Positions 1-43,977 of a stretch of DNA of 43,977 bases are shown here, in pieces (the stretch's first letter is position 1; each line of letters begins with the position of its first letter). The translations under genes were made by a program, and so were the position numbers. Source of the stretch: Prasinococcaceae sp. CCMP 1430 (taxonomy: Eukaryota > Prasinodermophyta > Palmophyllophyceae > Prasinococcales > Prasinococcaceae); contig RQSC01000018.1 in the NCBI GenBank assembly GCA_013416795.1, positions 86,029 to 130,005 on the forward strand, given 5' to 3'. The notes beneath the pieces were generated by a model. The model was not told the DNA's origin. It did not search any database and saw nothing but the letters and a program-made list of their open reading frames with translations.

Positions 1-528
1 CCCCCGCGGCGTTCGAACTTCGAAGCCGGCCGGCCGGCCCCCAACCGACCACCTCGAACCGGATCAGCGCGAGCCGGATCGCCCAACCACTGCACGTAAT
101 AACGACACCCTTCGGGTCTCTCCCTCGCTCGAACCCGCAATGCACCCGGATCACCCGGGGAGCACGAGCCGGATCCGGATCACGAGCCGGGGGATCGGGA
201 TCACCCCCTGGCTGGCTGGCACGCTCGCCGGCTGGTGACGCCAGGCTCAGTCCGGCTGGCTGGTCAGGGGCGGGCTGGGATGGGTCCTCCGACCGATGCC
301 TCGACTCGGATTCTGGCTCCCATCTCATCGGGTCTGACTGACCATACCGTTGCACGCGTTGGTTGCGCCGACATCCGAGAACCGCCTCGGCGGCACACCG
401 GAAATGGATGGAGAAGCGACGTCGATCGATCGACCGTCGTCGATCGGCCCACCAACGACGACCCGCAGACTCCATCCAAAAAACCAACCAACCAACCAAC
501 CAATCCAATCCAACCAATCCAATCCAAT
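1..528. other. non-coding stretch with simple repeats
   Basis: I see no convincing gene here. The first 240 bases contain several scattered copies of GAGCCGGATC-like words, and about 480-530 holds an AACC/AATCC-type simple repeat. The short open frames on both strands have shuffled, Arg/Pro-rich composition typical of random reading through GC-rich DNA. Confidence 0.5.
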
Positions 529-792
529 CTAACAACAACCGTCCATCGTGGGCGGGTTTGGCTCGCGGGCGGGCGGTTGCGCGGAGCGCGCGCGCGCGCG
601 GTCCCAGCCCGATCCGCCCGATCCGCGGCCTGCGGGCGCGCCGCCCGCCGCGGCCGCCGTGGCAGCCGCATCCCCTGCCGGGACGGCGGGCGCCGGCGCC
701 AGCAGCAGCTCCCTGGGCTCCGGCACCTCGCCATCCTCGTCGCCGAGGCCAAGGCCGAGGTCAAACGAAGTGTACTCGATCTCGGCGGCCAT
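529..792 (-). CDS. possible first exon of an unknown acidic protein
   Basis: A minus-strand open frame of 87 codons begins at an ATG at 792. Its first 25 or so residues (MAAEIEYTSFDLGL..., then DEDGEVPEP) look like a genuine acidic N-terminus, unlike the low-complexity Ala/Gly/Arg text that follows. It may be a first exon whose downstream exons lie to the left or outside the window; a GT at the GAG-GTGCCG position is a possible donor. It is divergent from the gene starting at 1245. No family is recognised. It could equally be a chance frame. Confidence 0.2.
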   Translation of the reverse strand: MAAEIEYTSFDLGLGLGDEDGEVPEPRELLLAPAPAVPAGDAAATAAAAGGAPAGRGSGGSGWDRARARSAQPPAREPNPPTMDGCC

Positions 793-911
793 CGCGCGCC
801 GCCGCAGGCTGGGCTCTCTCCCACCCCGTCTGCACCGCGCCTCCCCGCGCGCGGGAGCGCGCAGTGTGGTATGGCGCGCAGCCGCCACGTCGCGATGCTG
901 CCGCCGGCCGC

Positions 912-932
912 TTTTTTTTTTTTTTTTTTTTT
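912..932. repeat. poly-T tract (21 bases)
   Basis: Uninterrupted T21 in otherwise very GC-rich DNA, 65 bp before a GGC tract at 961-997. Confidence 0.9.
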
Positions 933-960
933 GCCGGCACCGCGAAGTGTGGACTTTTGA

Positions 961-961
961 G

Positions 962-997
<36 letters not shown>
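961..997. repeat. (GGC)n microsatellite
   Basis: About twelve GGC units upstream of the gene at 1245. It encodes only poly-Gly or poly-Ala in chance frames. Confidence 0.9.
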
Positions 998-1244
998 TTC
1001 TGCACCAGCTCGATGACCTTCACGCGGCGGTGTCCAGGGTGGGGCGGCTTCTGCGCCACTGGCGGGCGCGGCGGCGCTGCCTGCGGCAAGCGCAGCGGCG
1101 TCGGGGGGCGGACAGGCTGGAGATCCAGGGGAGGAGAGAGGAGGGAGGGGGAAGGAGGACGCGCGGCGCCGCGCAGGTGCGCAGCGCCCACGAAACCGTT
1201 CGCCGCGATCTCCGCCCGCCCTGAGCACGCCGCCCACCTCTGCG

Positions 1245-2132
1245 ATGCAGGCGGGCACGCCGTCGCCTGCGGGCGGAACGGGCAGCACACGCAAGCGCTC
1301 AGGCAAGCGCCCACGCAAGGTTTCCAACGCGGCGTCCGGCACGGCCGCGGCTGCGACTGCTGGCGCGGGTGGCGGCGCGCATGCTCTCGCAGAGCCGCCG
1401 GCGGAGGAAAAGAGGCGGGCGCCGGCTCCCGACCTGTCCTCGGTGGATCCGCTGCTAGAAGTCATGCGTGCCGCCGCACTGGAGGAACTCACTGCGGCAC
1501 CTGCGCGTCAGCGGCCAGAGCTCGCGCGCAGGCACGTCTCTGCCTGGAGGGAGTTGCAGCGGCGCGAGCACACGGCGCATCTCGAGCGCATTCGCGACAG
1601 CGTCGCGGCGGACAGGGAGGACAGACATGCCGCCGTGCAGAGATACCTGCGCAACGAGGACCTCATGGCGCAGATCATGACCACCACCGTTCCGCAGCGG
1701 CTGCTTGAGGGAGCGTCCAGCCCCCGCGCCGGCAGCGCGCCGGCAAGTGCGAACGGCGCGCCGGCGAGCGCCAACGGTGGGACTACTCCGAGCTTGAATG
1801 GTGGGAAGGTGCCTGTCGCGTTAGGCGATGGTGTGGGGAAGGTGCCGCCGGAAGTCTCCGGCCCGTCAGCCGCCGCGATCGCATCGCTAGACGCCGCTCT
1901 AGACCTAAGGCGCAAGAGGTCGAGCTGGCAGTCGGCGAGCGAGCTCGTGCAGACGTTCGCCGCGACGTACGGCACCGGTGGCATGGAGCCGCGCGCAAAA
2001 CGGCACTGCGAGGCACGCGACGCGAAGGGGGCCTTCCAGGGCGCCACGCGCGCGACGTGCGTGCGTGTCCCTGAACCGGACATCACAGCGGCTGAGGCGG
2101 TCGCCGCAACCTCGCGAGTGGTGCGCCTGTAA
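1245..2132 (+). CDS. hypothetical basic, helical protein
   Basis: This is a single-exon frame of 295 codons from ATG 1245 to TAA 2130. The first 45 residues are rich in Lys/Arg/Ser/Gly (for example RKRSGKRPRK, a plausible nuclear localisation signal). Residues about 65-145 are Leu/Arg/Glu/Ala-rich and look helical, with HLERIRDS and VQRYLRNEDLMAQ. A Ser/Ala/Asn/Gly-rich linker with two SANGAPASANG-like repeats follows, then a second helical piece containing WQSASELVQTF. I do not recognise a family. Nuclear location is inference from the basic head. It converges on the proteasome gene, with 258 bp between the stop codons. Confidence 0.55.
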   Translation: MQAGTPSPAGGTGSTRKRSGKRPRKVSNAASGTAAAATAGAGGGAHALAEPPAEEKRRAPAPDLSSVDPLLEVMRAAALEELTAAPARQRPELARRHVSAWRELQRREHTAHLERIRDSVAADREDRHAAVQRYLRNEDLMAQIMTTTVPQRLLEGASSPRAGSAPASANGAPASANGGTTPSLNGGKVPVALGDGVGKVPPEVSGPSAAAIASLDAALDLRRKRSSWQSASELVQTFAATYGTGGMEPRAKRHCEARDAKGAFQGATRATCVRVPEPDITAAEAVAATSRVVRL

Positions 2133-2390
2133 ATACCGTGAAGATCTCAGCGTGGAGGGCGGCCTCAGCCCAAGCGTCGCCCCCTGTGCTACGCCGCCAC
2201 GATAGCTCGCGCGCGCGCAGCGTGCCTGCACCAAACGCGCGACAATTACAAGAGGGTGGGACGCACACGCATGCTGGTGTGGCACATGGGGCAGGGCCTG
2301 CAGCAGCGCCCCTCGAGGGCCGGCGCCACGGTCCCTGCGGCCGACCAGCACGCACGCTCGCGATGGCGTGTAAGCGAGCGGGCAGGGAAT

Positions 2391-3406
2391 TCAAGCGGTA
2401 CTATTGCCGCCACCCTTCTTCTCCTTGTCCGCCTCTGCCTCTGCCTCGACCTCCTTGACGATGGTTTCCAGCTTCTCCGCCTCCACGAAGTTCAAGCCCT
2501 CCTTGGTCATCACCGCCACCTCGATATTCTTGCCGCCCGCCTCCACGACTTCGAGCAGCGCCTTCACCGCCAGCGTCACTGCCGCGTCGCCCTCAACTTC
2601 CTCGTAGTTCTTCTCCAGCCACTCGCGCACTGTCTTTGAGTTGCGACCTGTCGCGTTGGCCTTCCATGCGCTGAACGTTCCGCTGGGGTCCGTCTGGAAG
2701 AGCTTGGGCTCCCCCGCGCTGTCGAAGCCGACGATGAGCGTGGAGATGCCGAAGGGACGGACGCCACCACTCTGCGTGTACTTTTGTTGCACCCCCGCCA
2801 CGTAACGCGTAATGTACTCCACTGAAGCGGCCTCGTCGAGCGTCAGCCTGTAGCTCTGGCACTCCAGGCGCGCCTTGTTGACGAGCACGCGCGCGTCCGC
2901 TGTCAGGCCGGCGAACGCGAGGCAGATGTGCTCGTCGAGCATATGGATCTTGCGCACGGTGCGTGGATCCTGCAGCTTAGCCGTCGCTTTCTTTTCCACG
3001 CCCAGCACGACGCAGTCCTTGCCGCGGACGCCCACGGCGAGCGTTCCCTTGCGCACGGCCTCGAGGGCATACTCCACTTGGAACAGGTGTCCTGCACAGA
3101 CCGCACCAAAGCGCCGATCGCACGCGGGCATGCAACAGGTCAGGGCACGCTCGGCGGCGATGAAGATCGCAATATGCGCGCGCGGAAAGGGGACGTGTGT
3201 GTGTGGACGTGGGTGGGTGGGTGGGGGGTGGGGCGGGGAGGCAGCAGATGGGATACTCTCTGTCCATCTCGCACGCCAGGATCTACCCGCGCGCGCGCGC
3301 GCCGATTCGTGCGCGCGCGCACCACGCCTCGCGCTGCTGCGTGCGGGCGCGGGGTGGCCGTACCGTCGGGACTGAAGACGGTGATGGCACGATCGTAGCG
3401 CGCCAT
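2391..3406 (-). CDS. 20S proteasome subunit alpha4 (PSMA7 type)
   Basis: Non-catalytic alpha-ring subunit of the 20S proteasome core. Two exons give 247 aa, against 248 in the human protein: exon 1 is 3406-3364 and exon 2 is 3091-2391. The 272-bp intron (3092-3363) has GT/AG ends and splits the Gly codon in [12 protein letters not shown]. The N-terminus [15 protein letters not shown] plus [12 protein letters not shown] is the alpha-subunit signature that closes the gate. [27 protein letters not shown] and RPFGIST are alpha4 hallmarks. The tail is Lys/Glu-rich, as in PSMA7, then Gly-rich. The start is divergent from WDR5 across about 330 bp. Confidence 0.96.
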
Positions 3407-3735
3407 GGCGCGCCGCGCCGCTTCTGGCTGCCGCGCCGCTGCTGCGCCCCGCCGCGCTGCGCGGGTGTGGCAGGTGCGCGCGCAACGCGCACTGCACAGG
3501 CGCGCTCGAAACACGTCCCCCGAAAAAGCGCCCGGAAAAACGTCCATATTTTCACAGCGGCTTGTCGCCACTCCACGCGCGCCGGCACGGAGCAGGCCAG
3601 CGCGCCGGCGGTGGGCAGGGGCGACGGCCGCGCCGCGGCCGTGGTGGGCCGATCTGGACGTGCGGCTGCGCGGGTGAAAGGCCCGGGGAGAGAGGGCTGC
3701 GGTGAGAGCGCGCACGGCCGGACGAGCGGGCCGCG
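3407..3735. promoter_or_regulatory. shared divergent promoter region, PSMA7 / WDR5
   Basis: These 329 bp separate the ATG of the proteasome gene (minus) from the ATG of WDR5 (plus), so both promoters must lie here or overlap the first exons. I see no TATA box. The stretch is GC-rich, with one AT-richer patch at about 3530-3550 (AAAAAGCGCCCGGAAAAA). Confidence 0.55.
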
Positions 3736-4998
3736 ATGCCTGACTTTGCGCCGACGCAGTTCAAGTGCACGTGGACGCTCGACGCGAACGCCGAGGGGCA
3801 CAAGAAGCCCGTCTCCAGCGTCAAGTTCTCGCCCGATGGGGCCAAGCTCGCGTCAGTCTCAGGTGCGCGCACACGCGCGCGTGCGCGCGCGCGCTCATGT
3901 AAGTAGGCGCTCGCGGCCGCCGATCGCGCGAGCCCGGGCGCTGATGCGTGCACGCCTGCGCCATAGCCGACAAGACGTGCAGGATATGGGACCCACACAC
4001 CGGCAAGCTGCTCGCGACGCTTGAGGGCCACACAAAGGGCGTCTGTGACGTCGCATGGGCCGCGATGCAGAACAAGTTCCTATGCACGGGCTCGGACGAC
4101 AAATCGGTGCGCGTGTGGGATGTTGAGACCAGCGAATGTGTGAAGGTGCTCGCAGCTGGCACCGGGGACCAGGACAGGGGGCACACGAACTACGTGATGG
4201 CCGTGGCGTTCCGGGCGGGGGCGGACATCATCGCGAGCGCGTCGTTCGACGAGACGGCCAAGCTCTGGAATGTGCAGGACGCGCGGTGCGTCATCGATGG
4301 CTTACTTGCGAGGCGTGCGCGTGAGCGCGCGCGTTGGTCGAGCGCGCCCAGACTCTGTGACAATCGCGCAATGTATGAGCTGACGCGCGCGGCACACGCC
4401 CACACCCCATCTCTCGCTCGGCGCCGCTCGTGCGGGGGCGCGGTGCGTGTTTTCCGTGCCCTGCAGCGTGATCCGCACCCTGCCCGCGCACTCGGACCCC
4501 GTTACCAGCCTCGATTTCACGGGTGACGGCCAGCGCCTCGTGACATGCTCCTTCGACGGCCTAGTGCGCATCTGGCAGGTGGACAATGGCGAGTGCGTCA
4601 AGACTATCACACAGCAGTCCCCGCCCCCGGTGACGTCTGTGCGCTTCTCCCCCAACAACATGTACGCGCTGGTGAGCACAATGGACAGCAAGGTACGGCT
4701 GTGGAAGTACGCTACCGATCAGGTGATGAAGGTGTACGAAGGCCACCGCAACGACGACTACTGCATTAACTCATGCTTTTCGCTCTCGAACGGTGGCAAG
4801 TACATCGTTAGCGGCTCGGAGGACCACGCTGTCTACGTGTGGAACCTGGCAGACAAACAGATTGTACAGAAGCTCACTGGGCACGAGGACAGTGTACTCG
4901 GCGTCGACGCGTCCGGCGACCTGCTCGCGACTTGCTCGCTCGACAAAACCATCAAGATATGGCACGACGATCGTGGTGTGGCCGACATGGAAATCTGA
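3736..4998 (+). CDS. WDR5-type WD40 protein (COMPASS/SET1 core subunit)
   Basis: Seven-bladed WD40 propeller, the histone H3 / MLL-SET1 docking subunit of H3K4 methyltransferase complexes; the family also serves other chromatin complexes. Three exons, 3736-3862, 3967-4285 and 4467-4998, total 325 aa. Introns of 104 and 181 bp have GT/AG ends and keep phase. Repeats run from KPVSSVKFSPDGAKLASVS to the final SLDKTIKIWHDD. RTLPAHSDPVTSLDF, SFDGLVRIW, GKYIVSGSEDHAVYVWN and IVQKLTGHEDSV align with WDR5 from memory. An insertion in blade 3 (AAGTGDQDRGHTNYV) replaces the usual GHSNYV. The N-terminus is short, as in WDR5. Confidence is high for the family and slightly lower for strict orthology. Confidence 0.93.
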
Positions 4999-5249
4999 GG
5001 AGGTCGCGCTGAGAAACATGCGAAGCACGCACGGCGGGAGGCGCGTATACAGCGCGCAGGCACGAAAGGCCGAGCGCCAGCTCGTACGCGGAGGTGTAGC
5101 TGCTCTTTTCGCACGCGTCCCGCAGCCCAGCCCTGCAAAGAGTTACTGTAACAATTGACCGACTTGTGAGCTCACCCCCACGAGCTTGCTACCTGATGCA
5201 CCGACTTTGGCCCGCTCGCCCGCCGCTGCCCCCGAGCGGCACGCTCGCT

Positions 5250-7598
<2,349 letters not shown>

Positions 7599-8387
7599 AT
7601 GGCGGCCACGGCGGCGCTCGAGGCGCTGGTGCGCTCGGGCAGCAAGTGCGTCGCCGTCGGGCGGAACTACGCGGCGCACGCGCGCGAGCTGGGCAACGCG
7701 CCTCCGGCAGCGCCGTTCTTCTTCTTCAAGGTGAGGGCCGCAGCGAGCGCAGCGAGCGCGCGGGCAGCGGCGCACGCGCTCGCTCGCTCGCTGACGCTGA
7801 GCGGCGCGCCTCGCGCAAAGCCGCGCTCCTCGTACACGTGGGACAGGATAGAAGTCCCGCCGGACGTCGAGGAGCTCCACCACGAGGTTGAGCTCGGCGT
7901 GATCATCGGGAGCACGATGCGCGACGTGCCCGCTCCGGCCGCGATGGGCCACGTCGCCGGTTATTTCGCGGCCGTCGACGTGACCGCGCGCTGCATCCAG
8001 GCCAAGGCCAAGGCCAAGGGTCTGCCGTGGTCCGCGGCCAAGGGCTACGACACGTTTTGTGCGCTAAGCGCATGCGTGCCGCGGCTGGCCACCGGAGAGC
8101 AGGGCCGGGGCGTCGCCGACGGCGACATCGATGCGCTCGAGCTACACCTCTCCGTCGATGGCGAGGAGCGCCAGCGCGGCACGTGCGAGCAGATGACGTG
8201 GAAGGTGCCCGAGCTGCTCGCGCACATCTCGACGGTGTGCACGCTCGAAGCAGGGGACACGGTGCTCACGGGCACGCCCGAGGGGGTCGGGCCAATGCGG
8301 CCCGGCCAGCGCGTGGCGATGGGCATCACCGGACTCCTCGACGCCGAGTTCCACGTCGTCAGGAGGGAGTCGCCGCCAAGCGCGTGA
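7599..8387 (+). CDS. FAHD1-like fumarylacetoacetate hydrolase family protein
   Basis: Member of the FAH superfamily closest to FAHD1 (acylpyruvase / oxaloacetate decarboxylase, normally mitochondrial). Two exons, 7599-7730 and 7821-8387, give 232 aa, similar to human FAHD1. The 90-bp intron has GTGAGG...AAAG ends, is a multiple of three and stop-free, so a naive reading would keep it. KCVAVGRNYAAHARELGN, LHHEVELGVIIG (metal-binding Glu pair), VTARCIQAKAKAKGLPWSAAKGYDTFCALS, and GDTVLTGTPEGVGP are diagnostic. An in-frame upstream ATG at 7455 would add 48 residues. These could be a mitochondrial presequence but look like intergenic text. It converges on the PUS7 gene with 114 bp between stops. 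Confidence 0.9.
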   Translation: MAATAALEALVRSGSKCVAVGRNYAAHARELGNAPPAAPFFFFKVRAAASAASARAAAHALARSLTLSGAPRAKPRSSYTWDRIEVPPDVEELHHEVELGVIIGSTMRDVPAPAAMGHVAGYFAAVDVTARCIQAKAKAKGLPWSAAKGYDTFCALSACVPRLATGEQGRGVADGDIDALELHLSVDGEERQRGTCEQMTWKVPELLAHISTVCTLEAGDTVLTGTPEGVGPMRPGQRVAMGITGLLDAEFHVVRRESPPSA

Positions 8388-8501
8388 AAGCGCGAGTGCG
8401 AGCTTCGCCCGCGCGGCCCCGCGCGACCGCGCGCAACAGAAGGCGACCGCAATATTAGTGGCGCGTTCTTATCGACGACGAGCGGTGGCCGCGGGGCGCG
8501 A

Positions 8502-10293
8502 CTACGGCGCGTGATTCATGCTCTTCATGTTCTTGACGCTCGTATCGATCTTGAGCAGCTCGCGGAGGCACATAGTGGCGTAGCACGACGGCGGCAGCGT
8601 GAAGCTCACGCGAAGCGCCTGGTATCGGCTGCCCTCCGCGCTGGCAGCGCCGCTCGTCTGCCGCTGCTGGCCATTCTCACCCCCTGGCTCCTCCTCCTCG
8701 TCCTCCCGCTTCTGCCCCTCTTCCGCCGTGTTTTCCTGGTTCACCCCATCGAGCGCGAGGGACGGCTGCTGCGTCTGCCCGGCCCCCCCGTCCGCGCCCC
8801 TACCTTGCCGCCCCTGCTCCTGCGTCCGCGCCCCCTCGCCGCCGGCGTCGAGCGACTGCCCGAGCGTGTCGAAGTTAGTGGGCGTGATGTCGGCCTTGGG
8901 GTCATCGTAGCCCACGATCTCGAAGCTGAAGTCCGCGGGGCGCACGAGCAGCTTGCGATAGGCGCCTGGATTGCCGTGCACGGAGTACTCGCGCACGGCG
9001 TGCGGCGCAGGCTTGCTGACGTCCAGCTCGACGCCCGCCTCGGCCGCCAGCGCCTTGTACACCTGCGCGACCTCGTTGGCCGGGAGGCGCGTGGCCGCGC
9101 CCGCCAGAGGCAGCACAACGCGGCTGGCGGGCACGCTGCCCGCCGCGGCCTCCTCGGCGGTCACCAGGCGCACCTCGGGGATGCCCGTGAGCGGCGGCTT
9201 GCCGCCGCCGTCCTCGGCCGCGAGCACCAGGTCGCCCTCGGCTGCCAGCTCGAGGCCGTACAGCTCGGCGCGCCGCGAGGCGGCCGCGTTCCACAGGTAC
9301 GACTGAAATGCGTGCACGTACATTGAGCGCAGCGTGCGCGGCAGCGCGGCGAGCGCCCCCACGAAGTCGTTGGAGCGCGCGCCGCCGCACTTCTGCAGTC
9401 CGCGCAGCAGCGAGCGCTCCGCGAGCATCCAGCGCGGCATCGCCTCTATGGCGGCCGCCAGGCACGCGTCGCTGCCGTCGCCGTCGGCGTACACGCGGCG
9501 CGCGGCGGTGGCCTCGGGGTGCTCCCCCTCGCGCGGCCTCAGGATGAGGTCGGCGGCGCCCGCCCAGTCGCCCTTCAGCAGCGCGGCGCCGACAGTGTGC
9601 GTGGCCACCGCGCCCGTGCCGAAGCGCTGCAGCCCGAAGTAGTTCACGAAGCCGCTCGCGGCGAGCGCGCGCGACGCCTCGTCGACGCGCGCGCGCACGG
9701 CGGCCGCGTCGGCGGCGCCCGGCGCAGCGAGGCTGCGCAGCGTGATGGTGAAGCGGTTGCCGCTGAGCGCGCCCAGCGGCAGCGCGCGCTTGGCCTCGCT
9801 GAAGTTGCCCAGCCGCACGCCGCGCAGCCGGCTGTTGAGCCCCGCGAGCGCGCGCGCGTCGACGCGCTCGGCCGTCACCCACTGGCAGGTGACCGCGCGC
9901 TTGTCTTTGGTGCCCGCGAAGGCGAAGGCGGCGGGCGGCTTGTGCACGTAGCGCGCGATGAGCGCGATGGTCTCCTGCGTGTCCATGTTGCGCTTGAGCA
10001 GCGCGAAGCGCGTGTAGCGCGCCCCGCGGGGGCCGCCGGCGCCGCGCTTGCGCTTGCGGTTGCCGTTCGCGCCGGCCACGCCGCGGAAGACCTCGAGCTC
10101 GTGGTCGGCGGCAGACGAGTCCAGGAACGGCAGGCGCTCTCGGATGACGCCGTGCACGCGCCCGCGCGTCTGCTTGTCCGCGACCTTGCCCAGCGACACG
10201 CGCCGGTCCGCCGCGGCGTCCGGGGCGCGCAGCTCGAGCACGAGCGCGCGCACGCGCGCGGCGGCGTCGGAGCCGACGAGGGCGTCGAGCTCG
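8502..10293 (-). CDS. PUS7/TruD-type tRNA pseudouridine synthase, 5' end in gap
   Basis: RNA pseudouridine synthase of the TruD/PUS7 family, which modifies U13 of tRNAs and, in eukaryotes, other RNAs. About 597 codons are visible in one exon and the frame stays open into the N gap, so the start is missing. The piece next to the gap (ELDALVGSD) still looks like N-terminal PUS7. The catalytic Asp sits in FAGTKDKRAVTCQWV. FVNYFGLQRFGTG, MYVHAFQSYLWN, LTGIPEVRL and SCYATMCLRELLK are family motifs. Before the last motif lies a Gln/Glu/Gly-rich insertion of roughly 90 residues. An ATG at 10537, across the gap, gives MAAAAAGVAGV and is a possible start, unproven because the gap length is arbitrary. 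Confidence 0.92.
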
Positions 10294-10504
10294 NNNNNNN
10301 NNNNNNNNNNNNNNNNNNNNNNNNNNNNNNNNNNNNNNNNNNNNNNNNNNNNNNNNNNNNNNNNNNNNNNNNNNNNNNNNNNNNNNNNNNNNNNNNNNNN
10401 NNNNNNNNNNNNNNNNNNNNNNNNNNNNNNNNNNNNNNNNNNNNNNNNNNNNNNNNNNNNNNNNNNNNNNNNNNNNNNNNNNNNNNNNNNNNNNNNNNNN
10501 NNNN
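10294..10504. other. assembly gap (211 Ns)
   Basis: Run of N that removes the 5' part of the PUS7 gene. The true length is unknown. Confidence 1.
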
Positions 10505-10703
10505 CACGCCCGCGACGCCCGCCGCCGCCGCCGCCATGCGCGCGCGCTCTGGACCGCCCGCGGCGCCATCGAAATCAATGCCGGCTGCGCACGCCCCTTC
10601 GGTTTGACGTGTCTCGAAGTCGAAGCACCGCCCAGCGAGCGTGGGTGGGAGTCCGTTGCTGTTGTTGTGGTCGTTGGACGCTCCGCTCCGTCCCCGCCGC
10701 TTC

Positions 10704-10928
10704 CCGGGTCGTTTTCGTGGCGCGCGCGGCGCGCGTTTCGGCCGCCTTCCGCGGCGCCGTCCTCCCCTCGACCGGGTCGTTCTCTGGGATTCGGGCGGTT
10801 AGCGGCCTCGTCGACCTCGTCGGCCTCGTCGGCGCTCCGTCCGCCCCTTTCCGGGTCGTTTTCGTGGCGCGCGCGGCGCGCGTTTCGGCCGCCTTCCGCG
10901 GCGCCGTCCTCCCCTCGGCCGGGTCGTT
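10704..10928. repeat. two direct copies of a 78-bp unit
   Basis: Copies at 10704-10781 and 10851-10928 (offset 147 bp) differ at one base in my reading. Each contains CGCGCGCGGCGCGCG and begins and ends with CCGGGTCGTT. They lie in the short 447-base block between the N gap and the single N at 10952, so collapse or mis-assembly is possible. No gene is evident in the block. Confidence 0.85.
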
Positions 10929-10952
10929 CCGTGGGGGCGCGCGCGCGCGTCN

Positions 10953-11280
10953 CGCTGCCGGCGCCGGCACGAGCGCGAATGTGAGCGCGACGCTTTACGG
11001 CTCGGACGGCGACACCGGCGCCCAGCCGCTCGAGTCGGCGATCGGGCCGCGAGCTTTTGCGCTCGGCGCGACGAGCGCGTTCACATTCGATGCCGCGACG
11101 GTAGGGCAGATACAGATGCTGCGCATGAGCCACGACAGCGCGGGCGACTCTCCGGGTTGGAAGCTCGAGGACGTGGAGGTGTCGGATCTGACGAGTGGTG
11201 ACGTGTGCTCCTTCTACTGCGGACGGTGGCTCGACAAGGACAGGGAGGACAGCGCGACCTCGCGCTTGCTCACGTGTGAC
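10953..11280 (+). CDS. PLAT/LH2 domain exon, N-terminally cut by an N
   Basis: The frame reads AGAGTSANVSATLYGSDGDTG, then LGATSAFTFDA, LRMSHDSAGDSPGWKLEDVEV and FYCGRWLDKDREDS. This is the order and spacing of a PLAT (polycystin-1/lipoxygenase/alpha-toxin) beta-sandwich, used for lipid or protein contacts at membranes. The first strand normally preceding GAGT is absent, and the base before is an N at 10952, so the domain is truncated by the assembly. A donor-like GT follows the domain at 11276 or 11281. The next gene in the same direction is ThrRS, 46 bp on. Whether the exon belongs to ThrRS, to a separate polycystin/lipoxygenase-like gene, or to a chimeric contig is unresolved. Confidence 0.75.
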
Positions 11281-11325
11281 GTGCGCGGAGCGCGCCCGGA
11301 GGAAGCAACGCGCGCGCGCGTGCAG

Positions 11326-13241
11326 GTCGCGCGACGGCCAGCGGCGACGCGGAAACCGCCGTCGTCGAGGGGGCACAGCAGGGGCAGCGGGGCGAGCAGC
11401 GCAAGCAGGGGAAGAAGCAGCAGGGCAGCAAGGGCGGCAAGGGCGGCAAGGCGGCCGCCGAGGCGGAGGCGAAGCCGGTGGTGCCCGTGGAGCTGCCCAC
11501 CAACGAGTCGAGCGACCGCCTGCTGAGGCTGCGCCACACGAGCTCGCACGTGATGGCCATGGCCGTGCAGAAGCTCTACCCCGGCGCGCAGGTGACCATC
11601 GGCCCGTGGATCGACAACGGCTTCTACTACGACTTCGACGTGCCCGAGGGCACCGAGCTCAACCTCAAGAAGATCAAGAAGCGGATGGACCGCATCATCG
11701 CGCAGAAGCTGCCGCTCGTGCGCGAGGAGGTCAGCCGCGAGGAGGCGCGCGCGCGCATCACCGCGCTGGGCGAGCCCTACAAGCTCGAGATCCTCGACTC
11801 CATCGAGTCGGAGCCCATCACCATCTACCACTGCGGCGACGAGTGGTGGGACCTGTGCGCCGGGCCGCACGTTGAGCACACGGGCGAGCTCAACAAGCAC
11901 ACCATCGCCCTGGAGAGCACGGCGGGCGCCTACTGGCGCGGCGACGCCGACAAGGCCATGCTGACGCGCATCTACGGCACGGCGTGGGAGACGCCCGAGC
12001 AGCTGGCGTACGCCGCGCACCTGCGCGAGGAGGCCGCGCGCCGCGACCACCGCGCGCTGGGCAAGGCGCTCGACCTGTTCTCCATCCAGCAGGAGAGCGC
12101 CGGCGGCGGCCTGGTCTTCTGGCACCCCAAGGGCGCGCTCATGCGCCACCAGATCGAGGACTACTGGAAGCAGATGCACTTCGCCGACGGCTACGAGCTG
12201 GTGTACACGCCGCACGTGGCCAAGCTCGACATGTGGAAGACGAGCGGCCACTTTGACTTCTACGCGGAGAACATGTTCGACCAGATGGCCATCGAGGACG
12301 AGACCTACCAGCTGCGCCCCATGAACTGCCCCTTCCACGTGGCCATCTACAAGTCGGCGCCGCGCTCCTACCGCCAGCTGCCGCTGCGCTGGGCGGAGCT
12401 GGGCACCGTGTACCGCTACGAGAAGAGCGGCACCATGCACGGCCTCTTCCGCGTGCGCGGCTTCACGCAGGACGACGCGCACATCTTCTGCCTGCCCGAG
12501 CAGATCGAGGGGGAGATCCTGCGCGTGCTCAACCTCACCGAGGCCATCCTCTCCAACTTCGGCTTCGAGAAGTACGAGATCAACCTCAGCACGCGGCCCG
12601 AGAAGAGCGTGGGCGAGGACGCCATCTGGGAGAAGGCCACCGCGGGCCTGGTGGCCGCGCTGGAGGCCAAGGGGTGGGACTACGTGGTGGACGAGGGCGG
12701 CGGCGCCTTCTACGGCCCCAAGATCGACCTCAAGATCCAGGACGCCATCGGGCGCAAGTGGCAGTGCTCGACCATCCAGCTTGACTTCAACCTGCCGGAG
12801 CGCTTCGACATGAGCTACGTCGACAGCACCGGCGCCAAGGAGCGCCCCATCATGATCCACCGCGCCATCTTCGGCTCGCTGGAGCGCTTCTTCGGCATCC
12901 TGGTCGAGAACTACGCCGGCGACTTCCCCATCTGGATGGCGCCCGAGCAGTGCCGGCTGCTGCCCGTCTCGGACGCCGCCGCGGCGTACGCCGAGGCGGT
13001 GGCCGCCAAGCTGCGCGCGCGGGGGGTGCGCGTGAGCGTCGGCGGCGGCGAGCGGCTCGCCAAGCTCATCCGCAACGCCGAGATTGCCAAGGTGCCCGTG
13101 GTGGGCGTCGTCGGCGCGCGCGACGAGGAGGCGGGCGAGGTCAGCGTGCGCACACGCGCGGACGGCGAGCTCGGCGCGCTCAAGGTGGACGAGCTCGTCG
13201 AGCGACTGGCGGCGGCGGCGACGAGCAAGGGCGCGTTCTGA
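11326..13241 (+). CDS. threonyl-tRNA synthetase, organellar (bacterial-type), 5' incomplete
   Basis: Charges tRNA-Thr, probably in plastid and/or mitochondrion. The open frame from an acceptor-like CAG at 11323-11325 to TGA 13239 gives about 638 residues. It has a Gln/Lys/Gly-rich linker, then LPTNESSDRLLRLRHTSSH and the editing/SAD domain (YHCGDEWWDLCAGPHVEHTG). The class II core shows motif 2 (YRYEKSGTMHGLFRVRGFTQ) and motif 3 (HRAIFGSLERFFGILVE). Zn ligands are Cys in MNCPFH, His in DDAHIF and His in MIHRA. The C-terminal anticodon-binding domain is complete. No TGS domain is seen, as in plant organellar ThrRS. There is no ATG in frame between the upstream stop (11277) and the start of homology, so a 5' exon with start and transit peptide must lie upstream, likely in the gap. 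Confidence 0.93.
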
Positions 13242-14565
13242 GCCGCCCGGGTGGGGGGGGGGCGAAAGGCGCCGCAGGCGAGGCGGGGCGAGGCGAGGCC
13301 AGCTGGAGCGCGCGCGCGGCCTGCGGTCGCGCGGTGGGGAGCGCCCGGCGCGCACCCACAGTACCATAACCATATCCTGTTTGTTTTCTCCCTCGTCGAG
13401 CGCCTGCGCCTGCGCGCCGGTGGCTTGGCGCGGGCGGGCGCCGCGCGGGCGAACCGAACCCCAGCCGAATCCATACAGAGCCTCTGCAGCAGGAAACTGA
13501 CGAAAAGGGGCCGCCCGGTTTCGATGCGGGGTGCCTCATCAGATCAGCGGACGCGCCGCCCCGCAGCGGGCACCGCGGCGCATCATGGATGGGGGCCGCG
13601 CGCTCGGTCGGGGAACGCGCGCATGCAATTCCATATCAAAAAAAAAAAGAGCGCGGACGGTCGCGCGCGCGGCCGCAAAAAAATAAGGACAGCAAAAAAC
13701 CAGCCTCACGCGGTCTTCCAGTGTAGTCACGCAACACAGTACTAACCGCGCCGAATCAGGCTTAACTAGCAGGGATCGGACGTGTCCTGGTGCTTTCCTG
13801 ATCGTATGAAGGCTGGATGGCAGCGGAGCGAAAATGTCGGTATATGAATGTGTCGTTTCAGTACTTCCGATTGATACGAGCGTGGGGAGCGACTCGTCGC
13901 GGGGCGAGCATCTGGCTTACTGCTGTACCTCCCCGAGTCTGCGCGTCCCGGCGATGGCGGGCGGCTGGCCCCTTCCGCCCGCCTTGGGATGCCGTCGGGC
14001 CGGCCAGCGGCCGCGCCCCGGCCGCGGCCGACGGTCGGGGAACGCCCCGGGCGGACGTCGCCCCCCCCCCCGCCCCCCCTTCCCCCTGTGCGCGCTCGCG
14101 CTCGCTCGTGCACGTCTGGCGCCCCCGGGGAAGGCGGGCCGCTCGCTCGCTCGCGCCGTACGAACACGAGCGCGAACGCGCGCTCGCCCGCGCCCCCCCC
14201 TCCCCCCCTCCCATCTCTTTGAACGAGGACTCATCTCCGATGGAAAAAAAGAATGGCCGTGTCGACTCGAATCATCTCAGACACGCGCTTGTGCCCACGG
14301 GCGACGCAGACACAGCTGAACGTCCCCCGACGCGACGTTTTTTTTTGAAAATACAACACACACAGGGTCACACACACGCCATCCTTTTTCTGTCGGCGTG
14401 CAGAGGCAGGGCCTGCGCGCGCGCCGCCGCCGGCAGGCAGCTTCGCAGGCCGAGTTTTTTTTATTTTTATTTTTTTATTTTTTTGGGCGATGAAAAGGGC
14501 GTCCAGCAATGCGGTTTGACGTCGGTTTTGGCGTGCGCGGAAAAAAAAACGCAAAAAGGAAGGCC
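13242..14565. other. intergenic region, low complexity
   Basis: I see no protein gene here. It contains A-rich tracts (13636-13650, 13676-13700), C-runs around 14060-14090 and 14185-14210, and a T/A-rich patch at about 14455-14485. A few AT-richer words near 13780-13880 break the GC background. The open frames on both strands are low-complexity Arg/Pro/Ala text. Confidence 0.5.
14541..14557 (-). terminator. poly-T Pol III terminators of the tRNA gene
   Basis: Read on the minus strand, the tRNA 3' end (14566) is followed after 8 bases by T5 (14557-14553) and then by T9 (14549-14541), the standard RNA polymerase III stop signal. Confidence 0.75.
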
Positions 14566-14708
14566 TGTCCCACGCGGGGCTCGAACCCGCGGCTTGGAGC
14601 TTTTTCGAACGAATCGCAAAGATTTCGGGGTCATAAGGCTCCCAGTGAAGGACCCGGATGCGGCGAGAAAACGATCGGGGTCGCTCTGACCAACTGAGTT
14701 AGTGGGAC
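14566..14708 (-). tRNA. tRNA-Ile(UAU), apparently with two introns
   Basis: Both ends of a tRNA are clear: GTCCCAC (14708-14702) pairs with GTGGGAC (14573-14567), discriminator A at 14566. The A-box is TAACTCAGTTGG and the B-box GGTTCGAGCCC, in T-arm GCGGG/CCCGC. The exons that fold canonically are 14708-14684, 14644-14633 and 14602-14566 (74 nt). They give D-stem ACTC/GAGT, anticodon stem GGAGC/GCTCC, loop CTTATAA and anticodon TAT, so isoleucine. This requires a 30-nt intron (14603-14632) next to the anticodon, close to the usual 37/38 site, and a 39-nt intron (14645-14683) in the 3' D-stem strand. The second contains a GACCC/GGGTC helix. Exact cut sites are uncertain by 1-2 nt. A degenerate tRNA with an insertion is the alternative. 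Confidence 0.8.
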
Positions 14709-15639
14709 GCGGACGGCGGCGGCGTAAAGGCCGCGAAACATCCGGGACCTGGAAAACTCAGCGCCCAGACCGCGCGCGGCAGCGACGCCGCAGCTTTCCA
14801 ATGGACAAGAGAGTTTAGGTTTGGGAAACTTATGGGGATACAAACGTGCTCACTTTTCATGTCAAAGTGAACGCACGCGGACGTCCTAACCCTTCCATGA
14901 ACCCCAACTTGCCGCGATGCGGCGCGCCTGTCGGGGTGCTCGCCCGTGGGTAAAAATTATATGGATTTAACAGGAGCGTGTTCTTGTGGTGTGCGGCGCG
15001 CCGTGCTGCGCGCGGCGCGCGATCCGCGCGCGCGGGGATCTCCATCGGGGGGCAGGGAGAGGCCCACGCGCGCCGATCGGCTGCGAAAAACGGCGCCGCG
15101 CGGCGGGGGAGGGCCCAGCGGGCGCGGCGCCCGCTTCGTCCGCGCGAGGGCCCGCGGAGCGCACGAGCGAAACGGCGCGCCACCCGCGAGGTAGCGTGGT
15201 CCGGCGCAAGGCGCCGGGGGGGCGTTGCACGGGACGCGCGGGCATGAAAGTCATCCGTTTCCCGTTCCGTTCCGGCGGGCGACGGCCGGCGGCGACGGCG
15301 GCGGTGCTGCTGCAGATGCCGCGGCGGCGGCTCGCAGTGGCGCGCCGCCGCGCGCGTATGGCGTCGTTTGGCGCCATCAGGACGCACCGGCACGTCGCGG
15401 AGCCGCGCGGGGAAACGCACGTTGACCGCGGGACCCGCGCCGCCCCGCGACGGTGTGTGGGTGTGGGTGCGGGTGTGGGTGTGGGGCGGGCCGGTTGGGG
15501 GAGGGGAGGGGGGCTTGGGGGCTTGGGGGGGGGGGGAGGGCGTGTTCCGGATGGCAGGGGTCGCGGCTGACAGGCCAAGCGCTGCTCGGCTCTTGGCGCC
15601 ACTCTGCCGCTGGGTTCCGTCCCTGCGCAGATCGCGGCC
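14709..15639. other. intergenic region upstream of the DHYPHYP-protein gene
   Basis: No gene is supported. It includes an AT-richer patch at 14800-14990 (ATGTCAAAGTGAACG, AAAAATTATATGG), possibly core promoter or UTR, then Arg-rich GC sequence and a GTGTGGGTGTGGG run at 15455-15485 followed by G-rich runs to 15540. The CDS start at 15640 is preceded by CTGCGCAG, so a non-coding 5' exon is conceivable. Confidence 0.45.
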
Positions 15640-17574
15640 ATGCCCGCGATGTCGCGCACCGCGCTCATCGGCGCCGTGTGCGCCGCAGGCGTCGCGTGCG
15701 CGTCCGCCGAGTACTACGCGTACAACACCACCGCCCCTACGGACGGCGTCGATGTGTGGGCGCTCCTCGCCTCTTTCGATCCGGCCTGCCCGCGGGACTG
15801 CGCCAACAGCAACCGGGACGCCAGGACTTACGGGGTCCCGCGGTGCGAAGACGACCAGGAGGAGTTCGGCATCGCGTGCCGCACGCACTTTTGCTACGAC
15901 TTGCTTACAGTCGTTGCGGAGATGGACCCCGCCCCCTTCCGTGAGGCCGGCCATGGCGAGTTGATTGATGCTCTCCCCTGGTTCATGAATGCGTGCGATC
16001 CGGAGGGTGCGGGTGAGCTCGGCGAGTGCCCCAAGGGGAAGCAGCTCGACATGATGGCCGACAACGTCTTCGACAGCTGCCAGAAGGACTGCTCGTTCGA
16101 CAAGAAGGAGGCCAAGCAGCTTGGCATCCCGAAGTGCTCCAAGGGGGACGAGGAGTACGGCGACAAGTGCTTCCTCGACCCTGCGTGCGGCTTCGCCTTC
16201 GCCGAGATCCTGCCCCACGTCCATTGCCTGGACCAGGAAGTTTCCGAGGCCGGCGAAGCGGTCTTGAATGCGTGCGGCTTCGGAGACGCCGATTATTATG
16301 AGGACGACGAGGACTACGTGGCAAGCGGCGAGAGCTACTGCGAGGAGTCGGACTTCAACAAGAAGGATTGCAAGTCGCAGCCGATATGCTCGTGGCATGA
16401 CGGCGAGTGCTGGTTCAGCGGCAGCGATGAGCACCACCCCTACGAAGACCACTACCCGCACTACCCGGAGGACGACCACTACCCGCACTACCCGGAGTAC
16501 CCGCAGGACGACCACTACCCGCACTACCCGCAGGACGACCACTACCCTCACTACCCGGAGTACCCGGAGGACGACCACTACCCGCACTACCCGGAGTACC
16601 CGCAGGACGACCACTACCCGCACTACCCGGAGGACGACCACTACCCGCACTACCCGCACTACCCGGAGGACGACCACTACCCGTACAACAACTACACTGG
16701 GTACGACGACCACTACCCGTACGACGACCACTACCCGTACAGCAACTACACTGGGTACGACATCCCCTACCCGTACTACCCGGATGAGGACCACCACGAC
16801 GACCACCACGACGACCACCACGACGCCCCGTGCCCCAAGAACAAGCATATCGAGCCGCTCGTCGACGCCTTCTTTGAGAGCTGCATGCCTGACTGCGCCG
16901 CGAGCAAGAGCGAGGCCAAGGAGCTGGGCATCCCTAAGTGCTCGAAGGGCGAGGAGCAGTACGGCGGCGGGTGCTACCAGGACCCCGATTGCTTCGCCGC
17001 CATCTACGAGATTCTGCCCGTTGCGCACTGCCTTCCCGAGGAATTTGGTGACATCGCCGAGCCCATCGCGATCGCGTGCGGGTTCGTTCCCCCCGAGGAG
17101 GACCATGATGACCACCACGACGACCACGACGACCACTACCCCCACGACGACCACTACCCCCACGACGACCACTACCCGCACTACCCGGAGGACGACCACT
17201 ACCCGTACTACTCCCACTGCGACGGCCTCTCGAAGAAGAAGTGCGGCAAGGAGGATGGCTGCGTCTACGAGAACAAGATGTGCATGGAGGAGCCGCACGA
17301 CGACCACTACCCGCACTACTCCCACTGCGACGGCCTCTCGAAGAAGAAGTGCGGCAAGGAGGATGGCTGCGTCTACAAGAACAAGATGTGCATGGAGGAG
17401 CCGCCGATGCCGGTGAAGGAGTCCAAGAAGGAGTCCAAGAAGGAGTCCAAGAAGGAGTCCAAGAAGGAGTCCAAGAAGAAGGAGTCCAAGAAGAAGTCCA
17501 AGAAGGAGAAGTCCAAGAAGAAGGACAAGTCCAAGAAGAAGGACAAGAAGAAGAAGTCCAAGAAGAAGAACTAA
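15640..17574 (+). CDS. secreted Cys-domain protein with Asp-His-Tyr-Pro repeats and Lys-Ser tail
   Basis: Single-exon frame of 644 aa. The N-terminus MPAMSRTALIGAVCAAGVACASA-EYY is a signal peptide with a plausible cut after ASA. Three related Cys domains follow (about residues 45-115, 130-208, 405-480). Two of them share the core SCxxDCxxxKxEAKxLGIPKCSKG and the ending CGF; the first is more diverged. Between domains 2 and 3 (about residues 265-370) lie about a dozen tandem units of the form DDHYPHYPE/Q; DDHYPH units recur near 495-520. Three copies of a four-Cys module (for example SHCDGLSKKKCGKEDGCVY) occur. The C-terminus is KESKK repeats merging into KSKKKDK. No known family is recognised. 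Dense Tyr/His/Asp suggests metal binding or DOPA-like cross-linking, and the Lys-Ser tail recalls silaffin-type or anion-binding peptides. These are inferences; an extracellular matrix, scale or adhesive role is the working guess. Confidence 0.88.
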   Translation: MPAMSRTALIGAVCAAGVACASAEYYAYNTTAPTDGVDVWALLASFDPACPRDCANSNRDARTYGVPRCEDDQEEFGIACRTHFCYDLLTVVAEMDPAPFREAGHGELIDALPWFMNACDPEGAGELGECPKGKQLDMMADNVFDSCQKDCSFDKKEAKQLGIPKCSKGDEEYGDKCFLDPACGFAFAEILPHVHCLDQEVSEAGEAVLNACGFGDADYYEDDEDYVASGESYCEESDFNKKDCKSQPICSWHDGECWFSGSDEHHPYEDHYPHYPEDDHYPHYPEYPQDDHYPHYPQDDHYPHYPEYPEDDHYPHYPEYPQDDHYPHYPEDDHYPHYPHYPEDDHYPYNNYTGYDDHYPYDDHYPYSNYTGYDIPYPYYPDEDHHDDHHDDHHDAPCPKNKHIEPLVDAFFESCMPDCAASKSEAKELGIPKCSKGEEQYGGGCYQDPDCFAAIYEILPVAHCLPEEFGDIAEPIAIACGFVPPEEDHDDHHDDHDDHYPHDDHYPHDDHYPHYPEDDHYPYYSHCDGLSKKKCGKEDGCVYENKMCMEEPHDDHYPHYSHCDGLSKKKCGKEDGCVYKNKMCMEEPPMPVKESKKESKKESKKESKKESKKKESKKKSKKEKSKKKDKSKKKDKKKKSKKKN

Positions 17575-17792
17575 GCTTGAGACCAGTCATCCAACCCTCT
17601 AGAGAATGGTCGCGTCCTAGCCTGCCTCGCCAAGTAACAGGACACGCATGCGGCCGCGCGTGTTTATTCGATCCGCGCGTCCAGATGCGCGCGCGCGGGC
17701 CGCGTCCGCCCCTGTGATGACACGGGAATTACTACCAAGGCGCGCCCGCCGCGCGCCCGCGCGCGCAGACGCGGCACGTCACTTGCCTCGCC

Positions 17793-19216
17793 CTACGGCC
17801 GCGTGTCGCCCCTGATGATCGAGCACACCGAGTTGCCCACGCCCGTAGCGCTCACGGCCAGGCCGACGAGGAGCATGAGGGCGGCCGTGCGCGAGCGCGC
17901 GGGCGCCGAGCGCAGTGCGCACAGGGCCGGCATGAGGAAGCCGATGACAACCGACACGGTCGAGCCCACGAAGGAGAAGGCGATCCATATGTTTGGGATC
18001 GCCAGCGAGGCGCCCAGCGCGAGCGCCACCAGCGCCACCGACAGCGCTAGCCGCGGCGCCGCGGCGAGGTCGGCCGCGCCTTTGCGGCCGCGCCACACGC
18101 TCGCGACGACCGCCTCGCGTACCTCCCAATTTATGGCCGTGTACGTGCACACCAAGCTGCAGCTGTAGCCGATCTTCACCGCACACGCCAGCTCCTTGGC
18201 GAAGGGCACCAGCGCGGTGAGCCGGGCGTCCGACAGGTTGGAGAGCGCGTCGTCCATCGTGTCCTCCCCGAAGACCAGGTACGCCGCGGCCGCGGTGAGC
18301 ACGTACACGGCGCACGCCGCGAGGAGCGCCCGGCGCACGGCGGCGCCGACGCGGCCGCGCTCGTCCGGTGCGAGCGCCGCGCGCAGCGCGTGCACGTTGT
18401 AGTGGCACACGTACGAGTTCATCATCACCGCGAACACCGTGAGCTCGCCGACGACGTCCCCCGCCACCGAGGAGCCTTTGGCGAACTCGGGGAAGAGGCG
18501 CACGCCCTTGGACAGTGGCGAGTCGGCCCCGAGGGCGAGGCTCCGGGCGCAAAGCGCCACCATGGTGGCCACGAAGAGCGCCATGAGCGCCGCGCTGGCG
18601 TACGAGGCGAAGCGCAGCGTTTCGATCCTTTTGACGGAGGTGAGGGGCACCACGAGGGCGAAGGCGACCGCCGACACCACCAGCGGGCGGCTGTTGGACC
18701 ACGCGGGGGCGCCCAGAGCGGCGAGCGCGCCCTCCGCGCCGCGCGCGCCCGCCAGGCAGTCGCCAACGATAATGAGGTACACTACGCACAGCCCCAGGTT
18801 GTTGACGACCACGCAGGCACGCAGCACCGACGCCGCGGCGGGGCCCAGCGCGCGCCGTACCGTCTCGGCGTACGTCCGACCCCCGTTGGCCTCGGTGGCA
18901 CTCAGCAGCAGGCCGACCGTCACGTCGGCGACGAGCGCCACCAAAACAATGGCCAGCACGCCCGGGACGACGCCCAGCACTTTGAGCACCGCGGGCAGCG
19001 ACATTATGCCCGCGCCGAGTACCGTGTTGAGCAGCACGAAGACGGTCGCGCCGAACGTCGAGTGCTTCGACGGCGACGGCGACGACGCGAGCAGCGGCAG
19101 CCGCTCGCCGCCGCCCGCGGCCACGGAGGGGGCGGCCGAGCCGGCGCGCTGCCGCCAGGCGGCGCCATATCGCGCGCCACCCGCAGGGCGCGCGCGCGCG
19201 CGCGCGTCGGTCCGCG
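17793..19216 (-). CDS. SLC38/AAAP-type amino-acid transporter
   Basis: Polytopic membrane carrier of the amino acid/auxin permease superfamily. FGATVFVLLNTVLGAGIMSLP is the classic first membrane helix of the SLC38 group (the G-A-G-I unwound segment). About ten further hydrophobic segments follow, including VVVNNLGLCVVYLIIVGD, SYVCHYNVHAL and VYVLTAAAAYLVFGED, ending IIRGDTRP. An SLC38-like LPLL motif precedes helix 1. Homology starts near 19110, but no ATG is in frame close by. The frame continues through GT/CA microsatellite DNA, so the first exon is probably separate. A CACACTAG acceptor-like site lies at 19217-19220 and an ATG at 19643 (MCGHCD...) is one candidate start. Substrate is not predictable. 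Could act at plasma membrane, vacuole or plastid. Confidence 0.88.
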
Positions 19217-19910
19217 CTAGTGTGTGCGTGTGCGGTGGTGGCACTTCGGTGTGGTGTGGTGTGGTGTGGTGTGTGGTGTGGTGTGTGGTGTGTGTGTGTG
19301 TGGGGCGCAGTGTGTGTGTTGTTGGCTTCTTGCTGGGGCTGCCTGCGGCGGACTGCTGCCTGCGGCGGGCTGCCTGCTGAGGCTGCCTGCGAGGGCGCGC
19401 CGCGCAGCCCGCGAGCGCGGCAGGTGCGCGTGCAGTGTGGTGCCCCAGGCCCTCGAGGGTGTCTACGCATGCATGCACCCTCACGCGTGTGCCCCCCTCC
19501 GTTACACCCTCCCCGCCGCGCTGGTGTTTGTCAATGTTTAGTGTGTGTGTGTGTGAGCGCCGCCCTCCCCCCCCCCCCCGGCCCGTCGCCGGGTCATGCG
19601 TCCCGCGTACCGTCCCATGATGCATATCGCAGTGACCGCACATGGTATCGTCGAGCCGCTGGCGAGCTGCGGCGTAAAAAAAAAAAAGCACGTCAAATCG
19701 AACGCGCGCTTTAGCAGGCCACTTCGGAGCGCGCTCGGGCGCCGCCGCTTCCCTGCGGCCCGGGGGAACGCGAACGCGACGCAGCGCCGCGGCGAGAGGA
19801 CGCGGGCGCCCGCGCTGGCGCGGGCGCGCGCGCAGGCGTGCTCGCGTGGCTCGCAGGAGCGCTCTCCGTATCGATACATCGAGCGCGGCTGCGCGCGCCG
19901 GCGTCGTCGC
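19217..19910. other. 5' region of transporter with GT/CA microsatellite
   Basis: Holds an interrupted GT-rich microsatellite (about 19221-19320, with TGTGG and TGTGTGTG words), a GCCTGC-repeat patch at 19340-19390, a C-run at 19568-19580 and an A11 run near 19677-19688. The first exon of the transporter probably lies here on the minus strand. Nothing else is supported. The GT77-like gene ends at 19911 on the same strand. Confidence 0.45.
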
Positions 19911-22298
19911 TCACTGGAACGTAGAGTCGTCGTCGCCAGCGTCGGCCGCCCCGCGCGAGCCGTCGCACTTGGGCGCGGGTAGCTCGAAGCACGCGATCTG
20001 CGTGGAGCCACCGCGACTGGCACGCACGCGCGCGAGCGACAGCGTGCCCTCCGAGACGAAGCTCGCGCATTCGCCGCTGTTGTCTTCCCAGTGGCACTCA
20101 GAGCACCAGCCGCGCCACTCGAGCGGCCGGAAAGTGCCGTCGCACATCGCCTCGGGCAGCTGCGAGCCCCTCCCATCGGAATCCACCCCCCGCCCGCCGC
20201 GCAGCGCGTCGAGCAAGCGCTGCGCGTCCTCCATGCGTAGCGACAGCGAGGCGGCCGCCGCACAGCTGCCGCCTCCGCCTCCCCCGTCCGCACACCCGGC
20301 GTCAAAGAAGTCCACCGACTCGCGCGCGACGCCCTCGGCGACCTCCGGCGCGTACACGACGTCGATGCCGAACTCGGTCTTCGCCCGCTCAATGAGGGCG
20401 ACGTTGTTGAAGAGCTGGTCCGGCGGACACGACATCGGCAGGAAGTTGTCCTTCTCGGACCCCGGCACCATGCAGCCGGTGGAGAAGATGTTGTCGTGGC
20501 CAGCGTTGGACCTGTCACACGCGCACCAGAAATGCCGCGGCAGCACGAGCGTTCCGAGGCCAGCCGAGTGCGCGGCGGCGAGGCCCGCGAGCACGCCAAG
20601 ACGCTGCTCGTCGACCAGCCGCAAGTGCGCCTTCAGGCGCGCGTCGGCCGCGGGTGTCGCCTTCCGCAGGTGCTCCGGAAAGTTTCCAGGGAACTTGGCA
20701 TCCCACGCCTCGCGCGCGCCCGCCTTGGCCAGTTCAGCCTCCGAGCCGGCATCGACCGGCATGGGCAGCGACCGCAGCAGGAGCACCCTGCCGTTGCCCG
20801 TGCGGCAATCCCCGCCGCTCGCCCGGCCGACCCCCGTCCCCACGCTCAGCCTCCCACCCTCCATTTCTTCCCCGCGCCAGACGCCCATGTGCCTCATGCG
20901 GTGCGTCTTGCCGGCCATTGTGTTTCCGAGCGCGCCGAAGACGTGCGTGAAGTGGGCGGCGAGCGGCACGCGGCCGACCGCCTGCATGCTGTGCTTGATT
21001 GCCCATGCGTGGCCGTTGGCGACCAGAGGCGGCGGCAGGATGCCCATGTCCACGTCGAGCGCGCCCACGGAGTTGCGCTCGCCAAGCGCGCACAGCCGCG
21101 AGGGGGCGCCCGCGCGAGCCAGGTCCGGCGCGCTCTGTCCGCTCCGCCACGCGGCGCGCGCACGAGCAGCATCGCCGAAGGACTCCGCGTAGCACTCCGC
21201 CGCGAGTGCACCTCGAGCAGCCAAGTGGTTGTAGACCTGCTGATCGGTCTTGAGGTCCTTCACACGCACGCCGTTCACCTCCTCGAGGTCGCCGCGCATG
21301 GCTGAGAGCATCCTTTCGCCGAGCGACAGCGCACGAGGCGTGTTGCGCCAGACGACCACGCCCGTGTTAAGCTGCCCGTGCCGCGAGTATGACGACCCCT
21401 CCGCGGCCTCCACGAGCACGCTCAGGTTGTCGCTCGACACGGAGACGTCCGCCGCGGCAATGTCGGCGCACGCCGCGCCCTCGTCGAATGCGAACGACCC
21501 CGCTGCGCTGCCGGCGTCGGTGGGATCGATCCGCCGCTCGACCGCAGCGCCGTCCGGCGCGGCCTCGCCCCGCAGCAGGCACGGCGTCGGGTCGCGCAGC
21601 CAGAGTGCGTCGGCGTCGCTGACCACCGCGACGTCAACCAGTCCATTCTGGAGGGCGAGGAGCGCGTAGCGGAATTTGATGACACCGAGCTGCTTCCAGC
21701 CGCCCGTCGAGTGGCCCGTGCCCTTGAGGTCCGCGCTGTCGGTGAGCTCCGGGGTGGGGAATGCTGGCACGCCTCGCGCTCGCAAGGCGCGCAGCGTGGT
21801 CTCATCGAGCGCCCCTACCGCGTGTGGCACGCCGGCGGCCTCGGCGTGCCAGAGCCACGTGCGCCCCAACGGCAGCGCCTTGGCGTCGAAGAAGGTCAGC
21901 ACAACCGCGCGCGAGCCGTGCGAGCCATGGCGCACGGCCTCGCCGAACGCATCCTCGGCGCTCTTTCCGTCGTGCACCGACTCGGGCATGCGCTCCGCGG
22001 CGGCGGTGCGCTCCTGCTGCTGCTGGTGGTGGTGGTGGTGGTCATTTGCATCAGCTGCCCCGATCGTGGCTTTGCGCGCTCCACTGTCAAGCGCGGAAGC
22101 CAGCCTCGCTGCCATCGCCTCGCTGACGCTGTCTCCGCCCTGGACGCTCGCGCCTTCGCCGCGCACTGTCCAGCGGGCGCGTCTGCCCCCCGACACGCCG
22201 GCAAAAACGCGCAGCCGCGGACCGGCGACCACCGCCAGCGCGAGCACGGACGCGGCGAACGTCACCATGAGCAGCGCGGCCGCGTTCGGCCGCCGCAT
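19911..22298 (-). CDS. GT77-like (nucleotide-diphospho-sugar transferase) Golgi protein
   Basis: Putative glycosyltransferase of the pfam03407 / GT77 type, the family of plant arabinosyl- and xylosyltransferases such as RRA and XEG113. Single exon, 795 aa from ATG 22298. A type II signal anchor lies at about residues 8-27, followed by a stem with a His5-Gln4 run near residue 87. The catalytic part includes VVLTFFDAKALPLG, GVIKFRYALLALQNGLVDVAVVSDADALWLRDP, and HGQLNTGVVVWRNTPRA...KTDQQVYNHL. The DxD at about 228-230 (SDADALW) is the likely nucleotide-sugar/metal site. The C-terminal 300 residues contain many Cys (CACDRSN..., WCSECHWEDNSGEC) and resemble the long C-terminal part of XEG113-like proteins. 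Expected role is cell-surface or scale glycan synthesis in the Golgi; donor and acceptor are unknown. Confidence 0.8.
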   Translation of the reverse strand: MRRPNAAALLMVTFAASVLALAVVAGPRLRVFAGVSGGRRARWTVRGEGASVQGGDSVSEAMAARLASALDSGARKATIGAADANDHHHHHQQQQERTAAAERMPESVHDGKSAEDAFGEAVRHGSHGSRAVVLTFFDAKALPLGRTWLWHAEAAGVPHAVGALDETTLRALRARGVPAFPTPELTDSADLKGTGHSTGGWKQLGVIKFRYALLALQNGLVDVAVVSDADALWLRDPTPCLLRGEAAPDGAAVERRIDPTDAGSAAGSFAFDEGAACADIAAADVSVSSDNLSVLVEAAEGSSYSRHGQLNTGVVVWRNTPRALSLGERMLSAMRGDLEEVNGVRVKDLKTDQQVYNHLAARGALAAECYAESFGDAARARAAWRSGQSAPDLARAGAPSRLCALGERNSVGALDVDMGILPPPLVANGHAWAIKHSMQAVGRVPLAAHFTHVFGALGNTMAGKTHRMRHMGVWRGEEMEGGRLSVGTGVGRASGGDCRTGNGRVLLLRSLPMPVDAGSEAELAKAGAREAWDAKFPGNFPEHLRKATPAADARLKAHLRLVDEQRLGVLAGLAAAHSAGLGTLVLPRHFWCACDRSNAGHDNIFSTGCMVPGSEKDNFLPMSCPPDQLFNNVALIERAKTEFGIDVVYAPEVAEGVARESVDFFDAGCADGGGGGGSCAAAASLSLRMEDAQRLLDALRGGRGVDSDGRGSQLPEAMCDGTFRPLEWRGWCSECHWEDNSGECASFVSEGTLSLARVRASRGGSTQIACFELPAPKCDGSRGAADAGDDDSTFQ

Positions 22299-23207
22299 GG
22301 CCGCGTGGCCGCCGCTCGCCTCGCCCCTCCCCAACACGATCGTCGTCCCCGCCCACCCAACCCCCCTCGCAGCCACCGCAGCCACCGCAGTGCCTCGTTG
22401 CGCGCCCGCCGCGCGGCCTGCATGATTTGACGCGCGTCCGCGTCCCCCTTCCCCCCTCCCCCCCTTCCCGCCCCGGTCGCCCTCCAGCCCGTGCCGCTCC
22501 TCCCACCACCACCACCACCAGACACACACACACACACACACTCGCGCCACCCCCCGCCGCTTCCCCGTCCCCGGGGAACGCGTCGCTGCGCGCGTCCTGC
22601 TACAGAACCGCACAAAGGGTTGGCCCCAAACCAAGATCTGGAAGAGCGCTACTTTGGGTTAATTCGAGGGTTTGTGTCCGGCTGCCCTTTTTCACACTGG
22701 GAATGCTCGCGACCCGGGTTCGCACGATTTGACCCGCTCTTGGGGTTCTCAAGACCGGGCGTTTCCATCGGTCCGACCGGCATCATCCCGGTGTATGACC
22801 CGGGTCGAGGGTGTCAGACCGAGCGGCTTCGTACATCTGAACCCTCCATTCAACTTTCGTATCACATGTAATTCATAAATGACCTTACCTCAAACACAAC
22901 CCAAAATCGTCCCCCCTCTGCTCGGCTCGCCCCGGGCTCGGGTCAGATCTCCGCTCTGCGGGTTGCGCGCGGATCGCGACGCAATCGGGCGCCCCGGGGC
23001 GCTTTCGCGGCGAGCGCGCGCGCTCGTCCGCGGGTCGGGGTGGCGAAACGAGTCCGCGGAACGACGGTTCCGTCCGCGAAATGGGCGGAGGATGTGGCCG
23101 TCGAAGGAGATGTCACCAGGCCCCTGCAGGACTGGCTCACGCGCGCGCCGCCCACCGCCCAAGCCCCCGACACACACACCGCCCGCGCGCGCGCGCACGC
23201 ACTCTTC
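22299..23207. other. intergenic region with a lower-GC block
   Basis: About 22,600-22,920 differs from its surroundings. It is less GC-rich, lacks CG runs, and contains words such as GGGTTAATTCGAGGG and CACATGTAATTCATAAATG. It has no convincing frame or RNA fold that I can see. Upstream, 22500-22545 is a CCACCACCA/CACACACA microsatellite. The promoter of the GT77-like gene is expected just above 22298. Confidence 0.45.
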
Positions 23208-23294
23208 ATGGTGGCCGCCATCGCGTGCCCTGCTGTTCGCGGTGTGCGCGGTGTGGCGCGCCCCGTCGCGCCCCTCACCCCCTGCTGCAGGTCC

Positions 23295-23408
23295 ACTCTT
23301 TCGCCCCACCCCACCGCCGCGCGCGCGCGCGCGCGCGCGCGCGCGCGCGCGCGCGCGCGAACGCGAACTCTTTCGCCCCACCCCACCGCCGCGCGCGCGC
23401 GCGCGAAC
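23295..23408. repeat. direct repeat with embedded (CG)n
   Basis: ACTCTTTCGCCCCACCCCACC followed by a (CG)n tract and AACGCGA occurs twice, starting at 23295 and 23367 (offset 72 bp). The first (CG)n is about 40 bases, the second about 20. Such alternating CG tracts can form Z-DNA. The repeat probably lies in an intron or 5' region of the small gene ending at 23838. Confidence 0.85.
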
Positions 23409-23526
23409 GCGATCCGGTGCCGGTCGCGCCCCATTCGGGTCCAACCCCATCAGGGTTCGCCTTTGTCCGTCCGCATGATGCGATTCGACCTGGGCGTCCC
23501 GCCCCGCCTCCGGCGGGCCCGTTGAG

Positions 23527-23838
23527 GTTGGCGGGCGCGATTCCGGACCACACGTTTTCGCGGCGCCCGCGCGCGCCGAGCTGCCCTCGTTCCTGTTCGA
23601 CACGTTCTACGATCCCATCTTCGGCGGGCTCGCCCTCTGGCAGTACGCGGTCCTCCTCGCCATCCCCGTGATCACCATCGAACTCTACCTCAACGGCAAG
23701 TACGACAGCGAGGCCAACGACGAGGTCATGCAGGCGGCCGCGCGCATGGAGGCGAAGAAGAGGCGTGAGGCTGCCGCGGGCGTCGGCAACGGCATCGACG
23801 ACGACGACGACGACGATATCGACATGACAACGTACTGA
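23527..23838 (+). CDS. terminal exon of small thylakoid-type single-pass membrane protein
   Basis: From an AG at 23525-23526 the frame reads VGGRDSGPHVFAAPARA-ELPSFLFDTFYDP, then one hydrophobic helix (GGLALWQYAVLLAIPVITIELYL), NGKYDSEANDEVMQ, a Lys/Arg/Ala helix, and D/I-rich IDDDDDDDID before TGA. APARA-E resembles a thylakoid lumen (AxA) cleavage site and the aromatic DTFYDP patch is typical of a photosystem-associated subunit, but I cannot name the protein. No ATG lies in frame upstream in this exon. An ATG at 23208 (MVAAIACPAVRGVRGVARPV) has the look of a plastid transit peptide and could be exon 1, though I could not find a donor in matching phase. Low codon repetition and Asp codon bias suggest a real gene. 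Confidence 0.6.
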   Translation, partial: VGGRDSGPHVFAAPARAELPSFLFDTFYDPIFGGLALWQYAVLLAIPVITIELYLNGKYDSEANDEVMQAAARMEAKKRREAAAGVGNGIDDDDDDDIDMTTY

Positions 23839-24332
23839 GCGCTCGCTGCACCCGCCGGCGCCGCGGTGCGCGCGTGAGAGTGGAGTGTGCGAGAGTGCAA
23901 CAGACGCTCACAGTATTGTAATCGTGTGATGCGGACGCGCCGCGAGGCTGCGTCGCTTTTTGGCCTTCACGCAGGCCCATGCAGTGCGCCGCCCCTCGCC
24001 GCGTGTGCTGAGGGGAGTCATGGCGTGGCCAATGCGGCGTGGTTGGTACTATCTAGCTCGTTGCTTTGCATACAGTACCAGTCGTACTGTACTGTACGGC
24101 ATGCCTGGCGTCCTTGATGTCTTTCGATTGTTGCAGGGTTTGGTCCTTGTGGCTGCGGAAGGGCGAATGGTACAGCGTATGAGGCATGTTGCTGCTGAGC
24201 GATGGGCGTATCTGCGCCCCAATTCGAGTCCGAGTGGGCGTGGGGTGGCGCTTCCTCGGGTCGTCGGCCGGCGAATGAGGGGAAGCCAAGCACTCCGCGC
24301 CCGCGCGGCTTGCCCGGTATGGCCGCGAGTCG
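23839..24332. other. convergent intergenic region
   Basis: Lies between two converging genes and so holds both 3' UTRs. It is AT-richer than average and includes the TACAGTAC/GTACTGTA inverted repeat at 24071-24097. I see no gene. Confidence 0.5.
24071..24097. repeat. TACAGTAC...GTACTGTACTGTAC element, copy 1
   Basis: An 8-bp inverted repeat with a 5-nt loop (24071-24078 / 24084-24091), whose right arm extends to the 14-base word GTACTGTACTGTAC (24084-24097). The same 14-mer recurs at 26430-26443. It lies about 240 bp past the stop of the minus-strand carrier gene and past the stop of the plus-strand small gene. Confidence 0.6.
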
Positions 24333-26003
24333 CTAGAAGAGCGTTGAGGTGGGGCCCAGCAGCGCGCGCAGCCCTGCGTGAGCAACTGCCGCGGCGCCTG
24401 CCACGACGGTGCCCCATCTGCACGCCGCAACGAGAGTGAGGCCGACGCGCCAGGCGCCCACCTTTTGCGCATAGACGGCAGCGGGGTCAATGGGCGCGCG
24501 CGGGACGGCGGGTCGCACGTGACGGGAACCAACAAGGCCACCCCCGCGAAGAGAATCCGCTGCACCAGCGCGCTGGTCGGCGTCGCCTGCCGGCGCGCGG
24601 CGCTCGGCCTCGCTCAGGCTGCGCCCGTCTCCATCAGTTCGGCGCTTCTTCGATGTGATGGTGCGCGGCTCGCTGGCGCCGTGCTCGGCCAGCAGCGACG
24701 CGTCCTCTCCCAGCAGCGGCACGCCTCCGCTCGCGTCATTGGCGCACGCTGAGGAGCCACAATTTGCCGCCAGACTTGGCGAAACCAGGAACGCTCTGGG
24801 CAAGCAGGGTGGGTTGTCCATGGTCGTCGCGGGGAATCGGCGCTTGAATGCAAAGTAGAGCACGACGCCAGCGGTGCATGCAGAGTACCCTAGCACACCC
24901 TGTGAAGAGAGAGGAGCACGGAAGGCGAACACAGATATGAGCACTGTCACGCTCGATTTGAGCACGCCGAGGATCTGCAGCGTGAGCGGTGATGTGTAAA
25001 AGTTCACCAGATTGTTCGAGAAGTTCACTGCGTAGGCCAAGCAGCCGTTCAGGGCGAAGAGGATCAGGAAGGAGCCATGCGAGGCCGCCGCCTTCGCAGC
25101 CAGCGACGCGGAAAATCCTGGCTCCAGCACGAGCGCCACGGGCAGCAACAGCGCGACGCACACTGGAGCGGCGTGCGCGAGAAGGCTCGCCGGGTCTAGC
25201 CGCTCCTCCGATTTGGCCATCAGCATTGCCGCCATCACACCCTTGAGCGCGCGCAGCAGCACTGCCACTGACGCTGCGATGAACCCAGTCACATTGAAGC
25301 TGCTCTCGAAGCTCGACGCCGCCACCACGCCCATCGCGATGGGCAAGAGCGCAGCGTACGTCCACACGCTTTCGACACGGCCCTGCAGACAAAACGCCAC
25401 CGCGGCGGTCACGGCAGGCGTGGCAGAGGCCACCACCTCAAGGTAACTGAGGGCAAGAGTCTCGAACGCGAGGTTGTTCGCAGCGATGGAGGCGGCAATG
25501 AGCGCCGCAAGCAGCACCACCTTCCACGCGTGAGCTTCGCTCGCGAGCGGCATGCGGCGGTATCCTGCTGCCGCGCATTGGCGTTGCGCGGAGTGTGCCA
25601 TGATGGCACGCCTTTTGCCGCCTTCTTCGACGTCGGGGGGCGATGTCTTCGCGCGCGCGCTGTCACCATCATCATGCCCGCCGCGGTGGCTCGCCGAGAT
25701 GGACGCCGCTATTGACAGCGCCGCGCCAAACACGTCGAAGACCACCACTGACGCCCAGCTGCACATCAGGAAGTGGAAGGCGCTCACGGAGAGCGGGTAA
25801 CGCAGCCCGGGGAGGATGAGCTTGTTCGTGGTGAGCAGCGCCAGCAGCGAGACGGTCCACAGTGCGCAAGCCCCAAGCTTCCGCGCGGCATCGAATGCCC
25901 AGCCCGCCGTCGTCTCGGGGTCCGCAGCAGCGGTCGGCAGCTGAGGAGTAGCAGACAGTAGGCGCTGTTGCGGCGGCGGGCGCGGCCGCGGAGATTCACC
26001 CAT
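24333..26003 (-). CDS. triose-phosphate/nucleotide-sugar transporter family (TPT/DMT) carrier
   Basis: Membrane carrier of the drug/metabolite superfamily, TPT branch. Single exon, 556 aa from ATG 26003. About ten hydrophobic segments run from WTVSLLALLTTNKLIL to LGYSACTAGVVLYFAFKRRF. TNKLIL near helix 1, AANNLAFETLALSYLEVVASATPAVTA, RALKGVMAAMLM and FSNNLVNFYTSPLTLQILGVLKSSVTV are typical TPT-family positions. A roughly 70-residue polar loop (HRGGHDDGDSARAKTSPPDVEEGGKRR) interrupts the N-terminal half. A roughly 170-residue C-terminal extension is unusual: Ser/Asp/Arg-rich with KKRRTDGDGR, then a last hydrophobic stretch. There is no clear transit peptide, so Golgi or ER nucleotide-sugar transport is more likely than plastid envelope. 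Substrate is unknown. Confidence 0.85.
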   Translation of the reverse strand: MGESPRPRPPPQQRLLSATPQLPTAAADPETTAGWAFDAARKLGACALWTVSLLALLTTNKLILPGLRYPLSVSAFHFLMCSWASVVVFDVFGAALSIAASISASHRGGHDDGDSARAKTSPPDVEEGGKRRAIMAHSAQRQCAAAGYRRMPLASEAHAWKVVLLAALIAASIAANNLAFETLALSYLEVVASATPAVTAAVAFCLQGRVESVWTYAALLPIAMGVVAASSFESSFNVTGFIAASVAVLLRALKGVMAAMLMAKSEERLDPASLLAHAAPVCVALLLPVALVLEPGFSASLAAKAAASHGSFLILFALNGCLAYAVNFSNNLVNFYTSPLTLQILGVLKSSVTVLISVFAFRAPLSSQGVLGYSACTAGVVLYFAFKRRFPATTMDNPPCLPRAFLVSPSLAANCGSSACANDASGGVPLLGEDASLLAEHGASEPRTITSKKRRTDGDGRSLSEAERRAPAGDADQRAGAADSLRGGGLVGSRHVRPAVPRAPIDPAAVYAQKVGAWRVGLTLVAACRWGTVVAGAAAVAHAGLRALLGPTSTLF

Positions 26004-26473
26004 TGCTGCACGGTGGGGTGGCGGGTGGGTGAGTGGGTGGGTGGCGGTGGCGCAAGGGGCGCTCCCGCCGTGTGCACCCGTGCAGGGTACGTGATGGCCG
26101 GCGATGTCGCGCTCGCGCGGCCCGACCGAGCGCGAAAAGAAACACGCGAACAGGACGTGCGCGCGCAGGGACGGCGCGCCTTGCGCTTCGAGAGGGGGCG
26201 GGGGAGGACGCACGAGAGGAGGGCCGCGGCCCGCCTAGAGCCGAGGGGGGCGGGGCGGAGTGCGAAAGGTGCCTTGGGCGTGGGGGCGCACGTGGAAGGG
26301 GGCGAGGGGTGTGTCACGGGAAGGGCAAGGGAGGCGAGCGCGCGCGGTGTGACGCCGGCCGCGCGGCGCGGCATCGCGCCCGCCCGCATGCGAAAAGGCC
26401 CAACCGAAAACGAACGAATGTGTACAGTAGTACTGTACTGTACTACCAAAAAAAAGAGCGGAGGTGGCGCTCA
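26004..26473. other. intergenic, 3' region of the deiminase gene and promoter of the carrier
   Basis: Mostly GC-rich with a GGGTGGGTGGG run at 26020-26045. It contains the second GTACTGTACTGTAC element at 26422-26443, 31-52 bases past the deiminase stop, next to an A8 run. No gene is seen. Confidence 0.5.
26422..26443. repeat. TACAGTA-type element, copy 2
   Basis: GTACAGTA-G-TACTGTAC (26422-26438) is a perfect odd palindrome and runs on as GTACTGTACTGTAC (26430-26443), the same 14-mer as at 24084-24097 and in the same orientation. It sits in the presumed 3' UTR of the minus-strand deiminase-oxygenase gene. Confidence 0.6.
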
Positions 26474-29022
26474 TCAGTGTCTGCCGTACACTCCCGCCTG
26501 CGCGCCCTCGCCGTACTCGATGTCGAAGCCGCCCGCGCCAGCGTCGAGCGCGGCGCGCAGTTGTGACGCCGGCACATCCAGCGCGAGCGTGTACGGGGTG
26601 CCGCCGTCACCGAAGTCCAGCGCGAGTACCGCCTCGGGGCTGCGCGGACGGGCCGCGTACGGCGCAGAGGGCCGCTGGTCAGCAGCATGCCACCGCCTTG
26701 CACGTGCATGCGCAGGCACGCGCGAGCACGCGCGCGGACGCGCAGTGCCCGCGTCCGCGGGTCAACGCACCTGTAGTCCGCTCCGCCAACCTCCAGTTTC
26801 TCCACCTGTGCGTCCTTGGCCTCGGCAAAGCCAACCCGCACGCCCGCGCTCCCCCCTGCCGCGTGTCGCTCCTTGGGCAGAGGCACGGTGCCATGCGGCA
26901 CATGGTTGAGCCACACGTTGGCCAAGAACGTCACGCGCCGTTGGCCCTGCTGTGGCGCGCCCTCCTGACCAATGAGCAGATCGCTGGTGGCGCCGTGCAG
27001 TAAGCGGCCGTCGAAGGACAGGTGGCGAAGCTCCTGCGGGTAGCACAGCGAGGCGCGGCGGACCGCGCCCTGGATTGCACCCCCCGCGGCCTCGGGTGAC
27101 GCGCGGTCGACGACAACGGTCGGCCCGCCGTGCGATGTGAGATAGGTGACCGTGCCGAGGTGAGGGCACACGCACACGCCGCCTTCGCTCTCGAGCGTGT
27201 AGTCGCGGTCAAAATGGAACTGAATGTCGTCGCCTGCATCGAGGTCCTGCGCCAATGCACACGTGTCAGCAGCGGTGGGCGCCTCTCATGCGAGGCGCAA
27301 CGGTGGATATGCGCGCGCACTTCTGACGCCCTTCCGAGCACGTACCTGCACCCACCACTCCACCCCCGAACGATCCCGGTCGAATGTGGCTGCCGCCGTG
27401 TGCAGCTCGAAAATGTCGAGCGCGAGGCGCTCCAGATCGCACGCGGGCGCGTCGTCGGCGCCTACCCAGAAGGTCATACCCTGCGACAGGTACTCGCCGC
27501 CCTCCTCGTCGACGGCACTCGCGACTGCGCCGCCGGCGGCACCGCGCCCACCGAGATCGAGCGCGAAGGACGCGAGCTGCGCGGCGATGGCGGCCTTCGC
27601 AGCCGCGGCTTTTTCACCTTGTGACCCACTGCGGATCGCCGTCGCGTAGTCCATTGACCCTCCCACACCCGCTGTGCGCCCGTCGGCGTCGAGCACCAGC
27701 TCGAAGCCCTCGCTCTCGCTCTCGTCCTCGCAGCTGTCGTCTTCGTCCCCGCTGCCGCCACTGTCGCTCTCGCCAGCACTCTCGTTGTGATCCCCGGCAC
27801 CGCCCGCACCCGCCTCGCCCTCGTCGGCGGCCGGCTGCTGGCACGTGATGCAATGCACGTTGCCACCTCCCACGGCGATGGCCCTCCCCAAGGAAATAGG
27901 CACGACTTGCCTGCCCGGGAAAAGCTCCCCGAGCTTCGCCAGTGCGGCTTTGTCGCTGTCAGGCTGGCCGAACTGTGGGACGAGCACACCGCCCTCTCCG
28001 CGGTCCGGGTTCGAGCCACGTGCGAGGTAGAAGTTCACGTAGCTCGCGCAGAGGTCGTCGCCCGCGTGGCGTGCTGCCGCCTCGCTCGTGTTTTCGATCG
28101 CCCCCGCTTCGTCCTCGCTCAGCGTGAGCCTGCGTGGCAAGTGCAGCAGGTGCACCTCGAGCCTCCTCCCCCGTGCGTCGGTCGCCTCTTCGAGCGCCCC
28201 CCTGGCGCTCCTCACGCTGGCGTAGTCGGTGTCCGCCTCGTCGTCGGTCCACGCGAGCACGACTTTGCCAGGCGCCACAAATGCGGCGATGTTGTCGACA
28301 TGGCCATCAGTGTCCCAGTCGGACTTGAGGCCCGATGGAAGCCAGATGGCCTTCTCCACGCCGAGGTGCTCGCGCAACGCGTGCTCCAGCTGCACCCTCG
28401 TGCGTGGCTGTCCCTTGGTCGGAAGGTCGATGTTGCGGTTAGGGTTGAGTAGGCAACTCTCCGTGACGAGCGCGGTGCCCTCGCCGTCCACGTGCACGCT
28501 GCCACCCTCGAGCACGAGCTGCGGCCGCCGAACGAGCGCGCTCGGAACGCCGCCGAGCTCTGCCACAAGCCCGCCGACCGCGTCATCGAGAGCATGCGAC
28601 GAGTAGCACTTCTCGCCCCACGCGTTGAAGCGCCAGCACACGGCCCCGCGCGATGCCGCGAGGCTGCGCTTGCGTTTGGCTCCGGCGGCGGCCTGGAGCC
28701 GAAGTGGGCGAGCGAGGCGCGCGGGGCCAGCGTTAGCGTCAGGCCCGCCGCGACTACGCATGGCGCGCGCGCGGGCTGCGCGTGCGAACACACCTCAGTG
28801 CGTCGCACGACGAAGGTCGGTGCAGTGTCGCGGAACCAGGCGTCGTCCTGCGGCACCACGCGCACGCGCACGTTGTCCGGGGCGCCCGCGGCTGCCAGCG
28901 TGGCGCGCGCGTCCTCGGCCGCCGCCTCGTCCGGAGCACACACGCACACCTCGTCCTCGAAGCGCGCGGCGGCCGCGGCGACCTGCGCGAACGCCGCGAG
29001 GCATCACATAGCCCTCGGCCAT
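26474..29022 (-). CDS. agmatine deiminase fused to a 2OG-Fe(II) oxygenase-like domain
   Basis: The N-terminal part is agmatine deiminase, which converts agmatine to N-carbamoylputrescine for polyamine synthesis. Seen: DDAWFRDTAPTF, FNAWG, LEGGSVHVDGEG, DTDGHVDN, SWTDDE-like AWTDDEADTDY, and the catalytic Cys in GGGNVHCITCQQP. With no stop or intron, the same exon continues through an acidic Ser-rich linker into a second domain. It has GVEWWVQ, HFDRDY (HxD), GTVTYLTSHGGPTVV, LLHGA (distal His) and RRVTFLANVWLNH (Arg), the pattern of a 2-oxoglutarate/Fe(II) dioxygenase fold. Exons: to 28794, 28692-27346, 27246-26771, 26639-26474; all junctions are in phase with GT/AG introns of 101, 99 and 131 bp. 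The extreme 5' end is anomalous: MAEGYVMP (ATG 29022) fits the family start, but the next coding text (AFAQVAAAAARFEDEV) is in another frame and about 25 expected residues are missing. Confidence 0.85.
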
Positions 29023-29139
29023 CCCAGCGCAACCGCGCAGCCGCCGCGCCGCCGGCCGCGCGCACAGTGGCGCGGCCGCCACCGCCGTGGCGGCGACAGT
29101 GGCAAATGGTAGGACAGTTGGGAGCGCAACGAGGATTCA

Positions 29140-30262
29140 TCACAAGTCGCCGGCGTGCGCACGCGCGCCGGCGGCCTCGCGCGTGTCGCCAGACTTGGCC
29201 GACCGGTGCGCGTCTTTGAGGCGCCTGTCCGCGCTCCTCTTCGTCGTCCGGGCTCGCTTGTCGCCGCTCGCGCCTACCTTGAGCTTGGACATGCCTTCGC
29301 GCAGCGCCTCGCGCACGCCCTCGCCGCCTACGCGCATGGCGCTCTTGGCGGCCATCTTGAGGGCGCTGTTGCCCGCGCGCTGCGTAACGCCTTTGAGGCT
29401 GAACAGCGAGGGCTTGTCCTCGGGCTCGGCGCCCCCGAACGTCATCTTGTCGATAGCGTCGTCGATGAACGAGTCGAGCTTCCCCCCTTCGATGAAGTCG
29501 TCAAAGAATTCCTCCGAGAACTCGCTGAACTGCCGCATGGCCTCCCTGAGGAGCTCCTCCTGACTCTTGCCCGAGCACTCGAAGACCTCGTGGGCCGTGC
29601 GCTGCGAGCGCTCATCCCACCCGCGCTGCGCTCGCGCCATGCGCTCCGCCTTGCGTTGCGGATCATTCCAGGGCCTCGAGTCGCGTTGGCCGCCGCCGCG
29701 CGCACTCCCGCCCCCACGGTGCGCTCGGCCGACCGAGCTGAAGCGCAGCTCGGTGTCATACCGCCTGCGCTTGGCGTCGTCGCTGAGCACCTCGTATGCC
29801 GCCGCCACGCGCACGAAGTCGTCCGGATCGCCGCCTCGGTCGGGGTGCGTCTCGAGCGACACCGCCCGGTATGCCGAACGCACCGCCTTGGCGTCGGCGT
29901 CTCGCTGCATGCACGCGGGGAGGGTGCAGCATGCGGGCGTGGCAGCGCGTGAGCGGGGGGAGGCGCACGCGTGCGGCCCATGAGGCGCGCACGTGCTGCT
30001 GCAGACGCCAGCGCACTCGCCGTGGACGCAGCGGCGCGGGCACGAGCGGGATAAGGGAGCGTGTGGCGCGCGCGCGCGTGTGTGATGTGTGCGTGGGTGT
30101 GGAGGGGGGATGCGCGCCCGCGCTCGAGCTCGCGCTCGCGCTTGCGCCCGCACGCACCGTAATGCCTAGCACATCGTAGTGGCTCGCCGAATCGGCGAAG
30201 CGGCCGGCTGCGGCGGGCGCTGTGAGCACGGCGAGCGCCGCCAGTGCTATCAGCGCCCTCAT
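29140..30262 (-). CDS. ER-type DnaJ (J-domain) protein
   Basis: HSP40 co-chaperone that would stimulate an ER Hsp70. Exon 1 is 30262-30158 (35 codons) and exon 2 is 29904-29140; the 253-bp intron (GTGCGT...GCAG) is phase 0. Total 289 aa. MRALIALAALAVLTAPAAA is a signal peptide. The J domain follows at once (SHYDVLGIT, AVRSAYRAVSLETHPDRGGD, AYEVLSDDAKRRRYD), with the HPD motif intact. The rest is charged: a Gly/Arg patch, then FSEFSEEFFDDFIEGGKLDSFIDDAIDK and a basic tail. No Cys-rich zinc domain, no second hydrophobic segment and no KDEL-type end. It lies 118 bp upstream of the deiminase gene on the same strand and is divergent from the phosphoesterase gene. Confidence 0.9.
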
Positions 30263-30644
30263 GGCGGCCGCTGCAGGCGCGCGCCTCGACCATCGCCGGG
30301 CGCCGCGCGGCAGCGGCCGCAGCCGCATCGGCGCGGGTCGGTCTTCCTCCCCTTCCACGCGGCTCCACGCGCGAGCGCTACCTTGCGGAGCGGGTGGGTG
30401 AGGAGGGGGGCTGGCGTGCGTGTGGTGGTGGCGATGGTGGTGCGTGTGTGTGTTTGTTGTTGTTGTTGTTGGGGGGGGGGGGGGGGGGGGGGGGCAGCCA
30501 CCGCGCCGGCCGCAGTGAGCGCGCGGACTGGCGCGTTCGAGAACGCAAATGCGTGCGCGCTCTCGTGTACGCACTTGCTTGATGCGCAGCCGGACGCGGC
30601 AGAGCGCGCCGCCGGCGCGCCACCCGCGTGGGGCGCCGGCGGCA
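30263..30644. promoter_or_regulatory. divergent promoter region, DnaJ / 2H phosphoesterase
   Basis: 382 bp between two divergent starts. Contains GTGGTGG/TTGTTG simple repeats and a G24 run (30471-30494). No TATA box is visible. Both genes encode signal-peptide proteins, so joint regulation is possible but unproven. Confidence 0.4.
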
Positions 30645-31415
30645 ATGCGACTTGCGGTGGCGGTGGCTCTCGCCGTGGTGCTCGCCCGCCAGTGCAGCGC
30701 GGGCCCGGCCGCGCGGCGCCGGCGGCGCACACGCGGCAGCAGCGGCGGCGCGAATGGCGCTTCTGAGGCTGGGGCGGAGGCGTCGACAGACTCGACGCCA
30801 AAGGCTGGCGGCGGCAACGGCGGTGGGGACGCTGCCGCCGCTGCCGCGGATGCGCCGGTGTCGAAGGCGTACACGAGCACGGTGGCGATGATACCCCCCG
30901 ACGAGGCGTGGCCCGCCATCCAGGCGGCGCGCTACGCGCTGCGCGACCGCGGGCTATGGCGATGGCCACCGCACGTCAACTTGCTCTACCCGTTCGCGCC
31001 CGCGGCGGCCTCGGCGACGCCCCGACTCATCGCCGCGCTCGCCGCCGCCGCGGCGCGCGTCGAGCCCTTCGACGTGCACCTCGAGGCCTTCGAGCACTTC
31101 GAGCACAAGTACAGCGCCACGCTGTGGCTCGACCCGCGCACCGAGCCGCCGGGCGCGCTCGACGCGCTGCAGAGCGCGCTACAGTCGGCCGCGCCCGCGT
31201 ACCACGAGCAGCGCAGCGTGCACAACGGCGGCGACGCGCGCGGCCGCTTCGTGCCTCACATGAGCGTCGCGCACCTCTCCTCGGCGAGCGAGGCGCGCGA
31301 GGCGGGCGAGCGGCTCGCGCGTGACTGGAAGCCCGTGAGCTTTCGCGTCGACGAGGTGCGTGTGGTGGAGCGATCGATCGTCGCTCCACGAGCCGGACTC
31401 GTGCGCACCCGCTGA
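30645..31415 (+). CDS. secreted 2H phosphoesterase (LigT/2'-5' RNA ligase-like)
   Basis: Member of the 2H phosphoesterase superfamily, which cleaves or forms 2'-5' or cyclic phosphodiester bonds in RNA or nucleotides. Single exon, 256 aa from ATG 30645. MRLAVAVALAVVLARQCSAG is a signal peptide; an acid/Gly/Ala-rich spacer spans about residues 30-72. The two signature motifs are HVNL (His110, in WPPHVNLLYPF) and HMSV (His206, in FVPHMSVAHL), separated by the usual ~95 residues. ATLWLDPRTEPP and RVDEVRVVERS match family strands. Longer upstream frames (from 30549) have no ATG in good context. The secretory signal is unusual for this enzyme class and suggests an extracellular or vacuolar RNA or cyclic phosphate substrate. 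Confidence 0.88.
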   Translation: MRLAVAVALAVVLARQCSAGPAARRRRRTRGSSGGANGASEAGAEASTDSTPKAGGGNGGGDAAAAAADAPVSKAYTSTVAMIPPDEAWPAIQAARYALRDRGLWRWPPHVNLLYPFAPAAASATPRLIAALAAAAARVEPFDVHLEAFEHFEHKYSATLWLDPRTEPPGALDALQSALQSAAPAYHEQRSVHNGGDARGRFVPHMSVAHLSSASEAREAGERLARDWKPVSFRVDEVRVVERSIVAPRAGLVRTR

Positions 31416-31564
31416 CGCGCGCGCGCGCATGTGAACGCGTGCGCGCGCTCTCGCACACCTCCACGCGGTACATCCGAATGCGCGCACCCCTCGTCTGACT
31501 GCCCCCCTTCCCCCGCTCCCTGGCTCCAAGTGCGCCGACTCGGGAGCTCGCGACGTCCAGCGCC

Positions 31565-32541
31565 TTAGATTCCAACGACCATCTTGCATGCGAACGCGGA
31601 CACCACGCCCGTGATCATACCAAAGAAGACCTGCAGCGGCGTGTGGCCCAGAATCTCCTTGAGGTAGCGCGCGTTGAGCTCATGGCCCTGCACACACGCA
31701 CAGGCGCGCGAGCGCGTGTGTGCCATCGCTCGCGCACGTCAGCGGCCAGCGATGCGGGCAAGCGGTTGGGCAGGTGTTGGCGAGTGGATGTACGGACTGA
31801 CGGGCGCGCGCTACCTACCTTGAACAGCTCGTCGACGACCTTGTTGAGCACTTCCGCCGTGTGGCCGGCATGGCGGCGCACATTGCACGCGTCATACATC
31901 ACAATGAGCGAGAACCCGAGCGAGAGCGGAAAGAGCGCCCCCGCTGTGCCGTACTGTATCGCGATGGCGGTGGTAATGCCCACACACAGACCGCTGTGCG
32001 ACGAAGGCATCCCGCCGCTCGCCACGAACTGCCGCAGGTCAAGCACTCCCTTCGTGAACAAGTGCGTGAAGATCTTCGAAAACTGCGGAGGGCGCGCGCG
32101 GGTTCGAAGAGAGCGCGTGGGTGCAGTGGGCGAGCAGCGTGAGCGTGCGCTCGTTCACGCGGGCGCGCGCACACTGGCTCGCAGCGCACACTCGCTCACC
32201 TGCGCGACAAACCACCCCATGAAGCCGCACAGGAAGACAAAATGGTCGACGAGCGGCTCGCCCGTGGCTGGCGAGGCTCCTGCGAGCGCGAGCGGCGCGG
32301 CGGCAGCCGCGCGCAGCAGCGGCTGCGGCGGCACGCCCGGCCGATTCCGCTCGCCGCGCTGCTGCAGCAGATGCCGCTGCTGCTGCGCCAGCGGCGGCTG
32401 CCGCTGTTGCAGGTGCTGGCCGCGCCGCTGCTCAACGCGCTGCGGACGCGCCCGCCGCTTGTCGCTCCATTCCCTCCGTCCAGCCACGCGTGCTCGCGCA
32501 CTGAGCTCCGCCCCGCTCCCACCACTTGCCGCTCCTGCCAT
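31565..32541 (-). CDS. divergent PAP2 family (DUF212) membrane protein
   Basis: Member of the DUF212 / divergent PAP2 group related to acid phosphatase/vanadium-dependent haloperoxidase folds, found in bacteria and plant/algal organelles. Three exons (32541-32200, 32082-31819, 31687-31565) give 242 aa; introns of 117 and 131 bp have GT/AG ends, both phase 0. Core: FLCGFMGWFVAQ|FSKIFTHLF, DLRQFVASGGMPSSHSGLCVGITTAIA, IVMYDACNVRRHAGHTAEVLN, and ILGHTPLQVFFGMITGVV. SGGMPSSHS and GHTP are the conserved catalytic-like motifs. Four to five membrane helices. The N-terminal ~85 residues are Gln/Arg/Pro/Ala-rich (QQRQPPLAQQQRHLLQQ); an in-frame ATG at 32643 would add 34 residues, possibly a transit peptide. 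Plastid or mitochondrial location is inference. Confidence 0.88.
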
Positions 32542-32799
32542 CCCCCCCGCCTCCGCCGCCGGCCGCCGCCCCGCGCTGCGGGCTCTGTCCTCCACGCACC
32601 ATCTCCTTAGCGCGGGGCGCCCGCGCGACGCGCGCCACACCATTGCGGTGGGCGCACCACGCGACGCGACGCGACGCGACGCGAGGCGAGGCGACGCGCG
32701 CGCGGGGGCCGGCCACCCCTCGACACCCAAGCTGGAGGCGTGCGGCGCTGAGACTCACACACACACACACGCAAAGCCCGGCTAGACGGGTGCGCGAAA

Positions 32800-34236
32800 A
32801 TGAGGCGGCCATCGGCAACGCGGCGCCGCGCACCGCTGGCCGCAGGTGCTGCGGCCGTCGCCGCGGCCTTGGCAATTTTGGGCTCGCACACCGCGATGCC
32901 CGCGCGCGCAGCCGGGCGGCGCATTCTGAGCGACAGGCCAGAAGACGTGCCCGTCGAGCCCATGCGACCCAACAAACCCGTGAGGCCCACGGATAGCCCT
33001 GCGACGCCCACCAAGTCGCCCAGCGTCGCGCCGACCAAGTCTCCCACGCGCGCCACGCCGCGGCCGTCCGCCTCGCCCACGGCGCCTTCGGACTCGTGCG
33101 TGGGCTTCTGCAACGACTTCGCGCCCTCGGGATGCTCGTGCCGCGCCAACTGCGCGGCCCCCGACCCGCCCGTGCCCATCGATCTCATCCCCGTCGAACG
33201 GCTCACTCCGTCCGAGGGCGACGAGGAGCTTCCCATCGCGATGCCGACGCGCGACTCGCCGTTCACGGTAGCGCCAACCGCGGGAGGCGAGCAGTGCTGC
33301 CTCGACGCCTGCGAGGTGCGAGCTGCGCTTTTGTGCGCATGAGTGCGGTCTTCGGTTGAGGGCCTCTCGGCGCATGTGACGCGTGCGATGCTGCATTGGG
33401 TTGTTGACTCGTAGGTACTCGCGCTGCGCTGCAACACTCGCTTCTGCAAATGCGCTCATCTGCACGACGCCGGCTCACTTGCGTAGGCGTGCGGGTACGG
33501 CACCAAGAGCGGCTTCGCCGACAGCCCGCGCTGCGTGGCCGGCCTTCCGACCAAGGCGCCGACAGCCTTTCCGGTGGTGGTGCCCGAGCCCGAGCCCGAG
33601 CCGTACTACGAGATCATCGACCCCGTTCCGAACGAGCCTCCCACGGCCGCGCCGACGGCCGCGCCAACTGTCGCTCCCGCGAGCGCACCAACCGCTACCC
33701 CCACGGTCCCTCCAACGACGACGCCAACCGATGCGCCGACCGCGTCGCCATCCTCACCCCCCACCACCGCGCCTACCTCATCCCCCACGGGGTCTCCAAC
33801 CTCATCGCCGACGTCAAGCCCCACAACACAACCGACCTCCTCGCCTACCTCATCCCCCACGGGGTCTCCAACCTCATCGCCGACGTCAAGCCCCACAACA
33901 CAACCGACCTCCTCGCCTACCTCATCCCCCACGGCCTCTCCAACCTCATCGCCGACGTCAAGCCCCACATCACAGCCGACCTCTTCGCCCACCAGCTCGC
34001 CGACGAACGCGCCGACCGTGTCTCCAACGGGCGCGCCATCTACCGCACCCACGGCTTCGCCGACCTCCGAACCCACCAGCTCGCCGACGAGCGCGCCGAC
34101 GACCCCCAGCTGCTTCACTTTCCTGGATGCAGCGAGTTGCGCCGCAGCAGCAGGATGTCTCTGGGTTGAAGTTGACATTGGAAATCCCGATGCCGGCGGT
34201 GCTTGTTTCATTATTGACCCTAGTCTATTCCAGTAG
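32800..34236 (+). CDS. secreted Thr/Ser-Pro mucin-like protein
   Basis: Two exons, 32800-33315 and 33487-34236, give 421 aa. The 171-bp intron (GTGCGA...GTAG) is phase 0. The N-terminus is basic, then hydrophobic (LAAGAAAVAAALAILG), a signal peptide or anchor. A first Ser/Thr-Pro region leads to a Cys-rich patch (SCVGFCNDFAPSGCSCRANC; later QCCLDACE|ACGYG). The second half is about 140 residues of [S/T]-x-P-T units such as PTSSPTGSPTSSPT, a dense O-glycosylation landscape, ending in a small Cys module (CFTFLDAASCAAAAGCLW). Probably a cell-wall or surface glycoprotein. A possible extra mini-exon (LALRCNTRFCKC, near 33418) is visible within the intron but I found no donor for it. Confidence 0.8.
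33772..33987. repeat. 72-bp coding minisatellite, three copies
   Basis: CCTACCTCATCCCCCACGG recurs at 33772, 33844 and 33916. The unit is 72 bp = 24 codons, so length changes keep the frame of the mucin-like protein. The third copy has diverged slightly (GGCCTC for GGGGTC, and ATCACAGCC for ACAACC-type words). Confidence 0.9.
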
Positions 34237-34595
34237 CTGGCTGGAGCGCCCCCTGCTACAGTCGTGCTACACGCCCACACGTTACACGCGTTGCAGCGTA
34301 CACTCAGCTATCGATGGCGGCGGCCGCGGTGGCGGCGGCCGCGATGGCAGTGGCACCAGATACCGGGGGTGTAGCAACCCCGATTGGACTGCCCTGATGT
34401 AAGGCCGCGGCACTTCTTTCTTTCTTGTTCATAAAGCGTGGCTTGGGCATCAGTCAAGCACGTGTGCCATAGAGAGTTTCAACTCGTGCTTACCGCGCAT
34501 GGCCCCGCACATGTCGCTCGCTCGCTCGCTCGCTCGCGCTCCCATCGCCTCGCCAGGGCGGCGGCGCCATCGCCCGGCGCGCCAAAGCGGACCAG
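34237..34595. other. convergent intergenic region
   Basis: Contains 3' UTRs of the mucin-like gene (plus) and the single-pass membrane protein gene (minus). A GGCGGCGG... patch (34317-34345), a TTTCTTTCTTG stretch near 34411 and CTCGCTCGCTCG near 34517 are the only notable features. No gene seen. Confidence 0.5.
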
Positions 34596-35669
34596 TTAAG
34601 GCGGCGCAGCCGCCTTGCGCGGCGCGACGGCGAGCGGGTTCGCGACCTCGATCTCCTCCCCGACGGGGCTATCGGATCCTTCGGCGAGCTCGGGCGCACC
34701 ACTCCCGTCACCGGCAGAGGCGCCGGCCTCCCCCTCTGCGGCGCGACTCGCAACGCGGCCCTCGACGACCTGATGCGAGGACGTCGAGATGTCGCTCGCC
34801 ACCAGGTGCACCTGCGAGGGGTGACGCTCCGCAGAGGCCTCCTCCTCCTCGTCGGGCACCACGCCCTCCCCCACCAGCGCCAGCGCACGGCGAGCGGCGC
34901 GCTTGGTGCGCCAGCGCCGGAAGCGGTAGGCGACGAACTTGGCCAGCGCGCCGCCGAAGACGATCACCGCCACGATAATGCCGAAGACGTCCAGCCCGAG
35001 GTTGCTGTTGTCTGGCACAGAGCAGCTTGCGGAGCGCACAGCGCCGCCGTCGCCGGCGAAGGCGAAGCCGAGCGAGTCGGGGGCGGTGGCAGCGTCATCG
35101 TCGCCGTCCTCTCCGGCGGCCACTTCGGCGGCGGTGCTGCTGAGGTTGTTGCACGCCACCCCCTCGCCGACGCCGAAGGGCCCCCAGAGCTTCCACACGG
35201 GGTCGTTCGTCGCGAGCGGTTCCCCGCACTCGTCGTCGGTGTACCACGACAGCAGCGCGAGCGCGCCGTTGTCGTCGGCGGAGAGCTGGACGAGATAGTG
35301 CGAGCCGTTCGCGGCGGCGATCGCCGCGGCGGCGCGCGCTGCACCGCCGCGCGCGAGGGAGGGCGGCAGGTCGGAGCCGGCGTTGCAATCGAGGAGCGAC
35401 AGCGCGAAGGGCGACAGCGCGTTGGTCGTAACGCTCGGCGCGTCGTTCGCCCCCTCCTCCGGGGCGATGTCGCTGCTGTTGCTCGTGGCCCCCGCGCCGC
35501 CTGTGCCCCCACCCCCACCCGATCCTCCGGTGGCGTTGGCCACCGAGGCCGGTGGGTCGTCCACGTCGAGCGAAACCTCCGCGCAGTCGTCCACCGCGGC
35601 GTACACCGTGCACACCACTTCCTTCTGCGCGCACGCGCCGCGCGGCGCGGCCGCGGCGGCCAGCAGCAT
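34596..35669 (-). CDS. single-pass type I membrane protein, unknown
   Basis: Single exon, 357 aa from ATG 35669. MLLAAAAAPRGACA is a short signal peptide. The ectodomain of about 230 residues has few Cys, including VVCTVYAAVDDCAEVSLDVDD, LLDCNAGSD, WYTDDECGEP and VACNNLSS, with Asn-glycosylation sites (NAT, NSS, NGS, NLS). One membrane span follows (DVFGIIVAVIVFGGALAKFVAY), then a stop-transfer RFRRWRTKRAARR and an acidic, Ser-rich cytoplasmic tail of about 100 residues. I do not recognise the family. The arrangement suggests a surface receptor-like or adhesion protein. An in-frame extension upstream to 35873 is Arg/Gly-rich and probably not coding. Confidence 0.72.
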   Translation of the reverse strand: MLLAAAAAPRGACAQKEVVCTVYAAVDDCAEVSLDVDDPPASVANATGGSGGGGGTGGAGATSNSSDIAPEEGANDAPSVTTNALSPFALSLLDCNAGSDLPPSLARGGAARAAAAIAAANGSHYLVQLSADDNGALALLSWYTDDECGEPLATNDPVWKLWGPFGVGEGVACNNLSSTAAEVAAGEDGDDDAATAPDSLGFAFAGDGGAVRSASCSVPDNSNLGLDVFGIIVAVIVFGGALAKFVAYRFRRWRTKRAARRALALVGEGVVPDEEEEASAERHPSQVHLVASDISTSSHQVVEGRVASRAAEGEAGASAGDGSGAPELAEGSDSPVGEEIEVANPLAVAPRKAAAPP

Positions 35670-37279
35670 CGCCGCAGCGGCGGCGGCGGCTGGATGTTTT
35701 GCTGCACGTCCTGCTTTTGAGGCACCTGAGGTGCGCCCTGGTACGTCTGTTGTGGCCAAGCCGGTGCGGGGGACGTGCGAACCCTTCCCAGGTGGCCCGA
35801 CCCGGCGCGCGCGCCGCCGTGCTCCGCACGCGGTGTGCCGCCCGTCCCTCCCCAGCGCCCGCCCAAGCCCCACCTCCCGCGCGCGCGCAGATCAGGCTGC
35901 CAAATCTCGCGGAGTGCCGCAGTGTGGGGTTTGTGGGCCCCACGGATGTGGCCATCAGCCGCGCCATCTGCAGCCTACCATCATGATGGTACGACACTCT
36001 GCATTGGTGCGTTCGGTGGGAGGCGGGTATGAGCGACGCCGTCTACAGGCCTGGACCTCGCACGTACGCACTCCAGCGGGCCCAGACGCTGCGAGGGCAA
36101 GGATAAAAAGCTCGGGCGACCCAGGGCCGCGTCAGCGGCCGGCGTCGTACGGGCGCGCTCGCGTAGCCTCCAGCCTCCAGCCTCCCGCCCGGCGCCCCCA
36201 AGGGCTCCTGCGCGCCGGCCGTGCTGGGGCCCGTTGACTTGACAGCGCGCGGCGCCAGCACGGCCTGCTGGCTGCGCGGCCACAGGTTGATGAGGACCTG
36301 CTTCAAGGCGAGTGCCGCGCACCACACCTACCATCGTGATGGCACACACACGCCTCACATCCCACGGCTGAGCACGCGCCTGCATCAGGTCAGACCACGT
36401 TGGGAGTTGTGTGTGTGTTCACAGCAGCAACAACTCCTCTTTCATGCGTGTTTACTGTGCATCCCGTCCCATCCGAGTCCCCGCCCAACACTGTGCCTCT
36501 ATTGGGCGATTGCTCGGTTTGTTGGGGCCGCGGCAACTTGCTAACTCGGGGGTGGGCATTGATTGATGAGCGATGCAATGGCAAGAAAGGGTGGGACGGA
36601 GCACGGGAGATCCAAAGGGAGGCATTCTTGGTCCGAATACGCACCAAGTAATTGGCGTTGGCATTGGGTCGTTGACGCCGCTTAATTGGAAGGTGTTTTC
36701 GTTTAATTTGTTTGCGATCCGCGGGCGCCGTTGGTTCGTTTTTCTCGGGGGCTTTCGGGGCCGCCGGCGGGGCGCGCGCGCGGATGCGGATGCGGGTGCG
36801 GATGCGCACATCAGAACGCATGCGCGCGCGCGCGCGCGCGGCCGCGCACATCAGAACGCATGCGGCGGAAAATTCGCGGCGGGCGGGCCAGGGCGGGCGC
36901 CCCACGCAGCCGCGCGGGGCGTGCCGGCGGGGGCGGCAGGGGAACAAAAGGAAGAATAGCGTGCGCCAGCGCCCCTTTCACTTCAAGCAACGTTGACCGG
37001 GCCGCCGACGCAGCTCGGGCGCGGGCGCCGAGCGGCGGCGCGCGCGCCGGAGGAGGAGACGAGGCGCACAACACCCTCCACCAGTGTAGCGAGACGCGCA
37101 GCACCGACAGCAGCAGCGCGGAGGTAGAAGAAGCCCGCGTCCACACAGCCGCGCGTGGCTGCTCGACGCGCGCGGTCGTCGGCACCGGTGTCGACCGTGG
37201 TAGTCCTACAGACCGCCGGCCGCCCGGCAGCGATACAGAGCGCGTTCGCAGGCTGCTCGCGAGGCACGGCGCGTTGGTG
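35670..37279. other. long intergenic region
   Basis: 1.6 kb without a supported gene. The palindrome TACCATCATGATGGTA is at 35976-35991 and a near-copy (TACCATCGTGATGG) at 36329. A lower-GC block spans about 36380-36770. A 21-bp direct repeat GCGCACATCAGAACGCATGCG occurs at 36804 and 36844, around a CG tract. Open frames crossing 36731-37279 in front of the next gene are repeat-driven (Arg/Cys/Gly) and I start the gene at 37280 instead. Confidence 0.5.
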
Positions 37280-38728
37280 ATGGCGCTCGCGGTGGCGTCA
37301 GCGACGACGGCGTGTGTCGCGAGGGCCGCGGCCGGCTGCGTGATACGGCTGGTCATCGCCCCCGCCATCGTCCAAAAAATCATCGGGGACGACGACGGCG
37401 ACGAGGAGGAGCGGGCGGGCGACGGCAGGCAACGCAAGGCGGGCGGGCAACCGGGCACGCCTGCTCAGGTGTGCGTCCACTGCCGGGAGAGGATCAGGGC
37501 GAAGCTGATCGTCGTCGACGAGGCCGGCGGCGATCAGGCGGATGACGCAGTTGGCGAGGGCAGCGGCGGACGAAGCCTCTCCGACGCCGACACGGCGGCC
37601 AGCAGCCATTCCAACAGCGCCGACGTGTCGCTCGTGTCCACGGCGGGTGTTGCCGACGCCGGCCCGGGCGCCGGAGCACGCGATGGTGCCGCCGAGCTGG
37701 CGGGCCGAGCGGAAGGCGCAGGGGGCGGGGTGGCCGTGCATGGCGCGCCTTCGAGCTCCCCCTCGTTGGACGCGGCCCTGCGGGACGCCGAGCGCGAGCG
37801 CCAGAGCTCTGCTTGGCTGGCCGAGGCGCTGGCGAGCGAGGCCAAGGCGCGGCAGGACGCGCAGAAGCGGCTCGAGGCAGCCCGCGCCGAGCTCGCGCGC
37901 GTGCGCGAGGTTCTCGAGGTTTTGGAGATGCACTCGCCGGGGCTGTCGCCGAGCCTCTCGCTGAGCAGGTACGACAACGGCGCGTTCTCGCCGCGCGACG
38001 GCGTCGACGAGAAGGTCGTGCTCTCGCCCAGCGCGGAGGAGAGCGACGAGCCCCTCGCCTCGCGCGCGACAGCGCTCTTCGACAACGCCGTGTACTCCGC
38101 GGCGGCCACGCCCCGCACCGGCCGCGGCCAAGAAGGCACGCCACGGGCGGCAGTCTCCCCCGCCCGCGAGGCGCGCGACTTCACGGTCGTCGCGGACGCC
38201 CACCACAGCAGCAGCGCCGAGGAGAGCTGCGTGCGCATCGTGCACGACACCGGCGTCTACAGCATCACGGCGCCGCTGCCGCCGCCGGCATACTACTACG
38301 ACTCGCCTCCGCGCGATTCCTCGGCGCGCGCGCCCTCGTCGCCGGCGCGCCGGGCCATGGCCAGTGTGGAGCGCAACATCGCCGCCGCGAACCTCGGCAA
38401 GAGCCCGCGCAGGCGCGTGGCCAGCCCGCGCCGCGCGGCGAAAAAAGCGACGGACAGCCCGCGCCGCCAGGGCGAGCGCCGCCAGGGCTCGCCGAGGGAG
38501 GTCCGCTCCTTCCCTGCCAGCCACCCCCTGCCTCCTCAGACAAGCTCCGGCGACTCGGCCGAGGAGCAGGGCAGCACAGGCGTGACGACGCCGCCGCAGC
38601 CGGCGGCCAAGCAGCCGACCGTGGAGGAGCAGCTGGTGCACCACCTTCAGCAGCGCTTCAGCCCCCCCTCGAGGACTCAGGCCGCACGCCACGCCCGGCA
38701 ACCGGTGCGCCGCCCGGTGCTCAACTGA
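37280..38728 (+). CDS. hypothetical protein with N-terminal hydrophobic segment and coiled coil
   Basis: Single exon, 482 aa from ATG 37280 (MALAVASATTACVARAAAG). An N-terminal hydrophobic stretch to about residue 35 (VIRLVIAPAIVQKII) is followed by an acidic patch (GDDDGDEEE) and a CxxC (VCVHCRERIR). A Ser/Gly/Ala-rich part leads to a coiled coil at about residues 165-215 (RDAERERQSSAWLAEAL...KRLEAARAELARVREVLEVLE). The remainder is Ser/Pro/Arg-rich with SP motifs (LSPSAEESDE, SPARRAMASVERN, SPRRRVASPRRAAKK), plausible kinase targets, and ends QLVHHLQQRFSPPS...RPVLN. No family recognised; perhaps membrane-tethered cytoskeletal or scaffold protein. Confidence 0.6.
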   Translation: MALAVASATTACVARAAAGCVIRLVIAPAIVQKIIGDDDGDEEERAGDGRQRKAGGQPGTPAQVCVHCRERIRAKLIVVDEAGGDQADDAVGEGSGGRSLSDADTAASSHSNSADVSLVSTAGVADAGPGAGARDGAAELAGRAEGAGGGVAVHGAPSSSPSLDAALRDAERERQSSAWLAEALASEAKARQDAQKRLEAARAELARVREVLEVLEMHSPGLSPSLSLSRYDNGAFSPRDGVDEKVVLSPSAEESDEPLASRATALFDNAVYSAAATPRTGRGQEGTPRAAVSPAREARDFTVVADAHHSSSAEESCVRIVHDTGVYSITAPLPPPAYYYDSPPRDSSARAPSSPARRAMASVERNIAAANLGKSPRRRVASPRRAAKKATDSPRRQGERRQGSPREVRSFPASHPLPPQTSSGDSAEEQGSTGVTTPPQPAAKQPTVEEQLVHHLQQRFSPPSRTQAARHARQPVRRPVLN

Positions 38729-39902
<1,174 letters not shown>

Positions 39903-39928
39903 NGGGGCGAGCCGGCCGCGCCGCCGCG

Positions 39929-42286
39929 ATGGAGGCGGCGCTCCTGCGGGCGATCGACGCCGCCGGCGACGGAGGCGGGGTCGACTCGCAGGCCTTCGCC
40001 GCCGCCGGCGGCTACGCGCACGGCGATGTGCTCGGCCTCGTGCGCTCGCTCGTCGCCGCGGAGATGGTGGCTGCGACGGACGTCGAGATCGTCACTTGGG
40101 GCCTCACCGCCGAGGGGCAGGAGTTCGTGGAAAAGGGCTCCGCGGTGGCGCGCGTGCACGCGGGCGAGCTCTACGAGTCGCTGCACCGCGCGGCCGCGAG
40201 CGTTGACGCCAGCTCCAATCCAGCGACTGCGCGCGTGCCGCTCGCTGGGGGCGCAGCAGCGGCGGTCCTGCGTGGCGTCACCGCTCGCTCTGCAGGACTG
40301 GCCCGCGCGTTCCCTGCCGCGGTGGTCACCGACGAGGACGGGAGCGAAACTGCGATTGCGCTGCGATCGCGCTGCTTCTCTGCGCGCACAACCGCGCTGG
40401 TGGTCGACGCCTCCACCGGCGAGCACGTGGAGTGCACCCCTGGCGGTGCCGCCGAGCAAGGAGACGGAGGCGACGGCGTCGACGACGGCAGCAGCGCCTT
40501 CCTGTGCGGCACGCCGAGTTACATGCATGGGTACGTCGAGTGCGCCGGACGCCGCTTCGCGATAACCGCAGGTGGTAGCAGCTCCGCCGACGCAGGGGCG
40601 GCGGCACGCGCGGCACCGTCAGAGGCGGGCGCCCGCGACATCGGAGGGTCTCTGCGGGCGAGAGGCGTGGAGACGGTCGCAGTGGAGCTCGCCGGCACGG
40701 CCGGGGACGACCACAGCGCAGACGCCGCGACGATCGGCGGCGTCGCAGCAGCAGAGGCCACGCCCAGAGACCCCTTCCTCTCCACCAGGAGGGGCAAATC
40801 GCAGCACCCTTTCGCGCTCGAGAGCCTCGACGAGGACGAGGAGCTGGCGGAGCTGCCCGCAAGCGCCCAGGGCGCGCGCGGGGGCGGGGGCGCGAGCGCG
40901 CGCAAGCTGCTCTACATAAACGCGACCGCCTTGGCGGCCGATGCCGCTCTTGCAGCACCGCCCAAGGCGGTGGAGAACTACGAGCTGACCCGCCCGATGG
41001 TGGAGCAGCTCGTCGAGGCGGCGGACGGCGCGACGGGGTGCCTTTCCGTGGCGGTCGACACGACGCCCGAGCTCGTGTGGCAAAGCCCGTGGGACGGCGA
41101 CGCGGACGCGCTGGCGGAGTACCTCGTCTCACTGTACACGTACGCCTCGTACATCCTCTCGCGCGACGCGGGCGTTGGTATTTCGCTCGTGCACCTGCGC
41201 GTGAACAAGAACGTCAACACGTCGCCGTACGCGGGTTCGTGCGAGACGCTGGGGGCGACGGGGATGGGCGCGCTGCTCGAGCAGGTCGTGCCAGTGTGGG
41301 ATGAGCGCCGCGCCAAGGACAAGTCCCTGCCCGACGCGCACCTCGTGCAGCTTGTCACCGGGCGCATGAAGGACGGGGGCAACTGCGGCGGGCGAGCAAC
41401 CACCTACGTTGGCACGCTCGTGCCGCCCAAAGAGTCCACGCCCATGAACGCCGTGTGCATGCAGAAGCGCCGCAGCGTGGTGAGCCTGACGTCGTCGTGG
41501 GCGGGGCTGCCGCAGCTTCACGACGGGACTGGCGGCGGGGCGACGGCCACCACCGCGTTGGAGGAGGCGCGCGCGGGCACTGACGGAGATGCTAGTGAGC
41601 TTTCTGGGGAGCTCTATAGCACGGTCGGCGACTGGGACGCCATGGTGGTTGTGCACGAGCTTCTGCACAATCTCGGCTCCGCGCACACGCACGACTGCAC
41701 CTTCTACGACCCGCCGCTCGACTTGTGCGGCGCATCGTCGTCCGGGGGGGAGTGCGGCGCAAAGGAGTGCTCCACAGGCAGCATTATGAGCTACTGCCAC
41801 CTGTGCGGCCTGAACTCGGTGCGCCTCGGCCTGCACCCGCGCGTGGCGAGCGTCGTGCGGCGCGCGCTCGCTCCGGGTGGCGTGGGCTGCGCCGCATGTG
41901 TAGGGCCACCCATGGGCTCGCTGGAGCTACTGGACGCGGCCGAGCTCGACGGCGCGCATCACTCGGATGACGCATTCGTTGGCTTCACGTTGGCCGGCGA
42001 CCATCAAGCGCCCACAACAAATACAAGCGCACCTGCAAGCCCCGCGCCGGCCCCGGCCCCGGCCCCTACACCGGCGCCGCGCAGTGACGCGGCCGATCCG
42101 ACCGACACGCTCGGGTGGGAGCTGGAGGTTAGCGCCGCCGCGCCGCTGCCCGCCCCCTCTCCGCAATTGGAGTTGGAGGTGAGCGCGGCAGCAGCGCCGG
42201 TGCCTGCCCCCTCTCCGGTCGGGAGCGACGCCACCACCACCACTCACGCGGGCGTCCTCCTGGCCCGCGCGTGGCTCGTCGGCTGA
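39929..42286 (+). CDS. zinc metalloprotease frame headed by a PheRS-alpha N-terminal domain
   Basis: One uninterrupted frame of 785 aa from ATG 39929. Residues 1-72 (MEAALLRAIDAAGDGGGVDSQ, YAHGDVLGLVRSLVAAEMV, WGLTAEGQEFVEKGS) match the N-terminal winged-helix region of cytosolic phenylalanyl-tRNA synthetase alpha; no synthetase core follows. From about residue 100 it reads as a metalloprotease pro-region, and from about 330 (KLLYINATALAAD) as a reprolysin-like catalytic domain. It has HELLHNLGSAH (zinc ligands His576, His580, His586; base Glu577) and a Met-turn in GSIMSYCHLCG. The tail is Pro/Ala-rich with two LEVSAAAPxPAPSP repeats and ends weakly hydrophobic. No signal peptide is seen, although such proteases are normally secreted. 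The start lies 26 bases after the N at 39903. Real fusion, mis-join, or two genes sharing a frame by unseen splicing are all possible. Confidence 0.72.
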   Translation: MEAALLRAIDAAGDGGGVDSQAFAAAGGYAHGDVLGLVRSLVAAEMVAATDVEIVTWGLTAEGQEFVEKGSAVARVHAGELYESLHRAAASVDASSNPATARVPLAGGAAAAVLRGVTARSAGLARAFPAAVVTDEDGSETAIALRSRCFSARTTALVVDASTGEHVECTPGGAAEQGDGGDGVDDGSSAFLCGTPSYMHGYVECAGRRFAITAGGSSSADAGAAARAAPSEAGARDIGGSLRARGVETVAVELAGTAGDDHSADAATIGGVAAAEATPRDPFLSTRRGKSQHPFALESLDEDEELAELPASAQGARGGGGASARKLLYINATALAADAALAAPPKAVENYELTRPMVEQLVEAADGATGCLSVAVDTTPELVWQSPWDGDADALAEYLVSLYTYASYILSRDAGVGISLVHLRVNKNVNTSPYAGSCETLGATGMGALLEQVVPVWDERRAKDKSLPDAHLVQLVTGRMKDGGNCGGRATTYVGTLVPPKESTPMNAVCMQKRRSVVSLTSSWAGLPQLHDGTGGGATATTALEEARAGTDGDASELSGELYSTVGDWDAMVVVHELLHNLGSAHTHDCTFYDPPLDLCGASSSGGECGAKECSTGSIMSYCHLCGLNSVRLGLHPRVASVVRRALAPGGVGCAACVGPPMGSLELLDAAELDGAHHSDDAFVGFTLAGDHQAPTTNTSAPASPAPAPAPAPTPAPRSDAADPTDTLGWELEVSAAAPLPAPSPQLELEVSAAAAPVPAPSPVGSDATTTTHAGVLLARAWLVG

Positions 42287-42535
42287 GCGCGCACGATAGG
42301 CGCGCGAGGCGGCCACAGGCGTTGGTAGGCGCGCTTGACGGCGGTGAATTCACCGCCCAGCGCGCGCTCGACGGCCGCCCCCAGCGCACACGCCGGCGGG
42401 GGCGCGCCGTTCATTGGTAACGACGACCAGCTAGGCATTCGACCGCCGACCGCACCCCTGCGCGACGAGCCGCCTCAGACTTCTGTAGGAAAAAATGTTA
42501 CACAGCCAAAGGCGGCCTCGGCGTCAGAGGCAGGG

Positions 42536-43125
42536 TCAGAATATGGGGACGCGGCTGACGACGTCAGCGCGAGCCTCGGCGCGGTTGAAGCCCTCCTCGA
42601 GGTTCTTCTCGGTCGAGATGAGCGTCTCCGCCACGGCGCGCCCCTCGCTCGCGAGCGCCGCGCGCACCCCGGCGAGGTCGGAGCGCCCCACGCTGAGGTT
42701 CTCGGGGGCCAGAGGGAACTTGCAGCGCAGCTCGCACACGCCGGCGGACCCGGGGCCCACGCGGTTGTAGCCGGCGGCGCCGCGGCAGGACGCCATGCAG
42801 GACATCGTGCGCTCGCACGTCGCGTCGCCGGCGCACGAGCCCTGCGCGCGAAAGCGCCAGCGGGCGCGCGTCAGTCAGCGCGGGGAGAGAGGGCGGGGCG
42901 AGCTCGCGGCGCGAGCCGCGCCTCGGCACGCCGGCGGGAGGGCTCCCCGTCCCACGCGCTCGCATCGCACTCCACGCACCACCAGTGCCTCCTCGACGGT
43001 GAGCTCCTCCGCCAGCGCGGGCGCGGGCGCCGCGAACACCGCGGCGGCCGCCGCCAGCGCCGCCCCCCACTGCCACGCGACGCGCGCGTGCTCGTCCGAG
43101 TCCGTGCGGCTCTGCCTCGCCGCGT
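42536..43125 (-). CDS. plastid lumen-type Cys-rich protein, 5' end lost at N
   Basis: Two exons visible: 43125-42981/42980 and 42841-42536, joined in phase 0 (EEALV|GSCAGD) across a 138-bp GTGCGT...GCAG intron. After the N at 43126 the frame gives WQWGAALAAAAAVFAAPAPALA-EELTVEEALV, a hydrophobic stretch ending in an AxA-type site as in thylakoid-lumen targeting. The mature part is short and Cys-rich (GSCAGDATCERTMSCMASCRG...CELRCKFPLAP), followed by a helical end (ALASEGRAVAETLISTEKNLEEGFNRAEA) and TGA. The Cys spacing is faintly like the N-terminal domain of violaxanthin de-epoxidases, but the lipocalin domain is absent. Function unknown. The start and any transit peptide are beyond the N; the sequence across it looks unrelated. 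Confidence 0.6.
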
Positions 43126-43126
43126 N

Positions 43127-43977
43127 GCCACATCGCGCGCGCGCGCCCCGCACCTCCGCGCGCGCGCGCGCGCGCGCCCCGCTTACGCGGAACCCCCACT
43201 GGCATAAAATCATATAAATATATTCCAAATGGGATTCCATTAATGTAGGATTCCGCGCGATAAAACGCGCGAGGGCGGAACCCCATTACCGCGGCTGGAC
43301 CGACCTCTTCAAACCACGAACAATGTACCAACGGGCGACTTATTGAGCTCGCTGCGTCCCTGACTGAGCTCCGACTGGCTGGGCTCTGGCTGAGCTGTCT
43401 GTGGTGAAGAGCAGCCATTGCCCGAGAATTTCCCCGGGGTTTTCCCTGTCGCGCGGGCCGAGGTAGGGGCGAGGACAGCCGACATCCCGGATCGATGTCC
43501 GCACATAGTCTACGCAATGCAACTCGAACTCACTCAATCGACAATGCGAGACGAACGACGATTGGCATCATCAACCAATCGCAGCGCACGCAGGGATGCA
43601 CTTCGACCGCCGGCGTGGGGAATCGCCGAATCGGAATCCGCAGGAGATCGACCCGGTTTCCGTCAGGGCGTCACAGCACCACACACACGCCCCACCGCAC
43701 ACAGCGCCGCTTTGCGCAGCTCCAACCTCTCGCCGCACCGGCACCGGCGCCGCTGCCCCGCACCACACGCTCGGCGCACCGCCCGCTTTGCTTTGCGACA
43801 CAGACGCGCACTCTGCGGCCGCTGCCCCTGCTGCTCCTGCCGCTGCTGCTGGCTCCAACTTCAACCTGCTGCTGCTGCAACCTGCAGCTGCAACCTGCTG
43901 CTGCCTGCTGCTGCGCGCGCGGCGCGCGCGCGCGCGGCGCGCGCGCGCGGCGCTTCGCCGCGACGACGGAGCGGATC
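43127..43977. other. non-coding end of window, distinct composition
   Basis: Beyond the N at 43126 the composition changes. After a (CG)n tract (43135-43180) comes an AT-rich patch (TAAAATCATATAAATATATTCC, 43204-43225), a CGCGCG-ATAAAA-CGCGCG hairpin (43254-43271), a mid-GC stretch, then CTG/CAA-type triplet repeats (43820-43912) and a final CG-rich tract. No convincing gene. Confidence 0.45.

Follow-up and report, generated by a model that had tools for sequence, protein, structure and literature searches.

A nuclear tRNA-Ile(UAU) gene with a putative ectopic intron in the D-arm, and ectopic introns predicted in other tRNA genes of a Prasinodermophyta genome

The stretch of DNA analysed here, in the following called the window (43,977 nucleotides; GC content 69.8%), contains a tRNA-Ile(UAU) gene on the minus strand, at 14566-14708, that is interrupted at two places. 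Judged from its sequence, this is very probably a functional nuclear gene in which the insert in the D-arm is an ectopic intron of the bulge-helix-bulge (BHB) type that would be cut by the Sen endonuclease as part of a genome-wide habit. The assembly around the window is eukaryotic and comprises 24.5 Mb in 145 contigs. The parts of the gene are given in Table 1.

Table 1. Parts of the predicted tRNA-Ile(UAU) gene in the window
Feature	Position	Strand	Remarks
Exon 1	14684..14708	-	tRNA positions 1-24: acceptor 5' strand, D-stem 5' strand, D-loop, 22-24
Ectopic 39-nt intron at 24/25	14645..14683	-	Hairpin GACCC/GGGTC at +2/-7
Exon 2	14633..14644	-	U25, G26, anticodon stem 27-31, loop 32-36, anticodon UAU
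30-nt anticodon intron	14603..14632	-	36/37 register, A37 kept (37/38 register: 14602-14631)
Exon 3	14566..14602	-	tRNA positions 37-73: anticodon 3' strand, variable loop, T-arm, acceptor 3' strand, A73
T-runs T5 and T9, Pol III terminator-like, downstream of the tRNA gene	14541..14557	-	

A canonical tRNA-Ile(UAU) of 74 nt is obtained only after removal of both inserts, the one of 39 nt in the D-stem (24/25) and the one of 30 nt next to the anticodon; in this respect the claim of an earlier note on the same DNA is borne out. The minimum-energy fold of the joined exons is a full cloverleaf with 21 stem pairs (-31.8 kcal/mol), in which the acceptor stem is GUCCCAC/GUGGGAC, the D-stem ACUC/GAGU, the anticodon stem GGAGC/GCUCC, and the T-stem GCGGG/CCCGC. 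Position 25 is a C in the unspliced form, and taking out the 39-nt insert restores the A10-U25 pair that had been predicted. Folding of the insert also confirmed that it carries a helix of its own; GACCC/GGGTC is followed by a C.C mismatch and then by GAT/ATC, and beyond this hairpin there is one unpaired nucleotide on the 5' side and a 6-nt tail on the 3' side. The insert alone forms a stable hairpin (-10.9 kcal/mol), and this would be in line with a mature tRNA that retains it as an enlarged D-arm or extra arm and has only the anticodon intron spliced out. Such retention is nevertheless highly improbable, since the 3' strand of the D-stem would be split between 24 and 25 with an A10-C25 mismatch left behind, and since other ectopic introns of this genome lie in the T-loop, the anticodon stem, and the acceptor/D junction, where staying would disrupt the tRNA. 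Removal of the insert as an intron is the preferred reading.

For the intron beside the anticodon the proposed length of 30 nt stands, while its position had to be corrected: it is found at 36/37 if A37 is kept, or at 37/38 with G37, and the sequence fits both. A tRNA reading AUA is expected to have A37 (t6A37). The A-box-like and B-box-like sequences of the gene are both uninterrupted, the latter (GGTTCGAGCCC) being intact in exon 3, and CCA is not encoded. The exon order is normal, the 3' half not being found upstream of the 5' half, so the gene is not of the permuted type. A 5S rRNA gene (Rfam, 82 bits) is located at 13698-13817 on the same (minus) strand, about 750 bp downstream of the tRNA gene, and together the two make up a small Pol III neighbourhood. 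Elsewhere in the window (39044-42286, plus strand) there is a long ORF with a weak match to reprolysin (M12) metallopeptidases and a sub-threshold match to the PheRS DNA-binding domain.

At usual thresholds, and with introns allowed, ARAGORN gave no tRNA match in the window; the only match of Rfam there at gathering scores was the 5S rRNA gene, the tRNA gene being missed. Standard tRNA finders can thus miss genes of this kind. With a much relaxed threshold ARAGORN returned 213 matches in the window, including overlapping ones of wrong structure at the tRNA locus. A parser was written that permits introns at any tRNA position, and at this locus it returned the identical 39-nt and 30-nt introns with a score of 30.9, which was reached by none of 400 null sequences (maxima of 25.0 among 200 dinucleotide shuffles and 21.6 among 200 random pieces of the window).

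Insertions of the same kind were sought in other tRNA genes of the assembly, and ectopic introns were found in seven other species. Candidate genes were collected by patterns of a B-box followed by a T-run, by a tRNA family search (Cys), and by two later searches for 5' halves. The survey is partial and only some of the pattern matches were examined; 19 nuclear tRNA species were rebuilt. Introns outside 37/38 occur in eight of these 19 species and number 14 in total. Twelve of them have lengths of 27-39 nt, and the remaining two, both in the T-loop, measure 10 and 14 nt. Arg(ACG), Gly(CCC), Arg(CCG), Leu(CAG), Ser(CGA), Pro(UGG), Ser(GCU), and Ser(AGA) are intronless, while Cys(GCA), Gln(CUG), and Ser(UGA) have a 37/38 intron only, of 17, 19, and 26 nt, respectively.

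Besides Ile(UAU), a single ectopic intron is found in Leu(AAG) at 30/31, in Arg(UCG) in the variable loop (plus one at 37/38), and in Glu(CUC) in the D-arm. The Glu(CUC) intron may be placed anywhere from 12/13 to 15/16 and was tested for BHB structure at 12/13 only. Its two loci (L047 on C11 and L053 on C64) are identical over the compared stretch, and a short telomere-like CCCTAACCCTAAAC stands behind both. Ile(AAU) has ectopic introns at 41/42 and 59/60, Pro(CGG) at 9/10 and 28/29, Tyr(GUA) at 21/22, 27/28, and 59/60, and Pro(AGG) probably at 9/10, 21/22, and 32/33; the last three species have a 37/38 intron as well. The Tyr(GUA) gene, with its four introns, is present in two identical copies about 2.4 kb apart (L108 and L109, C49). 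With the introns removed, all 21 standard pairs of the cloverleaf are present in both Ile(AAU) and Tyr(GUA), but folding without constraints gives them other minimum-energy structures.

The parser was run on 44 loci, five of which were left without a row by the T-run and length filter, and the other 39 gave 40 rows. Sixteen of the 40 rows score above 26. Two Pro loci, L054 (22.1) and L061 (21.3), have scores within the null range and were kept because they are homologous to each other and to Pro(UGG). For L054 the hand reconstruction adopted is not the solution that the parser gave, and the anticodon AGG and the four introns of this locus make up the least certain of the reconstructions. A locus on C62 (L052, score 25.8) was dropped as low-complexity, and 20 further rows of the 24 that are not above 26 look like chance. 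At L089 (C71:130650-131100) there may be a tRNA-Val(CAC) gene whose D-arm has two introns and whose anticodon arm is intact; its score of 20.7 is within the null range, and it was kept as a candidate and not counted.

Pro(UGG) is intronless while other Pro genes carry introns, which is a sign that introns were gained or lost between paralogues. Directly behind the Pro(CGG) gene there is a truncated tandem Pro relic (L100, C101:153600-155300, minus strand, about 690-780) that has kept intron-like 9/10 and 21/22 pieces and is without anticodon and T-arms. No mobile family was detected by an exact 14-mer of the 9/10 Pro intron (TTTGATTTTGACGA), which is found at two places in the genome, both of them Pro loci.

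The partial survey gave no nuclear gene for Ala, Asn, Asp, His, Lys, Met, Phe, Thr, or Trp and no accepted one for Val. Such genes would escape it if they had T-loop introns, other T-arm sequences, distant terminators, or perhaps a permuted order, and their absence suggests that further genes may be permuted or interrupted in the T-arm. Organelle-like tRNA clusters reappear on different contigs (C41, C98, C84, and C136), and the mitochondrial contig C41 mixes mitochondrial with GC-richer DNA; taken together this suggests a chimeric assembly. On C41, inverted-repeat pairs of 1.07 and 1.3 kb enclose about 17.0 kb and 8.3 kb, which is close to single-copy regions of 17,079 and 8,738 derived from published repeat coordinates (PMC3873408, excerpt), but the 14.4-kb repeat published there was not seen in C41. 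In a nad4 search the best named match among the 120 of 1574 listed was Chloroparvula japonica (59%), with no Prasinoderma named among them; the mitochondrial nad4 points to green plants in general.

The T-loop intron in Ile(AAU) and Tyr(GUA) splits the B-box region. An upstream profile was made for 19 genes, one of which has only 29 nt upstream, and the A+T content is 0.58-0.67 at 21-50 nt upstream of the tRNA genes compared to 0.28-0.42 at 51-140 nt. This peak resembles the upstream TATA-type promoters that have been described for C. merolae (PMC3978253, excerpt). The 6-mer ATTTTG, which was chosen post hoc, is found within 150 nt upstream of 7 of the 19 genes and in about 1% of random pieces of the window.

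The earlier note had held that another intact tRNA-Ile(UAU) gene would speak against the gene in the window. A genome search with the spliced tRNA, which detects close copies only, found no second copy, the sole match being the window locus. This bears on the alternative that the D-arm insertion broke a once intact tRNA-Ile(UAU) gene and left a pseudogene. According to a review, a eukaryotic tRNA gene with an insertion in the D- or T-arm is mostly just one among many synonymous copies and is regarded as a pseudogene (PMC4090602, excerpt), and the partial survey leaves room for a second Ile(UAU) gene. A pseudogene is, however, quite unlikely: all 21 stem pairs are intact after removal of the insert, the genome search gave no other close copy, the insert carries a helix that is typical of BHB introns, and inserts of the same kind are found in Tyr(GUA), Ile(AAU), and Glu(CUC), among others. 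A functional gene with a spliced insert is the reading followed below.

The archaeal splicing endonuclease reads a BHB motif in which the intron helix h' closes between nucleotides +2 and -7, and in which the helix H has four pairs, formed by exon nucleotides -3 to -6 and intron nucleotides -6 to -3. For the test of this motif the intron boundaries were derived from the cloverleaf, some of them manually, which applies most of all to Pro(AGG). A first set comprised seven non-redundant ectopic introns. The variable-loop intron of Arg(UCG) was left out because of its ambiguous register, and of the two homologous 9/10 introns in Pro genes only one was used, the other being redundant. The summed h' run of the seven introns at +2/-7 is 30, compared to a null mean of 4.5 and a null maximum of 18 (0 of 5000), and this cell is the highest of the 6x11 offset grid. 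At the BHB place H forms 20 of 28 pairs, the highest value of 36 offsets, and 12 of 5000 shuffles reach it. For the five introns found later, in Ile(AAU) and Tyr(GUA), the best register allowed by the cloverleaf was taken, with the same freedom in the data and in the null. Here H forms 19 of 20 pairs (four helices complete and one with three of four pairs; 0 of 5000 shuffles), and in the best-H registers the h' runs at +2/-7 are short (0 to 2). The two intron sets thus lean on different halves of the motif. Across the intron set, the splice points set from the cloverleaf match the archaeal-type BHB geometry.

A BHB search had been suggested for the window gene as well, and its D-arm intron has an h' run of five pairs exactly at the expected +2/-7 (reached by 75 of 20000 shuffles), with two of the four pairs of H. 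Together with the ectopic introns of the seven other species and the single genomic match, this intron helix supports the earlier reading of two introns with the ectopic one at 24/25. In the minimum-energy fold of the precursor the BHB is replaced by a GAG/TTC variant of 3 bp, and the acceptor/D region is disturbed. The anticodon intron fits the motif poorly, with one or two of the four H pairs depending on the register, and in the Glu(CUC) intron neither half fits well (no h' at +2/-7, two of four H pairs).

The genome encodes Sen2-, Sen34-, and Sen54-like proteins. The best PDB match of an ORF on C32 is a chain named Sen34, and that of an ORF on C120 is a chain named Sen2. A Sen54 N-terminal domain is found on C89, while a match to Sen15 on C112 is weak. 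When part of the Sen34-like ORF was used as a protein query, no match passed the cut-off. It is conceivable that some activity different from Sen excises the ectopic introns, or that their recognition ignores the BHB. The incomplete H in the window and the lack of h' in Glu(CUC) would fit this, as would the many Guillardia nucleomorph introns from which a defined BHB is absent (PMC3978253, excerpt). The BHB statistics over the whole intron set and the Sen-like proteins argue against it, and it is considered unlikely.

Cleavage by Sen is therefore preferred here, and the processing would probably proceed as follows. Pol III would transcribe the Ile(UAU) gene into a precursor containing two introns, and the tRNA splicing endonuclease (Sen2/Sen34/Sen54, perhaps with Sen15) would cut the 24/25 intron at a relaxed BHB, where the intron hairpin closes at +2/-7 beside a short exon-intron helix. 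The exons would then be ligated, and the anticodon intron would be removed too, in an order that may be the one given here. The window gene would be one case of a genome-wide habit, with BHB introns at many tRNA positions.

Archaeal multi-intron pre-tRNAs display BHB geometry and have introns at many positions. The gene described here differs from these in being a eukaryotic nuclear gene with a poly-T terminator and no encoded CCA, in a genome with eukaryotic Sen2/Sen34/Sen54-like subunits. Among eukaryotes, in which tRNA genes are very seldom interrupted at such a place, ectopic BHB introns in tRNA genes are already known from Cyanidioschyzon; the lineage and the extent found here are, as far as seen, new. 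The Ile(UAU) gene of C. merolae is interrupted at 12/13, 37/38, and 53/54, and the anticodon intron leaves last, after the D- and T-arm introns (PMC9602550, excerpt). An Ile(UAU) gene with D-arm and anticodon introns is thus common to C. merolae and the window (PMC9602550, excerpt), and the two genomes also share several introns per gene and BHB-type junctions at many positions (PMC9602550 and PMC3978253, excerpts). Unlike its C. merolae counterpart, the window gene has its introns at 24/25 and at 36/37 or 37/38 and has no T-arm intron. C. merolae is a red alga, while the genome here looks green, and C. merolae also has permuted tRNA genes; the exon order of the window gene itself is normal.

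The tRNA genes of the Guillardia nucleomorph carry inserts of 3-24 nt at non-canonical positions, and their excision has been shown by RT-PCR (PMC4090602, excerpt). Introns in the D-, anticodon-, and T-arms, with several per gene, are common to these genes and those described here (PMC4090602, excerpt). However, many of the 3-24-nt nucleomorph inserts lack a defined BHB (PMC3978253, excerpt), while the ectopic introns here are mostly longer, as given above, and most of them have BHB helices and are found in an ordinary nuclear genome. Cyanidioschyzon and the nucleomorphs, which the earlier note had listed as lineages with such introns, are both confirmed by the literature, but the list omitted a 27/28 intron in the permuted tRNA-Ser(TGA) of Ostreococcus lucimarinus, the one such intron in a table of permuted genes (PMC3978253, excerpt).

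Prasinophytes likewise have disrupted nuclear tRNA genes. In Ostreococcus and Micromonas these are permuted, mostly at 37/38, with almost no ectopic introns (PMC3978253, excerpt), so the disruption there is by circular permutation and not, as here, by ectopic introns in genes of normal order. Permuted tRNA genes have also been reported for Auxenochlorella (PMC12636532, excerpt). The available text of a 2014 review describes green algae as having almost no ectopic introns and regards Cyanidioschyzon as the only one to have permuted tRNAs together with various intron-containing ones (PMC3978253). In the available text of the P. coloniale genome paper, tRNA is named once in the main text, for plastid genes used in a tree (PMC7455551). 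Among the matches listed from the open literature, none mentions, in its title or the opening of its abstract, ectopic tRNA introns spread over the nuclear genome of a green alga.

The splicing endonuclease of eukaryotes is commonly portrayed as a ruler fixed to position 37/38, and the Prasinodermophyta are reported to branch before the split between Chlorophyta and Streptophyta. The occurrence of D-arm and anticodon introns in Ile(UAU) of both this green genome and Cyanidioschyzon suggests that position-free splicing may be old and not a red-algal oddity. It is accordingly a possible, though tentative, interpretation that a Prasinodermophyta genome keeps archaeal-style BHB introns through much of its tRNA set, handled by Sen, and that position-free splicing may be old in the Archaeplastida. 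Such genes are also a warning that standard tRNA finders can overlook them. With a green genome that has both ectopic introns and recognisable Sen2, Sen34, and Sen54, the choice between ancestral freedom and two origins becomes testable, and so does the question of which change in a Sen subunit permits freedom of position.
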